This document shows positions 1-64,000 of a DNA stretch of 64,000 bases, one piece after another; the stretch's first letter is position 1, and the number at the start of each line of letters is the position of its first letter. Both the position numbers and the translations under genes were made by a program. Origin of the DNA: a virus. The stretch spans positions 62,001-126,000 of IMG/VR virus record IMGVR_UViG_3300007735_000926. One strand, given 5' to 3'. The notes beneath the pieces are model-generated. The model ran no database searches, had not been told where the DNA came from, and saw only the letters and a list, made by a program, of their open reading frames with translations.

Positions 1-516
1 TGAAACATTCGGTTTGCCAATTTTTTCGATGAACAAATCACGCATAAATTTGCATGTCACTGTCACTTCATCAGCCATTCGCATCATGTCCACACAATTT
101 TGACGAATCTCATCATTATTGAATGCTTGCTTCCCGTTGTTATAATCGGGAATTTCCTCATAAAATACTACATCATCAACTTCATAAATGATCTTGAATC
201 CCATCTCAGGTTGAATACTCTTGAGGTATTCAAAATATTGTTTTTGTTGTGTGGATGCTTGTCGCTGCAATTTGACAGTTTTAACATCCTTGAACCAATG
301 TTTGTCAAATATCATCTTGGTCATTGATGTTGAATCTCCAAGATTATTCATATTGATATGAAACTCAGGCCATCCAACGCGCCATTGTCCACATCCTTGA
401 CGATCAGCAACAAAATTTAAATAAACATTACTTGGACGTTCTTCTTGCTTTGGGACATTTTGAACCTGAAAAGGATTCGTGGGAAAAGGAGAAGCGAATG
501 GCCGATTACTATACAT
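1..516 (-). CDS. Glycosyltransferase-like protein, C-terminus cut by left window edge
   Basis: The minus-strand frame is open from an ATG at 514-516 to base 1, giving 172 residues with no stop, so the C-terminal part lies outside. After a proline-rich start it has a stretch with YEVDDVVFYEEIPDYN (about residues 112-127) and a later MADEVTVTCKFMRDL, a pattern I associate with phage group-1-type glycosyltransferases (an acidic DD near the donor site, then an ADxVTV strand). It follows gene 46 by 31 nt on the same strand and probably shares its transcript. No Shine-Dalgarno is visible; the start codon lies in the loop of a 17-bp imperfect inverted repeat. Function is inferred from pattern only; the substrate is unknown. 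Confidence 0.55.
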   Translation of the reverse strand, partial: MYSNRPFASPFPTNPFQVQNVPKQEERPSNVYLNFVADRQGCGQWRVGWPEFHINMNNLGDSTSMTKMIFDKHWFKDVKTVKLQRQASTQQKQYFEYLKSIQPEMGFKIIYEVDDVVFYEEIPDYNNGKQAFNNDEIRQNCVDMMRMADEVTVTCKFMRDLFIEKIGKPNVS

Positions 517-538
517 AATACAGTAATTAGCCATTCGC
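494..538. repeat. Imperfect inverted repeat with a start codon in its loop
   Basis: Arms at 494-510 and 522-538 match at 15 of 17 positions in inverted orientation, with an 11-nt loop. The loop holds the ATG of the minus-strand glycosyltransferase-like gene. In the mRNA it would form a stem that presents or hides the start codon. Confidence 0.7.
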
Positions 539-547
539 CATTATTTG

Positions 548-2338
548 TCAATGAGCTATTCTCCTAGTTACACCCATCTCTTTTTCAAGGAAGATTATCT
601 CACCTGTAACATGTTTCTCCATTTCTTTACGATGTGAGATAGCATAAACAGATAAAGAATTTTTATCGATTCGCTGTTTCATGAGTTCAACCAAGAGGTC
701 AAAACCACGCTCATCAAAAGCCGAATCAAACACCTCATCAATCCATTCGACATTGGATGAAATACCTGAAATCTTTCTCTTCAGATCCTTGAATGCCCAT
801 GAACATGCGAGGTCAACTGTTCTACGTTCTCCACCGCTCAAGTTCCAATAAGAAATCTCTTTCCCTTTATCATTGGAAAGTTGTTCATCGAAGTATTCAT
901 CAAATTTACAACGAATTGTCATACCAAGATCATTGATGTATTGTTGGATACTCGCGTTCATCATGGAGAGAAGTCTCTTCACCACGAAGCTACGAACACC
1001 TTCTTCTCCAAGAACAAATTTACAGATTTCATAGTCATCTGATTTCTGTTTAAGCATTCGAAAATTATCATTCTCAGCATTTTGTCTCACCTGAGTATTC
1101 TGAATACTTTCTTCAAAATTTGGTTTAGGTAATTCATCCAACTTCAAATTGTCCAGAGACTCCTTGTATTGCTTGAGACTGTTTTCCAATCCTTCCAATT
1201 TCTGCTTAGTGACTTTCGCTTCATTGATTTGATCCTGAAATTCCGTCACTTTAGCTTGAATTTTAGATTTCTTAGAAAGAAATTGTTCTTTTTCTTCAAA
1301 AAGACTACTTATTTCTTTTAAAATATCATCCAATTCGGATTGATATTGTTCCTTCATTTTTTCAAGATGCTCCACATGGGTATGAGGAATTTCCTGTAAG
1401 CATTTGTCACACTGAATACCATCTTCAACAGAGGAGAATTTATCGATTTCCTTTACCTTTATTTTTCGTAAAGTTTCTTTGGAAGAGATTCGGCTATTCA
1501 CATCTCCGATCTTCCCATCCAACTTTTCCCAAGCAGCTTCGTATTTTTCTTTTTCCAATTGTATTGTAGAAACATCCGTAATGGATATATTAGCAATCTT
1601 TTCAGACGTTTCATCAATTTTCTGCTGGATTTCCTTACGTTTTTCTTCAAGGATTGCTTCCCGCTCTCGAACTTTCTTTTGATAATCTTCTTGCTGCTTA
1701 TTCAGCGTTTCCAAAGTGTTGTTGATTTCTTCCAACTTGGCAGAAGAGATATTCATATCAGATTTGTTCTCACGAATCAGATTCTTCAGTTCGTTGCTCA
1801 TCTTACCAAAGACTTCCAGAGAGAAAATATCATTGATGAATTTACGTTTCTCTTCGGGTTTCTTGGCCATGAATGGGACATTATCAGACAATGATAAAAT
1901 ATCACAGCTACGACAAATCACAGGATTTGAACCAATCAGATCACAGATGAATTTATCAGTGTTCGCAATAGAATCCTTGGTGATGTCTTCTTCGCCTCTC
2001 AGGAGCGTCACAGAGCTTGGTTTGAGTTGTCGCTTGATCGTGTATGTCTGAGTGTCATTGTCTGTCTCTATGTCGAACGTAAGCTCAATGGCACCCTTCC
2101 CTTTGGTAATGTTGTTGATGATGAACTCTTTCTTGATATCGCGAATGGTTTTACCAAACAAAGCATAGTAGAAAAGTTCTGCAATACAGCTTTTTCCGAT
2201 GCCGTTGACGCGATCAGGATTATCCAAATTCTTTCCAGTGATCAGGTTGAAACCAGATTGGAAATCGATTACAATCTGATCGTTTCCGATACTGAGGAAA
2301 TTCTGACCTGATAATTGTTTATATAGTATTTTTTTCAT
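548..2338 (-). CDS. 46: gp46-like recombination nuclease ATPase subunit (Rad50/SbcC family)
   Basis: 596 residues, close to T4 gp46 (560). The N-terminal lobe has a Walker A region ending VNGIGKS (about residues 44-50). Two long coiled-coil arms flank a zinc hook with CDKC near residue 310. The C-terminal lobe has the ABC signature LSGGERR and a Walker B region with WIDEVFDSAF, where D-E are the catalytic acids. With gp47 it should form the Mre11/Rad50-type complex that resects DNA ends for recombination-dependent replication. It overlaps gene 47 by 4 nt (ATGA), so the two are translationally coupled. Confidence 0.95.
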   Translation of the reverse strand: MKKILYKQLSGQNFLSIGNDQIVIDFQSGFNLITGKNLDNPDRVNGIGKSCIAELFYYALFGKTIRDIKKEFIINNITKGKGAIELTFDIETDNDTQTYTIKRQLKPSSVTLLRGEEDITKDSIANTDKFICDLIGSNPVICRSCDILSLSDNVPFMAKKPEEKRKFINDIFSLEVFGKMSNELKNLIRENKSDMNISSAKLEEINNTLETLNKQQEDYQKKVREREAILEEKRKEIQQKIDETSEKIANISITDVSTIQLEKEKYEAAWEKLDGKIGDVNSRISSKETLRKIKVKEIDKFSSVEDGIQCDKCLQEIPHTHVEHLEKMKEQYQSELDDILKEISSLFEEKEQFLSKKSKIQAKVTEFQDQINEAKVTKQKLEGLENSLKQYKESLDNLKLDELPKPNFEESIQNTQVRQNAENDNFRMLKQKSDDYEICKFVLGEEGVRSFVVKRLLSMMNASIQQYINDLGMTIRCKFDEYFDEQLSNDKGKEISYWNLSGGERRTVDLACSWAFKDLKRKISGISSNVEWIDEVFDSAFDERGFDLLVELMKQRIDKNSLSVYAISHRKEMEKHVTGEIIFLEKEMGVTRRIAH

Positions 2339-3369
2339 TTACACTTTTCGTATAACTCATCATTAATTTTTTTCACTCTTTCAAATTGATCATCATCCAG
2401 TTTGAGTTGTTCGTAGAACTCGTCAAACATTCCCATGATATCAATTGAATCGACTTGTTCAACATCTCCGATTGTCTTGGTTGCCACATTGTATTCCGTT
2501 GTGAGACGGAAAGGAGCGAAGTTAGACAGATAGATTTTGAACTTCTCAACCTTATCATCTTCAATATCTTTGTCAATGATCAGCTTGATGATGTTTCCCC
2601 CGACATTCTCTTTGGAATAGTCCTTAATTTTCGATAAAGGAATTTTAATAAATTCAGGAGACACCGTATTTTTCACGAATTCCACAGAATCATCTTCCAA
2701 ATTCAAAATATGATAACCCTTGTCATCCCCACAATCATTAAAATCGTGATGAAAAGTGTTACCAACGTATCGAATCGTTCCTTCATTGTATTTCTTGATA
2801 CTCTTAGTGTGAAAGTGACCAGACCAAACATTAGTGGTTCGGGATGCTAGGAAATCCATCACTTGGAATCCATGATCACAAACCTTATAATTATTCATTT
2901 GGAATGTTTGAATTTCAAAGTGTCCAAAAATGTGGTCGAATTTACCATCTGGTAATTCATGATTCCAAGGAACAAAGAGCAATTTCTTACCGAATGCTTC
3001 AAATTCCAAATTCTGATCAATGATAGTAATATTATCGTGACCCTTGAGGAATCCCAAGCTGTGAACGTCGGCTCGATTCTTGTAGTAAGCATCATGATTA
3101 CCAATCACCATGAACATATTGAAGTTCTTGAACTTGGTAATTAATTCAGATGCTACGTGAATTGTCTGAACAGAAATCTCTGAACGATTATGGAAGAAGT
3201 CACCAAGGAAAAAAATGTCAGTGATTTTTTTCTTTTTCAAATCAGATACGATCCAATCGGCCCACTTTAGAGCAATTTCATGCCACTCTGTCGAATTTCC
3301 ATAAAGACCTAAATGTAGGTCAGAAAATATTGCCACTTTTGGTTTCTTAATCATTATCGTCGTATTCAT
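2335..3369 (-). CDS. 47: gp47-like recombination nuclease (Mre11/SbcD family)
   Basis: 344 residues, like T4 gp47 (339). Calcineurin-type phosphoesterase motifs appear in order: FSDLHLG, GDFFHNRSE, GNHDAY, a histidine in FVPWNH, and GHFHTKS, which supply the two-metal ligands. It is the nuclease partner of the downstream gp46. Its start lies 23 nt inside gene 55, so gene 55, gene 47 and gene 46 form one tightly packed operon. Confidence 0.95.
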   Translation of the reverse strand: MNTTIMIKKPKVAIFSDLHLGLYGNSTEWHEIALKWADWIVSDLKKKKITDIFFLGDFFHNRSEISVQTIHVASELITKFKNFNMFMVIGNHDAYYKNRADVHSLGFLKGHDNITIIDQNLEFEAFGKKLLFVPWNHELPDGKFDHIFGHFEIQTFQMNNYKVCDHGFQVMDFLASRTTNVWSGHFHTKSIKKYNEGTIRYVGNTFHHDFNDCGDDKGYHILNLEDDSVEFVKNTVSPEFIKIPLSKIKDYSKENVGGNIIKLIIDKDIEDDKVEKFKIYLSNFAPFRLTTEYNVATKTIGDVEQVDSIDIMGMFDEFYEQLKLDDDQFERVKKINDELYEKCK

Positions 3370-3787
3370 CTCCTTCCATTATTGGTTTAACATACACATG
3401 ACCCATTGCATCAGGGCCAGACATATTCTCCATATATACCATCTCTTTATATTCATTCAACCCTTCATGCTGACCTTTTTCCTTATTGATTCGGTTTGTG
3501 AAAGCATTCCATGCAATACGGTTGAAATAAGAAAATGGGTTGAATTCAGATTCAATTTTGTAAAGCTTTTTTTCCAAAGCATGATACATTTTAACAATTG
3601 CATCACCTACCATTTCTTCTTTCCAACTTTTTGAGTATCGAATAAAACGATGGTTATATGATAATCCTTCAGCAATTTTCAGAATATTCATTGCCAATTG
3701 ATTATTCATATTGTCAGATTTATAATATTCTGTTAATTGTTCTCGAAACTCCTTGGAGTTCACATAATATTCGTTTTTATTACTCAT
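3347..3787 (-). CDS. 55: gp55-like late-transcription sigma factor
   Basis: 146 residues, shorter than T4 gp55 (185). The core NPFSYFNRIAWNAFTNRINKEK (about residues 82-103) matches the sigma-2-like region that gp55 uses to recognise the TATAAATA late promoter. The protein should redirect host RNA polymerase to late genes. This agrees with the many TAAATA boxes placed just before late start codons in this window. It overlaps uvsW by 4 nt and gene 47 by 23 nt. The acidic C-terminus (EGDEYDDND) sits where T4 gp55 carries its sliding-clamp-binding motif; I cannot confirm that motif here. Confidence 0.88.
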   Translation of the reverse strand: MSNKNEYYVNSKEFREQLTEYYKSDNMNNQLAMNILKIAEGLSYNHRFIRYSKSWKEEMVGDAIVKMYHALEKKLYKIESEFNPFSYFNRIAWNAFTNRINKEKGQHEGLNEYKEMVYMENMSGPDAMGHVYVKPIMEGDEYDDND

Positions 3788-5196
3788 ATGTTAATCGTTC
3801 TTTCGGTCCACTGGATGTCTTCTTCATCATAAATTTGTTGCCTGTATAGAGCATGTGATGATGAATATTTGGTATTATCAATGATGTCAAATATCCTCAA
3901 TTTGTCTTTATTCTCATGCAGTCGAAGTCCTCTACCAATCGATTGAACAACACGGATAAAGCTCTTACCCAACCCAACAAACATGATATTCGGAAGATTT
4001 TTAATATTGATACCTGTGGAAAAGATAGATGACATCGCAATACAGATAATATTATCATTCTTTTCCATCATGTCAATTATTTTTTGCCTTTCTTCAACTT
4101 CCATTTCCCCTTTGACAAAATATACAGATCTATCCAATCTATTAGACATAACAGATAGTAGAGAATCGCCATGGTCCAAATGATTAACCATGATAAGAAC
4201 ATTCCCATTAATTTTGTCAGCCAATTTGTAAATAAAATTATTACGCTTTTCATTATTGTATAAATATTCCAGTTCTTGCTTGTAATTCAATTTATATGTT
4301 TTTGGATGATTCAATCTCAAAACATTGATGGATACATTAGATAGGAAATTTTCATCTCTCAATTCTTTGGATTTCTTTTCATAAATAACAGGACCGAAAG
4401 TGCCGATTGTCTTCCATTGGTCCAATAATTTATCTGATAATGTTCCAGTGAATCCAAATTTATTTGGAGTCTTGACTTTATTGATGATTTTTGACAAGTT
4501 GGCATCGCTGTTCACACCATGACATTCATCAACTATTAATAAATCCACATCAAATATCCATGGATTATCGATAAATTTGGCTGCTAAATTTTGAGTATTG
4601 CAAATCACAACTTGAGTTTCTTGCAGGGGATTATCACCAGACCATCCCGAATAAGTGAATGTGGCTTGATATTCTAAAAAATCATTCTGTAATTGATTTA
4701 CCAGCGATAATCCGGGAACTATAATCAGACACTTGAAAGCATCATTTGATACTTTTCTCATATAATTTTCCACCAGTAGTGCCTGTGTTAATGATTTACC
4801 TGCACCTGTAGCCAACAAAAAAATACCATACCCCTTTTCCAAACCAGCAATGATCGAATCTTTCTGATAATAACGAGCATCATATTTAAGATTATCTTCA
4901 AAATCGAATTTACCGATACCACATTTTAATCTATTTCTAAATTCATCCGTAAATGTGATGTCAGTAATTTGATTATCTCTTAGATACTTTAGAATTTCAC
5001 CATAAAAGCCGAAATCAAATAAACCAGTAGGCGTAATCGCATACTTACGATCTTTTACAAATCTTTTACCTTTCTTTTTGGCGAAAAATGCACCATCGTT
5101 CTTAACAGAAAAATGATTACGGATCATTCCGATGGTATCAGAATCCGTAATCAATTGCGCTTGTCGTTTGGTTGGTTTGTAATCAAATGTTATCAT
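3784..5196 (-). CDS. uvsW: UvsW-like SF2 helicase
   Basis: 470 residues from the ATG at 5196, close to T4 UvsW. Helicase motifs are visible: ATGAGKS (Walker A), VDECHG (DEAH-type box), FTGTL (motif III) and QSIGRGLR (motif VI). UvsW remodels recombination intermediates and unwinds R-loops, helping the switch from origin-dependent to recombination-dependent replication. The start is set by an ATGA overlap with the preceding small ORF; a longer frame up to 5226 would run through that gene. It sits directly upstream of gene 55. Confidence 0.93.
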   Translation of the reverse strand: MITFDYKPTKRQAQLITDSDTIGMIRNHFSVKNDGAFFAKKKGKRFVKDRKYAITPTGLFDFGFYGEILKYLRDNQITDITFTDEFRNRLKCGIGKFDFEDNLKYDARYYQKDSIIAGLEKGYGIFLLATGAGKSLTQALLVENYMRKVSNDAFKCLIIVPGLSLVNQLQNDFLEYQATFTYSGWSGDNPLQETQVVICNTQNLAAKFIDNPWIFDVDLLIVDECHGVNSDANLSKIINKVKTPNKFGFTGTLSDKLLDQWKTIGTFGPVIYEKKSKELRDENFLSNVSINVLRLNHPKTYKLNYKQELEYLYNNEKRNNFIYKLADKINGNVLIMVNHLDHGDSLLSVMSNRLDRSVYFVKGEMEVEERQKIIDMMEKNDNIICIAMSSIFSTGINIKNLPNIMFVGLGKSFIRVVQSIGRGLRLHENKDKLRIFDIIDNTKYSSSHALYRQQIYDEEDIQWTERTINI

Positions 5197-5399
5197 GCAC
5201 CATACATATCTTGTATCCAATCCCAAATATCATTATCTGCTTCAAACTTACCATAATTTTCCAATTTTTCAAGAACTTCTGTCATCATATTAGGATTAAT
5301 ATAATCGAATTTCACTTTTTCGTGTTCCATTTTCATGCGATAAACACGTAAAATATTTTCATAGAAAGATTCTTCCGGGTTTAATTCATATTTATCCAT
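5193..5399 (-). CDS. Small conserved-position protein between uvsY-like and uvsW
   Basis: 68 residues, acidic, predicted mostly helical, no recognisable domain. It lies 3 nt after the uvsY-like gene and overlaps uvsW by ATGA, so it is co-translated with recombination genes. Despite its place it does not resemble T4 UvsW.1 in any motif I can point to. It may be a small partner of the recombination machinery; that is inference from position only. Confidence 0.75.
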   Translation of the reverse strand: MDKYELNPEESFYENILRVYRMKMEHEKVKFDYINPNMMTEVLEKLENYGKFEADNDIWDWIQDMYGA

Positions 5400-5402
5400 G
5401 AT

Positions 5403-5801
5403 TCAATGTTCTTCCAATTTTTTCAGTTCCAAGATATTTTTAATATCATTTCCAATGAATGTGATTTGACTTACCAACTTTTCCAAATATTCAATCAAAT
5501 ACTCTTGTTCTTTAATTTTTTGATTGATGCTCTCCAAAGTTGGAGTTTTATCTAAATCATCCAAAACCTGTTTATTGAGAGTCACCGGAGATTCTTCCAT
5601 GAGCTTCTTTTGAAGAGTGTGTTTGGTAGATGCTTTGGATTTGTATAGTCTATCTTTCTCGATTTTAGCATCGATTAAACGACATACCCAGAAGTGTTTT
5701 TCAGCAGGAACACGCTTGGTTCTGTCTTCGAGTGTGAAATCATCGATTTTACAAAATTCTTCGTATTGCTGTTGGTATTTTTTGATTGTTTCGTAGCTCA
5801 T
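5403..5801 (-). CDS. uvsY: UvsY-like recombination mediator
   Basis: 132 residues against 137 in T4 UvsY. An N-terminal helical region with a conserved-looking HFWVCRLIDAKIEKDRLY is followed by a long C-terminal helix pair ending TFIGNDIKNILELKKLEEH, similar in layout to the UvsY C-terminus (xxFxIKxxxExxxF) that drives hexamer assembly. UvsY loads UvsX recombinase on gp32-coated ssDNA. It is the first gene of the minus-strand operon, with GGAG 7 nt before the ATG. The call rests on size, pattern and position before uvsW, not on strong identity. Confidence 0.6.
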   Translation of the reverse strand: MSYETIKKYQQQYEEFCKIDDFTLEDRTKRVPAEKHFWVCRLIDAKIEKDRLYKSKASTKHTLQKKLMEESPVTLNKQVLDDLDKTPTLESINQKIKEQEYLIEYLEKLVSQITFIGNDIKNILELKKLEEH

Positions 5802-5844
5802 AATTTCTCCAACTCCTATTAATAGAAGTATGATAAATAGTAAT

Positions 5845-6084
5845 ATGCAAATGTCAAGCGGAAAAGATCAAGAAAATATTGCCAATATTTATCAAACCAT
5901 GTTGAATGAAGATATGACTGCTGGTGGAGTTTACGGTGGTGACATTGCTGGGCATGCGGGAATTGAAAATAAAGATTGGTTTGCGCCGGGAGATGCGAGA
6001 AACCCATATGGGTTAGGTGTTACCACAAGAAAGGGTAGATTGAAAACTGGAAAGCGTAAACGCAGAAAAATCAAAAGGAATTGA
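5845..6084 (+). CDS. Small basic late protein with APGDARNP motif
   Basis: 79 residues from the ATG at 5845, chosen because a TAAATA late box ends 5 nt before it; an upstream in-frame ATG at 5830 lies before the box. The middle has AGGVYGGD and WFAPGDARNPYG, and the C-terminus is strongly basic (KTGKRKRRKIKRN). The GGVxG...PGDAR arrangement is reminiscent of part of gp23 in this same genome, but the similarity is short. A DNA- or capsid-associated role is plausible; function unknown. Confidence 0.7.
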   Translation: MQMSSGKDQENIANIYQTMLNEDMTAGGVYGGDIAGHAGIENKDWFAPGDARNPYGLGVTTRKGRLKTGKRKRRKIKRN

Positions 6085-6408
6085 TCGATTTTCGATTTTT
6101 CAAACGATCGTTTCAATTTTTCCCGCTTTTAAATTTAACTAAATTTACCAATATATATTTATTATCTATTCCCACCCCCCTCCCATTAATTATACTCACC
6201 ATATTCATTTGTCAATAGTCATTCTATTATTTTAATTAATTATCTTATCATTAGATATAGATTATATATTAACTATGATTAAAGATAACTAAAGAAAGAA
6301 ACAAAAGAAAAAAAATTAATTAAAATCAATCAGCTTATCATTGGATATTGATTATGATTAATATGATAATAAATACTAATAATCATAATCAATTATAATT
6401 AAATATAA
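6085..6408. other. AT-rich non-coding region with repeats
   Basis: No plausible gene. It has a 12-bp perfect palindrome (6102-6113), an isolated C-run at 6171-6184 in otherwise AT-rich DNA, and two near-identical 22-nt direct repeats at 6244-6265 and 6334-6355 (19 of 22 matching). Either a replication or regulatory region or scarring from endonuclease insertion could explain it. Confidence 0.5.
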
Positions 6409-6873
6409 ATGCAAAAATCCGAAAGTCAACCCCAAAACACATGGAAAAATTTCCCAACTGATACTGAAGGTGTCATAGGATTCGTTTACCTCATTCGCAA
6501 TAATCACCCAGATTCAAAGAAAAAATATTATATCGGGCAAAAGAAGCTGCTCAAGAAAGTAAAACGGAAACCATTGAAAGGTAAGACACGCAATAGAATT
6601 TCTTATGTGGATAACGATGTTGAGAAGTATTGGGGATCATCCAAAGAATTGCTTGCCGACATTGAAAAATATGGTATTGAGCATTTCTCAAGAGAAGTGA
6701 TAGAGGTATGCAACTCAAAGTTCCATATGACATATTCGGAGTTGATTTGGCAAATTAAATGCAACGCTTTGATGGATCAACGATATTACAATGGTATTTT
6801 GTCATGTAGAATCTCACGCATTCCAAAGGATTACATAGATGTTGATAGGAATATAGATACTCTAAATTTATGA
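6409..6873 (+). CDS. GIY-YIG-type homing endonuclease, SegE-like
   Basis: 154 residues. The N-terminal module reads GFVYLIRN then, about 15 residues on, YYIGQKKLLKK, a GIY-YIG variant like that of T4 SegE-type proteins. A glutamate in the later HFSREVIEV and YSELIWQ stretch could be catalytic. Seg enzymes are freestanding homing endonucleases that cut alleles lacking the gene. It lies next to a second, unrelated endonuclease gene on the other strand (convergent, 6-nt overlap) after an AT-rich spacer, so this looks like a mobile-element hot spot. Confidence 0.65.
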   Translation: MQKSESQPQNTWKNFPTDTEGVIGFVYLIRNNHPDSKKKYYIGQKKLLKKVKRKPLKGKTRNRISYVDNDVEKYWGSSKELLADIEKYGIEHFSREVIEVCNSKFHMTYSELIWQIKCNALMDQRYYNGILSCRISRIPKDYIDVDRNIDTLNL

Positions 6874-7881
6874 ATATAAATTTTTCACATCTTGAAGAAA
6901 ACCCCTCTTTCTAACCAATTGATAAATTTTATGTTGGACAAAATCAGTATAAGTAAAAAAATTTTCTTTCACATATTTAAGAATTTCCGATTTATCCATA
7001 TAAATATAATCACGTTTTTTTATCGGGTCTAACACATGAAGTAGTTTATTTCGTAATAGATATTGCCATATCTTATTATATTTTGTTTTAACTTCTGAAT
7101 AACGGTTACAATGATTTACAATATACTCAATATCTACTTGAGAATATGATTTCTCCAATAAGTCATCAGCTATAATCTCAATTTCTTTTATATCACTTTC
7201 ATTTTTTATGTCTAATATATGCTTGTTAATTTCATCCAGATGGGCAATTATCTGTTTTTTAATTCCTTCGATAGAATTTGATATGGTGTTGTATGCATTG
7301 AGATGTGGTTCTTTTACAACAATGAGATATATACCAAGTTTTTCACATTCTAATGCTTTGAGTTTGTCATCATCACTACGATGTTCATGCCAAAAGAAAC
7401 TATTGTATTCACATGCGATTTTTTGTAATGGGAATAAAATATCTAATTCTTTACCATCTAAAGTAGATCGGTCATTGTAAACACATGATGTTCCAATAAT
7501 AGATTCTAATATTTTCTTACAAATGAGTTGTTGTGTTGAGTATTTTTGAGGTATGATTTTATCAAACGCTTCTTTATAATGATGTTTAGCATAATAATGT
7601 AATTTAGGATATTTTAATTTGAAGTCTGATTTTGATCTAATGTTTGGTATTACACTATCTATTTCATTTCTTTTTTGAATTGTAATATTTTTTTCATAAT
7701 CTTGTTGATTTTTATCTACTATACGATGACATTCTTCTATCACACCCTCTCGTATTGCCATCTCACGAAGACCTGATTTTCTAAATTTTTTCCTACCGCG
7801 AATATTTTTCACCAATTTTAATATTTGGTTTTTGTTGTATTTCGGACCACTGTATTGATTGTATCCTATTTTGTTACTCAT
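6868..7881 (-). CDS. Homing-type endonuclease with Vsr-like (EDxHD) nuclease fold and DNA-binding repeats
   Basis: 337 residues. The centre (about residues 145-195) has ELDILFPLQKIACEYNSFFWH followed by KLGIYLIVVKEP, the pattern of the very-short-patch-repair-like nuclease fold in I-Bth0305I-type enzymes: an E-x-D acid pair, then an E before the N-x-x-WH histidine. On each side are repeats of the type S-x-F-K-x-K-x-P-K-L-x-x-x-A...: around residues 17-52, 78-112, 256-290 and 300-335. These probably act as DNA-binding modules. It is AT-rich, convergent with the GIY-YIG gene, and likely a recent insertion. Confidence 0.7.
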   Translation of the reverse strand: MSNKIGYNQYSGPKYNKNQILKLVKNIRGRKKFRKSGLREMAIREGVIEECHRIVDKNQQDYEKNITIQKRNEIDSVIPNIRSKSDFKLKYPKLHYYAKHHYKEAFDKIIPQKYSTQQLICKKILESIIGTSCVYNDRSTLDGKELDILFPLQKIACEYNSFFWHEHRSDDDKLKALECEKLGIYLIVVKEPHLNAYNTISNSIEGIKKQIIAHLDEINKHILDIKNESDIKEIEIIADDLLEKSYSQVDIEYIVNHCNRYSEVKTKYNKIWQYLLRNKLLHVLDPIKKRDYIYMDKSEILKYVKENFFTYTDFVQHKIYQLVRKRGFLQDVKNLYS

Positions 7882-7893
7882 AATTATATTTAG

Positions 7894-7980
7894 TCTATTG
7901 GTATCAAGATTGTAAGATTAGGTGTCATACCAAAAAATTATGTTGACATCGAACGCGATCCTGCTACTTTTGGTTTGTGA
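7894..7980 (+). pseudogene. Possible truncated 3' end of a gene beside the endonuclease insertion
   Basis: A frame of 28 codons reads as a protein C-terminus (LGVIPKNYVDIERDPATFGL) but has no start codon; an in-frame stop lies at 7891-7893. Its TGA overlaps the GTG start of the next gene, a normal coupling pattern, so the upstream partner may have been truncated when the endonuclease gene at 6868-7881 inserted. Short, so uncertain. Confidence 0.3.
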
Positions 7981-8474
7981 CTGGTCTTTCATTTGAAAAC
8001 AAAATAATCATCGACATTGATGAGGTGTTTAAAGATGCCAACGTGAACTTTGCAATCCTTTTAGAAAATCTTGGATTGACCGCCACTTTTGATTTTTCTA
8101 AGAGGAATAACAAAAAATTATATACTCACGAGTTCATAAAGACTTTGACTGAATTTTTAAAATATATTCGGCAAGATTTCATATTTTTTTCAAATACACT
8201 AACAAAAGATAAATTTCGCAATCAGCTTTTAAGCAAAAGTCGTAGAATTTTCAAAATAAATATCATTGAAAAGAATTTTGATATGGAGCATTTGGAATAT
8301 CTTTTAGTGATTCGGAATGCTGAGATTATTTCAGAATTTGAATCTGCATTTCAAAATAGAAAAACACCATCATTTCGCAAGATTTCCAAATATTTGGAAA
8401 AGGAAGGTCTGACATTTCTCAATGAGCAATACTTCCAAGAAGTTATCAATAAGATGGCTATATTTGTTAAATAA
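7977..8474 (+). CDS. Hypothetical protein
   Basis: 165 residues with a GTG start at 7977; the frame is closed upstream and the only other Met is near residue 102. No domain recognised. It is helical and mixed-charge, with an N-terminal IIIDIDEVF strand and a C-terminal RKTPSFRKISKYLEKEG segment. The start overlaps the stop of an apparently truncated frame. It precedes a run of small late genes, so a virion or assembly role is possible. Function unknown. Confidence 0.65.
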   Translation: MTGLSFENKIIIDIDEVFKDANVNFAILLENLGLTATFDFSKRNNKKLYTHEFIKTLTEFLKYIRQDFIFFSNTLTKDKFRNQLLSKSRRIFKINIIEKNFDMEHLEYLLVIRNAEIISEFESAFQNRKTPSFRKISKYLEKEGLTFLNEQYFQEVINKMAIFVK

Positions 8475-8478
8475 TGCT

Positions 8479-8937
8479 ATGAGTAAATTTTTGACAATTC
8501 TCGAAGAACACGATCCTTCCAATCAATCAAAAATGGATGCTGCTTTCCAAGCAAAGTTCTTCTTGTATGAACAAGAAGTCCCATTCAGTTCTGAAGGTTC
8601 TAAGATCATCTTGCATACAGAAAAAGGAGATATTATCTTGGAAGCAATTGGTATGAGATCTCGACAAGCAGATGCTGAAGAAGATGAATCTATCAATGCT
8701 GACACAGGGACTTATGAAATCGATAAAGAGGTGGAAGGATTGGCGGGTAAAGCTTCTAGCGGCTTAAAAGGTCTTGCTGGTAAAATGTTCGGCACCAAAG
8801 CACAGAAAGCAAAATCGGCTGTAAAAGAAAGAGAAAATCTTGCTGGTCAAGCTGTAGATGCTTATAAAAAAGGTTCTGAAAGAATTAAAAAAGGATTACA
8901 AGCAGTGAAAAGATCCGCAGTTGGCAGAGTATATTAA
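8479..8937 (+). CDS. Late structural-type protein, unknown
   Basis: 152 residues. The ATG at 8479 is used because TAAATA ends 5 nt before it; an earlier in-frame ATG at 8422 lies inside the preceding gene. The N-terminus (MSKFLTILEEHDP) and the following small beta-type domain resemble short virion-associated proteins seen in T4-like marine phages. The C-terminal half is Ala/Gly/Lys-rich (GLAGKASSGLKGLAGKMFG) and likely flexible or helical. It starts a cluster of small late genes. Confidence 0.7.
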   Translation: MSKFLTILEEHDPSNQSKMDAAFQAKFFLYEQEVPFSSEGSKIILHTEKGDIILEAIGMRSRQADAEEDESINADTGTYEIDKEVEGLAGKASSGLKGLAGKMFGTKAQKAKSAVKERENLAGQAVDAYKKGSERIKKGLQAVKRSAVGRVY

Positions 8938-8938
8938 T

Positions 8939-9343
8939 ATGAAATCAAAAACATTACAATTAATTGAAAGATATTATCGCATTATTGAGCAGGATGAGCA
9001 AGATCCTAATGCTGTTATGGAGACTCCGCCAGAGGCTCCTCCAGAAGCGCAAGCACCAGAAGCACCAGCACCAGAACAAGAAACTGTTCCATTAAGCTCT
9101 CAAGCTGAAATTCGGTATATCGAAGATGTGGTATTAGCAGCATTGATGGAACCTAAACCTTCAGGTGACGACAGAATCGCATTGGAAAATTTCTTGGATC
9201 TTCTGAAAAGACCAGATGCGATTAAGAGAATAAATGGAACTGGTAAGACTGCTAAAGACATTTATCAAACACAAATCTTACCAATTATTCGCCCTGCCCA
9301 AGAAGGACAGGAATTAAGAGATAATTTAGACTCTATTAGCTAA
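8939..9343 (+). CDS. Late protein with Pro/Ala/Glu-rich linker
   Basis: 134 residues from the ATG at 8939, one base after the preceding stop. A short N-terminal helix (KTLQLIERYYRIIEQDEQD) is joined by a low-complexity linker of Pro, Ala and Glu (about residues 24-50) to a C-terminal helical domain (EIRYIEDVVLAALME...). The architecture suits a flexible virion or assembly protein. Its TAA stop forms part of the TAAATA late box of the next gene. Confidence 0.7.
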   Translation: MKSKTLQLIERYYRIIEQDEQDPNAVMETPPEAPPEAQAPEAPAPEQETVPLSSQAEIRYIEDVVLAALMEPKPSGDDRIALENFLDLLKRPDAIKRINGTGKTAKDIYQTQILPIIRPAQEGQELRDNLDSIS

Positions 9344-9351
9344 ATAATATT

Positions 9352-9807
9352 ATGAAATTCAGAGGAGAAGAGAATGATGTGATTTGGGAATCTTTCCGTA
9401 AAGGTAAAGTTATCAGCGAAAGATTTGACGACGAGATGGATGAGGACTTTGATGATGAAATGGGTGATGATGCGATGCATGATGATCCCGATTTCGGTGA
9501 TGATGGATTTGATGATGAAGGTCACGATGATGATTTTGATCAACCACATCCACAAGGAATGGTTATGGAAATTGACCCTATTGGACCTGTCGAAAAACAT
9601 GAAATTAATGAAGTTCTCGTCTCGGAGTTGAAAAAGCTCGCTGAATACGCTAATCGTTTGTATGAAATGAGAAACGAATGCGAATTTGAGGACTGGATGG
9701 TTTCTGCTATCACGATCTCTTCAACTTATGTTTCTGACGTTTGGCATCGTCTTGATGCTAAGGCCGACTTTGCGAATACCGGATTCGAACAGTCCCACGA
9801 TTATTAA
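9352..9807 (+). CDS. Aspartate-rich late protein
   Basis: 151 residues, preceded by TAAATA-ATATT-ATG. Residues about 25-65 are a run of Asp with Gly, Met and His, strongly acidic. The C-terminal domain (SELKKLAEYANRLYEMRNE, then SAITISSTYVSDVWHRLDAK) resembles a helical module common in small myovirus proteins. The acidic tract could bind metal or mimic DNA; neither is shown. It belongs to the same small-late-gene series. Confidence 0.7.
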   Translation: MKFRGEENDVIWESFRKGKVISERFDDEMDEDFDDEMGDDAMHDDPDFGDDGFDDEGHDDDFDQPHPQGMVMEIDPIGPVEKHEINEVLVSELKKLAEYANRLYEMRNECEFEDWMVSAITISSTYVSDVWHRLDAKADFANTGFEQSHDY

Positions 9808-9823
9808 TAATTTAGATAAATGA

Positions 9824-10282
9824 ATGACAAACTTCAAACAATTCTTCGTGGAAAAAAACATATTCGGATTAATCGAAGACATCATTATTGATGGTGTTGG
9901 GACTATTTCCGCTAAATTAGATACTGGAAACGGTGCCTTCAATGTTTTACACGGCGAAGATGTTGAATTTGGAAAAGACAAAAAGACGGGCGAAAAAATA
10001 GTAAGATTCACAACCATCAATTCCATGAGATTAGAAAAACCAGTTGAAGACACAATCGTAATTAATATTGGAGAGGGTAATACTGTTGAGAGAGCGGTTT
10101 GTCTCTTTGATTGCATCATAGGTGATAAAAAATTTAAAAGTATCCCCTTCTCTATTAGTAATCGATCTACCAATGACCACAAAGTTTTGATTGGAAAAGA
10201 TTTCATCAAAAATGAGTTGGACGCCCTGATTGATGTGGCATTAAATAACGTAGCAGACAAACAATTATCAGTCAATGTATAA
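9824..10282 (+). CDS. Retropepsin-like protein (RimK-associated aspartyl protease type, COG4067-like)
   Basis: 152 residues. It has the layout of the RimK-neighbour pepsin-like domain: AKLDTGNGAFNVLH at about residues 30-43 holds the D-T-G motif, and SIPFSISNRSTNDHKVLIGKDFI at about 108-130 matches the family's strand plus V-L-I-G-R/K-x-F-I ending. Single-domain retropepsins work as dimers. In a phage it could process virion proteins or cleave a host target; only the fold is supported. It overlaps the next gene by 8 nt. Confidence 0.6.
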   Translation: MTNFKQFFVEKNIFGLIEDIIIDGVGTISAKLDTGNGAFNVLHGEDVEFGKDKKTGEKIVRFTTINSMRLEKPVEDTIVINIGEGNTVERAVCLFDCIIGDKKFKSIPFSISNRSTNDHKVLIGKDFIKNELDALIDVALNNVADKQLSVNV

Positions 10283-10808
10283 GTTATCACAGAGAGAATT
10301 ATTGGAAGAGGGATTTTGGGATTCTTTTAAAAAAGGATACGGTAAATTAAAAGATAGCAAAGTCGGTAGATTGGCTCAACAATTGGGTCAAGGTGTTAAA
10401 GAAGTGGCGAATGTGGTCGCACCCAATACCATGTCTCAAGCGGGTAATATGATTAAAAGTGTTAGAAGTGCTGGACAGAGAATAAAACAAGCAGGTTTAA
10501 AAATAGAAGAACGTATTTTGGATTGGATGGATGAGCAAGGTATAGTCCCAATCCCAAATGATACTGTTAAGTTGGGAAAAAATACTCCAAAGGGTCAACA
10601 TTACGTGGTTAAAGTTGCTCAGAAAGGCATCAACAAGGAAGGTGATACCGTCCCCGGTAAAAAATTTAGATATCCTCAAGCAATTGTTCTCTTTGATAGA
10701 GAGAAAAATATTTTTGAATGGGTCATCAAACCTAGAAGTGATCAGTTCGTCATCACAAATGGTGAACCTGAATATTGGAATGATTCAGCTAGACCAGAAA
10801 ATCAATAA
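10275..10808 (+). CDS. Late hypothetical protein
   Basis: 177 residues. The N-terminus (LSQRELLEEGFWDSFKKG) is an amphipathic leader, followed by a helical Gln/Gly/Lys-rich segment with paired repeats and a beta-rich C-terminal domain (about residues 95-165, from KGQHYVVKVAQ onward). It is coupled to the retropepsin-like gene by an 8-nt overlap, which makes it a candidate partner or substrate. No known family recognised. Confidence 0.65.
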   Translation: MYKLSQRELLEEGFWDSFKKGYGKLKDSKVGRLAQQLGQGVKEVANVVAPNTMSQAGNMIKSVRSAGQRIKQAGLKIEERILDWMDEQGIVPIPNDTVKLGKNTPKGQHYVVKVAQKGINKEGDTVPGKKFRYPQAIVLFDREKNIFEWVIKPRSDQFVITNGEPEYWNDSARPENQ

Positions 10809-10845
10809 TTAACTTGACATTCAATTCTCATTCGTAAATATCACT

Positions 10846-11019
10846 ATGAATATCGAAATCGTAGTGAGTCAAGATGAGAATTTTAAATTTGTGAATAGTG
10901 AAGACGAACAACCTTCACAAATAATCGAAGAACCAATCAAAGAAGAAAAATCACAGCCAACTTTGGAAAATCCAAATGGTCTTTCTTGGTTCAATGGAAC
11001 ATCTTGGGGGGTGAGGTAA
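10846..11019 (+). CDS. Small hypothetical protein
   Basis: 57 residues, acidic, ending in NGLSWFNGTSWGVR. The start is supported by TAAATA-TCACT-ATG (5-nt spacing); TTGACA occurs 15 nt upstream of that box. The stop lies 1 nt before the next start, and GAGG just before it can serve the next gene as ribosome-binding site. Function unknown. Confidence 0.6.
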   Translation: MNIEIVVSQDENFKFVNSEDEQPSQIIEEPIKEEKSQPTLENPNGLSWFNGTSWGVR

Positions 11020-11020
11020 T

Positions 11021-11806
11021 ATGATCAGTCACATTAAAATTTTAAATGGTTTCGCGACTCAACTCCCCAATTTTCATCAGGGAATTGAATATCATTTTCC
11101 AGAAGGTTTGACTATCTTGAGTGGACCAAATGGCTGCGGTAAAACCAGTATATTGAAGATGATCAAAGCTTATTGCGGCATTCCAAACGGATTTGCTGGG
11201 TGGTCTAGGATCTCTTCTGAACTTGCTTTGGGTGCCCAACAGCAGAGTCATTTTCCTTGGGTATACCGAGCTTATTCCCCCGGTCAATCAGATTGCATTG
11301 TGGGATGGGATGGCACCCCAACTTTTTATAACGAAGGGGATGTTAAGATTGATCAATGGGCATGGTTCACGAATAAAGAAATTTCATCCGAGGATGGTCT
11401 GACAACCGAGGAAGAACATATGGATGCGATGATCGAAAAACCATCATCAGGACAATATCGTTTGAAAAAGTTAAACAAGCTTTTCAATATGCTTAAAAAT
11501 CCTCCCGATCTCACCAAGTATATTTCTAGGCATCCAGCCCAGATCGGAGAGGTTGATTATATTCGTTCTCTGCCGCGCACAGGAAGAGTCACATTGTTAC
11601 TCGATGAACCCGAAAGAGCATTGTCATTACCCAAGCAAATGGAATTATTTGCACTGTTGAAAACGATGTCCAAAGATTATCAAATTATTGTCGCGACTCA
11701 TTCTCCTTTTGTTTGTTTGATGGATTTAGATGCTAAAATCTACGATATAGAAAATGGCTATAGTTCAGAATGTAAAGGAATTATAGAAAAATTAGTAAAT
11801 AAATAA
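11021..11806 (+). CDS. ABC/AAA-type ATPase, single-domain
   Basis: 261 residues. Walker A GPNGCGKTS at about residue 36, a possible signature KPSSGQYRL near 145, Walker B VTLLLDEPERAL near 190 and a switch histidine in ATHSPF near 228. This is the soluble ABC or OLD-like ATPase arrangement with no transmembrane or coiled-coil part, unlike gp46. Such proteins are usually paired with a nuclease or other effector; the next two small genes, transcribed with it, are candidates. Role unknown. Confidence 0.75.
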   Translation: MISHIKILNGFATQLPNFHQGIEYHFPEGLTILSGPNGCGKTSILKMIKAYCGIPNGFAGWSRISSELALGAQQQSHFPWVYRAYSPGQSDCIVGWDGTPTFYNEGDVKIDQWAWFTNKEISSEDGLTTEEEHMDAMIEKPSSGQYRLKKLNKLFNMLKNPPDLTKYISRHPAQIGEVDYIRSLPRTGRVTLLLDEPERALSLPKQMELFALLKTMSKDYQIIVATHSPFVCLMDLDAKIYDIENGYSSECKGIIEKLVNK

Positions 11807-12040
11807 ATGAAAGATTCTTTCACTAAAAAATATGGTGGCATTGGAAAAATATTTGATGCTTGGGAGCGTAACGATATCAATCAAGAAATTGGCAACATTT
11901 ACGAGGAAAATGTTTTTGGTAAAGAAAGTATCGATATGAACGATCTTCTCAATGAGTTCTATGGTAAATCCACTGGGGGTGCTATCAAATATTCAGATGA
12001 TTTAGGAGTAGCTAAAACCAAAGGAATTTTTAAAGGTTAA
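11807..12040 (+). CDS. Small hypothetical protein
   Basis: 77 residues, start codon immediately after the ATPase stop with no gap. Mixed charge, C-terminus Gly/Lys-rich (GVAKTKGIFKG). No domain recognised. Tight spacing suggests it is made together with the ATPase. Confidence 0.65.
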   Translation: MKDSFTKKYGGIGKIFDAWERNDINQEIGNIYEENVFGKESIDMNDLLNEFYGKSTGGAIKYSDDLGVAKTKGIFKG

Positions 12041-12044
12041 TAAT

Positions 12045-12431
12045 ATGCAAAAAGAAAAATATGAATATGTTATGTCAGATGCTGAAAAGGAAGAATTGAC
12101 CAGAATTGTTGAAAATTTGGCAAAAAATTATTTGAATGGCATCTGGGATATGAACCCAAATGGTAGACATTTTCGAATCGAAGATTGTCATGAAATTCAA
12201 GAACGATACTCTAAAGTTAAATCAGACCTTGTTCGAGAATACGAAAAAAGTCTGAATGGTAAAATTCTAAAATTCTTCAAATTGAAGAAGAAAGATAAAA
12301 ATGAGAATATTAAATTTAGCGATGTGATTAATATTGTTAGATATAAATTATATGTGAAACCCAAGCGAAAAATTGCTTGTTTCATGTGGGATATTCCATA
12401 TGATATTTATCATCTAGTCAATCACAGATGA
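12045..12431 (+). CDS. Hypothetical protein
   Basis: 128 residues, highly charged, with a Lys-rich middle (ILKFFKLKKKDKNE) and a Trp-containing C-terminus. It follows the previous small gene by 4 nt and converges with phoH 3 nt away. No family recognised. Confidence 0.65.
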   Translation: MQKEKYEYVMSDAEKEELTRIVENLAKNYLNGIWDMNPNGRHFRIEDCHEIQERYSKVKSDLVREYEKSLNGKILKFFKLKKKDKNENIKFSDVINIVRYKLYVKPKRKIACFMWDIPYDIYHLVNHR

Positions 12432-12434
12432 CAC

Positions 12435-13172
12435 TTATACCTTGAGCACCTGCGTGATGTGTTTCAATATTTGAGATCTCACGATATCGCTCGTATCGAA
12501 TTTGACACACTGAATATCATTTTTTCTGGAGAATTCAGTATCAAACGCATCATATACTGAAATAAATCCTGAATCTTTAATATCTGCTTGTGCAGCATCA
12601 CCCAAAACAAAATAATGGGAATGTCTACCAAAACGTGTCAAAATGGTCGTCAATTCTCCTTTTGTCATATTCTGAGCTTCATCGATAATGACAGCACAGC
12701 GATGAAAGGTTAATCCTCTAACGAAATTTACTGGTATTGCTTTGATATATTCATTATCCATCAAATGAGTGATATCTGTTTTTGTCAAAATCTCGTTTAA
12801 TTTATCCAACATTGGCATAATGTAAGGTAGAAATTTTTCATTTTCATCACCTTTCAGGTAACCAATCGAACGAGAAGAACTCTCTACAACTGAACGGATG
12901 TAGATGATTTTATCGACACATCCGCTTTTCAGAAGTTCTAGTGCTGAAAATACCGCTAAATGGGTTTTTGCGCTTCCCGCTGGTCCATTAACAAAAACCA
13001 TATTATTTCTCGTATTCTGAGACATATAATAAAATTTTTGCTGATTATCAGTCATGGGGTAATTATTTTTTAGATTTATATTTGATAAATCAAACCCCTT
13101 TTTTATGTGTTCAGTGAATTCCTCTGTTACATCCCGCTCTTTCCTCTTACGAGGTGTCTTTTTAACTGACAT
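12435..13172 (-). CDS. phoH: PhoH-family ATPase
   Basis: 245 residues. Walker A NGPAGSAKTHLA at about residue 58, Walker B VIIDEAQNMTK near 155, and motif LGDAAQADI near 187 define the PhoH P-loop family, related to SF1 helicases. PhoH-like genes are frequent in marine and T4-like phages; their role in infection is not established. The minus-strand gene sits alone between plus-strand genes. A TAAATA box lies 7 nt before its ATG, so late expression is likely. Confidence 0.9.
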   Translation of the reverse strand: MSVKKTPRKRKERDVTEEFTEHIKKGFDLSNINLKNNYPMTDNQQKFYYMSQNTRNNMVFVNGPAGSAKTHLAVFSALELLKSGCVDKIIYIRSVVESSSRSIGYLKGDENEKFLPYIMPMLDKLNEILTKTDITHLMDNEYIKAIPVNFVRGLTFHRCAVIIDEAQNMTKGELTTILTRFGRHSHYFVLGDAAQADIKDSGFISVYDAFDTEFSRKNDIQCVKFDTSDIVRSQILKHITQVLKV

Positions 13173-13211
13173 ACATTATTATTTAACCAAAACCCACTTG
13201 ATTTCTCAGAA

Positions 13212-13970
13212 ATGAATGATAAGTTTAATAATATGAAAATCGCGTTCTGTGGTAGTGGAAATGTTGGCAAATCAACTTTAATTCAGTCATTTTTGAAGAA
13301 ATGGCCAATGTATAAAACACCTTTGAAAACATACAGAGATATTATCAAAGAAAATGATTTGAAGCATTCCTCTAATACTACAGCAGAAACACAATTACTT
13401 ATTTTAGATTGGATGACTCAGACTTTGGAAATTAATAAGGACGAAAAGTATGTTGTGTATGATCGATGCCCATTGGATAATTTGGTATACACTCTTCATG
13501 CCACTGAAAAAGATTTGGTGTCTGAAGATGTTTTGGGTGTTACTGTCGATGTCGTTCGACGTTCTCTAAAAAATCTTGATATTATTTTTTGGATCAAATA
13601 TGATCCTTCGATTAAAATCGTTGATGATGGATTGCGCGATACCAATCTAAATTATATTAAAGAAATTGATGATATTTTTGCTGGTTTATATGAACAATAT
13701 GCAGACCATTTGGAAAATACGCCATTCTTCATCGCAGAAGATTGCCCAGCTATTATTCCAATCGAGAATATCCCAAATCTTGACGATAGAATTGCTTGGG
13801 TAGGAGAATTCATTGACCAAAAAGGTGAATTGATCGAAACACAAGAAAGTATTCTCGATCCCAAGAATCTCGAAATAATGGAACAAATGTTGAGAGAACA
13901 AGGACAATGGATTGAGAAAGATAATCAGTTTAAACAATTGACTAATCAGATCAAGAATTTCAAGATTTGA
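13212..13970 (+). CDS. P-loop NTPase, AAA_28/deoxynucleoside-kinase-like
   Basis: 252 residues. The N-terminal CGSGNVGKSTLIQSF is a Walker A motif; VVYDRCPLDNLVY near residue 78 matches the D-R-x-P-x-D-x-x-x-Y pattern of nucleoside and NadR-type kinases, where Asp and Arg act on the substrate. The last 60 residues are a helical extension rich in Gln and Glu. It starts the plus-strand run that continues into the sugar island, 4 nt before the first glycosyltransferase. Substrate unknown; a nucleotide or nucleotide-sugar precursor kinase is possible. Confidence 0.6.
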   Translation: MNDKFNNMKIAFCGSGNVGKSTLIQSFLKKWPMYKTPLKTYRDIIKENDLKHSSNTTAETQLLILDWMTQTLEINKDEKYVVYDRCPLDNLVYTLHATEKDLVSEDVLGVTVDVVRRSLKNLDIIFWIKYDPSIKIVDDGLRDTNLNYIKEIDDIFAGLYEQYADHLENTPFFIAEDCPAIIPIENIPNLDDRIAWVGEFIDQKGELIETQESILDPKNLEIMEQMLREQGQWIEKDNQFKQLTNQIKNFKI

Positions 13971-13974
13971 GATA

Positions 13975-14799
13975 ATGAATAATGGTAAGATTGGAATTGG
14001 TGTTATAACCAAAGATAGAGAAGAGTTTTTCTGGAAATGTTGGAAATCTTTGGAGCTATGCTCTGACCATATCGATGAATATGTTGTGGTAAATGATGGT
14101 AAACCTTATTCTGTCAACCCCTTGATTTATTCAAATCCTGTAAATTTAATACAACATGAAAAAAATACAGGCGTTGCAATTTCAAAAAATCAAGCATTAC
14201 AACATCTACTTGAGGTTGGATGTGATCATATATTTTTGATTGAGGATGATATGATCATCAAAGATCCAAATATATTCCGAGTATATATCAATGCTTCCGA
14301 GAAAAGTGGTATCCAACATTTGATGTTCGGTTATCACGGACCTGCCAATAAGAATGGCGTCTCCAAGGGTGAACCATGCCCTCGTTTAGTAGTGAATTAT
14401 GGAGATTTCTCGTTAGCATTTAACCAGCATTGTGTGGGAGCTTTTTGTTATTATTCCCGTAAGTGTCTCGAAGATGTCGGATTGATCGATGAAAAATTCC
14501 GCAATGCGTTTGACCACGTTTCCCATAGTTACGATCTTGCTTTGAAAGGATATTCCACACCTTATTGGTGGTGGGCCGATTTGGCAAATTCTTTGGATTA
14601 TATCGAAGAGCAAGCATGTTCCGAGGAAAATTCGTCAATCAAGACTCCCGAATCTATGCAACAATGGGAAAATAATATTCGTAGTTCCATGGAGTATTTC
14701 AAAGAAAAATTTGGAGTTTATCCGTTTGGAAGAAAAGGTGTTCCAGACACAGACGAAAAAGAAGTGTTGACCTTTTTGAAAAGTGTGAGAGTATCATGA
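13975..14799 (+). CDS. Family 2-like glycosyltransferase
   Basis: 274 residues, GT-A fold pattern: GIGVITKDREEFFWKCWKSL at the N-terminus, VVVNDGKPY, HEKNTGVAISKNQAL, then LIEDDMIIKDP near residue 90 as the metal-binding DxD-type motif. A C-terminal catalytic region includes FDHVSHSYDLALKGY. Transfers a sugar from a nucleotide donor; acceptor unknown. First of a co-directional cluster with overlapping stops and starts. Confidence 0.78.
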   Translation: MNNGKIGIGVITKDREEFFWKCWKSLELCSDHIDEYVVVNDGKPYSVNPLIYSNPVNLIQHEKNTGVAISKNQALQHLLEVGCDHIFLIEDDMIIKDPNIFRVYINASEKSGIQHLMFGYHGPANKNGVSKGEPCPRLVVNYGDFSLAFNQHCVGAFCYYSRKCLEDVGLIDEKFRNAFDHVSHSYDLALKGYSTPYWWWADLANSLDYIEEQACSEENSSIKTPESMQQWENNIRSSMEYFKEKFGVYPFGRKGVPDTDEKEVLTFLKSVRVS

Positions 14800-14945
14800 A
14801 TATGAAATATTATTGCTATAGAGAAACTTTAGAACTTGTTACAGAATCTAAAGATGAAGTGAATCAATGGATTGGTGAAGAATGGGGATGTTTTGAAATT
14901 CTCGATGAAGATGGAAACAGTATTGACGAGTTTATACCTCTTTAA
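14796..14945 (+). CDS. Small acidic protein in the sugar island
   Basis: 49 residues. ATGA overlaps the stop of the preceding glycosyltransferase, and the next gene starts 2 nt after its stop. The sequence is acidic with Trp and Cys (QWIGEEWGCFEIL), probably a small beta fold. No family recognised; the tight coupling on both sides supports it as real. Confidence 0.6.
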   Translation: MNMKYYCYRETLELVTESKDEVNQWIGEEWGCFEILDEDGNSIDEFIPL

Positions 14946-14947
14946 AT

Positions 14948-15763
14948 ATGAAAACAGATTTAAGTGATATAGGATTGATGATCCATTTCCGTAGGGATGT
15001 GGATGACCGTTTTCGCAATTTGGAAATGGTTGTGAAATTTTATCGCGAGAACTCCGAAAATCTTCAGATTGCAATCGTGAATGATGACAAGGAATTGGAT
15101 AAAGATTTCAAGAGGCTCTGTAATCAATACGATTGTAAAGGATTGTTCATGGAGAATCCTGATATTTATTGGAGAACCAAGGCATTTAACGAGATGTCCA
15201 AGATTCTGGACGTTAAATATCTAATTGCTGGTGATACCGATGTGATTGTCGATCCAGTATTTTTACATGAAGCTAAATATAAATTCGAAAAATATGGGAG
15301 GGGTAGAATCGTTTACCCGTACAATGGAATGTTTATCCATTTGAAGCAAGCAATGTTTGAAAAATTCATGGAAAATCAATCCTTGGTTGATCTATTGGAA
15401 AAATCTCAATCATTAAAGCCGATTCCTTATGATCAGGACGATAATTTTTTAGTAGCACATCCACATAGCAAAGGTGGCATGGTGATGTTCAGCAAGGAAA
15501 CATTCATCGAATGTAATGGTTACAATCCTAATTTTAAAGGATGGGGTTATGAAGACGATGAGATTTTAGCTAGATTCAACAAAATGGGATGTTTTATCGA
15601 TAGAGTTGAAGATAAAAATGCAATCGCATGGCATTTACCACATGAAAACACGGTGAGAGAAAAGCATCCATATTATGAAAATAATAGAAAACATTCTGAT
15701 TTCGTCTGTGGAAATACTAAACGGGAGGAGTTGGAGCAATATATTCGTAGTTGGAGTTTGTGA
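14948..15763 (+). CDS. Galactosyltransferase-type glycosyltransferase (GT7C-like)
   Basis: 271 residues. IAGDTDVIVDP near residue 95 is the DxD metal site, and FKGWGYEDDEILARF near residue 197 is the G-W-G-x-E-D-D-E motif typical of the C-terminal galactosyltransferase domain. Central part of the sugar island, overlapping the next gene by 4-13 nt depending on its start. Confidence 0.8.
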   Translation: MKTDLSDIGLMIHFRRDVDDRFRNLEMVVKFYRENSENLQIAIVNDDKELDKDFKRLCNQYDCKGLFMENPDIYWRTKAFNEMSKILDVKYLIAGDTDVIVDPVFLHEAKYKFEKYGRGRIVYPYNGMFIHLKQAMFEKFMENQSLVDLLEKSQSLKPIPYDQDDNFLVAHPHSKGGMVMFSKETFIECNGYNPNFKGWGYEDDEILARFNKMGCFIDRVEDKNAIAWHLPHENTVREKHPYYENNRKHSDFVCGNTKREELEQYIRSWSL

Positions 15764-16446
15764 AACCTAGATTTTCCATATGCATTCCCGTCTGGGAGCA
15801 GCACGGTGTCGGTCTTCAATACCTGAAAGACTTAATTTACTCTATTCAAATTCAAACATTTCAGAATTATGAAATTATCATTTCTGATCATAGTATAAAT
15901 GATCAAATTTATGAATTTGTGACCACTTTGCATAAAGTTAAATATGTCAGAAATTTGAGCAATCGTGGAAATGGCGTCTACAATTTGAATCAAACTCTGA
16001 TCAGGGCATCTGGAGAAATAATAAAAATCATGTTTCAAGATGATTTCATGTTTGACCGTAGATGTTTGGAAAAATTTGATAAAGAGTTTCAAAATGAAGA
16101 TGTGAAATGGGTCGTATGTGGTTGTAACCATACAAGAGATAGTGTGAATTTTGAAAGATTTATGGTTCCTTCTTGGAACGACAAATTACTGGAGGGTGTA
16201 AACACGATTAGTTCACCATCTGTCCTAGCTTTCAGAAATGAAAACATTGAATTGTTCGATGAGAACTTGACAATGCTGATGGATGTGGAATACTACCACC
16301 ATCTCAAAATGAAATATGGTCAACCAAAAGTAATTGACGATTGTTTGATCACGAATCGTTGCCATGAAAATCAAATCAGTAGTAGATATTCGGGAATTTT
16401 AGAAGAAGAAATAAAATATTGTAGAGAGAAATATGATAGTAACTGA
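15760..16446 (+). CDS. Family 2 glycosyltransferase
   Basis: 228 residues with GTG at 15760 overlapping the preceding stop (GTGA); a TTG at 15751 would add three residues. RFSICIPVWEQHGVGLQYLKDLIYSI, IIISDHSIND, NRGNGVYNLNQTLIRASGEIIKIMFQDDFMF give the standard GT2 series, with QDD as the metal site. The C-terminus has the acceptor-side MDVEYYHHLKMKYG. Overlaps the next gene by 14 nt. Confidence 0.78.
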   Translation: MKPRFSICIPVWEQHGVGLQYLKDLIYSIQIQTFQNYEIIISDHSINDQIYEFVTTLHKVKYVRNLSNRGNGVYNLNQTLIRASGEIIKIMFQDDFMFDRRCLEKFDKEFQNEDVKWVVCGCNHTRDSVNFERFMVPSWNDKLLEGVNTISSPSVLAFRNENIELFDENLTMLMDVEYYHHLKMKYGQPKVIDDCLITNRCHENQISSRYSGILEEEIKYCREKYDSN

Positions 16447-17329
16447 AATTTATAATGGACAAGGACTCGGCAATCAGCTTGCTTGTTATGTGACCACGAG
16501 AGTGGTCGCGAAGGATAAGGGTTTTGATTTTGGAATCATGAACCCGCAAAAATTCAAATGTTTAGATTTTATGGATTTAGATTTTGGGTTGCCTGTTGAT
16601 GGGGGTTCTGGTCCAGAGGGTGGGCCACCACACACGCTTCCTGATAACATTCAGCATTATTTTAAGGAGAGATGGTTATATCTTTCTAATGGTTCTAATG
16701 TGACTATTGATGATATTAATTTAGAATTGATTCAAGATAATACCAAAATTGATGGAATTTTTCAATCGGAAGATCGTATAATTCATCGTAGAAATGAAAT
16801 TAGACAATGGTTGAAAATCAAAACGGAAAAAGATTGTTATGATTATTCTGATCCAAATATTTGTATCATCAATTATCGTGGTGGTGAATACGCGAGTGTT
16901 ACTCATTTCCATTTGAATGGAAAATATTGGGATGATGCGGTTGATAGGATGCGACAAATTAATCCAAATTTTAGATTCGTGGTTATCACTGATGATGTGG
17001 AAAGAGCGAGTAGACAATTTCCTGATTTTGAAGTGAAACATTTTGATATTGCAACTGATTTCACTATTATTAAAAATGCTCATTATTTGATTTTATCGAA
17101 TTCCAGCTTTCCATATTTTGCAACGCTATTGAGCGATACAGTGAAATATATTCTAGCACCCAAGTATTGGGGTAGATATAATATTTCTGATGGATATTGG
17201 TCGTGTGGTTATAATATTTTCAGAAATCATAATTATTTAGATAGAGAAGGTAATCTCTTCACATGGGAAGAATGTGTGGCAGAACACGAAGAATACAAAA
17301 AAAGAACAGGACTTTATGCGAATATTTGA
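16433..17329 (+). CDS. GT11-like glycosyltransferase, fucosyltransferase type
   Basis: 298 residues. YNGQGLGNQLACYV at the start is the GGLGNQ-type motif of alpha-1,2-fucosyltransferases; IINYRGGEYA near residue 145 takes the place of the HxRRGD GDP-fucose site and is degenerate, and ILSNSSFPYFATLL near residue 222 matches the SNSSFSWW-type C-terminal motif. It differs strongly from the clearer GT11 gene at 20359. Donor specificity uncertain because the RRGD motif is altered. Confidence 0.62.
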   Translation: MIVTEIYNGQGLGNQLACYVTTRVVAKDKGFDFGIMNPQKFKCLDFMDLDFGLPVDGGSGPEGGPPHTLPDNIQHYFKERWLYLSNGSNVTIDDINLELIQDNTKIDGIFQSEDRIIHRRNEIRQWLKIKTEKDCYDYSDPNICIINYRGGEYASVTHFHLNGKYWDDAVDRMRQINPNFRFVVITDDVERASRQFPDFEVKHFDIATDFTIIKNAHYLILSNSSFPYFATLLSDTVKYILAPKYWGRYNISDGYWSCGYNIFRNHNYLDREGNLFTWEECVAEHEEYKKRTGLYANI

Positions 17330-18080
17330 CGTTTTTTCATTTTACAATGAGTTGGATTTATTAGAAGTTCGTCTGAATATTTTAGACGAACATGTGGATT
17401 ATTTTGTAATCGTGGAATCACGACAAACTTTCTGTGGTGATGATAAACCTTTATACTATGAAGAGAATAAAGAAAGATTTTCAAAATGGCATCACAAAAT
17501 CATTCACCATGTGATGTTAGATTTCCCACAAGACAATGAGCATTATCAACGAGCACTGAGAAGTCCAAATGTTGGAGATGGTGCTGATAATTGGTTGCGA
17601 GAATTCTATCAAAAAGAGGCACCTATCAGAGCTTTGGAACATGTTTGCAGCGATGATGATATCATTTTTCTTTCAGATTTGGATGAGATTTGGAATCCAA
17701 AAATTAAATTTGATATTAAAGATGGTGAAGTGTACCGACCAATACAAACTGCATATCCGTATTATCTAAATAATCGTTCGAACCAAGACATTGGATGTTG
17801 GACGGGAACAAGAGTGGGCACATATAAGACCCTGAAGCACTATGGATGTAATCATTTCAGAACTGAACGAGAGGCTAGAAGTATCCCTATTTCAAATGGT
17901 GGGTGGCACTTTAGTTGGACAAATAAAGATTCGAAATATGACGCATTCAAATATAATGATGTCCACGCTCGATTTGAAATTGTATCGAGAGAAATGACTT
18001 GGAAAGATGAATCGGATTTACCAGAATATATCATAAAAAATAAAGAAGAATTAGTTAAGAAAGGATTAATGTTACTATGA
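17316..18080 (+). CDS. GT17-like N-acetylglucosaminyltransferase-type protein
   Basis: 254 residues from the ATG at 17316; the frame is open further upstream but that part overlaps the previous gene. FSFYNELDLLEVRLNILDE, VDYFVIVESRQTFCGDDKPLYY and FLSDLDEIWNP are the hallmark stretches of family 17 (beta-1,4-mannosyl-glycoprotein GlcNAc-transferase type), the last with a DxDE acidic site. GGWHFSW follows near residue 195. Part of the co-directional sugar island. Confidence 0.8.
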   Translation: MRIFDVFSFYNELDLLEVRLNILDEHVDYFVIVESRQTFCGDDKPLYYEENKERFSKWHHKIIHHVMLDFPQDNEHYQRALRSPNVGDGADNWLREFYQKEAPIRALEHVCSDDDIIFLSDLDEIWNPKIKFDIKDGEVYRPIQTAYPYYLNNRSNQDIGCWTGTRVGTYKTLKHYGCNHFRTEREARSIPISNGGWHFSWTNKDSKYDAFKYNDVHARFEIVSREMTWKDESDLPEYIIKNKEELVKKGLMLL

Positions 18081-18676
18081 CGAGAACACAAATTATTAAT
18101 GGGCTTATTAATAAGCATGGATATCAAGATTATTTGGAAATTGGTGTAAATACACCAGCACAACCCGGATATAATTGGGAAGGAGTGAAGGTGAAAAACA
18201 AAATTGGGGTCGATCCAAATGTTGATCATGAGGGCGTCTATAAGATGACATCCGATGATTTCTTTGAAAAAATTACACCGCAGCTTAACGACATTGTGTT
18301 CGTGGATGGTTTACATATTTTCGAACAAGCCTACCGGGATATCGTGAACTCTTTGAAATGGTTATCGCCAAATGGCACTATCGTTGTTCATGATTGCAAT
18401 CCTGTTACAGAAATTACTCAACGTAGAGAACGTGCCTCAGATGCATGGCATGGTGATGTCTGGAAGGCTATCGTGAAGCTTCGTATGGAGGAGATTGGGC
18501 TTACTATTCACACTGTCGATACTGATGAGGGTTGTGCTATTATTCGTCGCGGTAGCCAAATTTTACTTCCTGTTTCTCCTGATGAAGATCCATATGATTA
18601 TTCGTTTTTGGAAAAACGCCGGATTGAGGCATTGAATTTGATTAGCGTAGAAGACTTCAATAGGATATATTTATGA
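18077..18676 (+). CDS. SAM-dependent methyltransferase, Methyltransf_24 type
   Basis: 199 residues. YLEIGVNTPAQPG near residue 19 is motif I of a class I methyltransferase (E-x-G), KIGVDPN follows, and DIVFVDGLHIFEQAYRDIVNSLKWLSPNGTIVVHDCNP gives the D-G-x-H and HD acids of the family often found in glycan clusters. Probably methylates a sugar added by the neighbouring transferases. ATGA overlap with the upstream gene. Confidence 0.8.
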   Translation: MTRTQIINGLINKHGYQDYLEIGVNTPAQPGYNWEGVKVKNKIGVDPNVDHEGVYKMTSDDFFEKITPQLNDIVFVDGLHIFEQAYRDIVNSLKWLSPNGTIVVHDCNPVTEITQRRERASDAWHGDVWKAIVKLRMEEIGLTIHTVDTDEGCAIIRRGSQILLPVSPDEDPYDYSFLEKRRIEALNLISVEDFNRIYL

Positions 18677-19410
18677 AAAAAATTCATAAAAATTTTGTAG
18701 TGGTTAGTGATTACAATTGGTTGCCTGAGAATCTTGAGGATTCTTGGGTAGATCAATGGTGTGAAAATTATCTTATTTATGATCGTTATCATAGATTTCC
18801 CGAATCTGACAAGGTGAAGCATCAGAAAAATGTTGGGCAAAATCATTATGATATGTTTGATTTCATAATTAATAATTATGAAAATTTACCAGAATCGATT
18901 CTTTTTTGTCGGTCATGTTTAATGTTTCCTAAAGATACTGGAACTCCGAGATATGATGAAAATGGTAAAAGATTATCAACTGGTAATTGCACGGAAGAAT
19001 TTTTTCTGAATGTTGCGAATAATACAACATTCACGGAAATACAAGATTTCACTAGCGAACCATGGAGGATCAACGGTATAGCAAATAGAATTGGACCAGA
19101 TAATAGTTATTTAGAACAGAATAATTCTTGGTATTTCGGAAAACATCCGGGAAAATATTATTCAAATTTAAATGATTTTTTGAAAGATGTATATAAAAAT
19201 CCTCCAGATTTAGAGTATGTTCGTTTTTCCCCCGGTGGGAATTATATTATACCGAGAGAATATATTTTAAAATATAGTAAAAAATTTTATGAATATATCA
19301 GAAGTCTTATGGATTGGACAGTTATCTCAGGAGAAATCCACATGATTGAGAGGATTACATATCATATGTTTGTTGACGATTGGGAAGTGGTGGATAAATA
19401 TAAAACATGA
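18673..19410 (+). CDS. Glycan-island protein, DUF3431-like
   Basis: 245 residues. It begins VVVSDYNWLPENLEDSW, then KNVGQNHYDMFDFIINNYENLPESILFCRS, the arrangement of DUF3431-type putative glycosyltransferases (asparagine-histidine followed by a long D-F-I-x-x-x-Y-x-x-L-P helix). A later FSPGGNYIIPREYIL fits the same family. It overlaps its neighbours on both sides by 4 nt. Activity not established. Confidence 0.6.
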   Translation: MKKIHKNFVVVSDYNWLPENLEDSWVDQWCENYLIYDRYHRFPESDKVKHQKNVGQNHYDMFDFIINNYENLPESILFCRSCLMFPKDTGTPRYDENGKRLSTGNCTEEFFLNVANNTTFTEIQDFTSEPWRINGIANRIGPDNSYLEQNNSWYFGKHPGKYYSNLNDFLKDVYKNPPDLEYVRFSPGGNYIIPREYILKYSKKFYEYIRSLMDWTVISGEIHMIERITYHMFVDDWEVVDKYKT

Positions 19411-20378
19411 AGAGTATTTTAATTACTGGAGGATTAGGATTTATCGGCGCACATTCAATTTTAAAATGGAAAGAATTGGGATGGAAAATTAAAGTGATCG
19501 ATAATTTATCCACAAATACAATTAATTTGGATGATCCTATTCTTGAAAATGTAGAGGTGATCAATTCTGATATTTTAGATGTTGACTATACAACATTGGA
19601 TAAAATAGATATGATTCTCCATTTGGCATCCCCAGTTGGCCCAGTGGGTGTTTTGAAACATTCTGGTAAAATGGCTAGAATTATCTTAGATGATATTTAT
19701 TGGGTAATAAATTGCGCAGCGCATCATAAGTCTTCTTTAGTTTTTGTATCGACTTCGGAAATTTATGGTTATCGCGAACAAAAAAGTTATCTGAAAGAAG
19801 ATGGTGATAAAGTTCTCAGAGGTGAATTTACAGTGAGAAATGAATACGCAATTGCTAAATTGTTATCTGAAATTGTTTTAGATAATTATGGTAAAATGTG
19901 TCCAGATTTAAAATATCAAATCGTCCGACCTTTCAATGTAACTGGTGAATATCAATTACCTGACGGCGGATTCGTATTACCCAGATTTGTCAAACAAGCT
20001 TTAGATGGGGATGATATAACTGTTTACTACGATGGTTCGCAAATCAGAGCATTTACTTGGGTAAAGGATATAGTCGATGGTATTCATTTGGTGTCTCAAG
20101 CACCAGAAAATCTTTGGAATCAAGAATGGAATATTGGTAATGAAAAAAATGAAAACACTATTTTATATCTAGCTGAAAAAGTGAAGCATATGACAAATAG
20201 TAAATCAAATATATCATTTGTAGACCCAACTATATTACACGGAAAATATTTTTCAGAAGCTCCTGAAAAAATCCCTAATAGTGAAAAAATTAAAAAACTT
20301 TTAGGTTGGAATCCTACGAAAAATATTGATGAAATAATTAAAGAAGTCGTGGATTATTATGAGCGTATGTTACGTTAA
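19407..20378 (+). CDS. NAD-dependent sugar epimerase/dehydratase (extended SDR)
   Basis: 323 residues. ITGGLGFIGAHS is the G-x-x-G-x-x-G NAD-binding loop; FVSTSEIYGY holds the catalytic Ser/Thr, and NEYAIAKLLSE is the Y-x-x-x-K pair. RPFNVTGEYQ and the C-terminal region fit UDP-glucose 4-epimerase or dTDP-glucose 4,6-dehydratase relatives. It should make an activated sugar for the cluster; the exact reaction cannot be read from the sequence. Confidence 0.85.
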   Translation: MKSILITGGLGFIGAHSILKWKELGWKIKVIDNLSTNTINLDDPILENVEVINSDILDVDYTTLDKIDMILHLASPVGPVGVLKHSGKMARIILDDIYWVINCAAHHKSSLVFVSTSEIYGYREQKSYLKEDGDKVLRGEFTVRNEYAIAKLLSEIVLDNYGKMCPDLKYQIVRPFNVTGEYQLPDGGFVLPRFVKQALDGDDITVYYDGSQIRAFTWVKDIVDGIHLVSQAPENLWNQEWNIGNEKNENTILYLAEKVKHMTNSKSNISFVDPTILHGKYFSEAPEKIPNSEKIKKLLGWNPTKNIDEIIKEVVDYYERMLR

Positions 20379-21099
20379 TATTATAGGTGGTGTGGGTAAC
20401 CAGCTATTCCAAATAGCTGCTGGATATGCTTATGCTAAAATACATGGTAAAAAATTGGTCATCAATACGAGCAACTGGTCTGCTGGCCAAGGCACCAACC
20501 CTTCAATATATAAAGATACAATTTTTAAGAATTTTGAATATGGTAATTACGTTACAAGAGATGTAATAGGAATACAAGAGAAGAGATTTAATTATGATGA
20601 ATTACCATATTATGAAGGTAGTGTCTCACTGAATGGATATTTTCAGTCTTTAAAATATTTTGAAGAATTCAAAGATGAATTCATATCTTTGTTAAATTTA
20701 CCAAAAATTAAAGATGATTTCAAAATCGATGTCGGATTTCATATTAGAAGAGGTGATTATTTAAAATATCCAGACATTCATTACGTTTGTCATACAGAAT
20801 ATTTTAAACATTTCTTTGAGAAATTCAAAGATAGAGACATCAAGGTATTCACTGACGATCCTGATCATGTAGCGAATGAATTCTCCGATTATAAATTTGA
20901 TATATTGAAATCAGATTCTGATATCAAAGAACTTGCATGCATGGCAAAGTCTGATACACTCGTTGGTAGTAACTCCACTTTTTCTTGGTGGGCTGCTTTG
21001 ATCGGCAATACAACATCCTATTTCCCTTCCAAGTGGTTCGTGAATAATAGTGAAGCTACTGACATCTATCACGAAAAAATTATAAAACACGATGTTTAA
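20359..21099 (+). CDS. GT11 alpha-1,2-fucosyltransferase-type enzyme
   Basis: 246 residues. IIGGVGNQLFQIAAGYAYAK at the start, VGFHIRRGDYLK near residue 126 (the HxRRGDY donor-binding motif) and VGSNSTFSWWAALIG near residue 208 are the three conserved GT11 motifs, so this is a confident fucosyltransferase-family call. It overlaps the epimerase end by 20 nt. Confidence 0.88.
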   Translation: MSVCYVNIIGGVGNQLFQIAAGYAYAKIHGKKLVINTSNWSAGQGTNPSIYKDTIFKNFEYGNYVTRDVIGIQEKRFNYDELPYYEGSVSLNGYFQSLKYFEEFKDEFISLLNLPKIKDDFKIDVGFHIRRGDYLKYPDIHYVCHTEYFKHFFEKFKDRDIKVFTDDPDHVANEFSDYKFDILKSDSDIKELACMAKSDTLVGSNSTFSWWAALIGNTTSYFPSKWFVNNSEATDIYHEKIIKHDV

Positions 21100-21364
21100 T
21101 GCAATAAACCACATTCTCTTCGAGAAGAAAGGGGAAATGACGAATGAATTACTGGCAGAATTTTCACCATACATGGTGACTCGATATTTAAGTTTCTACG
21201 ATGCTGATCTATTGAATTACGCCAATGAGACGATCAACAAGTATTCAGAAATATTCGAAACAGATGAAGAAAAATTTCGTTTTTTCGAAAACATTGTTCC
21301 AAAATTGAAGAGAAAAAATATCAAATATATTTCCAAGAAAAGGAATATCCCAGATAATTCCTGA
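21092..21364 (+). CDS. Small hypothetical protein
   Basis: 90 residues, helical, overlapping the fucosyltransferase by 8 nt. Contains FSPYMVTRYLSFYDADLLNYANETINK and a basic C-terminus. Its plain helical pattern resembles small clamp-loader- or assembly-associated proteins of T4-like phages, but no family can be assigned. Last plus-strand gene of the island. Confidence 0.65.
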   Translation: MFNAINHILFEKKGEMTNELLAEFSPYMVTRYLSFYDADLLNYANETINKYSEIFETDEEKFRFFENIVPKLKRKNIKYISKKRNIPDNS

Positions 21365-21373
21365 CATTAAATG

Positions 21374-22126
21374 TCATTTAGGATTATTTTTCAGATGATC
21401 TTTCAGCAGTTGATTATAATCTGTATTCCATTTTGGAACCAATTCAATATCTCCGATTGGAATTTTTCCCGAATTTTTCAAATTATCAATGTGTTTGGAA
21501 TGTCTCATTACTACATTTTCTCTATCAGGAGTATCTGTCCCTAGACCAGACATGTGATATGATCTTCCACCCCACAGATACATCCATGATACCTCATCAT
21601 CAGGAGGATCAGCATTGACAACCTTGCATTTGTATTGATTTTTTATTTTAATGACGAAAGACATGTCATAGCCAGCATTTTCCAATTCGTGCTTTCCAGA
21701 TCTTTCCCAGATTTCTTTGGTATAAATAATGCCAGAATTTCCCAAAGAAGTCAAAGCATCTATTTTTTTATAATTGACGAACGCACCTTTTTGCCAATGT
21801 AGTAAATCGTGACTTGGGAAATATTTGTTTATATTGCTCAAGTGATTTGATAATGCGATATCATCATCATCCCAAACTGCGATGGTATTGTAATTACAAT
21901 TTTCCACGGCGAAATTTTCCTTTTCTCCAATTGTGTCAAATGTTTTATCTACATTGATTATTTTAACCTTTGGGTGATCAAAATATAATTTTTGTTCAGG
22001 ATAATCATTCACTATCACCATCTCGCTATCACCATCATATTCTTGATTTAAGAAGCTATATAAAGATTCCTCTAATAAATCAATTCGCCCATATGTGATA
22101 CATTTACATGAAATAGGAATTGCCAT
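21374..22126 (-). CDS. Family 2 glycosyltransferase
   Basis: 250 residues, on the opposite strand to the rest of the island. IPISCKCITYGRIDLLEESLYSFLNQ, MVIVNDYPEQ, EKENFAVENCNYNTIAVWDDDDIAL: the DDDD is the metal site. A literal TATAAATA sits 3 nt before the ATG, so it should be a late gene. Acceptor unknown. Confidence 0.8.
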   Translation of the reverse strand: MAIPISCKCITYGRIDLLEESLYSFLNQEYDGDSEMVIVNDYPEQKLYFDHPKVKIINVDKTFDTIGEKENFAVENCNYNTIAVWDDDDIALSNHLSNINKYFPSHDLLHWQKGAFVNYKKIDALTSLGNSGIIYTKEIWERSGKHELENAGYDMSFVIKIKNQYKCKVVNADPPDDEVSWMYLWGGRSYHMSGLGTDTPDRENVVMRHSKHIDNLKNSGKIPIGDIELVPKWNTDYNQLLKDHLKNNPK

Positions 22127-22129
22127 ATT

Positions 22130-22137
22130 TATTTATA
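22130..22137 (-). promoter_or_regulatory. T4-type late promoter TATAAATA
   Basis: Exact TATAAATA on the minus strand, 3 nt upstream of the glycosyltransferase start at 22126. This is the full consensus -10 element recognised by gp55-type sigma. Confidence 0.7.
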
Positions 22138-22219
22138 TAGTAATAATTTAAGATTTATCAACAGATAGAATATTTATTAATAAATGGTTGACATCCAACA
22201 TTAATCAATAAATATTTTC

Positions 22220-22648
22220 ATGTCGAATGTATCAATTGATGTTTTAGCTACCCAGAAGTCCCATATTGACCTTAGTGATAAGGCACTCCCTAGCGATTTC
22301 GGGTTGGATGATTATAGCTTATCGAAGCTGTTTGATGATGTGATGCTCCTTGAATATTGTGATTTGGTCACAGGAGAAGAAACGGGGGATTATATTTTAC
22401 GTGGAGGGATTGCAATCCCTGTCGCCCAAGTTCATAATGCTTGGAGGAAAGGAAAGGTTATCCTCAAAGGTCCAAATGTTCGATATACCGAAGTCGGTGA
22501 TATCGTCGTGTTTCCCAATAATATGGGTATCCCGATTACCAATTTAGAAGTGACGGGTCATGGTAAAGTGAAGAACGGACTGTTCTTGAACGAGCAACGC
22601 ATGTTTGGCGTTTGTGAAATAAATGCTGAAAAGAATAAAAAGAACTGA
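22220..22648 (+). CDS. Possible GroES/gp31-like co-chaperonin
   Basis: 142 residues. After a 45-residue N-terminal part comes a beta-rich domain: LRGGIAIPVAQ, GKVILKGPNVRYTEVGDIVVFPNNMGI and MFGVCEIN. The order (G-x-I-x-P..., V...G.., VGD.V.F....) resembles the GroES fold, and T4 encodes gp31 for gp23 folding. Similarity is by pattern, so the call is tentative. The start is fixed by TAAATA-TTTTC-ATG, with TTGACA 15 nt before the box. Confidence 0.45.
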   Translation: MSNVSIDVLATQKSHIDLSDKALPSDFGLDDYSLSKLFDDVMLLEYCDLVTGEETGDYILRGGIAIPVAQVHNAWRKGKVILKGPNVRYTEVGDIVVFPNNMGIPITNLEVTGHGKVKNGLFLNEQRMFGVCEINAEKNKKN

Positions 22649-23036
22649 ATTGCAGAGATTACTGAAAAGTAATGTTTGTGATTTATTGGTTGTTCGTAGA
22701 CGACCTGAACGTGCGCCGGGAAGACCGGAATTGCGTCAGATGTTATGCACGAACAGTATGGAACTTCTTAGATCTGAAAATGGTCTAAGAGTATTGAATT
22801 ACTCAGGTTCTTTTGAACCTAAAAAAGTTGACGAACGTAAGCATAATTTAGTCGTTACATGGGACATTTTCATGCAGGATTACAGAAACGTCTCAATGGA
22901 TTTGTGCTATCTCGTTCAAAAAATTCCAGCGGATGACAATTTTTGGAAATTTTTCAATGAAAATATATTCCCAATGAGTCCGAATGAGAAAATGCGATAC
23001 ATGGATCTTGAACTCAATCTCGACACTTATCAATGA
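22623..23036 (+). CDS. SH3-like beta-barrel protein, WYL_2/DUF2693-like
   Basis: 137 residues, overlapping the previous gene by 26 nt. Begins RTELQRLLKSNVCDLLVVRRRPERAPGRPELRQMLCT, like the short phage proteins with an Sm/SH3-type barrel that start with a helix then xVxFxKxDGxxRxMxCT. HNLVVTWDIFMQDYRNVSMDL ends the barrel. These small proteins are common in T4-like phages and have no known role. Confidence 0.5.
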   Translation: MLKRIKRTELQRLLKSNVCDLLVVRRRPERAPGRPELRQMLCTNSMELLRSENGLRVLNYSGSFEPKKVDERKHNLVVTWDIFMQDYRNVSMDLCYLVQKIPADDNFWKFFNENIFPMSPNEKMRYMDLELNLDTYQ

Positions 23037-23362
23037 ATAGAATCGAAGAATATCTTAAAAAAATAATTTTCCGCGATGTAAAATTTGTGCTGAATTCTCG
23101 GACTATCAAATCGGGTAAAATACAAATGTTCAATACCAAGCAAAATTTTGTAAGGTTTAAAATTGAAGAAGACGGAGAAGTGAAAGAATGGGAACTTTCT
23201 TACCCGTATGATGTCAAAGTAACCGACAATGGATTTATTTTTGATTACGCTCTGAGTGCATTTTGTCCAAGAACTGAAGAGGTTTATTGGAAGATGAAGG
23301 CGATCAACAAATCGGAAGCATCCAAATTTTTCGATAATTACCTTTACGTCTTGACATCCTGA
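23033..23362 (+). CDS. Hypothetical protein
   Basis: 109 residues, ATGA overlap with the previous gene. Beta-rich N-terminal half (DVKFVLNSRTIKSGKIQMFN, NFVRFKIEEDGEVKEWELSYPYDV), helical C-terminus. It may be another small barrel protein like its upstream neighbour. Function unknown. Confidence 0.65.
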   Translation: MNRIEEYLKKIIFRDVKFVLNSRTIKSGKIQMFNTKQNFVRFKIEEDGEVKEWELSYPYDVKVTDNGFIFDYALSAFCPRTEEVYWKMKAINKSEASKFFDNYLYVLTS

Positions 23363-23385
23363 TTGACTCTGATACTCTTTCCTCC

Positions 23386-23466
23386 ATGGAAGAGAAATTC
23401 AATCAACAATATTCAATGCCGCTCAATACGTGGTATTCTCTTTTATGCGGACCCGAGTGGGTCTAA
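23386..23466 (+). CDS. Very small ORF (26 residues)
   Basis: ATG at 23386 to TAA at 23464-23466, 26 residues including NTWYSLLCGPEWV. It fills the space between two genes and is followed 6 nt later by the TATAAT of the helicase promoter. It could be a micro-protein or a leader peptide; the hairpin over its last codons would suit attenuation. Confidence 0.35.
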   Translation: MEEKFNQQYSMPLNTWYSLLCGPEWV

Positions 23467-23478
23467 ATTTGGTATAAT
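23450..23478 (+). promoter_or_regulatory. Sigma-70-like promoter with small inverted repeat before the helicase gene
   Basis: TATAAT at 23473-23478, 8 nt before the helicase ATG at 23487, preceded by GACCC-GAGT-GGGTC (23450-23463), a hairpin or operator-like repeat. Suggests early or middle expression by host-type polymerase, with a very short leader. Confidence 0.5.
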
Positions 23479-23486
23479 ATGTAATC

Positions 23487-25112
23487 ATGAATAATTTAAT
23501 CTTAAATTTCCCAGAGGGATTTAGTCCTCGTGATAAGCAAGCCCAAGCTCTCAATGCTATTGAAAAAGCATTCGAAAATGGGAAAAAGTTCGTCATTGTC
23601 CATGCTGATACGGGTGTTGGTAAAACACACTTGGCGAAAACTCTTGGTAATGTATCCAAGGATGTGCCCGTCGAATTTGAACGACTCGTAAAAAATTACA
23701 GCATTTTCGCTGAAAATGGCAGTGAATTGGTGGCTGATATTGAACCATTTGGTTGCTACTCTTTGACGATTACTAAATCGCTGCAAGACCAATATCAGAA
23801 TACTTTCGATGATACGGGTGTTCTGAAAGGTAAGAGCAATTACCAGTGTGATGTTGATGATACATTATCAGTTGATGTCGCCCCTTGTATCTATGTTGCA
23901 AATCAAAAGAATGAATGTTGGAAAGCAAATCGTTGTCCATATTACAATTCTCGTAATGACATGCTCACATCGAAATTTTCCGCATTAAATTATAGCATGT
24001 TCTTTTCTCTCCCAAATCATCTTAAGAAGAGGCAAATTATTGTTTGTGATGAGGGTTCCGAGTTGGAGGAACAATTGGTGGGTCAATTCACCTGCGAAGT
24101 GGATATCCCATTTCTAATGAAGACTCAAACTCTTGTAACGCCTTTCCCAAATGATGATAAGAATAAAACGAAAGTGTTGGCATGGGTTAGTAAAATTTCT
24201 GACAGTGTGACCAATTCTGTAGATGAATATAAAAATTGGTTTGGAGAAAATAGCGGTAAAAAGGATATCATCACCTTCAATAAAAAGAAGCAAGAATATA
24301 CTAAACTTACCAATTTACAAAATTCGCTGGCATTGTTGGTCGAAACTTTTTATGACAGTGATTACATCGTGGAGAGATTGGAGAATAACATTCGATTCAT
24401 CCCATTGAAAGTCGATATGCTGTCAAAATATTTGTTTCAATATGCAGAGAAGGTTGTTATTCTATCGGCAACGATCATCGATCCTAATGCCTATTGCAAG
24501 GCTCTCGGTATTACCAATTTCGAATACATCCATATTGGAACTGATTTTAATCCTGAAAAATCCCCGATTCATATTATGGCGAAGCAGAAATTGAATTTCT
24601 CTAATTTGAAGGCCATGCTTCCAACTTTGATGAAACAAATCAAAGGAATCATGGAACATCATTCTAATGAAAAGGGTATTATCCACACTCATACTCAGTA
24701 TTTGGCGGATTACATTCGAGAAAATATAAAATCTGACCGTTTACTTTGCAGAGAAGCAGGTGTGAATAATGAACAATTGTTGGAAATACATGAATCGTCC
24801 GATGAGCCTACCATTCTCGTGTCACCCTCGATGACTTATGGTGTAGACTTGAAAGGTGATCTGTCTCGCTTTCAAATTATCCTTAAGGCACCATGGCTCC
24901 CTACAAAGGATGTGCGGGTGGAGAAATTGATGAAAATTGACAAAGATTGGTATGGGAATGCAATGTTGAAGACTCTTCTTCAGGCTTGCGGTCGCAGTGT
25001 TCGCGCTCATGATGACTGGTGCGAAACATACATACTTGACGGGAGCATTTTCGATGCTATTAATAGAAACAAGAAGAAGCTTCCGAAGTTTTTCCTAGAT
25101 AGATTCAACTAA
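23487..25112 (+). CDS. DinG/XPD-type SF2 helicase
   Basis: 541 residues. HADTGVGKTHLAKTL (Walker A, about residue 38), then four spaced cysteines around residues 113-150 (CDVDD, PCIY, ECWK, RCPYYN) in the position of the XPD/DinG iron-sulfur cluster, VCDEGSE (DEAH-type box), VILSATI and QACGRSVRAHDD (motif VI). A 5'-3' DNA helicase role in repair or replication is expected for the family. Transcribed from its own TATAAT promoter; the AAA+ gene follows by 8 nt. Confidence 0.85.
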   Translation: MNNLILNFPEGFSPRDKQAQALNAIEKAFENGKKFVIVHADTGVGKTHLAKTLGNVSKDVPVEFERLVKNYSIFAENGSELVADIEPFGCYSLTITKSLQDQYQNTFDDTGVLKGKSNYQCDVDDTLSVDVAPCIYVANQKNECWKANRCPYYNSRNDMLTSKFSALNYSMFFSLPNHLKKRQIIVCDEGSELEEQLVGQFTCEVDIPFLMKTQTLVTPFPNDDKNKTKVLAWVSKISDSVTNSVDEYKNWFGENSGKKDIITFNKKKQEYTKLTNLQNSLALLVETFYDSDYIVERLENNIRFIPLKVDMLSKYLFQYAEKVVILSATIIDPNAYCKALGITNFEYIHIGTDFNPEKSPIHIMAKQKLNFSNLKAMLPTLMKQIKGIMEHHSNEKGIIHTHTQYLADYIRENIKSDRLLCREAGVNNEQLLEIHESSDEPTILVSPSMTYGVDLKGDLSRFQIILKAPWLPTKDVRVEKLMKIDKDWYGNAMLKTLLQACGRSVRAHDDWCETYILDGSIFDAINRNKKKLPKFFLDRFN

Positions 25113-25120
25113 AAAATAAA

Positions 25121-26266
25121 ATGAGTAAATTTGCAGAAATCGTCAAGCAATCATTGGCGAAAACATATTGGACCAATTCGATTGGTGTATTTAAAAATAT
25201 TTCCGAATATCCACAAGAATTCGAACAGAAATTTGGAAATACATCCCTGAATACTATCAGCTTGGATGATTATCTGGTCGATATTAAAAAAATTGATGAG
25301 ACTCATGAATTTCTCAGAAAATGGGGTTTTGATGTCACTAAGCAATATAAAATCAACGATTTCAAATCGTCATTTTATTTTAATGAATCTCTCTTCATGA
25401 TGATTCGCTGTAATTTTGGTTTGCGCCAAAATAAAGTGAATAACAGTGACGATGATGATATGATCAGTATTGATGATAGAAATTCATTTTCAATATACTT
25501 TTGTCCGCTATTGAAGAATAAAAAGTTGATCGAACAATTTTTAAATGAATTGTCCGATATAGATATTTTGTTTGTCCCAGAATCTGAGAAAAATTTCTAC
25601 ATGATTGCTCAAGGAGCACATGGTTTGTATAAACAAAAAACCACTTTCAATAATATTGAAATTAAGGATAATAGATATGATTTGTATTATGGTGAATCTT
25701 TTCCACATGAAAAAATTCTGAATTTTGTCAAGCAAGATCATCCTGAAAGTTTGATGCTTCTTCATGGGGTTCCCGGTAGCGGAAAATCAAATTTGATTAA
25801 AAATCTGATTACTGAATGTGTTGATGATGTCATTTACATTCCACCTTCGATGGTATCGGTCATATCACAGCCATCTTTCGTATCTTTCATGTTGGAAAAT
25901 CGTGGATGTATTTTGCTGATTGAAGATGCTGAAGAAATTTTATCGATTGATAGAAATTCCGGCACCCAGAATATCCTTGGTATGACAGATGGATTTCTTC
26001 GAGATTGTATGAAAATGCGTATTATCTGCACTTTCAATTGCGACCTGAAGAAGATCGACCCGGCATTGATGCGAAAAGGTAGACTTTATTTTGAATATCA
26101 TTTTGGAAAACTTTCCATCAAAGATGGTCAGAGATTGGCTGATTATTGTGAATTGGATATTAAAATTGAGAATGAGATGACTTTGGCTGAGGTTTTTAAT
26201 CATCACAAAGAAAACACATTAAAGAACTCATTTGAAGAAAGAAGTATCGGATTTGGAAATTTTTAA
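25121..26266 (+). CDS. AAA+ ATPase
   Basis: 381 residues. The AAA core is in the C-terminal half: LLHGVPGSGKSNLIKNL (Walker A, near residue 213), ILLIEDAEEIL (Walker B), an FLRDCMKMRIICTFNC sensor-1 strand with Asn, and DPALMRKGRLYFEYHF, the arginine-finger region typical of BCS1/Cdc48-type AAA proteins. The N-terminal 200 residues are a separate unrecognised domain, presumably substrate-binding. Such phage ATPases may remodel complexes; target unknown. Confidence 0.8.
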   Translation: MSKFAEIVKQSLAKTYWTNSIGVFKNISEYPQEFEQKFGNTSLNTISLDDYLVDIKKIDETHEFLRKWGFDVTKQYKINDFKSSFYFNESLFMMIRCNFGLRQNKVNNSDDDDMISIDDRNSFSIYFCPLLKNKKLIEQFLNELSDIDILFVPESEKNFYMIAQGAHGLYKQKTTFNNIEIKDNRYDLYYGESFPHEKILNFVKQDHPESLMLLHGVPGSGKSNLIKNLITECVDDVIYIPPSMVSVISQPSFVSFMLENRGCILLIEDAEEILSIDRNSGTQNILGMTDGFLRDCMKMRIICTFNCDLKKIDPALMRKGRLYFEYHFGKLSIKDGQRLADYCELDIKIENEMTLAEVFNHHKENTLKNSFEERSIGFGNF

Positions 26267-26281
26267 TTAAGTAATACTGTA

Positions 26282-27361
26282 ATGCGTGATTACAGTTATT
26301 TCTTTGAAAATTCCCAACTACTCAATCTGTTCGTAGCAGCATTTGACGATGCTTTCGTGTATCGTTATGATGCCAATACCAGACAGGCTAAAGAGAGAAT
26401 AGATGTTCGGTATGTTAACGGTCCAAAACACCGTGTTCTCCATGATTTGAGTGACCGAGCTAAAACGCTCACGTTGCCTGTAGTTACGATCGAACAGACA
26501 AGTTTATCTCGCGACCCATCCAGAATCTCTAATAAAGACCAATTTTTATACAGAAAACAGTTGGATTCCACCAATAGATTGGCCAAAATTCCAACACCAA
26601 TTCCAGTAAATATCACACTGGATGTGAATATCATCTGCTATTTCAAAGAAGATTTGGACCAAATTATCCAAAATTTCGTTGTAAATTGTAATCCATATAT
26701 TATTGTTTCTTGGAAAGTTCCTGAAAAATTCAATCTACCGTTCCTTGACGAGATTCGTTCCGAAATCCAATGGTCGGGTGATATCTCTTACGAGAATCCT
26801 AAAGATTTATCACCCGAAACCAAATGGCGTATTTCTGCTTCCACTTCCTTCACATTGAAGGGTTGGTTGTTCAAGGATTACAATCAGACGCAAGCACCGA
26901 TTTACGTGGTGAATGCTGATTTCCATGCATTACCAACAAATAACAAATTCTGTGATTATAATTTATTTGATGCTATCAGTGCTGAAGGTGTTCAAACAGA
27001 TAGCGTATCCATCAGTGCTTATCCTGAATTTACCAATTATTTCATCAACGGTATTCACCAAGGGGATTCTTTGGTGGTTACAGAATTGAATGATAGAAAT
27101 TTCACATTTTATGGTAAACGATTTGGGTATAACAACACTTGGTATCTGTCTGGTGCGTATAATATTCCTCAATTGGTCTATACAGAGATTGATACTGCCA
27201 AGTTCCCCACAATTTCAGCATATCAATTACCAGAGAATGTTATTACAGTGGTGAACGATAATATTACCACGGTGTCGCTGAGTTCCAATTATTTAAATAA
27301 TTTATCTGGTGGTTATGTTTTTGTTACTGCTAATGATGCGGGATGGATAAGTTCTCATTAA
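26282..27361 (+). CDS. 15: gp15-like tail sheath stabiliser
   Basis: 359 residues, longer than T4 gp15 (272). The first 190 residues match the family layout: an N-terminal helix ending LFVAAFDDAFVYRYD, IDVRYVNGPKHRVLHDL, LPVVTIEQTSLSRDPSRISNKD and VNITLDVNIICYFKEDLDQIIQNFV. Gp15 forms a ring at the head-proximal end of the tail and joins it to the head. The additional C-terminal 110 residues (from about 250) look like a separate beta domain. It lies upstream of portal and neck genes. Confidence 0.7.
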   Translation: MRDYSYFFENSQLLNLFVAAFDDAFVYRYDANTRQAKERIDVRYVNGPKHRVLHDLSDRAKTLTLPVVTIEQTSLSRDPSRISNKDQFLYRKQLDSTNRLAKIPTPIPVNITLDVNIICYFKEDLDQIIQNFVVNCNPYIIVSWKVPEKFNLPFLDEIRSEIQWSGDISYENPKDLSPETKWRISASTSFTLKGWLFKDYNQTQAPIYVVNADFHALPTNNKFCDYNLFDAISAEGVQTDSVSISAYPEFTNYFINGIHQGDSLVVTELNDRNFTFYGKRFGYNNTWYLSGAYNIPQLVYTEIDTAKFPTISAYQLPENVITVVNDNITTVSLSSNYLNNLSGGYVFVTANDAGWISSH

Positions 27362-27387
27362 AAAAAACATTTCAGATAAATAATATT

Positions 27388-27651
27388 ATGACTAAAAATG
27401 ATCAAATCGCAATCGCTGAATTATACCTTGAAAATTATGAAAACAATGCAGCATCGATGTCTGTGCAAGAAATTGTCAATTCTAATATGTCAATGGCACT
27501 AGACCAACTGAAATCCCCTGATTACAATGGACGTTCTCTTATGTCACACATCCAAAATATTTTCGACACTTTAGATGAAAATCGTATTCAATATGATCCA
27601 TATGAAATCGAGCCATTGGTCATTCAATTTATTAGATCGGGTCGTTCGTAA
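27388..27651 (+). CDS. Small late protein
   Basis: 87 residues from the ATG at 27388, fixed by TAAATA-ATATT-ATG; the longer frame from 27343 overlaps the gp15-like gene. Helical, with a repeated pattern of short helices (IAIAELYLENYENNAA, SMSVQEIVNSNMSMALDQL). Located between tail and portal genes; probable virion or assembly protein, unidentified. Confidence 0.68.
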   Translation: MTKNDQIAIAELYLENYENNAASMSVQEIVNSNMSMALDQLKSPDYNGRSLMSHIQNIFDTLDENRIQYDPYEIEPLVIQFIRSGRS

Positions 27652-27693
27652 GATATTAATTGAATAATTGACAAATCCCCCTAAATAATAAAT

Positions 27694-29523
27694 ATGGCGG
27701 GTATCGGCAGTTCAACAACACCATCTTCAAATAAACAGTATCAAGGGAGTGATGGAAAAGGCTCCACTTTTGATAGGAATATGCAATCCTATTTGAAGAA
27801 TCGTGGTAATTTTATTCAGCAAACTCCTGATGAGGCGAAAAATACAAAATATAAATATTTCCAAAAAATTGGATTACGCCGACCTGAAGCAATTGCGAAG
27901 AACTCCGTAGCTCTCAACAATGACTGGAATGGCACTGCATTCTCTGCCATTTACCAAGACAAATCCTTCACGGATTTGATGTATTCTCAAGCTTCCGAAG
28001 AAAAACCCGGTCGTCTTAGAGACTATCGTATGATCGCTGCTTATTCAGAAGTGGCCGATGCTTTGGATGAAGTTTGCGATGAAACCATCAATGTTGATGA
28101 AAATGGTGAAATCGTAACACTGGATTTTAGAAATACAGATTTAGATTCGGAGAAAAAGGAAGAGTTGCAAAAAGAATTTTCCCGTTTCATTTCCATGATG
28201 GAAATGGAGGACAATGGTTGGAATTACTTTAGACAATTTCTCGTTGAAGGAGAACTCTTTTTCGAATTGATCCTCAAAGATGACTATATCAAACAAGGTG
28301 TTGTCGCGATTAAAAATCTTCCTGCTGACCAATTTGATCCTGTTTATGACAACATTCAAACGATGTTGGTCAAAGCATTCATTTATAAAAAGCCAATATT
28401 TTCGAGTATTGATAATAGAAAAGTTGAACGCTACGAATATATTCCATTTGAAAAGAACCAAGTTCTGTATGTGAATAGCGGACAATACAATGAAACTAAA
28501 GATTTCATCATTCCTTTTATTGAAAATTGTCGTAGAGCTTATAGGCAGCTTTCAATGATTGAAGATTCTGTGGTTATCCATAGAATGGTTCACGCCCCTC
28601 TTCGATTTTTGTTTAATGTGGATGTTGGTAGATTACCTGTCCCACAAGCTGAAGCATATCTGAGAAAATTACAATCTCAATACTGGTCCACGAAGACTTT
28701 CGATTTGGATCAAAGTGATATTGTCAAAAAATACGCGCCACAATCCACTTTAGATTCTTTCTGGTTTGCAAAAAGACAAGGACAAGAAGCGACAACGGTT
28801 GAAACATTTGGTGGTCAACCATCAGATGGTAATATGGATGTGCTGGATTGGTTCATCAAAAAACTTTATCGTTCTTTGAAGACTCCTACTTCTCGTTTGA
28901 ATAACGAGACAGGCTACAATGACGGGACGGAAATGCTTCGTGAAGAACTTAAATTCGCGAAGATGATCATTCGCCAACAACAAAGATTTGCTCAAGGTAT
29001 TAAAAGAGCATTTATCACTCATCTCAAATTCAAGGAAATGTTTGATGAGTATGATCTTTTTGAAGATAATATTCGCGTGGAATTCAATGTTCCAACGAAT
29101 TTCTATGACATGAGAGAAAGTCAAAAGCTTCAACTTAAAATTGATACTTTCAGCAGCATCACAAATAGTGAATTTGTCTCCAAGACCTTCGCCATGAAAA
29201 AATATTTGGATTGGAAAGACTCAGATATTCTGGCTAATCGCCATTTCTTGAGAAATGAAGCGGAATTCTTATACGAAATTGAACAAATTAAAGCCAATGG
29301 TCCTAATTGGAAAGAAATCGCAGCACAACAAGCTGAAGGTGCTGGGGGAGCAGGGAGCGATATGGGTGAATTAGGAGGCGGCGGTGGTGGCGGTATGCCT
29401 CCAGACTTCGGAGGTGCAGGAGCTACCGTAGGAGGTGGAGAAGCCGATATAGGTGGTGGAGAATCCGCTGATTTAGGAGGTGAAGCAGAAGCACCACCAG
29501 AAACAGAAGCTCCCGAAATTTAA
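27694..29523 (+). CDS. 20: gp20 portal vertex protein
   Basis: 609 residues; T4 gp20 has 524. RMIAAYSEVADALDEVCDE, the FFELILKDDYIKQGVVAIKNLPADQFDPVYD stretch, RAYRQLSMIEDSVVIHRMVHAP and FDLDQSDIVKKYAPQSTLDSFWF are strong portal features. The C-terminal 70 residues form a Gly/Glu/Ala-rich low-complexity tail, longer than usual. Forms the dodecameric DNA gate at one capsid vertex. A TAAATA box lies 6 nt before the start. Confidence 0.95.
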   Translation: MAGIGSSTTPSSNKQYQGSDGKGSTFDRNMQSYLKNRGNFIQQTPDEAKNTKYKYFQKIGLRRPEAIAKNSVALNNDWNGTAFSAIYQDKSFTDLMYSQASEEKPGRLRDYRMIAAYSEVADALDEVCDETINVDENGEIVTLDFRNTDLDSEKKEELQKEFSRFISMMEMEDNGWNYFRQFLVEGELFFELILKDDYIKQGVVAIKNLPADQFDPVYDNIQTMLVKAFIYKKPIFSSIDNRKVERYEYIPFEKNQVLYVNSGQYNETKDFIIPFIENCRRAYRQLSMIEDSVVIHRMVHAPLRFLFNVDVGRLPVPQAEAYLRKLQSQYWSTKTFDLDQSDIVKKYAPQSTLDSFWFAKRQGQEATTVETFGGQPSDGNMDVLDWFIKKLYRSLKTPTSRLNNETGYNDGTEMLREELKFAKMIIRQQQRFAQGIKRAFITHLKFKEMFDEYDLFEDNIRVEFNVPTNFYDMRESQKLQLKIDTFSSITNSEFVSKTFAMKKYLDWKDSDILANRHFLRNEAEFLYEIEQIKANGPNWKEIAAQQAEGAGGAGSDMGELGGGGGGGMPPDFGGAGATVGGGEADIGGGESADLGGEAEAPPETEAPEI

Positions 29524-30194
29524 TTTAACGGGATATTGAAATTTCTGGCATATTCCTTTGATTTTTGATCAAAAGGATAAATTGTCCCGTGCCATAAATA
29601 TTCTTTTCCTTCTTCTATTGATCCAAGAGGGCGAACTTTCACCAACCATTCCCCCATATATTCTCCATGAGAATTTTTGAATTTCAATTTACCAGCAAAT
29701 TGTGAAAATGCGTCAGTCGATTCTTCCCATCTCCGCATGTAATCGTCCAATTGAGATTCATCATCTACAAAATTCTTCCAATTCAATCGAAGTAATTCTT
29801 CCGATGTGGTAGCACATAAATGACAGTATGCTTCATTTACTTGAATATTCATTCCTCTTGAAGTAGTTCGGAAAGATGGTTTTGGATTCAACCAGAACAT
29901 TGCCTCCACTTCAGCTTTTATAATCTTTAAAGAATCCTTCATGGAACCTCCACCATTTGGGGAAATTTCATATTCAACATTTTTTAAACGTGTATCTAAA
30001 TTATCAATACCTGATTTGATTTTTTGTAAAATCTCCGGTATTTCATGTTTAGATTTAGAATAAACCTTATGTCGTTGATATCTGTTAGTAATAAATTTTT
30101 TTATTTTTTTGAAAAAAATTAAAAAAGTGCTCACTATTCCAAAAATAATTGAAATAGGTTGAGCGTTTTGTATTATAAAAAACCATAAGTCCAT
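29520..30194 (-). CDS. Membrane-anchored PAS-domain protein
   Basis: 224 residues from the ATG at 30194, set by TAAATA-ATATT-ATG on the minus strand. An N-terminal transmembrane segment (about residues 8-30, AQPISIIFGIVSTFLIFF) is followed by a basic stretch, a coiled-coil (EILQKIKSGIDNLDTRLKNVEYE) and a PAS-type domain from about residue 98 (AMFWLNPKPSFRTTSRGMNI... WKNFVDDESQLDDY... FKNSHGEYMGEWLVKVRPLG). No kinase, cyclase or regulator domain follows. It sits inside the virion module on the opposite strand. A sensor or an interactor of host signalling proteins is possible; inference only. Confidence 0.68.
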   Translation of the reverse strand: MDLWFFIIQNAQPISIIFGIVSTFLIFFKKIKKFITNRYQRHKVYSKSKHEIPEILQKIKSGIDNLDTRLKNVEYEISPNGGGSMKDSLKIIKAEVEAMFWLNPKPSFRTTSRGMNIQVNEAYCHLCATTSEELLRLNWKNFVDDESQLDDYMRRWEESTDAFSQFAGKLKFKNSHGEYMGEWLVKVRPLGSIEEGKEYLWHGTIYPFDQKSKEYARNFNIPLN

Positions 30195-30202
30195 AATATT
30201 AT

Positions 30203-30499
30203 TTATCCGCAGAAGCTGACACAATTTAACGCAGAACTATAATAAAATTTAGTGCCGTTATTGGATAATGAGGACCAACCAGTATCAGTCGATTTATTAC
30301 ACACATAAAAGTAATATTGATTACCATTATTGGCAGATGGTTGCGTGAAAACGGTGCTCTGCCCCCAAAGTATAAAGTCGTTGGAGGAGATATAATAATA
30401 TTTAGAACTATTGTTATTATTAGGATTCCAACCTGAAACGGTGGGAACGCCACAAGAAAGTTGATAATAAACAGAACTATTATTGGATTCAAATGCCAT
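30203..30499 (-). CDS. Small Asn/Ser/Tyr-rich late protein with internal repeats
   Basis: 98 residues, start fixed by TAAATA-GTAAT-ATG. Three or four imperfect repeats of about 25 residues each contain a Trp/Gly turn, an N/S run and a paired aromatic (SSVYYQLS, SSKYYYISS, NQYYFYVC, GTKFYYSS). Four Cys are present. The composition suits a small surface or fibre-associated protein. It is adjacent to the PAS protein, same strand, 9 nt apart. Confidence 0.6.
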   Translation of the reverse strand: MAFESNNSSVYYQLSCGVPTVSGWNPNNNNSSKYYYISSNDFILWGQSTVFTQPSANNGNQYYFYVCNKSTDTGWSSLSNNGTKFYYSSALNCVSFCG

Positions 30500-30527
30500 A
30501 TTACTATTTAGTATATTAAATAATTCT

Positions 30528-31670
30528 ATGAGTCTTTGTCAAATCGAACCAATTTCAGCTTTCATGTCTACTAATCTCAATTCAAAAATTGAGTGTTATC
30601 AACGTTTAGGTGAAAGAATTTTGAGACTTTTGGGTCATCCAATGATCAATGTGGAATTACATTATGATCAACTTCACGAGGCGATTTCGATGGCAATAGA
30701 TTATTTCACGAAATATGCAGGATATTCAAAAGAATATGTTATTTTTGATAGCCGATTGTATGATGGTAATAAAGGTATTCGACTTGATACTTTATTCACT
30801 GTTGCAAATTCTGGATATACGCCATCTGAAAAATTGAATGATAAAAAAATTGGGCCTAATCCTGATTATGAGATTAAAATACCTGAGAGTCTTTATGTAT
30901 CTCTTTCGACAATTCCAAATTCTTATTTTGCTTCGTCTTCCGCTTTGAGTGCTGTGGTACCATCTGATGGTATATCTTCGATGCAAATCATAGATAAAGC
31001 AACATACAATTCTTTGATTGCATTTGATGCATCATTAAGCTCTTTATTCCAAGAATCATATCAAAAACCTTTCACTATTCAATGTGAACCCAAAGAAGAT
31101 GTGCAATCATTCAACAATATGTTTGACTATGACATCATGGATTATAGAAAAGTTGTCGATGTCATCTCATTTGAGGAAGGATCAACAACTGGTGTCAACA
31201 CATTATTCTCAGTTGAACAAACAATGGCACAGCAATCATATCATGCATATTCTCTTGGAAATTATGGTTTTGATATATTGTCTTGGCACACTGTAAAGGA
31301 TTGGATAGACACAAGAGAAAAAATGTTTGCTACAAGAAGAGACATTTATTTTGATCCGAGAACACAATATTTACGCTTGATACCTCAACCAAAAAATACC
31401 ACATTCTATGGTTTGTTGGAATGTTATGTTGAAAAACCACTTAGAGATTTGGTGAAAGAAAAATGGGTTCTGGATTATTCCACTGCTCTTTGCAAAGTTA
31501 TGTGGGGTAGAATTCTCACAAAAATCACTGGAGTCAGTTTACCCGGTGGTGGATCTATAAATGGTGATGCTATTTTATCAGAAGGCGTTACAGAGAAGAA
31601 GGAACTTGAACAATTCTTAATTGAAGGTGGATATGGCGATTTCGATCCCCTATCTTTCATGGTCATGTAA
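30528..31670 (+). CDS. 13: gp13-like neck protein
   Basis: 380 residues from the ATG at 30528 (TAAATA-ATTCT-ATG). The N-terminal LGERILRLLGHPMINVELHYDQLHEAISMAIDYF and the C-terminal KEKWVLDYSTALCKVMWGRILTKITGVSLPGGGSINGDAI match the pattern of marine T4-like gp13, which sits under the portal and, with gp14, makes the neck. A central insert (SSALSAVVPSDG...) makes it longer than T4 gp13 (309). Position after the portal gene agrees. Confidence 0.78.
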   Translation: MSLCQIEPISAFMSTNLNSKIECYQRLGERILRLLGHPMINVELHYDQLHEAISMAIDYFTKYAGYSKEYVIFDSRLYDGNKGIRLDTLFTVANSGYTPSEKLNDKKIGPNPDYEIKIPESLYVSLSTIPNSYFASSSALSAVVPSDGISSMQIIDKATYNSLIAFDASLSSLFQESYQKPFTIQCEPKEDVQSFNNMFDYDIMDYRKVVDVISFEEGSTTGVNTLFSVEQTMAQQSYHAYSLGNYGFDILSWHTVKDWIDTREKMFATRRDIYFDPRTQYLRLIPQPKNTTFYGLLECYVEKPLRDLVKEKWVLDYSTALCKVMWGRILTKITGVSLPGGGSINGDAILSEGVTEKKELEQFLIEGGYGDFDPLSFMVM

Positions 31671-31708
31671 AAAATCTAAATCACCTTAACTTTATACTAA
31701 ATAAATAT

Positions 31709-32431
31709 ATGTTAATTAATGTATATTTAGATATTAATCCAATAACCAAAAAACCTTTCTATGTAGGTATAGGTACAAATGCGAGAGTTCAGCATATAAA
31801 AAGAAATAAATTACACACAGAATTGGTGGAAACTTTTCCAAACAGAGAATTCAAAAGAATAGTAATTTATAAGAATATACCAGAATATAAAGCATATCGA
31901 ATAGAAAAACAAATAATAAAAAGATGTGGTAAATTGGTGGATTGTAGTGGATACTTGACAAATATATTAGATGGAGGAGACGAAGCTAATTTAAGTAAGA
32001 CTGGTCATTATAGAAGAGGTAAAAGGTGTCCTGAAATATCTACTCGTCAAACAGGAAAATCCATGAAAGAACGGATTGGGAACTCTGAATGGGAAGACCC
32101 AAGAAAAGGGAAAACTGTGGGTGAAATATATGGTGATGGCTATATTCATCCAAGGAAAGGAAAAAAACTGAAGGAATATAAACCAAAAACATATATAGAA
32201 CCAAAATCGAAACCATTTAAAATTATTATAAATGACAAAGATGTGCTATATTTCACATCAGAGAGTGATTTTATCCAAAGAACAAAACTGACATCACCAA
32301 TGTTGTGTAAAATGAAAAGAATCGGTAATCATGTTATTAAAAAATTATCAAATTCCACACATATATTTGAAAATAATGATTATTTGGAATATTTTCCAAT
32401 TACATTCGAAGAATACAGGAATTGCAATTGA
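31709..32431 (+). CDS. GIY-YIG homing endonuclease with NUMOD3-like segment
   Basis: 240 residues. NVYLDINPITKKPFYVGIGTNARVQHIKRN is a variant GIY-YIG start (G-x-P-F-Y-V-G-x-G-x-x-x-R...H); glutamate in YRIEKQIIKRCG is the likely catalytic acid. HYRRGKRCPEISTRQTGKSMKER resembles NUMOD3 DNA-binding repeats, and the Lys-rich middle is AT-rich DNA. It separates the neck gene from the fibre gene, a typical freestanding homing insertion. It has its own TAAATA-AATAT-ATG late start. Confidence 0.75.
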   Translation: MLINVYLDINPITKKPFYVGIGTNARVQHIKRNKLHTELVETFPNREFKRIVIYKNIPEYKAYRIEKQIIKRCGKLVDCSGYLTNILDGGDEANLSKTGHYRRGKRCPEISTRQTGKSMKERIGNSEWEDPRKGKTVGEIYGDGYIHPRKGKKLKEYKPKTYIEPKSKPFKIIINDKDVLYFTSESDFIQRTKLTSPMLCKMKRIGNHVIKKLSNSTHIFENNDYLEYFPITFEEYRNCN

Positions 32432-32459
32432 CATAATACACATTTGACTAAATATAAAA

Positions 32460-35400
32460 ATGAGACTGTTTAGCGAAGAGGTGAAAATTACCTCGTCTAA
32501 CTCTCCTCGGAATATCCTTCAGGTTAAAGATTTTCAAGAAGTCTTTTTCGGTGTTTTTGAGGTGCAGATAAACGAAAATAAATATGTGGCCGAAAAGATT
32601 TCTGAGGAAAACGGAAATCCGATTATTTCTGTTGTTGTTGAAGATGGTGACACCATAGCACAATACCCATTCCTACTTTTAAAGGGAAATCAAGAAATTT
32701 ATTTCAATTCGGAAAGCGAACCAGTCGAAATTTTTGAATCTAATATCAAAATTGAAGAAGATGACATTGATCAAGAAATAACACAAATTGTTGAACAATC
32801 TTTTGATAATGTTGAAGTTATAGAGGATAGAAAACAAGAAATTATCGAAGAAATAAAGAGAGTAAAGAGAGATGCTATTAAGAAGTCTCTGGAAATTCTT
32901 GAAGAGAGTAAATCTAGGAAAATTCAAAATATCAAAAACGAGACCAAGAAAAAGGAAAAAGCTCTCGCAAAATATTTGGAATCAGCTAGAGAAAATTTGG
33001 TGGATGAATTCACGAATATATCTGAAAAAATTAAAAAGGAATTAATTTTTAATAATGATGATAAATTGGATGAAATTCGTGAAAGTGTCGATCTCAAAAT
33101 TAAAGATATTGCCGATCAATTAAATGAATCACTCAAAAATAATTTCAAAAATTCTTCCAAGCTGATCGATAAATCTGTCAAACAATTGGTAAAAGAATTG
33201 TATGAAAGCAATATCAATCCAAAGGTTGATAAAGAATTAAAAAATATTGCAGAAGAAATTGTTGATAAAGTATCAGAAATTGATAAAAATCTCAATGATA
33301 AATTAAACGAAAAGGCGAATGTTTCTCTAATTGAAAGTGTCAATAAGGAATTGGATGCAATTCGTGACGCAAATATCGAATTGAACAATTCTTTGAACAA
33401 AGGTGTTCAAAAAGCATTGTCCAGAGTTGGTAATATTGATAAGAAAATCATAGATATTTCTGAAAAATTTGATGAAAAATTATCAAATGCTGAACAAGAA
33501 ATTACGCAATATTTTGATGAAAGGATATCCTTAATCAAGGAAGAAACCCTCGATATCACAGATGAAGCGAGAAATTATTTTCACAATCTTATTCAAGAAA
33601 GTAAACAAAATTTACTGTCTGAAATAAGAAAAATTAAAAATGAAAAACCTGTCGAATATATTTTAGAATCTAAAAAAGGTGAGCCAATTGTTAAAGATTG
33701 GACGACCATTGAAAAAGATTGGGATAAAAAAATTCACGATAAATTCGAAAATTATAAAACAGATTTAAGAAAATATATCTCCGTTTATGCTTCTGGTGGT
33801 GGAACAAATGCCACTCAATATCAAAATGGTGGTGTAATGAACGGTAATCTCACTGTGCTGGGTTCTATTTCAGCTAGTCAATATCTTGGTATTCAAGGTG
33901 GACTAACAGGAGATTATCTACCACTATCTGGTGGAACTGTTTCTGGTAATTTAGCAGTATCTGGATTGCTGTCCGCTAACCGTATCGCATTTAACACTGG
34001 CGCAAATTTAACAGCGGGAGTTGGTCAATTAACTTGGAATAATTCAGATGGCACTCTCGATCTTGGTCTTAAAGGTGGTAGCGTCATCTTACAAATTGGA
34101 CAAGATACGGTTGCTAGAGTTGTTAACAAAACGGGAGGTGATGTTCTCAAATCACAATATCAGGTTGTTCGTATTCGTTCAACAGCTGAAGGTGGTTCTC
34201 AAGGTCAACGGTTGGCTATTGTTTTAGCTCAAGGAAATAATGATCCCAACAGCATCGATACAATAGGTCTTGTGGCTGAAGATATTTCAACCAATCAAGA
34301 AGGATTTGTCACAACAAATGGCGTTGTTCATAACATCAACACTACCGGTTCTCTTCAAGGTGAAACTTGGAGTGATGGTGATGTTCTTTATGTTTCACCT
34401 ACAACTGCTGGTGTTTTAACGAATGTTAAGCCACAAGCTCCAAATCATACCATCGTTGTTGGTTTTGTTATTTATGCTCATCAAAACCAAGGTAAGATTT
34501 TCGTCAAAGTTGATAATGGATATGAACTGAACGAACTTCACAATGTCAGAATCAACGGAGTGGCCAATAATGATGTATTGGTATACGATAGCTTGTCTTC
34601 CGTATGGAAAAATTCCAACAGTCTCAACGTCAATGGACTATCTGCAAATAGAATTTTTACTACTCAGTTGGATGCTATTTCCGCGAACATCTCAATTATC
34701 GACATCAAGCAATATGAGCTTTCTGGTTTCAATGTTACTGGAAATTGCACAGTTCAGGGTAGTGTTAGCTCTAACGATGCCATCTATGGTACAAATCTTG
34801 TTTATACATCAACATTAGCTGCTCTATCAACAAATTGGGATAATACATTCAATACTGTATCAAGCCTTTCTTCAAATTGGCAAACTTCCTATACTACACT
34901 TTCCACAAAAGCTAACTTAATAGGAGGTAATTTATTCTCTGGAACACAAACACTTAACGGGATGTTAAGTTCTAACAATGCCATGTATGGCACAAATCTT
35001 GTTTATAATACTGGTGATCAGACAATTTCTGGAGCAAAAACATTTACTGATACTATATCTGGAGGCTCGTCACTTAGAGTTTATGGTGCTATTCAGACTA
35101 CTAATGGTAATTTATATCTACCAAATACTGGATCGACATTCTTTGGTATAAGATCAAAAATTTCAGCTGCTGCTGACGGGACCATCAATTTTAGAAACTT
35201 TGCTGATACAGCATATGTCCCGCTTTCAGCTTCAAACTTAGTTTATCTCAATGGCAATACACTAGGATCTGATCTCACTATCGGAACCAATGACAATTAC
35301 AACTTGAATCTTGAGACTGGTAATGTGACTAGAATGACCATTTTGAGTTCAGGAGATGTAACTATCAATAACAATGCTACGATTGTTGGAAATTTAAGCA

Positions 35401-36296
35401 CTAGTTCAGTATTGTTAAGTACAAAAGATGCTTCAAATCCGGGTATATACTTTGTAGGTAGATCAGCACAAAATTCACCACCATCAATCACTCAAAACTC
35501 TAGTGATAACTTACTTATAACAGCAGCATTAGGTACAGGTAAAACAATAGATATTGGCTCCGCTAGTAATATACTTAGTATGAGAGCTGTTGGTCTTATC
35601 ATAACGTTTGCAAACGGATCTACTGGCATTACTACAGATGGTGTTAATAACGTTTTAGCTTTAAGAAATCCTCAGAGTACTACAACTAATTTAGTTTCCC
35701 AAGAATTTAGAATTTACAACACTTACACTTCAGCTACATCAGCTGAACGAACAGCATTCAAGTATATTAACAATGATTTTGTAATCAGCACAGAATCATT
35801 ACCACTATCTGCTCCACAGCGTAACATGCTGTTCCAGACAGCTAGTGCTACGAGAATGACTATCTTGAGTTCTGGTGAAGTTGGTATTGGTTCCAATACA
35901 TTACCCTCATCTATTTTAGACATAAATGACAGTTCAGCCTCATCTAAAAATGTGGTATTGACTTTACGTAATGGTAATTTTGGTTGGTGGAAACTTATAT
36001 CGTCTAATAGTAATAATTCAGGTAAATTATCATTTTCAAGTGGAAATACAGCACAGACACCTCTAGTTTTAGATGGTGGGGGTAACGTTGGTATTGGAAC
36101 ATCCACACCTAATGAAAAGCTTACTGTAGCTGGTAATCTTAGTGCTACAGGAACTGTAATAGCTGCTGGACTGAGTTCAACAAGTGATATTGAAATTACA
36201 GATTTCACTAAAGGTGTAATCTTAAAATCACCTGATAACTCTCGTTGGAGACTTACAGTTACCAACACAGGAGCTTTATCAACAACCAAGCTATAA
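32460..36296 (+). CDS. Long tail fibre protein
   Basis: 1278 residues. Residues 1-110 are a beta-rich head, 110-440 a long charged coiled-coil (EEIKRVKRDAIKKSLEILEESK and many similar heptads), then a Gly/Ser/Thr/Asn-rich shaft from about 450 with repeats such as GNLTVLGSISASQYLG, GNLAVSGLLSANRIAF and RMTILSSGDVTI. A more globular insert (about 545-690, STAEGGSQGQRLAIVLAQGN...) may bind a partner. No chaperone peptidase is seen at the C-terminus. Start fixed by TAAATA-TAAAA-ATG. The three adhesin-like genes follow directly. Confidence 0.85.
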   Translation: MRLFSEEVKITSSNSPRNILQVKDFQEVFFGVFEVQINENKYVAEKISEENGNPIISVVVEDGDTIAQYPFLLLKGNQEIYFNSESEPVEIFESNIKIEEDDIDQEITQIVEQSFDNVEVIEDRKQEIIEEIKRVKRDAIKKSLEILEESKSRKIQNIKNETKKKEKALAKYLESARENLVDEFTNISEKIKKELIFNNDDKLDEIRESVDLKIKDIADQLNESLKNNFKNSSKLIDKSVKQLVKELYESNINPKVDKELKNIAEEIVDKVSEIDKNLNDKLNEKANVSLIESVNKELDAIRDANIELNNSLNKGVQKALSRVGNIDKKIIDISEKFDEKLSNAEQEITQYFDERISLIKEETLDITDEARNYFHNLIQESKQNLLSEIRKIKNEKPVEYILESKKGEPIVKDWTTIEKDWDKKIHDKFENYKTDLRKYISVYASGGGTNATQYQNGGVMNGNLTVLGSISASQYLGIQGGLTGDYLPLSGGTVSGNLAVSGLLSANRIAFNTGANLTAGVGQLTWNNSDGTLDLGLKGGSVILQIGQDTVARVVNKTGGDVLKSQYQVVRIRSTAEGGSQGQRLAIVLAQGNNDPNSIDTIGLVAEDISTNQEGFVTTNGVVHNINTTGSLQGETWSDGDVLYVSPTTAGVLTNVKPQAPNHTIVVGFVIYAHQNQGKIFVKVDNGYELNELHNVRINGVANNDVLVYDSLSSVWKNSNSLNVNGLSANRIFTTQLDAISANISIIDIKQYELSGFNVTGNCTVQGSVSSNDAIYGTNLVYTSTLAALSTNWDNTFNTVSSLSSNWQTSYTTLSTKANLIGGNLFSGTQTLNGMLSSNNAMYGTNLVYNTGDQTISGAKTFTDTISGGSSLRVYGAIQTTNGNLYLPNTGSTFFGIRSKISAAADGTINFRNFADTAYVPLSASNLVYLNGNTLGSDLTIGTNDNYNLNLETGNVTRMTILSSGDVTINNNATIVGNLSTSSVLLSTKDASNPGIYFVGRSAQNSPPSITQNSSDNLLITAALGTGKTIDIGSASNILSMRAVGLIITFANGSTGITTDGVNNVLALRNPQSTTTNLVSQEFRIYNTYTSATSAERTAFKYINNDFVISTESLPLSAPQRNMLFQTASATRMTILSSGEVGIGSNTLPSSILDINDSSASSKNVVLTLRNGNFGWWKLISSNSNNSGKLSFSSGNTAQTPLVLDGGGNVGIGTSTPNEKLTVAGNLSATGTVIAAGLSSTSDIEITDFTKGVILKSPDNSRWRLTVTNTGALSTTKL

Positions 36297-36299
36297 TTT

Positions 36300-37139
36300 A
36301 TGCCATTAACAGCATTAACATCGAATACATACGACTTCTTTTATACAACCACAACAGCTACAGATGCTGTATCAGCTGGTGTTGGTGTGTGGACATGGAA
36401 TATTCCCGCTGGAGCTAAACTATTGAATATCGAAATGGTTGGTGGTGGAGGAGGTGGAGGCTCTGGTATGAAGGGTATTATTGGCACTGCTCGATATGGA
36501 GGAGGTGGTGGAGCAGGTAGTGCTAGATTAATCAAAGATGTAGTAGTTGCTTCTTTATCATCAACAACTTTAACAATAACAGTTGGTTTAGGAGGCGCTG
36601 GTGGTGCTGCTAGAACTGTAAATAGTATTGGCAGTAATGGTAGTCCGGGCACTGCTAGTGAAATATCAGCAGGTGCTACTATTATTGCTCGTTCTGGTTG
36701 GACTAATAACGGAACGACTGTAACAGCTGTTGGTGGACAAAACGGAAGTGCTGGCCAGTCTGGAAGCGGCACCGGCGGTGCCGCTCGATCTGGTCAATAT
36801 GTAGCTAACACAGCAGGAATTAATGCAGCGATTCCAAATGCTAATGCTCCAGCAACTACATTTGCTTGTGCTGGGGGAGCATCTGGTGGAGGTATTGATG
36901 CTTTGGATGTAGCTTATGTCGGTGGTATTGGTTATGGTGGGGGAGGGACTGGCGGAGCAGCAAGCACAACAGGAAATGCTGGGAACGGTGGAGATGCTAC
37001 TGCTACATTGATTGGAAATGGAAATATACTAGGCAATTACGGAAATGGTGGTGGAGGGGGAGGAGCCAGTTCAATTGGCAACTCAGGAGCGGGTGGTAAA
37101 GGTGGAGACGGAGCAGTCCGTATCAGAGTATACTATTAA
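36300..37139 (+). CDS. Glycine-rich tail-tip adhesin-like protein, copy 1 of 3
   Basis: 279 residues. YDFFYTTTTA, then VWTWNIPAGAKLLNIEMVGGGGGGGSG opens a glycine-rich domain; many GG runs follow (GGAGGAA, GGGGTGGAA) and the end is GGKGGDGAVRIRVYY. Dense poly-Gly motifs recall T-even gp38 adhesins, where they form the receptor-binding sandwich, though overall similarity to gp38 is not claimed. Starts 3 nt after the fibre gene. Central segment differs from copies 2 and 3, ends are alike. Confidence 0.65.
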   Translation: MPLTALTSNTYDFFYTTTTATDAVSAGVGVWTWNIPAGAKLLNIEMVGGGGGGGSGMKGIIGTARYGGGGGAGSARLIKDVVVASLSSTTLTITVGLGGAGGAARTVNSIGSNGSPGTASEISAGATIIARSGWTNNGTTVTAVGGQNGSAGQSGSGTGGAARSGQYVANTAGINAAIPNANAPATTFACAGGASGGGIDALDVAYVGGIGYGGGGTGGAASTTGNAGNGGDATATLIGNGNILGNYGNGGGGGGASSIGNSGAGGKGGDGAVRIRVYY

Positions 37140-37147
37140 ATATTTTT

Positions 37148-37984
37148 ATGCCATTACAAGCACTATCAGTAGAATCATACGATTTTTATTATACTACGAC
37201 AACCTCAAATGCTGTATCAGCAGGAGCAGGTGTGTGGACGTGGACTATACCAAGTGGAGCAGCTAGCATTATGATAGAAGCTGTCGCTGGTGGTGGAGGT
37301 GGAGGTTCAGGTAAAAGAGGTGGTTCTGGAGATAGATATGGTGGTGGAGGTGGAGCAGGAAGTGCTAGAACATTTAAGAGTGTTGTTGTAAATAGCTTAT
37401 CATCTACCGTCTTAACTATCAGAGTCGGAAAAGGTGGAACAGGCGGTGCTGCCGTTACAATTAATGATACAGACGGAAATGCTGGTCAACAAGGAGGAGC
37501 CACATCAATACTAGCAGGAGCGACCCCTGTATGTTACGCTCAATGGAACCAAGCAGGCACTTCGATAGGATCTCTTGGCGGATCTGGTGGAACAGCTACA
37601 GCAGGAACAGGTGGATATTTTTCAATTGGACAATTTGCTGGACAAGCAGGGTTAAATGCTAGTTTAGTTGGTGGCAACATATCTTCATCTTCAGCTACAG
37701 TTGCATGTGCTGGTGGAGCATCTGGTGGTTGTATTAACGCTGCTAACACTATTATCGCTGCTGGTATTGGATATGGAAAAAGCGGTTCAGGTGGAGCAGC
37801 AAGCACAACAACAAATGCTGTTAGTGGTGGTTCTGGAAACGGCCCAACTGGTGGTATTACATTTGGAATAGGTGGGTCGTATGGCACAGGTGGCGGTGGA
37901 GGAGGAGCTAGTGTCAATGGCTTTAACTCAGGAGCAGGTGGGGACGGTTTTGATGGAGCCGTTAGAATAACAGTTTTTTATTAA
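37148..37984 (+). CDS. Glycine-rich tail-tip adhesin-like protein, copy 2 of 3
   Basis: 278 residues, same architecture as its neighbours: YDFYYTTTTSNAVSAGAGVW, WTIPSGAASIMIEAVAGGGGGGSG, ending GGGGGGASVNGFNSGAGGDG. The first 70 and last 40 residues are close to copy 3 at protein and DNA level; the middle 150 differ. Probably arose by duplication and diversified in the receptor-facing part. Confidence 0.65.
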   Translation: MPLQALSVESYDFYYTTTTSNAVSAGAGVWTWTIPSGAASIMIEAVAGGGGGGSGKRGGSGDRYGGGGGAGSARTFKSVVVNSLSSTVLTIRVGKGGTGGAAVTINDTDGNAGQQGGATSILAGATPVCYAQWNQAGTSIGSLGGSGGTATAGTGGYFSIGQFAGQAGLNASLVGGNISSSSATVACAGGASGGCINAANTIIAAGIGYGKSGSGGAASTTTNAVSGGSGNGPTGGITFGIGGSYGTGGGGGGASVNGFNSGAGGDGFDGAVRITVFY

Positions 37985-37992
37985 TTACACAT

Positions 37993-38841
37993 ATGGCATT
38001 ACACGGTTTTACAGTTGATATTTTTGATTTCTTTTACACAACGACAACTTCAAATGCTGTATCAGCAGGAGCAGGTGTATGGACGTGGACTTTACCTTCA
38101 AATGCTGACATGCTTCGTATTGAAGCTGTTGGTGGTGGAGGTGGAGGTGGTTCTGGTAGAAGAGGCGCTGCTGGAACTAATAGATCTGGTGGAGGTGGTG
38201 GAGCAGGTAGCTCAAGAACTATTATAGATGTGCCAGTTGCTTCATTGCCTTCAACTACATTAACAATTACTGTTGGCAAAGGAGGCACAGGAGCACCAGC
38301 TGTTACAGCAAATGACACCAACGGGAGCGTTGGTGGAGCAGGAACACCTAGCACTATACTTGTCGGAACCACACCAATATGTTACTCGTATTGGAATCAA
38401 GGGGGTGCTACTTCAACTACTGCCGTAGGAACAGCTGGAACGACAGTTGCTGCTGGGGGAACAGGAAACAATAGTGTAACTTCTATGTTTAACGGTGGCA
38501 ATGGTAGTGCCAGTAATCTAGCTGGCAATACTATCAATACTACTGTAGTATATGCTAGTATGGGTGGAATAGGTGGCAGTAGCATCAGTAATACTGATGT
38601 AGTTTATACAGCTGGTATCGGTATTGGCGGCGGTGGTTCTGGTGGTAATGCCAGTATAACAGGACCAGCGGGTGCTGGAACCAAAGGTGTAGCTGACAGT
38701 CTTACCTCATGGATAGGTGGAGGTATTGGCGGTGCTTATGGCTGTGGTGGTGGAGGTGGTGGCGCTAGTGTCAATGGTTTTAACTCTGGTGCTGGAGGAG
38801 ATGGTAATGACGGGGCTGTAAGAATCATTGTTTTTTATTAA
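37993..38841 (+). CDS. Glycine-rich tail-tip adhesin-like protein, copy 3 of 3
   Basis: 282 residues. Opens FDFFYTTTTSNAVSAGAGVW and closes GGGGGGASVNGFNSGAGGDG, the closing block being identical to copy 2 over 20 residues. Intervening sequence (NSVTSMFNGGNGSASNLAGNT) is unique. Followed after 15 nt by the head completion gene; an AAGGAACTC stretch precedes that start. Confidence 0.65.
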   Translation: MALHGFTVDIFDFFYTTTTSNAVSAGAGVWTWTLPSNADMLRIEAVGGGGGGGSGRRGAAGTNRSGGGGGAGSSRTIIDVPVASLPSTTLTITVGKGGTGAPAVTANDTNGSVGGAGTPSTILVGTTPICYSYWNQGGATSTTAVGTAGTTVAAGGTGNNSVTSMFNGGNGSASNLAGNTINTTVVYASMGGIGGSSISNTDVVYTAGIGIGGGGSGGNASITGPAGAGTKGVADSLTSWIGGGIGGAYGCGGGGGGASVNGFNSGAGGDGNDGAVRIIVFY

Positions 38842-38856
38842 AAGGAACTCGCACAA

Positions 38857-39321
38857 ATGGGAAATCTAGGTTTATCAAAACGAAATAGCAAATTCCATCA
38901 AGGATTTTATCACCCAAAAAATCCCCAAAAATATATAGGCAAGCTTGATAATATCATATATCGCTCTGGTTTAGAATTAAAATTATTTCGATGGGCTGAT
39001 AATAATATAAATGTTTTGGAATGGAACAGCGAAGAAGTGACTATTCCATACTTTGATAGTGTGCAAAAGAAAAATAGAAAATATTTCATCGATGCTTATG
39101 TGAAAATAAAGGAAGGTGATAATATTAAAAAATATCTTATAGAAGTTAAACCTTGGAAACAGACACAAGAACCAAAAGCCACTAAAGGAAAAAAGAAATC
39201 TAATTTACTCTATGAGCAAGTAATGTGGAAAAATAATTGTGATAAATGGGATTTCGCTAGGAAATTTGCAAATAAACATGGTATGGACTTCATTATTATC
39301 ACTGAAAAAGAGTTAAATTGA
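38857..39321 (+). CDS. 4: gp4-like head completion protein
   Basis: 154 residues, as in T4 gp4 (150). IYRSGLELKLFRWADNNINVLEWNSEEVTIPYFDSVQKKNRKYFIDAYVKI and KKYLIEVKPWKQTQEP give the gp4 pattern, which is also a TnsA/restriction-endonuclease-like core (E, then D, then E-x-K). Gp4 acts late in head maturation, after packaging. The catalytic-like residues E, D and EVK are all kept. Confidence 0.88.
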   Translation: MGNLGLSKRNSKFHQGFYHPKNPQKYIGKLDNIIYRSGLELKLFRWADNNINVLEWNSEEVTIPYFDSVQKKNRKYFIDAYVKIKEGDNIKKYLIEVKPWKQTQEPKATKGKKKSNLLYEQVMWKNNCDKWDFARKFANKHGMDFIIITEKELN

Positions 39322-39356
39322 TAGATTTTGTAATCATTAAACATAAATAATATCAT

Positions 39357-40019
39357 ATGCTAAAATTAAAGTTGATCGCAGAAAATCCCGATATTTTCGA
39401 TAACTTCGAAGTTATTGAAGAACAATCAAATCGAAACAGTTCATCTAATCTTTATGTGAAAGGTCCATTCATTGGATGTAATAGCGTGAATAAAAATAAG
39501 AGAATGTATCGTCTTGATGAAACTAGAACGGAAGTTCAGAGATACATCAATGAGATGGTTGTTCCGGGTAGAGCGATGGGCGAATTGAATCACCCCACTA
39601 GCGCAGATGTCAATTTGGAAAGAGCTTGTCATTTGGTCACCGAATTGACTGAAGTTAATGATTATTTTGTCGGTAAAGCAAAGGTTTTATCAACTCCAAC
39701 TGGTCAGATTCTCCGTGCTCTTATCAACGATGGTGTAAAAGTCGGAATGTCCACCCGTGCATTGGGTCAATTGATGGAAAATCGTGACTATAATTTGGTT
39801 CAAAATATGCATTTGGTCGCTATTGATGCTGTTGCAGATCCATCTTATCCAAAAGCATTTGTCAATGGTATTCTGGAAAGTAAAACATATGTGGTTGAAC
39901 AAGATGGTTCTTTCGGAGAAGTATATGAAAATTTTGAAAAGTCTCTCAAAGTTCTCCCAAAACATGATGTCGAGTATTATCTTCGCCAGCAAATCATAAA
40001 ATTTATCAATAGCATCTAA
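39357..40019 (+). CDS. 21: gp21 prohead maturation protease
   Basis: 220 residues, like T4 gp21 (212). FIGCNSVNKNKRMY, then MGELNHPTSADVNLERACHLVTEL with the catalytic His, and VKVGMSTRALGQL with the catalytic Ser, followed by IDAVADPSYPKAFV. This serine protease cleaves the scaffold and capsid proteins at prohead maturation and destroys itself. TAAATA lies 7 nt before the start. Its TAA stop is part of the next late box. Confidence 0.93.
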   Translation: MLKLKLIAENPDIFDNFEVIEEQSNRNSSSNLYVKGPFIGCNSVNKNKRMYRLDETRTEVQRYINEMVVPGRAMGELNHPTSADVNLERACHLVTELTEVNDYFVGKAKVLSTPTGQILRALINDGVKVGMSTRALGQLMENRDYNLVQNMHLVAIDAVADPSYPKAFVNGILESKTYVVEQDGSFGEVYENFEKSLKVLPKHDVEYYLRQQIIKFINSI

Positions 40020-40027
40020 ATAATAAT

Positions 40028-40447
40028 ATGCCATCTAAAACGGAAAAACAAAAAAGATTCTTTGGCGCTGTTATGGGTGCTAAAAAAGGACAAAAAAAGG
40101 TTTCGGGCGAAGCTAAAAAAGTAGCTAAAGAAATGCCTAAAAAGAAAATTGAAGAATTTCTCAAGACTGAGGGTGAGGAAGATGAACAATCCAAAAAGAA
40201 AATCACTCTCAAGGGTCCAAAAGTTAAAGAGCGTAAACATTTTGCACCACCCACCAAACCGCACAATAACGATAAAAAATATAAGCGCGATAAAAAAGTG
40301 GATCTTCAAGAATCAGCATCAGTTATCAAATTTATCGAAGCGATCATGACAAAAAATCATGCAGAGGCTCACTCACACTTGAAGAATATGATCAATCAAA
40401 AGATTCAACAAAAAATTTCGCAAGAAATTGAAAAACCTTTGTTCTAA
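40028..40447 (+). CDS. Prohead core protein, gp68-like with DUF3008-like N-terminus
   Basis: 139 residues. Very basic N-terminus (KTEKQKRFFGAVMGAKKGQKK) like DUF3008 proteins, then a Lys/Glu-rich linker; the C-terminal ASVIKFIEAIMTKNHAEAHSHLKNMINQKI...KPLF resembles small prohead core proteins of T4-like phages. Position between gp21 and gp22 fits T4 genes 67/68. Start by TAAATA-ATAAT-ATG, where the TAA is the stop of gene 21. Confidence 0.7.
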   Translation: MPSKTEKQKRFFGAVMGAKKGQKKVSGEAKKVAKEMPKKKIEEFLKTEGEEDEQSKKKITLKGPKVKERKHFAPPTKPHNNDKKYKRDKKVDLQESASVIKFIEAIMTKNHAEAHSHLKNMINQKIQQKISQEIEKPLF

Positions 40448-40483
40448 ATCATAAAAAAATATATCAAATCTCTAAATAATATT

Positions 40484-41368
40484 ATGAAGAAAAACAAACA
40501 GAATCTTTTCTCTGAAGACGTTCAAAAAAGTCTCGGTCTTTCCGACGAGTCCGTCAATGCCATCCAAGAAGCTTTGGAAGCTAAGGTTGATCTGGCAGTT
40601 GAAGCTGCATTGGTCGAACAGGATGAAGTGTATGCAATCAAATTGAAATCTCTCATGGAGTCAGTCGATAAGGATCGCACCATTAAAATGAAAAAATTGA
40701 TGGAAGCTTTTGATAGAGATAAGACTGCTAAACTTGTTAAGGTTGTTAAGAAATACGAAAGAGAGCAGCAATTTGATCTTCTCAATTTCAAAAAGCAACT
40801 TACAGAATCTGTTAGCGTCTTTTTGGATGAATTTTTAAACGAGTCGTTCCCGAAAAAGGATATGGAAGCTGCGGTTAAGAATAAGACCGCATACAATGTT
40901 TTGGAAAATCTCCGCAGAGTGTTAGCAATCGATTCTGCTGTCATGAAAGAATCCGTTTCGGATGCGATCATGCAAGGTAAAAATGAATTGGACAATCTTC
41001 GCAATGAAAATGCCAAGTTGAAGAATAATCTCAAAGTTATCACTGAAGAGAAGAATTCGACACAAACCAAATTGTTCCTCGAAGCTAAGACTTCAAAATA
41101 TCCAGAAACCAAGAAGAACTTCATTAAAAAGGCTCTTGGAGATAAATCTCTGAAGTTTATTCAAGAAAATTTCGATTATACTGTTCGTCTCTTTGAAAAA
41201 CAAGAGAAGAAACAACTCGAAGTGATTAAGGAAGAAGCTATCCAAAATCGCAAATATAAGCCCGACTTCGTGAAAAATGAAAAAATTATCGAAGAACAGG
41301 TAAATAATGATGTAGAGGAGAATGATCCTTATTTGAGTGTCCTTCAAACGATGGAATTCAAAAGATAA
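40484..41368 (+). CDS. 22: gp22 major prohead scaffold protein
   Basis: 294 residues; T4 gp22 has 269. Almost wholly helical and charged: LFSEDVQKSLGLSDESVNAIQEALEAKVDLAVEAALVEQDE at the start, long coiled-coil in the middle, and DPYLSVLQTMEF near the end. Forms the inner core on which gp23 assembles and is degraded by gp21. Start by TAAATA-ATATT-ATG. Directly precedes the capsid gene. Confidence 0.92.
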   Translation: MKKNKQNLFSEDVQKSLGLSDESVNAIQEALEAKVDLAVEAALVEQDEVYAIKLKSLMESVDKDRTIKMKKLMEAFDRDKTAKLVKVVKKYEREQQFDLLNFKKQLTESVSVFLDEFLNESFPKKDMEAAVKNKTAYNVLENLRRVLAIDSAVMKESVSDAIMQGKNELDNLRNENAKLKNNLKVITEEKNSTQTKLFLEAKTSKYPETKKNFIKKALGDKSLKFIQENFDYTVRLFEKQEKKQLEVIKEEAIQNRKYKPDFVKNEKIIEEQVNNDVEENDPYLSVLQTMEFKR

Positions 41369-41430
41369 TTTCCACCCCGCACAATGAGGAAGTAATTCCT
41401 GAACAAATGTGAATAGAAAGTCAAATATAT

Positions 41431-42906
41431 ATGAATATCCCACAAAATGATCTGAATGGCTCAAAGATGCAACGCGCAGTCGCTAAATGGCGTAAGGTGC
41501 TGGACTATAGCTCGAACTCGATTCCTGCTATCCAGAACGAACACGTTTACAAGACTACCGCTATGCTTCTTGAGAACCAAGAACAGTGGTGCTTCCAAGA
41601 AGCAAACACCGCTTCTAGCGGTGGTGTTTTCGGCGCTTTGCAAGGCACTAGCACTCCGGGTATCGCTAACAGCGACTCGTATGCTCAGGGCGATGCTCGT
41701 CTGCCGAAGATTCTTATTCCTATGATTCGACGCACTTTCCCCGAATTGATCTCCAATGAAATCGTTGGTGTTCAGCCTATGGGCGGACCTGTTGGTCTTG
41801 CTTTCGCTCTTCGTTATGCCTACCAAGGTGATACTTTGAGCGATGGTGGTATCGACGGCAAAACCACTGCTGGCGGATCTGGTTCTTCTTTTGGTAATCA
41901 GCTTAAAGCTGCTTATCAAGGCGGTACTAATCTCCCCAACTCTGAACTTGGTTATCAACTTCTGGACACACGTTTCACTGGCACATCTGCTGGATTCCTT
42001 TCGGGTAACACCGATCACTGGACATTCGCAGATCAAGATCGTGGTATTGCCGAACTTCTGACCAATTACGAATTGACGGGTAAAATCCCTCAAATCGAAC
42101 TCAAGTTTGACAAGACCGCTGTTGAAGCTGGTACACGTAGATTGGCTACACGTTGGTCGGTCGAGTTGGAACAAGACATCAAGAACATGAATGGCATCGA
42201 TATCGATGGAGAACTTACGAACGCAATGTCGTATGAGATCCAAGCCGAAATCGACCGTGAAGTTGTGATGCGTATGATCCAAACCGCCTTCAATGCGCAG
42301 CTTGGTGCAGGTTACTCCATCTGGAGTCCTGTCAGTGCGGATGGTCGTTGGACTGCTGAAAGGAATATTACCTTCTATCAACGCTTGCTTATCGAAAGTG
42401 GCCGTATGGCTGCTCGTAACCGTAGAGGTGCCGCTAACTTTGTTATCGCAACTCCTCGCGTTTGCAGCATCCTTGAGATGCTTCCTGACTTCAAAGTTTT
42501 TGAAGTTAATGGATCTGTCTCCACTGCTGGTGTCGGTATTGCTAAAGTTGGTACTGTTGGTAGCCGCTGGACTGTTTATCGTGATACTCGGACTGAAGTT
42601 CAGAATTCCACACTCTACTCGCCTAACTACTACACTAATGCTCCCAATTCTGGTGGCGGTGTTGAGTATGCGCTGTTGGGTTACAAGGGTTCTGAATACT
42701 ATGACACAGGTATTATTTACTGCCCATACATCCCGATCATGGTGCAACGCACAATTGGACCGAATGATTTCGCTCCTCGCGTTGGCCTCATGACCCGTTA
42801 TGGTATCGTCAATAATATCTTCGGTGCTAATCTTTATTATCACCTGATTATTGTCAAAGGTCTTGGTACTGCGTTTACTCCCGGTTCGATTAGCACTTAT
42901 CTGTAA
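41431..42906 (+). CDS. 23: gp23 major capsid protein
   Basis: 491 residues. The middle and C-terminal parts are unmistakable: GVFGALQGTSTPG, SYAQGDARLPKILIPMIRRTFPEL, EIVGVQPMGGPVGLAFALRYAY, TRRLATRWSVELEQDI and RYGIVNNIFGANLYYH. The first 60-70 residues should be removed by gp21. Base use differs from neighbours (more C and G at third positions), as expected for the most highly expressed gene. No TAAATA box at the standard distance; TCAAATA lies just before the ATG. Confidence 0.97.
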   Translation: MNIPQNDLNGSKMQRAVAKWRKVLDYSSNSIPAIQNEHVYKTTAMLLENQEQWCFQEANTASSGGVFGALQGTSTPGIANSDSYAQGDARLPKILIPMIRRTFPELISNEIVGVQPMGGPVGLAFALRYAYQGDTLSDGGIDGKTTAGGSGSSFGNQLKAAYQGGTNLPNSELGYQLLDTRFTGTSAGFLSGNTDHWTFADQDRGIAELLTNYELTGKIPQIELKFDKTAVEAGTRRLATRWSVELEQDIKNMNGIDIDGELTNAMSYEIQAEIDREVVMRMIQTAFNAQLGAGYSIWSPVSADGRWTAERNITFYQRLLIESGRMAARNRRGAANFVIATPRVCSILEMLPDFKVFEVNGSVSTAGVGIAKVGTVGSRWTVYRDTRTEVQNSTLYSPNYYTNAPNSGGGVEYALLGYKGSEYYDTGIIYCPYIPIMVQRTIGPNDFAPRVGLMTRYGIVNNIFGANLYYHLIIVKGLGTAFTPGSISTYL

Positions 42907-42939
42907 GTCTAACTAAGCAACACGCTAAATCAAAATCTG

Positions 42940-42979
42940 AAACCCGAGGTGCCGAAGAGCCTCGGGTTTCTTCTTTTTA
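42940..42979 (+). terminator. Rho-independent terminator after the capsid gene
   Basis: Perfect 10-bp stem AAACCCGAGG/CCTCGGGTTT (42940-42949 and 42960-42969) with a 10-nt loop, followed by CTTCTTTTT. Placed 34 nt after the gp23 stop; should insulate the very strong capsid transcript. Confidence 0.9.
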
Positions 42980-43028
42980 TAGTGATCGCAAATTTTCTAA
43001 AAATTGAGCGATTTTACTAAATAATAAC

Positions 43029-43481
43029 ATGAGCATTTATACGTTCCAATCAAACATTCTTTCTGCCCAAAAAACTGGTAGTCCAAATCTCACCAATACT
43101 ACACTTTCCTCGACAGGTGTTACATATATTTCTGGTGCTAACGTCGTGGTTACAAGTAGACAACTTGGTATGGTGTCTCTGTCCACAACTGATGTTGGAC
43201 TTGCATTCAATCCAATTCAATTCTCGGTAGGTTCCACTGTCAATACCGCATCAGCATTCTCGATCACCAATTATCCAAGTGTCACAGTGAATGTTCTCGG
43301 TTCAATCTTTAACATTCCAAATTCTCTCCACAATACCCCAATGGCTGTTGTTAATACGGATGGTTCATATTCAGTGTTCACTTTCCTGAGTTCTGTCACA
43401 ACTGTCCCCACAGCATCCATCACAGAAGAATATACAGTGTCCACTCCAGATACTCGTAGAAAGAGATTGTTAGGATACTAA
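43029..43481 (+). CDS. Late virion-type protein, possible head decoration
   Basis: 150 residues, Ser/Thr/Val-rich, all-beta in appearance (TYISGANVVVTSRQLGMVSL, SVTVNVLGSIFNIP). It stands as a single gene between two strong terminators directly after gp23, the position of an abundant capsid-associated protein. Start by TAAATA-ATAAC-ATG. No family recognised; a head decoration role is inference from position and composition. Confidence 0.6.
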   Translation: MSIYTFQSNILSAQKTGSPNLTNTTLSSTGVTYISGANVVVTSRQLGMVSLSTTDVGLAFNPIQFSVGSTVNTASAFSITNYPSVTVNVLGSIFNIPNSLHNTPMAVVNTDGSYSVFTFLSSVTTVPTASITEEYTVSTPDTRRKRLLGY

Positions 43482-43508
43482 TATAAAATATATCCATTAC
43501 TGTTATAC

Positions 43509-43539
43509 AAAAAGCACACGAACCAATCGTGTGCTTTTT
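43509..43539 (+). terminator. Rho-independent terminator
   Basis: Perfect 12-bp stem AAAAAGCACACG/CGTGTGCTTTTT with a 7-nt loop, ending in a T-run. It closes the single-gene unit after gp23; the late box of the next gene begins 4 nt later. Confidence 0.9.
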
Positions 43540-43553
43540 GCTTAAATAATATT

Positions 43554-44279
43554 ATGTTTAATAGGGGAAGTGGTTCTGGAATAGAATCTAAAAGAACTGA
43601 TGAATCATTTTATAGCGGCATTGTTGTAAAAAATGATGATCCCTTAAAATTGAATAGAATTAAAATTTATATTCCAGAATTATCGAATCAACCATTTGAT
43701 GATTGGTTTGGAAAATATGATGAGATTGATATAAAAATTGGCGGGATCAACAATCCAACTGATAATTGGAGTGATACTTCAATTTTTAAAGAGATAGTGA
43801 ATAATATTCCATGGGCCGAACCATGTTATCCTATAATTGGTGAATCTGGAAATGGACGATATTATCAAAATGATGAAGATAGCATCTCCACCATTTCCGA
43901 TTGTAATTACGACGAAGGCTTCAGAACAAATGATGAAAATCCTCCAACTCTACAAAAAGGTTCATTCTCACCTTCGTTTATTTATGAAAACAAAGATACC
44001 ATTATGGGGGATGCTTTCAATAATCCGATTGATGCATTTTCCGTGAGATGCAATACGTATTCTTTTGGTTATAAATCTGAAAAATTTGCTAATAAAACAA
44101 AGGGATTGATGGGAATTCCAGAAGTTGGTTCAAAAGTGTGGGTATTTCATTATTTGGGAGATTTGAATTTCCCTGTTTATTTTGGTGTCACTCAAGATTA
44201 TAGAAGTCTCACACTGATAAATAGAACTGATAACCAATCCAACATTTCGCCTTATTATCCATCTAATTTTGAAAATTAA
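43554..44279 (+). CDS. 5: gp5-type baseplate hub protein, OB-fold part, lysozyme domain absent
   Basis: 241 residues. SGIVVKNDDPLKLNRIKIYIPEL and MGIPEVGSKVWVFHYLGDLNFPVYFG are the two halves of the OB domain in gp5/VgrG/gpV-type hub proteins; NIPWAEPCYPIIGESGNG lies between. No lysozyme-like motif is present and the beta-helix is on the next gene. Start by TAAATA-ATATT-ATG after a terminator. The tail tip therefore probably lacks the T4 lysozyme module. Confidence 0.75.
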   Translation: MFNRGSGSGIESKRTDESFYSGIVVKNDDPLKLNRIKIYIPELSNQPFDDWFGKYDEIDIKIGGINNPTDNWSDTSIFKEIVNNIPWAEPCYPIIGESGNGRYYQNDEDSISTISDCNYDEGFRTNDENPPTLQKGSFSPSFIYENKDTIMGDAFNNPIDAFSVRCNTYSFGYKSEKFANKTKGLMGIPEVGSKVWVFHYLGDLNFPVYFGVTQDYRSLTLINRTDNQSNISPYYPSNFEN

Positions 44280-44281
44280 AT

Positions 44282-45919
44282 ATGTCCAAAAAGAAATATA
44301 GAAATCGAACAGTATTAAACCAAAGAGGTGGATCAATCGTTATCAACAATACGAGTGACAACGAATCACTTCATATTTCACAAAGATCAGGAAGTAATAT
44401 TTTATTAAACAATGTAACTAATTCTGAATTAGCCACCAATAATAAACAGACAATGGTTTTGAATGATAAATTTGATACCATTAAAGGAGACTCTAGTGAA
44501 TTTGTCGTCGGTGGCAAAAATGAAAGAATAGGTGGAACTGTTTATAATTATAAAGGTTTCATAGATGAAAATGAAATAAATGCATTTCAAGAATGGAAAG
44601 ACTTGATCAAACCGATTGCAGATAATAATTCAAAATTTAAAATAAAAAGAGGCGGATTATCATTACCAAACGGTGTAACTAACGAACCAAGCGGAACTCG
44701 TGATGGTAATCCAGTGATAGATTCAAAAGTATTTGTCGTTGAAAATAAATTCTCAGGTTATATTAAAACACCTTATCGAACATCAAAAGGTGATGAAGTG
44801 GCTGCTTATGCGCCAGTATTGTTTAGAACAGGACAGTCTGCGAAAGAAGCATCAATCACTGTTGAAAATATTGAGAAAAGTGCTGGATCGTCTGGTTCTC
44901 AAGCTCCGGGTGTTTTAGAATTTGGCGCTTCCAAATCTGCCGCCACTGAAAATGGTGAATGGGGAGGTGATCAAGATGCATTGGATATCGATAAGCAATT
45001 TTTAGATATCCAAGAAACATTGACTGATGTTGAGAAAAAAATGGGCGATGGTGGTGACGAACATCTTATCACTAAAAGAAATAAAGTTGAAACGATTGGC
45101 GCGATTTTCAATGATTTCCCATCTGTGAGGATTGATGAAAAAGGCAGAAGTCAACCATTTGAAATGTTGGTATCTGATACAGGTATCTTCAAAAATCATG
45201 ATTATGCCCCTCTCATCGAAGAAGTTGACAATGCCTCTAATTTCCCCTGTGGAAAAGATCACGCAATTGTTGGAAATACTTTCAGTAGGATTGTTGGATC
45301 TGGTGGTATTTCTTTGAAAACCACTGGTTCTTTTGAGATGGGTGGAACTGTTTTAAGAGGAGGATTCAAACAAATAAATTTAAATGCTTCTCATGGTATC
45401 AATATTGGATCAGAAAATGGTATTGAATTACAATCTGTGAAGACAATTGTTTTAAGAACCAATAGACAAGTATACGTCGAATCTTCCATGGGGATTAAAA
45501 ATAATTTAATTGTAGGAGGTGGTCTAGCAGTTGAAGGCGAAACCTATCTACAGCACGTTACAGCACCTCTGGAGGTCCAACAAACGGAGGATACAATTGT
45601 TATGGGTAAATTCGCCACAGATCAAGACCGACGATTAATTATCGGTGAATGTTATATCGGTGGTGATTTTTACCCTGTTTATGCTAAAGCATCTGATGAT
45701 TTAATTGTATCATATCCACATAGTCACCATTTTAATAATATTCCTTTGAAACTTGTCGAATCTAATAGTGATGTTCGAAAAGATGCACAGAATAATAAAA
45801 TAAATGCGCATAACACTGTGGCCCAGTCTTATGCGCAGTTACATGAGAAGAAAACTCCTTCTAAGATTGAGAAAGCTTCTTGGATGGAATATATTAAATC
45901 TCTAATTACTTCATTGTGA
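44282..45919 (+). CDS. Baseplate spike / cell-puncturing protein, beta-helix type
   Basis: 545 residues, starting 2 nt after the hub gene. Repeating short strands (QRGGSIVINNTSDNESLHISQRSGSN, GSGGISLKTTGSFEMGG, GINIGSENGIELQSVKTIVLRTN) indicate a trimeric beta-prism or helix such as the C-terminal needle of gp5 or VgrG. A helical segment interrupts it near residue 225. YPHSHHF near residue 480 carries an HxH pair of the kind that binds a metal at some spike tips. Split gp5 arrangement inferred. Confidence 0.65.
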   Translation: MSKKKYRNRTVLNQRGGSIVINNTSDNESLHISQRSGSNILLNNVTNSELATNNKQTMVLNDKFDTIKGDSSEFVVGGKNERIGGTVYNYKGFIDENEINAFQEWKDLIKPIADNNSKFKIKRGGLSLPNGVTNEPSGTRDGNPVIDSKVFVVENKFSGYIKTPYRTSKGDEVAAYAPVLFRTGQSAKEASITVENIEKSAGSSGSQAPGVLEFGASKSAATENGEWGGDQDALDIDKQFLDIQETLTDVEKKMGDGGDEHLITKRNKVETIGAIFNDFPSVRIDEKGRSQPFEMLVSDTGIFKNHDYAPLIEEVDNASNFPCGKDHAIVGNTFSRIVGSGGISLKTTGSFEMGGTVLRGGFKQINLNASHGINIGSENGIELQSVKTIVLRTNRQVYVESSMGIKNNLIVGGGLAVEGETYLQHVTAPLEVQQTEDTIVMGKFATDQDRRLIIGECYIGGDFYPVYAKASDDLIVSYPHSHHFNNIPLKLVESNSDVRKDAQNNKINAHNTVAQSYAQLHEKKTPSKIEKASWMEYIKSLITSL

Positions 45920-45930
45920 TTTGATCACGC

Positions 45931-47583
45931 TCAACCCTCGCATGATTTGCATGTGAGGATCGATCTGGACAATTCCTGACTTGGATTTGATGAACGTTGG
46001 TAATACAATGACTTGATGCCCATTTCCCAAGCAAAAATCATTAATTCATTAATTTCCTTCGGCTTCGTCCCGGCAGGAATCATCAAATTGAGAGATTGTC
46101 CTTGGTCAATATGGGGTTGTCTTTGAGCAGCATGAATTACAACTTCTTTCTGTGAAAGTTCTGCAAATGTTTTGAAAACATCTTTCTCGTGCTCTGTGAG
46201 GAAATCGAGATGTTGGACACTACCACCATGAACCAAAATGCTTTTCCAAATTTCTTTATCATCCTTATCTTTAGATTTCAACAATTCTTCAAACTTTGGA
46301 TTACGGTAAATAAATTGACCTTTCGCGAGATTCTTGACAAAATAATTACTATTGAGCGGTTCGATACTGGGGCTAACTTGTCCTAAGATAAAGCTGGAAC
46401 TGGTTGTAGGCGCAATCGCGAGAGTGGTAGTATTACGACGACCATAGCCTTTTAATACTATAGGTTCGCCAAACATTTCAGCGAGTTCTTTGGTTGCTTT
46501 ATCAGCACGTTTACGGATTTCGAAAAAGATAGAGATGTTCTCAAAATGAGCATCCATGCTTTCCCATGCAATCATTTTAGATTGGAGATAGCTATGATAG
46601 CCAAGAACACCCATACCCAATGCTCTGTGGTTCTTGGCGAAATTGTGAGCAGCTTCCATCAAACGAACATTCTTAGTCTTATCGATAAATTCTGACATCA
46701 CGGCATCCAAGAACATAACCAATGTTTCCACTGCGTCCGTTTCTTTAATTTCATCCCACCAAAGCAAATTCAAAGAAGAAAGGCAACAGACAAACGACTC
46801 ATCTTTAGTAGATGGTAGAAAAATCTCGGAACAAAGATTACTCGCATTGATTACATATCCCTTGTCTTTATAGACGGCAGGTGCATTTTTATTCGCATTA
46901 TCTGTGAAGAAAACATATGGATATCCAGTTTCCGAACGTTTTTTAATCACAGCTGCCCATCGGCGTCTCTTTTCTTTATCGCCATCTATCATCGATTGCA
47001 TCCATCCTTCAGGAATCGTGACTCCAATAGACATTTCTTGAATGGAATGACCTTCTGAGCGAATCTTCATAAATTCGTCAAAGTCTCCATGATCGATTGG
47101 TAGATACGCTGCAAAGCTTCCTCTACGTGCGCTACCTTGGCTGATAATTTTAGCCACGTTGTCGAATAATTCCATACATCTAACAGCACCTTCAGCGACA
47201 CCACCAGTGGAAATCTCAGAACCTCGGGGACGAATATCTCCAAAATATCCAGATGTTCCACCGCCAACCTTGGTCATCATCCCGACTTCAGCTTGTTTGG
47301 TCAAAAAATCTTCAACGCTATCACCAATATGAGAATTAAAACAAGAAATTGGATTGCCTCTTTCATTCCCAAAGTTCATCCACACAGGTGTAGAGAGGCT
47401 ATAGAAGCCACGGGACATATAATCAACAAATTTATCGGCAAAACCTTCGATACCGAGAATTTTTTGAGCGGTATTCGCAATTTCTTGGATTCTGTCGATG
47501 GCTGATTGTCCCTTTCGGAGATAACCTTGTTCTAAAAATTTAATTGAATCTTCGTTTAACCAGTAGTATTTTTCTCTTGTCAT
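45931..47583 (-). CDS. nrdA: Class I ribonucleotide reductase, large (alpha) subunit
   Basis: 550 residues, shorter than T4 NrdA (754) because the ATP-cone allosteric domain is missing at the N-terminus. Catalytic features are intact: ISCFNS with the first redox Cys, NASNLCSEI with N-x-C-x-E, the second redox Cys in FVCCLSS, the tyrosine pair in KSLYYQRS and a C-terminal CKSCEG. Reduces ribonucleotides to dNTP precursors. Without the cone the enzyme should not show dATP inhibition through that domain. Pairs with nrdB 3 nt upstream. Confidence 0.95.
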   Translation of the reverse strand: MTREKYYWLNEDSIKFLEQGYLRKGQSAIDRIQEIANTAQKILGIEGFADKFVDYMSRGFYSLSTPVWMNFGNERGNPISCFNSHIGDSVEDFLTKQAEVGMMTKVGGGTSGYFGDIRPRGSEISTGGVAEGAVRCMELFDNVAKIISQGSARRGSFAAYLPIDHGDFDEFMKIRSEGHSIQEMSIGVTIPEGWMQSMIDGDKEKRRRWAAVIKKRSETGYPYVFFTDNANKNAPAVYKDKGYVINASNLCSEIFLPSTKDESFVCCLSSLNLLWWDEIKETDAVETLVMFLDAVMSEFIDKTKNVRLMEAAHNFAKNHRALGMGVLGYHSYLQSKMIAWESMDAHFENISIFFEIRKRADKATKELAEMFGEPIVLKGYGRRNTTTLAIAPTTSSSFILGQVSPSIEPLNSNYFVKNLAKGQFIYRNPKFEELLKSKDKDDKEIWKSILVHGGSVQHLDFLTEHEKDVFKTFAELSQKEVVIHAAQRQPHIDQGQSLNLMIPAGTKPKEINELMIFAWEMGIKSLYYQRSSNPSQELSRSILTCKSCEG

Positions 47584-47586
47584 ATA

Positions 47587-48561
47587 TTAAAATAAATCGT
47601 CTTCGTCGTAGGATTGTGTGTTTTTAGCGTATTCAACAGGTCTGGAATGGAAAAAATCTGTCATGTTTGGGGCAAGCATTTGTTCATCAAACCAAAAAGT
47701 CTCATCCAGAATGCTTGTGTTGGTATCGAATACTTTTGGGAATCCGATACCCACCAAAGATTCATTTATTCTATTTTTGATAAATTCCTTCAAAATTGGT
47801 GCCGACAAACCTTGTTCCTCGATACCGTTGACCATCCAATCAATAATTTTACTTTCTGAAATGAAAGCTTGTTCTGCTTCATGGAGAATACGCTCTTCCA
47901 ATTCTTTGTCAAATAATTCGGGGTGTTCTTCGCGAATCGTATTAATAATTTTCATACCAACCATCGCGTGAATTGCTTCTTCATTACGGGTATAACGGAC
48001 TTGTTGATCGGTATCTTTAAGAACATTCTTGTTCTTGGCAAACCAATTGATTACATAGAATTGGCTGAATAGAGAAACATTTTCAACAAATAATGTGAAA
48101 AGGATCAATGCATAAAGATATTGTTTTTTAGAATCTTTATAAAATCGATGAGTATATTTTTTAAGATATTTCACGCGACCTTGAATCCATTCGAGTTTGA
48201 GATTTTCCTCGAAAATATCTTCCATGTTCAATTCATCCAAAAGACGCTCATATGCATTATTATGGATAACCTCAACATTTGCCATAACAAAACCAAGATC
48301 CGACAATGCTGGGTGAGGAAGATTTTCCCCAAGCTTTGACCAAAATGTTTTAACTGCGACTTCAATTTGACCAATTGCTGACAAAGTTCGAACGATGATT
48401 TCTCGCTCAACATCACTCAAAACCGTTTTAAATTGGTGATAATCCGCTTTAAAACTGAACTCTTTGTCTGTCCAAAAACCCTGATGCATGGCTTCGATAA
48501 ATTTTGTCGTCCATGGATATTTGTTAGGTTTCCTACTAATTTGTTCATCAAAAATACTCAT
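47587..48561 (-). CDS. nrdB: Ribonucleotide reductase, small (beta) subunit
   Basis: 324 residues. Metal ligands are visible in order: E in GQIEVAVKTFW, ExxH in VEVIHNNAYERLL, E in FVENVSLF and ExxH in NEEAIHAMVG. The Tyr four residues after the first His (HNNAY) stands where the radical Tyr sits in class Ia enzymes. The first ligand is Glu where E. coli has Asp. Provides the radical for NrdA; the two genes form an operon. Confidence 0.93.
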   Translation of the reverse strand: MSIFDEQISRKPNKYPWTTKFIEAMHQGFWTDKEFSFKADYHQFKTVLSDVEREIIVRTLSAIGQIEVAVKTFWSKLGENLPHPALSDLGFVMANVEVIHNNAYERLLDELNMEDIFEENLKLEWIQGRVKYLKKYTHRFYKDSKKQYLYALILFTLFVENVSLFSQFYVINWFAKNKNVLKDTDQQVRYTRNEEAIHAMVGMKIINTIREEHPELFDKELEERILHEAEQAFISESKIIDWMVNGIEEQGLSAPILKEFIKNRINESLVGIGFPKVFDTNTSILDETFWFDEQMLAPNMTDFFHSRPVEYAKNTQSYDEDDLF

Positions 48562-48667
48562 AATTGTCTATTACTTACCCCCAAATTCACCTCATTCATG
48601 TTTAAATTTTTTGTCATTCGTTTAGCTAAATATGCCACGAAGCTACAAAAAATCAACCCCTATTTTC

Positions 48668-49312
48668 TCAAATAATTTCGTCAATTATTCCATATTCAAG
48701 ACACTCCTGAGCATCCAACCAAATGTCACGTTTCATGAGTTCATCCATCTTTTTCATTGGGACTTTGGTATGTTTTTTATAAAAATCTTTCAACAATTTC
48801 ATCAATTTATTGCAAATGACCATCTCATCTTCCATTTCAGAAAATTTACCATAGACACCAGAACTCAATTGATGGATCAACAGATGTGCATGTTGTCCCA
48901 TGTATCTCTTGGCTCCAATGCAAGTGATCAAGGTTCCAGCAGAAGCGACATTACCATCCACATAGGTATAGACCTTCGATTTCAATCTACGGATCGTATC
49001 CACGGTAGAAAATGCTGAAAACACGACACCGCCATTAGTGTTGACATGCAAATGGATAACGGGATCAAAATTATCATCAAATCCCATGCTTTTGATACTT
49101 TGTAATTTATTATCCAATTCAAAAAGAATGCGATTTAATTCCAAAACAGAACCTTCATCAATATCAGAATAAAATAAAATTTTATTATTTACCACTCTGA
49201 TACCATTAGCAATCGTGTTCAAATCTTCACTTGGAGATGCTATGATGATATTTGGAAAATTATTAGTATTGGCTTCCGATTCTTCCTCATTACGATACCC
49301 CCATCTTTTCAT
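48668..49312 (-). CDS. ClpP-like serine protease
   Basis: 214 residues from the ATG at 49312, chosen by TAAATA-CTAAT-ATG; a Met six codons earlier overlaps the box. HVNTNGGVVFSAFSTVDTIRRL, DGNVASAGTLI (catalytic Ser), HAHLLIHQLSSGVYGKFSEMEDE (catalytic His) and KRDIWLDAQECLEYGIIDEI (Asp) are the ClpP triad in order. It could work with host ClpX/ClpA or act on virion proteins; a late start favours the latter. No ATPase partner lies beside it. Confidence 0.82.
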   Translation of the reverse strand: MKRWGYRNEEESEANTNNFPNIIIASPSEDLNTIANGIRVVNNKILFYSDIDEGSVLELNRILFELDNKLQSIKSMGFDDNFDPVIHLHVNTNGGVVFSAFSTVDTIRRLKSKVYTYVDGNVASAGTLITCIGAKRYMGQHAHLLIHQLSSGVYGKFSEMEDEMVICNKLMKLLKDFYKKHTKVPMKKMDELMKRDIWLDAQECLEYGIIDEII

Positions 49313-49359
49313 ATTAGTATTTAACCACAAAAGATGGCGTTATCAAATTAAATAATATC

Positions 49360-49668
49360 GTGGACAAAAATTTACAAAACCTTTATTCTGATTTAATTTT
49401 GGAATATCAATCGGGATTCAATCCTCCTCAAAGAGTGCCCAATCAAGTGGTGCCCAAAGAAGCAGGGACTAAATTATCTCATAATAAACAGGTAATTGGG
49501 ATAGCACCACCAATGGTGACTTCCCATGTTTATGGGGAACAAGAAGAAGAACCTTCCGATATTTTAGAAATTATTCAAAATATTGAACGCGAATATGAAG
49601 GAGATTCGCCTATCAACAATGCAGTGAGATTGGCATTTGGAAAATTGAAACAACAATTGAATAAATAA
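49360..49668 (+). CDS. Small late protein with GTG start
   Basis: 102 residues. GTG at 49360 is the start, preceded by TAAATA-ATATC, so it follows the same late-start rule with GTG instead of ATG. Proline-rich middle (NPPQRVPNQVVPK), acidic segment, helical C-terminus. No family recognised. Diverges from the ClpP-like gene; the two start codons are 47 nt apart. Confidence 0.65.
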   Translation: MDKNLQNLYSDLILEYQSGFNPPQRVPNQVVPKEAGTKLSHNKQVIGIAPPMVTSHVYGEQEEEPSDILEIIQNIEREYEGDSPINNAVRLAFGKLKQQLNK

Positions 49669-49675
49669 TTTCACT

Positions 49676-49837
49676 ATGAAAAAATTAATCACAGTATTGA
49701 TTGCAACATTTTTATTAAATTCTTGCCAAGTTCCTTTTAAAATAGAAACTCTCAATGGATCATTTGGTAGAAATGCGGATGGCTCCTTATTTTTAGGATA
49801 TTCTCCAAAAAAGCCAGTGATTATTGATGGAAAATAA
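49676..49837 (+). CDS. Small lipoprotein
   Basis: 53 residues. MKKLITVLIATFLLNSC is a signal peptide with lipobox L-N-S-C, cleavage before Cys17; the mature part is 37 residues (QVPFKIETLNGSFGR... ). Such tiny phage lipoproteins act as outer-membrane spanins or as superinfection-exclusion factors. The neighbouring amidase (convergent) favours a lysis role, but an inner-membrane partner is not seen. Follows the previous gene by 7 nt. Confidence 0.68.
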   Translation: MKKLITVLIATFLLNSCQVPFKIETLNGSFGRNADGSLFLGYSPKKPVIIDGK

Positions 49838-49851
49838 TCACTGGTGATAGA

Positions 49852-50427
49852 TTAGAATCCGCAATATTTGCGAAATTCTTCCATAGGGAATGCTGGACCC
49901 GGATCAACTTTACGATCAGGTGCAATATCATCATGACCCAAGATGGCGTCCAGATTGTAACGTTGTGTGAGAACTTTACTCAATTCTTTACCAGTTGCGA
50001 TCTGTTCTGGAGTGTATTGTTCCCAATCACAAAGTGGGCCACCATTTTTATGTTTAGCTCTTAAAGGTGGCAATTTGGAATAACGTCTAATTAAATTTGT
50101 AGAATCTCCACCATTAGCATATTCGATACCAATCGAGCAGGAATTTAATCCTGTATAAGTTTTACCTTCAAAAGTCCATTCTGATTTACCAGCGTGTCCA
50201 CACGTAACATTGCAAGGGCGGCATTGATACAATGTCCCGTCTCTATCAATTATAAAATGTGCGCATGCTCCTTTAGCCTCTGGACTTTTCCAAAATTCAA
50301 TCGATGACATCGCACTCGCACCACTTGTGAAGTGTTGAATAAGGAATCTGCGAACATACATTTTACTTCCACCTTCCAATGGAACTCTTTTTGCTGTATC
50401 AACCCAATGATCTTCTAAAACTTTCAT
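49852..50427 (-). CDS. N-acetylmuramoyl-L-alanine amidase (endolysin, Amidase_2)
   Basis: 191 residues. FLIQHFTSGA (zinc His), AHFIIDRDGTLYQC, CNVTCGHAGKSEW (His), GLNSCSIGIEYANGG and HDDIAPDRKVDPGPAFPM (Asp region, second zinc site) give a complete Amidase_2 domain. No signal peptide, so it would need a holin; none was recognised nearby. Start by TAAATA-ATATT-ATG on the minus strand, so it is late. Cleaves the amide bond between MurNAc and the stem peptide. Confidence 0.9.
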   Translation of the reverse strand: MKVLEDHWVDTAKRVPLEGGSKMYVRRFLIQHFTSGASAMSSIEFWKSPEAKGACAHFIIDRDGTLYQCRPCNVTCGHAGKSEWTFEGKTYTGLNSCSIGIEYANGGDSTNLIRRYSKLPPLRAKHKNGGPLCDWEQYTPEQIATGKELSKVLTQRYNLDAILGHDDIAPDRKVDPGPAFPMEEFRKYCGF

Positions 50428-50435
50428 AATATTAT

Positions 50436-50840
50436 TTAGTGTCCGTAGCTTTCAATTCTTTTAATCCACAATGGATAAGATCCAATCACAACCGCAGAAT
50501 AGATGGTCCATCTCATGGCCAATCCGACACCAGCTTCTTTCATCAATTTTAAAAATAACCAATTGGTTTCTTTCCAAGAGTATTCTTTATTAAAAGGAGA
50601 AAAGCACCAATCATGAACCAAAGCAGCTGGGAAAGCTGGCCCATATGGTCCAACAATCGGCCATGCAAATTTGGGGGCAGAAATACCATCGGTGATAAAT
50701 CCTTTTTGAACTGTTATTAATTTTCCTTCAAAGAAACAACGAAAATCCTGTAAAAGTTTAAATTTTCTAGTTCCATTGATAATACCCAGATCCTCCAATT
50801 GGATGGTATCTGGAAAAACATTTTTATTTAATTCGCCCAT
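50436..50840 (-). CDS. DUF1353-family phage protein
   Basis: 134 residues. FKLLQDFRCFFEGKLITVQKGFITDGISAPKFAWPIVGPYGPAFPAALVHDWCF is the DUF1353 core (G-F-x-T-D-G-x-S-x-P...A-x-x-H-D); the HD pair suggests a metal site. C-terminal hydrophobic helix (WTIYSAVVIGSYPLWI) may touch membrane. Often near lysis genes in phages. Start by TAAATA-ATAGT-ATG; 8 nt upstream of the amidase gene. Confidence 0.75.
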   Translation of the reverse strand: MGELNKNVFPDTIQLEDLGIINGTRKFKLLQDFRCFFEGKLITVQKGFITDGISAPKFAWPIVGPYGPAFPAALVHDWCFSPFNKEYSWKETNWLFLKLMKEAGVGLAMRWTIYSAVVIGSYPLWIKRIESYGH

Positions 50841-50855
50841 ACTATTATTTAGTAC

Positions 50856-50883
50856 TTGACAAATTCAAAAGTTGGATTAAATT
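50856..50883 (+). promoter_or_regulatory. Sigma-70-like promoter upstream of tRNA-His
   Basis: TTGACA at 50856-50861, 16-nt spacer, TAAATT at 50878-50883, about 20 nt before the tRNA. Divergent from the DUF1353 gene. Confidence 0.5.
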
Positions 50884-50904
50884 GGAAAATATCTGAATAA
50901 AATG

Positions 50905-50978
50905 TGGACCATAGCTTAATGGTAAAGCCGACGATTGTGATTCGTCCTATGAGAGTTCGATTCTCTCTGGTCCAACCA
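50905..50978 (+). tRNA. tRNA-His (GTG) with A73
   Basis: Acceptor TGGACCA pairs perfectly with TGGTCCA; D-stem GCTT/AAGC; anticodon stem GACGA/TCGTC with loop TTGTGAT (GTG); T-stem GAGAG/CTCTC; discriminator A, then encoded CCA. Base -1 in the gene (50904) is G, but it faces A73, not the C73 of usual bacterial tRNA-His. A Thg1-like gene lies 570 nt downstream. Confidence 0.93.
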
Positions 50979-51013
50979 TCTTCTATTTTTGAGAAAAAAA
51001 AAATAATATTTAT

Positions 51014-51108
51014 GGAGAGTAATGCAGCCTCGGTGGTTGTCGCTGTTTGCTAAACAGAGGGAGGTCATGAACAATGGCCTTTCGGTTCGATCCCGATGCT
51101 CTCCTCCA
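51014..51108 (+). tRNA. tRNA-Ser (GCT)
   Basis: Acceptor GGAGAGT/GCTCTCC (last pair T-G), anticodon loop TTGCTAA (GCT), long variable arm as expected for Ser, T-loop TTCGATC, encoded CCA. Discriminator appears to be T and position 8 A, both atypical for Ser, so folding or charging may be unusual. Confidence 0.8.
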
Positions 51109-51114
51109 TTAGGG

Positions 51115-51143
51115 TTGACAAACTGAATTTCTGTGCTTAAATA
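51115..51143 (+). promoter_or_regulatory. Sigma-70-like promoter for the RlpA-Thg1-ThyX operon
   Basis: TTGACA at 51115-51120, 17-nt spacer, TAAATA at 51138-51143, 8 nt before the ATG at 51152. Spacing fits a host-type promoter, not the 5-nt late rule. Confidence 0.5.
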
Positions 51144-51151
51144 CACACCGT

Positions 51152-51544
51152 ATGAAGACATTACTGACAACAGCATTACTTCTTATTTTCTCGGTCAGCT
51201 GCTCCGCTGTAAAGCCAGCAAGCAATCCGTTGAAATCAAGCAACCCAACAAAAGTCCAAACCGGAAAAGCATCATGGTATAGCACCTTCTGCAACAAAGG
51301 AAGCAAGACAGCCAGCGGTGAACGTTTGAACAATAACAGTTCGACAGCAGCCCACAAAACGCTTCCCTTGGGAACCAAGGTGAAAGTTATTAACGTGAGC
51401 AATGGTAAAAGCGAAATTGTTAAAATCTCTGATCGTGGTCCTTACGTAAAGGGTCGAATCATTGATGTGACTGTCGGGGTTGCGTCCCGCCTTGGATTCA
51501 AATCTCAAGGTGTCGCAGATGTTAGAATCGAAGTCCTTCAATAA
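51152..51544 (+). CDS. RlpA-like lipoprotein (double-psi beta-barrel)
   Basis: 130 residues. Signal peptide MKTLLTTALLLIFSVSC with lipobox V-S-C; then a short linker and an RlpA-type barrel: TGKASWYSTFCNKGSKTASGERLN, AAHKTLPLGTKVKVINVSNG, ISDRGPYVKGRIIDVT. The Glu (SGERLN), His (AAHKTLP) and Asp (SDRGP) of RlpA lytic transglycosylases are all present; no SPOR domain follows. It may act on denuded peptidoglycan from the outer membrane. First gene of the unit with thg1-like and thyX. Confidence 0.85.
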   Translation: MKTLLTTALLLIFSVSCSAVKPASNPLKSSNPTKVQTGKASWYSTFCNKGSKTASGERLNNNSSTAAHKTLPLGTKVKVINVSNGKSEIVKISDRGPYVKGRIIDVTVGVASRLGFKSQGVADVRIEVLQ

Positions 51545-51545
51545 T

Positions 51546-52235
51546 ATGGCAACACAAGATAATCTAGGTGATAGGTGTAAAAAATACGAAAGTACATTTG
51601 AAAATTATTTTCTAAGAAAAACACCAATCATAGTTCGAGTCGATGGTAAAGGATTTAGCAAATGGACAAAAGGATGTGCCCGTCCATATGACCAATCTTT
51701 GATCGACACCATGTTTAAATCAGCAAAACAAGTTGCTTCGTCAATGCAGGGTTGCAAAGCATTGTATGCTCAAAGTGATGAAGTAACTTTCTTGCTTCTT
51801 GATGACGGAGATGAAAATACCCAACAATGGTTTGGTGGTCGCCAGAATAAAATCGAGAGCATTACATCTGCTATGATGACTGCATTCTTCAATAGGAATT
51901 GGTTTGGTGAGAACCCAACATCTACAAAAAACCCTGCTATATTTGACGCTAGAGCATTTCAATGCCCGCGTGAAGATGTAAGCAATGTGTTTCTTTGGAG
52001 AGCAAAAGATTGGCAACGAAACAGCTTGAACATGTATTGCATGCAGCATTTTTCTCACAAGGAATTGCAAGGAAAAAGCAGAGATGACAGACATAACATG
52101 CTTGCTGCTATTGGTAAAAATTGGTCTGATGATGTAACACCACAGCAAAAGTTCGGATCTTTCTGGACATTAGCTGGTGATCATCTAAATGTTGAACCAA
52201 CTTACAGTTCTATCAATTCTATTATTTTCCCATGA
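51546..52235 (+). CDS. Thg1-like 3'-5' RNA polymerase (tRNA-His guanylyltransferase family)
   Basis: 229 residues from the ATG at 51546, 1 nt after the previous stop. PIIVRVDGKGFSKWTKG with D33 and YAQSDEVTFLL with D78-E79 are the metal-binding motifs of the reverse-polymerase palm; FDARAFQCP and WRAKDWQRNSLNM follow as in Thg1 and Thg1-like proteins. The eukaryotic HINNLYN motif is absent, as in bacterial TLPs, which repair 5'-truncated tRNAs. A tRNA-His with A73 lies just upstream. It overlaps thyX by 4 nt. Confidence 0.9.
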   Translation: MATQDNLGDRCKKYESTFENYFLRKTPIIVRVDGKGFSKWTKGCARPYDQSLIDTMFKSAKQVASSMQGCKALYAQSDEVTFLLLDDGDENTQQWFGGRQNKIESITSAMMTAFFNRNWFGENPTSTKNPAIFDARAFQCPREDVSNVFLWRAKDWQRNSLNMYCMQHFSHKELQGKSRDDRHNMLAAIGKNWSDDVTPQQKFGSFWTLAGDHLNVEPTYSSINSIIFP

Positions 52236-52897
52236 CTAATACAGTAAAACTACTCGGACATTACGGCTCAGATGAAATTATAGCTTGTTCAGCTTGGACT
52301 AGCACTTCTCGCGATTTGGATGAAGATAAGAAATCACGCATTCCCAATTTGATCAACATGCTTTGGTCAAATGGACATGAAACACCTTTTGAAAAGGGCG
52401 TTGTGCATTTCCTTGTTGATACCGATATCGCTTCACATATTCATTTGCTGAAGCATCGAATATCAAATATGAACGCTGAAAGTGCTCGATACAAAGAACT
52501 TAAGGAAGATAAATTTTATCTGCCTAATGATTGGATTGGTGTTAAAGCCAACACCAAAGCATTAATAATTGAAGATGAGGAGGATCATGATTGGTATGAT
52601 ATATTGGAACAATACACCAAGATTGGCAATGCTCTATATCACGATGCTCTAAAAGACTTGACAGAAGCAATTGGACGTAAACGCGCAAAAGAATCTGCTC
52701 GATTCTTCAAGACTTACAATTCCCAAATTCAAGGCGATGTAATGTTTAATATGCGATCCTTTGCCAATTTCCTCAAGCTTCGAAACAGCGAGCATGCTCA
52801 ATTAGAAATCCGAGAAGTAGCCGCTGAAATGCTAGAGTTGGTTAAGAATATTGAAGGTAATCCTTTTGAACATACTTTAAAAGCTTGGGGGTATTAA
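52232..52897 (+). CDS. thyX: Flavin-dependent thymidylate synthase ThyX
   Basis: 221 residues. LLKHRISNMNAESARY near residue 70 is the ThyX motif (R-H-R-x7-S family, here with KHR); HETPFEKGVVHFLVDTDIASHIHL precedes it, and the C-terminal NFLKLRNSEHAQLEIREVA carries the FAD/substrate-binding R and H-A-Q. Makes dTMP from dUMP using methylene-THF and NADPH. Together with NrdAB it supplies dTTP. Coupled by ATGA to the thg1-like gene. Confidence 0.93.
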   Translation: MTNTVKLLGHYGSDEIIACSAWTSTSRDLDEDKKSRIPNLINMLWSNGHETPFEKGVVHFLVDTDIASHIHLLKHRISNMNAESARYKELKEDKFYLPNDWIGVKANTKALIIEDEEDHDWYDILEQYTKIGNALYHDALKDLTEAIGRKRAKESARFFKTYNSQIQGDVMFNMRSFANFLKLRNSEHAQLEIREVAAEMLELVKNIEGNPFEHTLKAWGY

Positions 52898-53218
52898 ATG
52901 AATATTGGTGTCCATACATCTCATTGTTGCGCGCTCCACGGTTGTAAATATGGAGACGAAGATTGTCCTGTTGTTTTAAAGACTCATAAACAAAAATACG
53001 ATTGCGAATCCTGTGATTATGATAAAGAATTTCCCCATATCGATACAGAACGATTAGACTTTTTTGAAAATAATACGGGGTGGTTTCGTTACTCAGGAAT
53101 CTCGACTTTAACAATGGATGGAAAATATCCCTGTTGGTCTGTTTGGACTCCCAAAGAAGGACACACCACTCGAAAAACTTTGCGCGAAGCAATCGATGCT
53201 GCAATGGAAATATCTTAA
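52898..53218 (+). CDS. Cys/His-rich small protein
   Basis: 106 residues, starting directly after the thyX stop. The first 45 residues hold HTSHCCALHGCKYGDEDCPV and YDCESCDYD: seven Cys and several His, a likely zinc-binding site. The second half is beta/helix with WFRYSGIS and GHTTRKTLREAIDAAMEI. Similar short proteins are common in phages; function unknown. Confidence 0.7.
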   Translation: MNIGVHTSHCCALHGCKYGDEDCPVVLKTHKQKYDCESCDYDKEFPHIDTERLDFFENNTGWFRYSGISTLTMDGKYPCWSVWTPKEGHTTRKTLREAIDAAMEIS

Positions 53219-53269
53219 AATAAAATTATATTTTATTGATTTTCCTATAATTCAGATAAATAAATTAGT

Positions 53270-53467
53270 ATGATCAAAGTATTATCAAACAATAGTGTAA
53301 AGTTATGTTGCAAAGGAAAAGGTTGCCCAGTGGTCACTGAACTCGCCGATGGAAATGTGGAAATTACCGATGATTTCGGCAACAAGATTGTTGTAAAGAA
53401 GGAAGAAGCACTTCTGATTTCAGATGGTGTGAAGACGATTGACGACCAGAAACTTATCTTAGGATGA
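53270..53467 (+). CDS. Small hypothetical protein
   Basis: 65 residues, basic N-terminus with KLCCKGKGCPVV, then two strands with acidic ends. TAAATA lies 7 nt before the start. Overlaps the next gene by 4 nt. The CC...C spacing might bind metal; no family recognised. Confidence 0.62.
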   Translation: MIKVLSNNSVKLCCKGKGCPVVTELADGNVEITDDFGNKIVVKKEEALLISDGVKTIDDQKLILG

Positions 53468-53757
53468 ACCTCTGGTTTCAATCTTTTGTTTTAATCGGCA
53501 CTTGCTTGATTCTGAAATACGGATCAATCTTGAATCCTATTCGTGAACATTTGTCTGAAAATGATTTCTTCAAAAAATTATTTAAATGTTGTATGTGTCT
53601 AGGATTTTGGGTTGGATCTTTCTACGGTATGTTTTGGAGTGGAACCCCTTGGATGATTCCTTTGTGGGGGTTCTACGCATCCTCCATCTGTTGGTTTGCT
53701 GATTACCTGACCATGGTGATTGACAAATATTTGGATGGTGGTAAAGTAGATCCATGA
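53464..53757 (+). CDS. Small membrane protein, DUF1360-like
   Basis: 97 residues with two or three membrane segments (LWFQSFVLIGTCLILKYG; GFWVGSFYGMFWSG; PLWGFYASSICWFADYL). The loop FKCCMCLGFWVG, C-x-x-C followed by GFWVG, is the DUF1360 signature. Role unknown; might alter the host inner membrane. ATGA overlaps on both sides. Confidence 0.7.
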   Translation: MNLWFQSFVLIGTCLILKYGSILNPIREHLSENDFFKKLFKCCMCLGFWVGSFYGMFWSGTPWMIPLWGFYASSICWFADYLTMVIDKYLDGGKVDP

Positions 53758-54041
53758 ACAGAACACCCGATGATTTTATTCAAAAAACGATAGAAGAAAA
53801 ATCGAAAATTATTCATTCTATGACCAATGAAGAGGTTTGGAATTTAATTCCAAATTCCTCTTTTATTTTTTATTATACTAAAAAAAGTGATGGCGAAATA
53901 ATCAAAGAGAGCTACACACTAAACAAAAATTTTAAAGGAATTAAAAATCATATCAAAATGATTGAAAATTGGTATGGTTTTATCGAATGGGATAATATCT
54001 TGGGTTCAAAGAAAATAGTTGATCATATTAAATCACTATGA
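53754..54041 (+). CDS. Hypothetical protein
   Basis: 95 residues, coupled to the membrane protein by ATGA. Helical N-terminus (DDFIQKTIEEKSKIIHSMTNEEVWNL), beta C-terminal half. No family recognised. Confidence 0.62.
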   Translation: MNRTPDDFIQKTIEEKSKIIHSMTNEEVWNLIPNSSFIFYYTKKSDGEIIKESYTLNKNFKGIKNHIKMIENWYGFIEWDNILGSKKIVDHIKSL

Positions 54042-54067
54042 ATAAACACTTAAAGATAAATAATAAA

Positions 54068-54670
54068 ATGAAGACATTCTATCAATTCTTTTGGGAAGCA
54101 TTCTCAGACATTGGAAAATTATCACCTGAGCAATTAAAAATCAGTAGAAGGCTCACCGCAGATGATTCTGAAAAATTTAAAAAAGTTGATTGGAGATCAT
54201 TTTATAAAATTATCAATGCTTACATGAAAGCTGATGCTGCTCGTTCAGCCAATCCCGAACTTTTTAAAGATATTAAAAATAATATAACCATTTACAAACC
54301 AGAAGAATATTCGAAAATGGAATGTTTCGTTGGTCCAAATAATACTAGCGGATACTGCATCAAAGGAGGGGATGAATTGGTCTCAGTTTTCTCTGCTGGA
54401 GAATCTTCGGGTGATGCTATTGTGAAAAGCGCCATTAAAAATGGTGCAAGACGTTTGGATTGCTTTGCGGATCAAGATGAAAATGGTAATATTAAACCTA
54501 CTAAATTATTCAAACTTTACAGTAGGAACGGTTTCGTGATTGACACTGACAAAAATGATGATAGCATGCCTTACCCCATTTTCAATGGTATTTCTTATTA
54601 CGTTGACGAAAGTGGTAAGATTCACAAAGATGCTGAAACAGTGGTGGTTTACATGAAATTAAATAAATGA
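54068..54670 (+). CDS. Possible GNAT-like acetyltransferase, late
   Basis: 200 residues from the ATG at 54068, set by TAAATA-ATAAA-ATG. The C-terminal half reads GYCIKGGDELVSVFSAGESSGDAIVKSAIKNGARRLDCFADQ...LFKLYSRNGF, a pattern like the beta4-helix-beta5 and Y-x-x-x-G-F end of GNAT enzymes, but without the R/Q-x-x-G-x-G/A acetyl-CoA loop. The N-terminal 80 residues are helical. The fold call is weak; function unknown. Confidence 0.45.
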   Translation: MKTFYQFFWEAFSDIGKLSPEQLKISRRLTADDSEKFKKVDWRSFYKIINAYMKADAARSANPELFKDIKNNITIYKPEEYSKMECFVGPNNTSGYCIKGGDELVSVFSAGESSGDAIVKSAIKNGARRLDCFADQDENGNIKPTKLFKLYSRNGFVIDTDKNDDSMPYPIFNGISYYVDESGKIHKDAETVVVYMKLNK

Positions 54671-54960
54671 CGATAATTTATCCAAAAAAATATATTGAAA
54701 ATGCCACGAACAATTATTCGGAAGTGGAATTTATTTCCTCAGAAGATGCGATCCCGCATCCATCAGGAATGTATGATACATTCCTGATGATTGTCGAACA
54801 TATGTCTGGGATGGCTGATTTAAATTACGAATTGTCATTCTGTAATAAAAATAATAGGCATATTGTGAAAACTGTAATCGACTGTAATTTTTATTCTGGA
54901 AATTTGGAATTTTTAATAAAAAAATTTAACGCAATAGAAAATATTTGGAACTATGAATGA
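54667..54960 (+). CDS. Hypothetical protein
   Basis: 97 residues, ATGA overlap with the previous gene. Contains VEHMSGMADLNYELSFCNKNN and an aromatic C-terminus. No family recognised; overlaps the next gene by 8 nt, so it is part of a co-translated set. Confidence 0.62.
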   Translation: MTIIYPKKYIENATNNYSEVEFISSEDAIPHPSGMYDTFLMIVEHMSGMADLNYELSFCNKNNRHIVKTVIDCNFYSGNLEFLIKKFNAIENIWNYE

Positions 54961-55867
54961 TGATTTAAAAATTAGGAATTTGTATAATCAAATTATAAAT
55001 GAAAGAGCAAATGCAAGAGGCGTTGTTTTGTTGGAAAATGTGAATATTCCGGTAACACGAACAAGTCCTGATAAACTTGAATTCGATGGAGTCGTTAAGA
55101 ATTTTGACGACAATACTAGACCATTTTGTTTTATCGGGCAAGATTCTGAATTAATCGGTACCATCAATCATAGAAAGGGGACACACCCATACATATTCAC
55201 CGCTTTTACCAAATTGGCAGCAGCATTGAATATCATCCCATTTCCAGCAACGATGAGTTATTTGAAATCTATGTATTCCAATACAAAAATTAAAGACGCT
55301 AAAAAGATTCTTAAAGATGATGACGTATCATTTTTAGGTAAGTTGGATATTAAAAATTTGGAATATTTTGCTAAACATCAAAAGTCTGGAATGACCACCG
55401 ATACTAGAAGAAATACCAGAGCAGGTAGAATATGGTTTTCAGTTCCATCCAAAACATTGAAAAAGGATGTGCAAGTTGTCGTTTTCTGGTGTAGAGAAAA
55501 AGATTTGAAACCAGATGATCTTAAAAATTTGAAAAAGTATTTTAAATTGGGTGACTTTTTCTGGTCAGCTACAGATTCGAGTCGATTTAATCATTTTGGC
55601 GATGACTATCGAGAAACTGAATCGGGTGAAATCAAAGAATTGAAAAGTAAAATCTATCCAGAATTATCACATGATGATATTGTGGATATTTTGATGAGGG
55701 CGCACACTGGATTCAAGATGACACCATATGAAAAGAAAGTCGTGTGGGAATTTAGAGGATTCGACCCATCAGAAATTAAACACGTTACAGGTGGTTATCC
55801 TTCTGTGGCTGAATATAGACATCGTGAAAAATTTAGTGAGAGTGCGAACAGTGGTGCAAATCACTAA
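54953..55867 (+). CDS. Hypothetical protein
   Basis: 304 residues. No known domain recognised. The first 120 residues are beta/alpha (DNTRPFCFIGQDSELIGTINHRKG), the middle has a basic motif GMTTDTRRNTRAGRIWFSVPSK, and the end (FRGFDPSEIKHVTGGYPSVAEYRHREKF) is charged. Its TAA is part of the TAAATA box of the kinase-like gene that follows, so the two are neighbours in a late unit. Confidence 0.65.
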   Translation: MNDDLKIRNLYNQIINERANARGVVLLENVNIPVTRTSPDKLEFDGVVKNFDDNTRPFCFIGQDSELIGTINHRKGTHPYIFTAFTKLAAALNIIPFPATMSYLKSMYSNTKIKDAKKILKDDDVSFLGKLDIKNLEYFAKHQKSGMTTDTRRNTRAGRIWFSVPSKTLKKDVQVVVFWCREKDLKPDDLKNLKKYFKLGDFFWSATDSSRFNHFGDDYRETESGEIKELKSKIYPELSHDDIVDILMRAHTGFKMTPYEKKVVWEFRGFDPSEIKHVTGGYPSVAEYRHREKFSESANSGANH

Positions 55868-55875
55868 ATAATAAC

Positions 55876-56697
55876 ATGTTCAAGCAGAAAGATTTAATAA
55901 ATCTTGAAAATTTTTTAAGAATAATTTATGAACGACACGAAAAATACACTCCTGACAGAATCCCATCTGGAGCGGAACAAGGCTATTCTGGAAGAGGTGG
56001 AAAAAAACTCAAAGCTGCCACCGCTGTCGCTTACAGAAGCCATGAATCAATACGAGATGATTCGATCCCAGAGTTCACAGCGGAAAAAGAATACAAGAAA
56101 AAGGTCGCTGGTAGAAATGTGATGTCGCAACGGGTAAAGCCCGTGGAAGAAAAATGGCTAACCCATTGGGCAAATCAAGTCGGCCTAATGATGGACAATG
56201 ACGAATTTGATCGCGAATGGAGAAAGCAAGGTGAAAAAGGAGAAGCGGAGAACAATGTGTATTTTGATGAAGCATCACAAAGATGGTTCAAAAGAAATAA
56301 TCTGTCTTATCACACCACATTTTTAGAGTTCTTTTACAGACTTGCATTGCACAATGCGTCTTTTCCTGAAGCTCCCTATGCATTGGAAGGTTTTGTCATA
56401 AATGATGGAGAATTGCAACCAGTTATTTCACAACCTCATGTTCGAGCCACAAAAGGCGCATCTCCTGTAGATGTCGAACGATTAATGAATAAATTGGGTT
56501 ATTCAAAAATTCCGGGCACTCAGCACGATTACATCAATCAAGAAAAAGGAATTCGTGTGGAAGACATGCACGATGAGAATGTCTTGATGGATGATGATGG
56601 GAATATCTTTGTGGTTGATCCTGTAATCTATTTGGATGATGAGGGAAAGAAACATCGCATCACATCCAAAGATCCTTTGTTACACGAGCTTAAATAA
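55876..56697 (+). CDS. Protein kinase-like protein (polyvalent-protein kinase type)
   Basis: 273 residues. From about residue 125: EAENNVYFDEASQRWFKRNNLSYHTTFLEFFYRLALHN gives a lysine and helix-C-like region; ALEGFV is the hinge; MHDENVLMDDDGNIFVVDPV is a catalytic-loop H-D-x-N followed by a D-P-V metal motif in place of DFG. The same order occurs in kinase domains of phage polyvalent proteins. The basic N-terminus (YSGRGGKKLKAATAVAYRSH) is separate. Late start TAAATA-ATAAC-ATG suggests it is packaged or acts late. Substrate unknown. Confidence 0.6.
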   Translation: MFKQKDLINLENFLRIIYERHEKYTPDRIPSGAEQGYSGRGGKKLKAATAVAYRSHESIRDDSIPEFTAEKEYKKKVAGRNVMSQRVKPVEEKWLTHWANQVGLMMDNDEFDREWRKQGEKGEAENNVYFDEASQRWFKRNNLSYHTTFLEFFYRLALHNASFPEAPYALEGFVINDGELQPVISQPHVRATKGASPVDVERLMNKLGYSKIPGTQHDYINQEKGIRVEDMHDENVLMDDDGNIFVVDPVIYLDDEGKKHRITSKDPLLHELK

Positions 56698-56701
56698 TAT
56701 T

Positions 56702-56926
56702 ATGAAAAAATTCTCCGATTTCTTTGACGAATACTTCAAAAAAGTTAAAAAGACCAATCTCCCTAAGAAAGAAGTATCAAAGGGAGAAAAGGTTGAGCAA
56801 GAACATGTTGCGCCATCCAAGCGCAAATCTAAACAAGGAAAGAAAATCGCAAGAACGATTTCCAAACAGCATGTCGAAGAAGATCCCAAGTATTACTCTA
56901 AAATGGAGAAATGGCACAAGGATTAA
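56702..56926 (+). CDS. Small basic late protein
   Basis: 74 residues from the ATG at 56702 (TAAATA-ATATT-ATG); the longer frame from 56636 runs into the kinase-like gene. Lys-rich throughout (SKRKSKQGKKIARTISKQ). Could be a DNA-binding or core-type protein. Convergent with the CCA-enzyme fusion by a 4-nt overlap. Confidence 0.65.
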   Translation: MKKFSDFFDEYFKKVKKTNLPKKEVSKGEKVEQEHVAPSKRKSKQGKKIARTISKQHVEEDPKYYSKMEKWHKD

Positions 56927-59370
56927 TTTTTCTGGTAAAAATTATACCATTCATTGAATTGGCTATTCTTTAGAATACCAGCAACGATTGTCTTCATTTC
57001 CGAATCATCTGGTTCTCTACCAGCATTCAATTCTTCCAGAACGTATTCTTGAAGGGCTGCTGTAATATCTTTGAATTTGGATTTATCTTTGATCAGAATT
57101 GGAAACCATTGCATCAATTTTTCACCACTGAAATATTGCTTGAGTCGTTTTCTTGTTTCATCTTGAGAACCCCCAATTTTAGAAACTTTTTCTTCCGCTC
57201 TTTTAACTTTGTCCCAGAATTCTTCTTCGTTGAAAAGACCAGAACCTCTCGAAGCTTCGTCACAATATCCAACAGCTTTAATGGTTTCCCATGCAGGATT
57301 TTGAATCAATTTTGTCAATGTTTTAATATTGAGTTTATCAAGATTGTGAACAAGCATGTGTCTGTCAACTGCTGCTAATATATTCTTTTTATCTTGAGGA
57401 GATAATTCAGAAAATCGCAATCTTTTGAAAATATTCTCTACGATTGGAACTCCAGCAGCTTCGTGTCCATGATAGCTACTAAAACCATTATCTTTCTTGC
57501 CTCTTGTCGTAGCCTTTCCAAAATCGTGGAATAACACGGCAAGATTTATCACTGGATCTTTATATGGGGAAGCATTCAAACATTCATAGATGTGTCCCAA
57601 CACCTGCGAATCTCCTTCAGGATGATGCTCAGGATCATGATCGAAACCTTCCATCTCGGTGAACTCTGGAAGAATATCATGTAAGATTTTTGTATCTTGT
57701 AATTTTTTCAGAAAGTTTGCAAGAGTTCTACCAGACTTTGCAGACTTGTAAAATTCTTTTGAGATACTTTCTTTGGAAATTGCTTTCGGATCTTGAAGCA
57801 AATGTTTCAATTCAATTGCTGCTCTTTTGGTATTATCCTCAATTTCAAAATCCATCTTGGCAGCAAAACGGAAAACACGAAGAATTCTTGTGGCATCTTC
57901 CAAAAATCTTTTCTTGGCATCTCCCACAGCACGAACGATTTTGTTTTTCAAATCATCAAGACCACCTTGATAATCCACGATCTTCCCATTCTCATCCAAT
58001 CCGAAAGAGTTGATTGTTAAATCTCTTCTCTCTGAATCCTTTTCAAATGAATCAGTCTCAGTCGAGACATTGGCTTGTCTACCGATGTCGCCTGAGTCAG
58101 TTCTGAATTTTGCTAAATCATATACATATCCTTTCCAAATGATAGCATAAACTGGTTGTGAATCATTCTTGGAAATATTTCTCAATTCAAAATGTTTCTC
58201 CAACTGTTCCACGGGAATGTTGGTGGCCAAATCAACATCATCGATTGCATTTCCCATGAGCAAATCACGAGGAACACCACCGACAATATAAATTTCACCT
58301 TTTAATCTCGATTTGATATTTTTCATCAAATCGAGAGCTACTTGAAGTTCTTCCGATTCGGAAACAGCTTTTTCCCATTTCTGATCGAAGTCTTCTACAT
58401 ATTCTTTAATTAACATTTTATATTGATAGTTAAACGATTCTAAATATTTTTCAGTATTTTTTAACAAATTGAAATGGTCGGCACTTATCTTTTTATGCGC
58501 ATTTTTTGCACTCGATTTTTTATTTAATCCTAATCTTTCAATTTCTTTTTTCAATTTTTCAGTATTTCCTTTGTTTCTGAAATATGGTGTTTGTCCTATT
58601 CTATTACCTTCTTTATCGATAGTAATAATGTTTTTATTTTCTGGTTTTTGTTTAGCGGTTGATCCGGGGTCTGGAAGATTGAAATGGGTTTTTCTCGAAA
58701 CAATTTCACACCAATCGTCCCATAAAATTTTGCTAATCGGATCAGCAAAAGTGATATACTCAATTATTTTTTTCATATTGCCGGAACTACGAATATTTCC
58801 ACTCACCTTCGCATTGATTTCCGAACCATATAATTTAGAATTGATACTATCAACACAACCCAATCTACCTGTGATCAATTGCACCAAAAAACCTGCTTTT
58901 GGCATAGCCAATCCTTTAATATTTTCTAAAATCCATATATACATTTCAACTGGATCATTTTTATATTCTCCCAATTTTTCATAATTTTCTTTTCTATTGG
59001 TCCAAGCTCCGAGAACATATGACAATTTATCACTGGGTCCGCCGACATCTTTTTTCGGACTCATGATCATATGACCAGTTCGGGGTGGTTGTATATTGGA
59101 TACAATTTTTTTATTCTTTAAAGCATTTTCAAAAAACCATTTTATAAATTCGGGAAATTGTTCAACCACATTATACCAAGATGTTTGCATTGTAAACATC
59201 ACAAATGCTATAACGATAAACATTTTTTCAGGACTCTCAAAAGCAAATTTATTTATTTGGGGATTATATTCACAAAAACCACTTTCGCTATCTTTTTTCG
59301 GAACCTGAATTTTATATTCAGGTGACCAAACCTCCATCAACTTTTTATAAAGGGAATTGAATCTTTTCAT
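56923..59370 (-). CDS. tRNA CCA-adding/poly(A)-polymerase-family enzyme with HD domain and long N-terminal extension
   Basis: 815 residues, twice the usual CCA-enzyme length. Residues 1 to about 340 are an extra domain with GLAMPKAGFLVQLITGRLGCVDSINSKLYG, a helix-hairpin type motif seen in marine phage proteins. The nucleotidyltransferase starts near 350: EIYIVGGVPRDLLMGNAIDDVDLAT (GG...DxD), RRDLTINSFGLDENGKIVDYQGGLDDL and ATRILRVFRFAAKMDF. An HD phosphohydrolase part follows (INLAVLFHDFGKATT, HGHEAAGVPIVE). It can add or repair the CCA end; five tRNAs of this phage lack an encoded CCA. Poly(A) polymerase is the alternative reading. Confidence 0.85.
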   Translation of the reverse strand: MKRFNSLYKKLMEVWSPEYKIQVPKKDSESGFCEYNPQINKFAFESPEKMFIVIAFVMFTMQTSWYNVVEQFPEFIKWFFENALKNKKIVSNIQPPRTGHMIMSPKKDVGGPSDKLSYVLGAWTNRKENYEKLGEYKNDPVEMYIWILENIKGLAMPKAGFLVQLITGRLGCVDSINSKLYGSEINAKVSGNIRSSGNMKKIIEYITFADPISKILWDDWCEIVSRKTHFNLPDPGSTAKQKPENKNIITIDKEGNRIGQTPYFRNKGNTEKLKKEIERLGLNKKSSAKNAHKKISADHFNLLKNTEKYLESFNYQYKMLIKEYVEDFDQKWEKAVSESEELQVALDLMKNIKSRLKGEIYIVGGVPRDLLMGNAIDDVDLATNIPVEQLEKHFELRNISKNDSQPVYAIIWKGYVYDLAKFRTDSGDIGRQANVSTETDSFEKDSERRDLTINSFGLDENGKIVDYQGGLDDLKNKIVRAVGDAKKRFLEDATRILRVFRFAAKMDFEIEDNTKRAAIELKHLLQDPKAISKESISKEFYKSAKSGRTLANFLKKLQDTKILHDILPEFTEMEGFDHDPEHHPEGDSQVLGHIYECLNASPYKDPVINLAVLFHDFGKATTRGKKDNGFSSYHGHEAAGVPIVENIFKRLRFSELSPQDKKNILAAVDRHMLVHNLDKLNIKTLTKLIQNPAWETIKAVGYCDEASRGSGLFNEEEFWDKVKRAEEKVSKIGGSQDETRKRLKQYFSGEKLMQWFPILIKDKSKFKDITAALQEYVLEELNAGREPDDSEMKTIVAGILKNSQFNEWYNFYQKN

Positions 59371-59378
59371 TAATATAC

Positions 59379-59852
59379 TTAATACAAATCACTCTGAATG
59401 GATAGCAAATAGTCACCATCGATCTCTTCGATCATCTTGGATTCGACTACAATATTAGGATTGATGATAATAACTGAAAGATTTTCGTTTCTGATATCGC
59501 CTTCTCCAGTATTTTTGTAGAAAGCAATATCATAATCTTTCAATTCTTTCACGTAATCATATCCATGATCAGTGCCATCATCGGGTAATAATTCTGGATA
59601 CACTTTTTCAATTCGAAGAATCAATTTATATAGATAATAGGTATCGTATCTACCTTCATCATTTATCATGTAATCAGCCCGAATTAGAGCTTGCTGTTTT
59701 GTTCCAGCATGAGAACCCGATGCATAATCATTCTTATTGGGACGAGCCGAAGCACGAAATACTGTAATATAAGGACGATTGATAATATCCTCCAATTTAG
59801 TATTGGGTTCCAATTCCTGAACATTGAAGAACGATTCTAAAAAAGTAATCAT
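59379..59852 (-). CDS. Hypothetical protein, possibly ADP-ribosyltransferase-like
   Basis: 157 residues. ITVFRASARPNKNDYASGSHAGTKQQALIRADYM near residue 29 has an R early in a strand and an S-H-A-G-T turn; GEGDIRNENLSVIIINPNIV follows at the end. This weakly recalls ART-type layouts (R, S, E), but no E-x-E motif is present in the expected form. Start by TAAATA-ATATA-ATG on the minus strand. 8 nt upstream of the CCA-enzyme gene, so they may be co-expressed. Confidence 0.5.
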   Translation of the reverse strand: MITFLESFFNVQELEPNTKLEDIINRPYITVFRASARPNKNDYASGSHAGTKQQALIRADYMINDEGRYDTYYLYKLILRIEKVYPELLPDDGTDHGYDYVKELKDYDIAFYKNTGEGDIRNENLSVIIINPNIVVESKMIEEIDGDYLLSIQSDLY

Positions 59853-59899
59853 TATATTATTTAATTATCGATTGAGAATGGCAACTGGAGTTGCCGAAA

Positions 59900-59974
59900 T
59901 GGTAGGGAATGAGGGGTTCGAACCCCCGATCTACTCCTTGTAAAAGAGCCGCTTTACCACTCAGCTAATTCCCT
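59900..59974 (-). tRNA. tRNA-Val (TAC)
   Basis: Acceptor AGGGAAT/ATTCCCT, anticodon loop TTTACAA (TAC), T-arm GGGGG-TTCGAAC-CCCTC, discriminator A, encoded CCA. A G-A mismatch closes the D-stem. Last tRNA of the minus-strand array. Confidence 0.88.
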
Positions 59975-60108
59975 ATCAAGCATAAATTGAAATTGCAAAG
60001 AATGTTGAGGACTCTTACCCCAAGTCACAGATCACAGGACATTCTCAGAACCTGTCATGTTTTCATTACGGCGGATATTCGAACTAGCTTTGTTCTCTTT
60101 CCGTAAAA
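59975..60108 (-). other. Structured spacer between tRNA-Cys and tRNA-Val
   Basis: 134 nt without a standard tRNA. On the minus strand TTACGG and CCGTAA can pair around a segment containing GTTCGAAT (T-loop-like), and ACAGG/CCTGT can pair further on. No anticodon arm is present. Either a degenerate tRNA or a small structured RNA processed from the array. Confidence 0.4.
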
Positions 60109-60182
60109 TGGAGGCATGTGTAGGAGTCGAACCCACCTACGAGGATTTGCAATCCCCTGCATGACCGATCTGCCAACACGCC
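60109..60182 (-). tRNA. tRNA-Cys (GCA)
   Basis: Acceptor GGCGTGT/ACATGCC, anticodon stem GGGGA/TCCTC with loop TTGCAAA (GCA), T-loop TTCGACT, discriminator T as expected for Cys, encoded CCA. Confidence 0.92.
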
Positions 60183-60189
60183 ATTGGGA

Positions 60190-60516
60190 TTATCTTTCAT
60201 CACCAGAACCAGAAATCACATTTCGTTCTTTTCTTGATTCTAATTTTTCAATATTCATTTTTGCAATGTCTTCAAGAGTGTATCCCAAATCTCTTGACAA
60301 CGCAGCGATATACCACAATACATCACCAATTTCTTTGACCACACTTAGCTTGATGTCATCTGTAAAGACACCATCATAATCTCTCAAAACTTTCTTAACT
60401 TTATCAGCAACTTCTCCAGCTTCACCAGCCAGTCCCAAAGTTGGATAAATTATTTTTTGTCCTTCGCCATAGATGGCAGTTTCAATTGCAGCTTCTTGAT
60501 ATTCATTCAATTTCAT
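60190..60516 (-). CDS. MazG-like NTP pyrophosphohydrolase
   Basis: 108 residues. MKLNEYQEAAIETAIYGEGQKIIYPTLGLAGEAGEVADKVKKVLRDYDG and VVKEIGDVLWYIAALSRDLGYTLEDIAKMNIEKLESR form a complete all-alpha MazG fold: E-x-x-E in LAGEAGEVADK and E-x-x-D in KEIGDVLWY bind magnesium. MazG hydrolyses NTPs or (p)ppGpp-related nucleotides and is frequent in phages. It lies inside the tRNA array, same strand, between tRNA-Cys and tRNA-Ile, so it is probably transcribed with it. Confidence 0.92.
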   Translation of the reverse strand: MKLNEYQEAAIETAIYGEGQKIIYPTLGLAGEAGEVADKVKKVLRDYDGVFTDDIKLSVVKEIGDVLWYIAALSRDLGYTLEDIAKMNIEKLESRKERNVISGSGDER

Positions 60517-60521
60517 AAGTG

Positions 60522-60595
60522 TCCTCCCAGTTAGACTTGAACTAACGACCTCTCATTTATCAAACGAGTGCTCTAACCAACTGAGCTATAGGAGG
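60522..60595 (-). tRNA. tRNA-Ile (GAT), no encoded CCA
   Basis: Acceptor CCTCCTA/TGGGAGG, D-arm AGCTCAGTTGGTTAGAGC, anticodon stem CTCGT/ATGAG with loop TTGATAA (GAT), T-loop TTCAAGT. Discriminator A is followed by CAC, not CCA, so the end must be added enzymatically. Confidence 0.9.
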
Positions 60596-60601
60596 TTGGA
60601 A

Positions 60602-60690
60602 TGGCGGAAGCAGAGGGAATCGAACCCCCGAAGGCTTTAAAGGCCCCAGCCGTTTTCAAGACGGTTTCCTCGACCGACCGGACTACTTCC
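60602..60690 (-). tRNA. tRNA-Ser (TGA)
   Basis: Acceptor GGAAGTA/TGCTTCC, anticodon loop CTTGAAA (TGA), long variable arm, T-loop TTCGATT, discriminator G, encoded CCA. Immediately downstream of the structured RNA on the minus strand. Confidence 0.92.
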
Positions 60691-60695
60691 ATTTA

Positions 60696-60896
60696 GATCA
60701 AAAGTGTGCTGTTACGCCAAAAGGAAATACTGCCTTACCATTTCTGGGGTGCCATTTTACTTTCCGCATTTTTCCCACAGCACATCACTAATATATGCCA
60801 CCTCGCGGCCCGACATTGTTTAGCATTTCGCACGGATTGGGTGCTTCGTCCTACTCTTTAAATGGTGGCTGCTTCTAAGCCAACATTCTTTCGATC
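60696..60896 (-). ncRNA. Structured RNA resembling the 23S rRNA GTPase-associated centre (helices 42-44)
   Basis: 201 nt between tRNA-Ala and tRNA-Ser. On the minus strand, 60886 down to 60853 reads as bacterial 23S helix 43 plus the following junction: ATGTTGGCTTAGAAGC... through CCACCATTTAAAGAGT, 34 nt matching the conserved sequence from memory, including the hairpin whose loop holds E. coli A1067. Near the 3' end GCGTAACAGCACAC (60717-60704) resembles helix 44 (GCGTAACAGCTCAC). A 9-bp stem GATCGAAAG/CTTTTGATC (60888-60896 with 60696-60704) encloses both, in the place of helix 42. Between them about 135 nt are new, with an 8-bp helix TGTGCTGT/ACAGCACA. No ORF is supported. Confidence 0.7.
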
Positions 60897-60904
60897 AAAA
60901 AATA

Positions 60905-60979
60905 TGGTGGAGCTAGTCAGATTCGAACTGACAATCGACTGCTTGCAAAGCAGGTGCATTACCGTTATGCTATAACCCC
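60905..60979 (-). tRNA. tRNA-Ala (TGC)
   Basis: Acceptor GGGGTTA/TAGCTCC, D-stem GCAT/ATGC, anticodon loop TTTGCAA (TGC), T-arm GTCAG-TTCGAAT-CTGAC, discriminator A, encoded CCA. Ends 9 nt before the structured RNA. Confidence 0.92.
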
Positions 60980-60988
60980 ATAATAAAC

Positions 60989-61064
60989 TGGCTCCCAAGG
61001 GTGGGATCGAACCACCGACATACTGATTAACAGTCAGTCGCAACTACCGCTGTGCTACTTGGGA
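60989..61064 (-). tRNA. tRNA-Asn (GTT)
   Basis: Acceptor TCCCAAG/CTTGGGA, anticodon stem ACTGA/TCAGT with loop CTGTTAA (GTT), T-loop TTCGATC, discriminator G, encoded CCA. Confidence 0.93.
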
Positions 61065-61073
61065 TTTGAAAAT

Positions 61074-61147
61074 TGGCAGGGGATGAGGGAGTCGAACCCT
61101 CGCTAACAGAATCAAAATCTGCGGTGCTACCATTACACCAACCCCCA
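61074..61147 (-). tRNA. tRNA-Gln (TTG)
   Basis: Acceptor TGGGGGT/ATCCCCT with an open first pair (T-T), as tolerated in Gln tRNAs; anticodon stem GCAGA/TCTGT with loop TTTTGAT (TTG); T-stem GAGGG/CCCTC; discriminator G; encoded CCA. Confidence 0.92.
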
Positions 61148-61154
61148 ATTGAAA

Positions 61155-61229
61155 TGGTCTCGACGGTCTGACTCGAACAGACAACCTGATAGTCCCAAAC
61201 TACCCGCGCTACCATTGCGCTACGCCAAG
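61155..61229 (-). tRNA. tRNA-Pro (TGG)
   Basis: Acceptor CTTGGCG/CGTCGAG, D-stem GCGC/GCGC, anticodon stem GGTAG/CTATC with loop TTTGGGA (TGG), T-stem GTCTG/CAGAC, discriminator A, encoded CCA. Confidence 0.92.
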
Positions 61230-61234
61230 ATATG

Positions 61235-61319
61235 TGCGTTAGGTAGGATTTGAACCTACTTAGCCCGAAAGGCTGCGGTTTTACAGACCGCCGCGACTCA
61301 CCTACTTCGCCGCTAACGC
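61235..61319 (-). tRNA. tRNA-Tyr (GTA), no encoded CCA
   Basis: Acceptor GCGTTAG/CTAACGC, anticodon stem GCGGT/ACCGC with loop CTGTAAA (GTA), long variable arm as expected for Tyr. Discriminator A is followed by CAT, so CCA must be added. Confidence 0.93.
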
Positions 61320-61327
61320 ATAAAAAG

Positions 61328-61400
61328 AGCCACAAGTCAGGATCGAACTGACGACATCAGAATTACAAATTCTGCGCTCTGCCAACTGAGCTATTGTGGC
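61328..61400 (-). tRNA. tRNA-Thr (TGT), no encoded CCA
   Basis: Acceptor GCCACAA/TTGTGGC, D-arm AGCTCAGTTGGCAGAGC, anticodon stem CAGAA/TTCTG with loop TTTGTAA (TGT), T-stem GTCAG/CTGAC. Discriminator T is followed by CTT, not CCA. Confidence 0.92.
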
Positions 61401-61402
61401 AA

Positions 61403-61477
61403 TGGTACTGCTACGGGGAGTTGAACCCCGCTCTAATGGTTGAAAACCATTTGTCCTAACCGATAGACGATAGCAGC
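61403..61477 (-). tRNA. tRNA-Glu (TTC)
   Basis: Acceptor GCTGCTA/TAGCAGT (first pair G-T), anticodon stem AATGG/CCATT with loop TTTTCAA (TTC), T-loop TTCAACT, discriminator A, encoded CCA. Confidence 0.92.
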
Positions 61478-61489
61478 ATTAAAAATATG

Positions 61490-61561
61490 TGGGTCCAGAA
61501 GGACTCGAACCTTCAGCTTACTCATTAAAAGTGAGGTATTCTACCATTGAATTATGAACCC
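61490..61561 (-). tRNA. tRNA-Lys (TTT), no encoded CCA
   Basis: Acceptor GGGTTCA/TGGACCC, anticodon loop CTTTTAA (TTT), T-stem GAAGG/CCTTC. Discriminator A is followed by CAT, not CCA. Confidence 0.92.
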
Positions 61562-61635
61562 GAAAAAAATATGTTACCATTCTCTATTAGTCTTTCACCA
61601 CTTTCTAGCTGTTCTGGTCGCTTCGTTCACCTTTA

Positions 61636-61668
61636 AAATAAAAAACCCCATCTTTTTAAGAGATGGGG
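61636..61668 (-). terminator. Rho-independent terminator inside the tRNA region
   Basis: On the minus strand an 8-bp stem CCCCATCT/AGATGGGG with a 7-nt loop is followed by TTTTTTATTTT. It lies between the promoter at 61828-61847 and tRNA-Lys, so it would end a short transcript of about 170 nt and limit read-through into the array. Confidence 0.85.
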
Positions 61669-61827
61669 CGCGAAATCCAATATGAAATTAGAATCATTCA
61701 CGCCTCCACCTAATTGGTGCAGTTGATTTATTTTGATTATATTGTTGCTCGTATTTCATACTGTAATAGTATTTACCATAGAGCAAGACTTTTTCAAGAA
61801 TTTTCTTCTCATTTATTGCATGCCCTG
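61669..61827 (-). other. Short transcribed leader between promoter and terminator
   Basis: The DNA between the AAAAACTA-type promoter and the terminator could make a small RNA. One minus-strand frame (61694-61759, ATG start) codes for 21 residues ending APIRWRRE, and the frame stays open for 19 codons before it without a start. Either a micro-ORF or a small regulatory RNA; nothing else seen. Confidence 0.3.
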
Positions 61828-61847
61828 ATTATAGTCTAGTTTTTAAG
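61828..61847 (-). promoter_or_regulatory. AAAAACTA-N3-TATAAT promoter
   Basis: Minus strand: TTAAAAACTAG then three bases and TATAAT (-10 at 61828-61833). It overlaps the last codons and the stop of the 85-residue gene, so promoter and coding sequence are fused. Confidence 0.65.
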
Positions 61848-62086
61848 AACCATTCTTCGAACACTTTCGAGCATTCTTCTTCCAGAGAAGGATCATTCAT
61901 TTCAAAAAACAAAGCGTTTTTCAATTCATTTTTCACCTCTTCTTCATTTTTCAAAACGAATTTTAAATCATTTAAAAGTTCATTACTGAACCTAGCAAGT
62001 TCAACACCATCTTTATGGAACGATCCTCTGATAATAAAACCAAATCCACCATCAGATTCTATTGTTTCTTTACATGTTATTCTCAT
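61829..62086 (-). CDS. Small hypothetical protein within the tRNA array
   Basis: 85 residues, acidic, C-terminus FLKTRL. Beta-type N-terminus (MRITCKETIESDGGFGFIIRGSFHKDGVELARF), helical second half. Same strand as the tRNAs and located between tRNA-Gly and the promoter embedded in its own 3' end. No family recognised. Confidence 0.65.
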   Translation of the reverse strand: MRITCKETIESDGGFGFIIRGSFHKDGVELARFSNELLNDLKFVLKNEEEVKNELKNALFFEMNDPSLEEECSKVFEEWFLKTRL

Positions 62087-62101
62087 TCGATTGGTTTAAA
62101 A

Positions 62102-62176
62102 TGGTGCGCTCTGAGGGACTCGAACCCTCAAGACCCACTTGGAAGGAGGGCATGTTAGCCATTACATCAAGAGCGC
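62102..62176 (-). tRNA. tRNA-Gly (TCC)
   Basis: Acceptor GCGCTCT/AGAGCGC, anticodon loop CTTCCAA (TCC), T-stem GAGGG/CCCTC, discriminator A, encoded CCA. The anticodon stem has one T-T mismatch. Confidence 0.9.
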
Positions 62177-62182
62177 ATTGTG

Positions 62183-62256
62183 TAGCGGGTGTCGGAGTCG
62201 AACCGACGTACTAGGCTTATGAAACCCGGCAGGAACCACCTCCTGTCTAACCCGCG
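62183..62256 (-). tRNA. tRNA-Met (CAT), initiator-like, no encoded CCA
   Basis: Acceptor CGCGGGT/ACCCGCT with an unpaired first position (C-T), a feature of bacterial initiator tRNAs; anticodon loop TTCATAA (CAT); T-stem GTCGG/CCGAC. The D-arm is irregular. Discriminator A is followed by CAC. A CAT anticodon could also be elongator Met or Ile2; the open 1-72 pair favours initiator. Confidence 0.8.
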
Positions 62257-62266
62257 ATTGAGTTAG

Positions 62267-62295
62267 TATTTAATCATGAGATTCGCATTTGTCAA
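62267..62295 (-). promoter_or_regulatory. Sigma-70-like promoter for the tRNA array
   Basis: TTGACA at 62290-62295 and TAAATA at 62267-62272 on the minus strand, 17-nt spacer, 10 nt upstream of tRNA-Met. Confidence 0.55.
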
Positions 62296-62358
62296 GCTAT
62301 TGTTTTCATTTTTTGAATTATGAAGATTTTATTGAGTTGTTGAACTCGTGATGCCATG

Positions 62359-62375
62359 ATTATACTGTAGTTTTT
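62359..62375 (-). promoter_or_regulatory. AAAAACTA-N3-TATAAT promoter
   Basis: Minus strand: AAAAACTA at 62368-62375, three bases, TATAAT at 62359-62364. Same layout as the copy at 61828-61847; the following bases (TCATGGCATC and TCAGGGCATG) are also alike. Confidence 0.65.
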
Positions 62376-62635
62376 ATTAAGCGACCTATAGGAAAAATGC
62401 TCAAAAAATATAAAAAAAATATTTTTTGAGAAGGCGCGAATAGGAAAAAATCGGAAAATTTCATATAAAAAAAATTTTTTCAATGGCCATTTTTTGGAAA
62501 ATTATTAAAAATTATTTTTTGTCATGGCACCCACCACCCTCCGACCCCCTTTTAAAAACTAAAGCAAATCCAAACAGACCCCTAGTTTTTATCGAACGCT
62601 TGTTAAAAACTAGAAATTTTTCGCGCAAAAAAAAA

Positions 62636-62672
62636 GCCCCCGGCGTCCACCGTTCAGGTGAACACCGGGGGC
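62636..62672 (-). terminator. GC-rich terminator, copy 1 (identical to copy 2)
   Basis: 37-nt hairpin with GCCCCCGG/CCGGGGGC ends, inner ACC/GGT stem and, on the minus strand, a following T-run. It follows the 90-residue gene. The sequence is identical to 63284-63320. Confidence 0.88.
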
Positions 62673-62713
62673 TGAGAGTCAAGCTGTGGCTATGGCTTCC
62701 CCCTTGTTTATTG

Positions 62714-62986
62714 TTAGGCGGGCTTGAATTCAACCATGCCGTGAAGCGTGTCCTTGAAGGTGAACCAATCCCCGTTCGTTTTGATTTCCCTCGCATCGAA
62801 CAGCAGGGCCGGATTGCCACCGCTTTCATCTACGAGAGCGAGGTGGTCTTGCACTGGTCCGAAGCAAGGGTTGACTTCAGCCTTCACGAAGTGGAAGCGT
62901 GCGGGATATTCCCGCATCACCCCGTCCACTTCGAAACGGGTGATGAGCGGGATGGAACGAAGGAGTGTGGCGAGCGTGTCGTTCAT
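62714..62986 (-). CDS. Small hypothetical protein of the GC-rich region
   Basis: 90 residues: LATLLRSIPLITRFEVDGVMREYPARFHFV, then a strand-rich part ending GDWFTFKDTLHGMVEFKPA. GC and codon use are visibly higher than in the rest of the window. An AAAAACTA element lies upstream (63005-63012) with a weak -10, and a terminator follows. No family recognised; probable early gene. Confidence 0.65.
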   Translation of the reverse strand: MNDTLATLLRSIPLITRFEVDGVMREYPARFHFVKAEVNPCFGPVQDHLALVDESGGNPALLFDAREIKTNGDWFTFKDTLHGMVEFKPA

Positions 62987-63016
62987 GTCGTGGTCAGTTT
63001 ATGCTAGTTTTTTAAA

Positions 63017-63244
63017 TCAGTAAAAGCCTCCGGGATAGCGTTCTGCCAGTTCCTCCCATGCTTTTTCGCATGCCGCTGCCTTGTCTTCGGCTTCCCTCGC
63101 CCACTTGGCGAGGATTGCATGGGCATTGGGAGTGGCCTTCATCCCACGCACGAAGAGGTCAAGGACTTTGTCACAGCTGTGGCCACAGCTGCCGTTGACA
63201 GTGAAATACCCGGCGTGGAAGGTGGTGGTGATGTGGTCGATCAT
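63017..63244 (-). CDS. Small hypothetical protein of the GC-rich region
   Basis: 75 residues. N-terminal part with GYFTVNGSCGHSCDKVLDLFVRG (C-x-x-x-C, His) and a charged helix (ILAKWAREAEDKAAACEKAWEELAERYPGGFY). Preceded by an AAAAACTA-N3-TAGAAT promoter (63256-63272). The region after its stop goes straight to the next promoter. Function unknown. Confidence 0.65.
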   Translation of the reverse strand: MIDHITTTFHAGYFTVNGSCGHSCDKVLDLFVRGMKATPNAHAILAKWAREAEDKAAACEKAWEELAERYPGGFY

Positions 63245-63255
63245 GGTGTGCTAGG

Positions 63256-63272
63256 ATTCTACCCTAGTTTTT
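63256..63272 (-). promoter_or_regulatory. AAAAACTA-N3-TAGAAT promoter
   Basis: AAAAACTA at 63265-63272, three bases, TAGAAT at 63256-63261 on the minus strand; start codon of the next gene 12 nt further. Third clear copy of this motif. Confidence 0.6.
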
Positions 63273-63283
63273 AAACAGAAAAA

Positions 63284-63320
63284 GCCCCCGGCGTCCACCG
63301 TTCAGGTGAACACCGGGGGC
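63284..63320 (-). terminator. GC-rich terminator, copy 2 (identical to copy 1)
   Basis: Same 37-nt hairpin as 62636-62672, placed 7 nt after the stop of the DUF5710-like gene, with a shorter T-run on the minus strand. Confidence 0.88.
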
Positions 63321-63327
63321 GATTGAA

Positions 63328-63597
63328 TCAGAAGGTGCAGCAGCCGCAGCAGGGGGCATCCTCGCACCGCCCGTTGCGGTTGCGGTAGAAAGTCCCGCCG
63401 CTTGTCTTGAACACGTCAGAGACGTATCGGGAGCGCCGTGCAGAGGGCGTGGAGGGTGCAGACTCCACAAGGCTGCGGGCTTCGTCAGCCTTGTCCGCAG
63501 GGACTTCCCAACCCTTGCGGACAGAGTTCCAGCGGCCCCCCAGAGCCTTGATCTGTTCCTTGACGGGGTAGGTGTTGCCAGTAATGAGCGTGGTCAT
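63328..63597 (-). CDS. DUF5710-like domain protein with Cys-rich tail
   Basis: 89 residues. NTYPVKEQIKALGGRWNSVRKGWEVPADKADEARSLV (about residues 8-44) is a compact K-x-x-x-x-A-x-G-G-R-W-x-x-x-x-K-x-W motif like DUF5710 and related small DNA-metabolism domains. The tail ends CEDAPCCGCCTF with five Cys. An AAAAACTA element lies at 63616-63623. GC-rich, probable early gene. Confidence 0.65.
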   Translation of the reverse strand: MTTLITGNTYPVKEQIKALGGRWNSVRKGWEVPADKADEARSLVESAPSTPSARRSRYVSDVFKTSGGTFYRNRNGRCEDAPCCGCCTF

Positions 63598-63656
63598 GGT
63601 GCAGCTATTTTGGTGTAGTTTTTAAGCGTGTAGGATGCGCTTCCCCCCTTGTTGAA

Positions 63657-64000
63657 TCAAAGCTCGATCACCGTTGGCTCGTAATAGTAGTCGAGTGAAC
63701 CGTTGAATTCGAAGCGGGTCCACTTCCCGTTCTCGTTGAGGCGGGTGTTGAGGATGGCGAGGACTTCCACATCACTGTGGGATTCTGCCGTTGTGAGGTG
63801 GATGATGAAATCCTGCCCACCCTTGGCCTTGTAGCGACCGAAGGCCGGATCTCCAACGTGGTTTTCATCGCCATACCACTCCCAAATCTGGGCGCGGGTG
63901 ATGTAGGGATTCAGGATTTCCACCTTGTCGGTTGGAACGATCACACCGTTGATCAAAAATCCCGCGTCGGTGTAAGTTGCGGTGACTTGCTTTCCTTCGT
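63657..64000 (-). CDS. Hypothetical protein, N-terminus cut by right window edge
   Basis: The frame is open from 64000 down to the stop at 63657-63659, with TYTDAGFLINGVIVPTDKVEILNPY before a domain ending YYYEPTVIEL. A TTG at 63956 could start it, but the frame continues unbroken to the edge and upstream residues look coding, so the true start is probably outside. At least 113 residues. No family recognised. Confidence 0.6.
   Translation of the reverse strand, partial: EGKQVTATYTDAGFLINGVIVPTDKVEILNPYITRAQIWEWYGDENHVGDPAFGRYKAKGGQDFIIHLTTAESHSDVEVLAILNTRLNENGKWTRFEFNGSLDYYYEPTVIEL

Follow-up and report, generated by a model that had tools for sequence, protein, structure and literature searches.

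A phage Thg1-like protein encoded beside an A73 tRNA-His does not track phage tRNA-His genes and is a candidate for RNA 5′-end repair

We found that the Thg1-like protein (TLP; 3′-5′ nucleotidyltransferase family) encoded beside an A73 tRNA-His gene in a large phage does not track tRNA-His or A73 among phages. The reading we prefer, to which we give a probability of roughly 0.6, is that TLP would act in general tRNA or RNA 5′-end repair during infection. The window, that is, the whole 64,000-nt stretch of DNA analysed, corresponds to positions 62001-126000 of the 197,682-bp virus record IMGVR_UViG_3300007735_000926; coordinates are those of the window unless given as record positions. Gene content identifies the source phage as a large T4-like myovirus, with a gp23-type major head protein, a gp20-type portal, gp32, a RecA/UvsX-like recombinase and a DnaB-type helicase, the head proteins being only about 26-33% identical to those of isolates.

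The TLP gene (51546..52235, + strand, 229 aa) begins at ATG 51546; the TTG start at 51480 of the program-made open reading frame falls within the preceding gene, which encodes an rlpA-like lipoprotein (DPBB lytic transglycosylase; 51152..51544, +, 130 aa; PF03330, 6.8e-22). The stop codon of TLP is overlapped (ATGA) by the start of thyX, encoding an FAD thymidylate synthase (52232..52897, +, open reading frame coordinates; PF02511, 2.7e-32), so TLP and thyX likely form one operon. Upstream of rlpA lie two tRNA genes predicted by ARAGORN, tRNA-His(GUG) (50905..50978, +) and tRNA-Ser(GCU) (51014..51108, +). As the first-pass annotation had noted, TLP lies less than 600 nt from tRNA-His, the gap from the tRNA 3′ end to the TLP start being 567 nt. 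Its placement of TLP in a nearby promoter unit is plausible: a candidate promoter, TTGACA-17-TTAAAT, read by eye and below the scan threshold, is found between tRNA-Ser and rlpA, and the nearest relative of the phage has kept it (see below). The sigma-70-like sequence upstream of tRNA-His, TTGACA-16-TAAATT (50856..50883, +; 10/12 in the consensus scan), is of a kind that is no more frequent in this region than in shuffled sequence. A protein with a polyvalent-type Ser/Thr/Tyr kinase domain is also encoded near the tRNA/TLP region (55876-56697). Further away are genes for a nicotinate phosphoribosyltransferase (record 169,725-170,585; L009:5725-6585) and a ribose-phosphate pyrophosphokinase (record 175,538-176,479; L009:11538-12479), a possible NAD salvage pair, and RHS repeats are fused to DUF7666 in three paralogues (L007:11423-12238, L009:2668-3180 and L009:3966-4541).

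TLP matched the Thg1 catalytic domain, PF04446, at 1.7e-28, scoring 99.6 bits where the cut-off is 29.2. Its best solved relative was the TLP of Bacillus thuringiensis (BtTLP, 4kgk; 2e-42), to which it scored 148.7 bits, as against 35-56 bits to eukaryotic Thg1. The AlphaFold model (pLDDT 93) gave the same picture in a Foldseek search, with a TM score of 0.90 to BtTLP (4kgm; 33% identity) and of about 0.8 to eukaryotic Thg1. The residues R31, D33, G34, Q76-S77-D78-E79, K102, D134, R136, W151 and R152 were invariant among the phage proteins aligned (sets of 21 and 26) and in comparison with BtTLP, so that the metal-binding carboxylates and the activation and transfer residues (RxDG, QSDE, K, DxR, WR) are all present. 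The HINNLYN motif of the eukaryotic enzymes is absent from TLP, where the aligned region reads WQRNSLNMYC. By sequence and predicted structure, the gene product belongs with bacterial TLPs, not with eukaryotic-type Thg1. The closest proteins from isolates are only 46% identical to it, and the closest of all (57-89%) come from uncultivated phages. Compared with the TLP of the nearest relative, IMG/VR contig 3300032304_001768 (hereafter L002; 89% identity), dN was 0.075 and dS 1.9 (dN/dS about 0.04; this dS is close to saturation and indicative only), and 93 of the 133 differences fell at third codon positions. By this substitution pattern, TLP is an intact phage gene under purifying selection.

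We next consider the tRNA. The first-pass annotation was right that the phage tRNA-His has A73 (at 50975); the acceptor stem is fully paired, from U1-A72 through A7-U66, and CCA is encoded after A73. It had missed, however, that the base directly 5′ of the tRNA (50904, +) is G, that is, G-1 is encoded in the gene. Since G at this position occurs in only 1/45 other tRNAs of the source phage and L002, and in 24/539 tRNAs of a TLP-negative phage set, the encoded G-1 is probably not accidental. A73 is able to pair with U294 of RNase P RNA (PMC11143913), a pairing that may favour removal of G-1 by +1 cleavage. Unusual discriminators occur elsewhere in this phage: tRNA-Ser(GCU) has U73 and tRNA-Gly(UCC) (62102-62176) has A73, neither being the usual bacterial base (table in PMC9976931), so loose discriminators look like a general property of its tRNAs. 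On the best explanation, tRNA-His is simply one of the ordinary tRNAs of this phage, its discriminator being non-standard and its G-1 independent of TLP. Another phage tRNA, tRNA-Gln (61074-61147), has U1.U72, a mismatch often seen in unrelated phages whether or not they encode TLP.

The comparison with L002 separates the two genes. The DNA block common to both phages (51008-52250 against L002 9456-10705; 82.9% identity by blastn) contains tRNA-Ser, rlpA and TLP and leaves tRNA-His outside. L002 does have a tRNA-His, but this one lies 2.6 kb upstream of TLP and is a different gene, having C-1, A73, an A4.G69 mismatch and no encoded CCA. On this comparison we rejected tRNA-His and TLP as a conserved pair. 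The portal proteins of the two phages are only 60% identical, as against 89% for TLP; either transfer of the block between lineages or its slower evolution might account for this. Downstream of it, the thyX genes are alike only over about the last 24 codons (52824-52897 against L002:11828-11901; 85% nucleotide identity) and differ elsewhere, a pattern that looks like an internal recombination breakpoint; L002 has an HNH-like open reading frame between TLP and thyX. Among 35 records related by portal protein, 34 had no Thg1 match, including records of 150-207 kb. A tRNA-His-like pattern was found in three portal-related records, with ARAGORN confirming tRNA-His only in L002, and the eight largest other records searched had 0 to 15 tRNAs, none of them tRNA-His. 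Within this clade the two TLP-encoding genomes are thus the only ones with tRNA-His, a coincidence with an n of 2 in a set where many records are fragments.

To look beyond the clade, we used both genes as starting points. TLP is present in at least 125 phage records, and an alignment search returned more than 580 TLP-encoding contigs. A tRNA-His pattern blind to position 73, run on IMG/VR, found 60 tRNA-His genes (52 with C73 and 8 with A73); a Thg1 match was present in only 1/48 records among those with a pattern-found tRNA-His, and A73 tRNA-His without TLP was seen in contigs of 115-175 kb. In the reverse sample, picked by TLP alone (32 contigs of at least 100 kb, tRNA-rich parts only), 14 records had a tRNA-His: 11 were canonical G-1:C73, two had U73 and one had an A73 copy. 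Four of the 32 had no hit with the tRNA-His covariance model, a model that also catches other tRNAs. A73 was therefore found in 1/14 records with TLP and in 7/42 without (p=0.66), many TLP-negative contigs being incomplete and some possibly mislabelled. The first 12 TLP-encoding records with tRNA-His, mostly named isolates, had suggested otherwise, with non-C73 in 9/12 against 7/42. Five of these 12, however, infect Caulobacter, Brevundimonas, Agrobacterium, Sinorhizobium or (by name) Ruegeria, and the Caulobacterales/Rhizobiales/Rhodobacteraceae-type clade itself uses A73 tRNA-His (PMC3937112). The early excess being gone in the IMG/VR records, we rejected a tie between TLP and A73. In addition, tRNAs were not detected in three TLP-encoding phages (Vibrio P1, Aeromonas 2L372D and 201phi2-1), and TLP-encoding phage Kalah2 has one, suggesting that, at least in such phages, TLP probably acts on host RNA. 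With tRNAs undetected in some phages and others encoding G-1:C73, tRNA-His maturation explains most phage TLPs poorly, and an A73 tRNA-His beside TLP is by itself no evidence for a functional pair.

The caveat of the first-pass annotation that some alphaproteobacteria use A73, so that host type matters, was sound. The closest cellular matches of the rlpA-like protein are an Akkermansiaceae gene set among cellular-looking neighbours (72% identity over 95 aa) and Luteolibacter proteins (59-61%); this one gene tentatively suggests a Verrucomicrobiota host. In the order containing Luteolibacter all tRNA-His genes read with the covariance model (27/27) were G-1:C73, and a Thg1-family gene was present in 3/57 genomes. 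An alphaproteobacterial host as the source of A73 is thus not supported, and if the Verrucomicrobiota assignment is right, A73 is unusual for the host.

What, then, might TLP do? Characterised TLPs perform templated repair of 5′-truncated tRNAs of any identity (PMC3701042, PMC6471195), and TLP is predicted, probably correctly, to be able to rebuild damaged tRNA 5′ ends. Using ATP or GTP, it would activate the 5′-monophosphate of 5′-truncated tRNAs (or other RNAs) and refill the missing nucleotides in the 3′-to-5′ direction with the 3′ acceptor strand as template, working beside other repair enzymes of the phage; tRNAs of host and phage would thereby stay usable after damage by host defence ribonucleases or after faulty processing. 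The genome does encode a set of RNA-repair genes: an Rnl1-family RNA ligase (record 161,996-163,012), a second RNA ligase with a PHA02142 OB fold (record 151,618-153,009), an RlaP RNA-repair nucleotidyltransferase (record 181,439-182,194), a phosphoesterase near the ligase (record 159,621-160,271) and a CCA-adding tRNA nucleotidyltransferase (56923..59370, - strand; phrog_2244, 3.4e-61; PolyA_pol, 3.7e-25). The last of these carries an N-terminal extension of about 350 aa with no Pfam match. No clear polynucleotide kinase was seen among the open reading frames scanned (many, not all, of the genome). In phage Kalah2 a polynucleotide kinase lies three genes from TLP, and neighbourhoods with such kinases and RNA ligases have been published for bacterial TLPs (PMC2904730). 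The repair genes of this genome and these neighbourhoods elsewhere support a role in RNA end repair.

Repair of 5′ ends cut by host nucleases was one of two readings offered by the first-pass annotation, and this candidate role fits TLP biochemistry, the TLP-encoding phages in which no tRNA was detected and the repair genes. Some points count against it. In this genome the RNA ligases and RlaP are encoded far away from TLP. The phage-triggered tRNA nucleases known so far mostly cut anticodons, we know of no defence nuclease established here that removes 5′ acceptor nucleotides, and, to our knowledge, no phage TLP has yet been assigned a substrate.

Alternatively, the substrate might be other than tRNA, for example phage mRNA at its 5′ ends or some other structured RNA. 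That TLPs persist where no phage tRNA genes are detected would agree with this, as would the fact that bacterial TLPs have no established in vivo substrate (PMC6471195). We nevertheless regard it as unlikely, because the TLPs characterised so far act on tRNA and the phage also encodes tRNA-end enzymes, such as the CCA-adding enzyme.

The remaining alternatives involve tRNA-His itself. RNase P might strip the unpaired G-1, after which TLP would add a templated U-1 opposite A73, giving an eight-pair stem tolerated by HisRS. The interaction of A73 with RNase P RNA (PMC11143913) is in line with such a pathway, and BtTLP, when it replaces yeast Thg1 in vivo, puts U-1 and not G-1 opposite A73 of tRNA-His, and the cell survives (PMC6471195). 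We nonetheless consider this pathway very unlikely, since TLP and A73 are not associated, A73 occurs without TLP even in the contigs of 115-175 kb, and the encoded G-1 would serve nothing.

The other reading of the first-pass annotation, that TLP, like eukaryotic Thg1, finishes the 5′ end of the phage tRNA-His with a G-1 placed opposite A73, did not survive, and we give it scarcely any credence. The proximity of the A73 gene, the restriction of tRNA-His to the two TLP-encoding genomes of the clade and the non-C73 excess in the first 12 records all spoke for it. However, G-1 is already encoded, and the enzyme is of the TLP type and lacks HINNLYN. Characterised TLPs prefer Watson-Crick pairs and are reported not to make non-Watson-Crick ones (PMC3701042), and in vitro BtTLP shows only weak addition of G-1 opposite A73 (PMC6471195); since these enzymes are Watson-Crick-templated and BtTLP puts U-1 there in vivo, a G-1:A73 product is not expected from TLP. 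The isolate excess includes the five phages of A73-clade hosts and vanishes in IMG/VR, TLP-encoding phages with G-1:C73 tRNA-His or with no detected tRNA are common, and in L002 the shared block lacks this tRNA-His, the one present being another gene with C-1. A combined version, in which TLP is co-adapted with the A73 tRNA-His, RNase P taking G-1 and TLP supplying position -1 (as U-1, or as G-1 by a relaxed activity), is in our estimate just as improbable; if it is true, a G-1:C73 host would contain a bacterial equivalent of the G-1:A73 tRNA-His known from eukaryotes.

The least probable alternative, that TLP edits encoded 5′ acceptor mismatches in the way that mitochondrial TLPs of some protists (Dictyostelium) correct them, can draw on tRNA-Gln (U1.U72), tRNA-Met (C1.U72) and tRNA-Ile(UAU) (C1.A72) of the source phage and on the preference of BtTLP for +1-truncated tRNA, but is rejected because position-1 mismatches are not enriched in TLP-encoding sets (6/268 and 6/513, against 13/541 in the TLP-negative set), reach 7/45 in TLP-negative clade relatives and, as U1.U72 in tRNA-Gln, are common without TLP.

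Among known systems, BtTLP (4kgk/4kgm) is close to the phage protein: it is the best match in sequence and fold, shares the metal-binding carboxylates and the activation and transfer residues, and likewise lacks HINNLYN. It differs in that the phage TLP, known from sequence and model, sits in an rlpA-TLP-thyX unit and is about 33% identical. Eukaryotic Thg1 (yeast, human) shares the superfamily and the fold (TM about 0.8), but has HINNLYN and makes non-templated G-1:A73, whereas the phage protein lacks the motif and scores far nearer to TLPs. The tRNA-His of Rhodobacteraceae, Rhizobiales, Caulobacterales and Hyphomonadaceae (PMC3937112) has A73 like that of the phage, but no encoded G-1, and goes with a divergent HisRS; the phage gene encodes G-1 (50904), and the likely host group is Verrucomicrobiota. 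As with T4 Pnkp/Rnl1, the T4-like source phage has an Rnl1-family ligase, together with a second RNA ligase, but TLP would fill 5′ ends instead of sealing anticodon breaks, and the scanned open reading frames included no clear polynucleotide kinase. Thg1/TLP genes of the same family are carried by Rhodococcus phages Grayson and Weasels2, the Mycobacterium Kalah2 group, Bc431v3, 201phi2-1, GAP32, phage G and the Caulobacter Ccr phages, and have already been annotated and discussed (PMC3601020, PMC7824862, PMC2904730). Both options considered here, tRNA-His maturation and repair, were posed by Anantharaman and colleagues (2010) for the Thg1 of phage 201phi2-1 and mimivirus (PMC2904730), and a jumbo-phage survey counts Thg1 among RNA-repair genes (PMC7824862). 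The present protein is a real, well-conserved member of a known phage gene family and not a new system.
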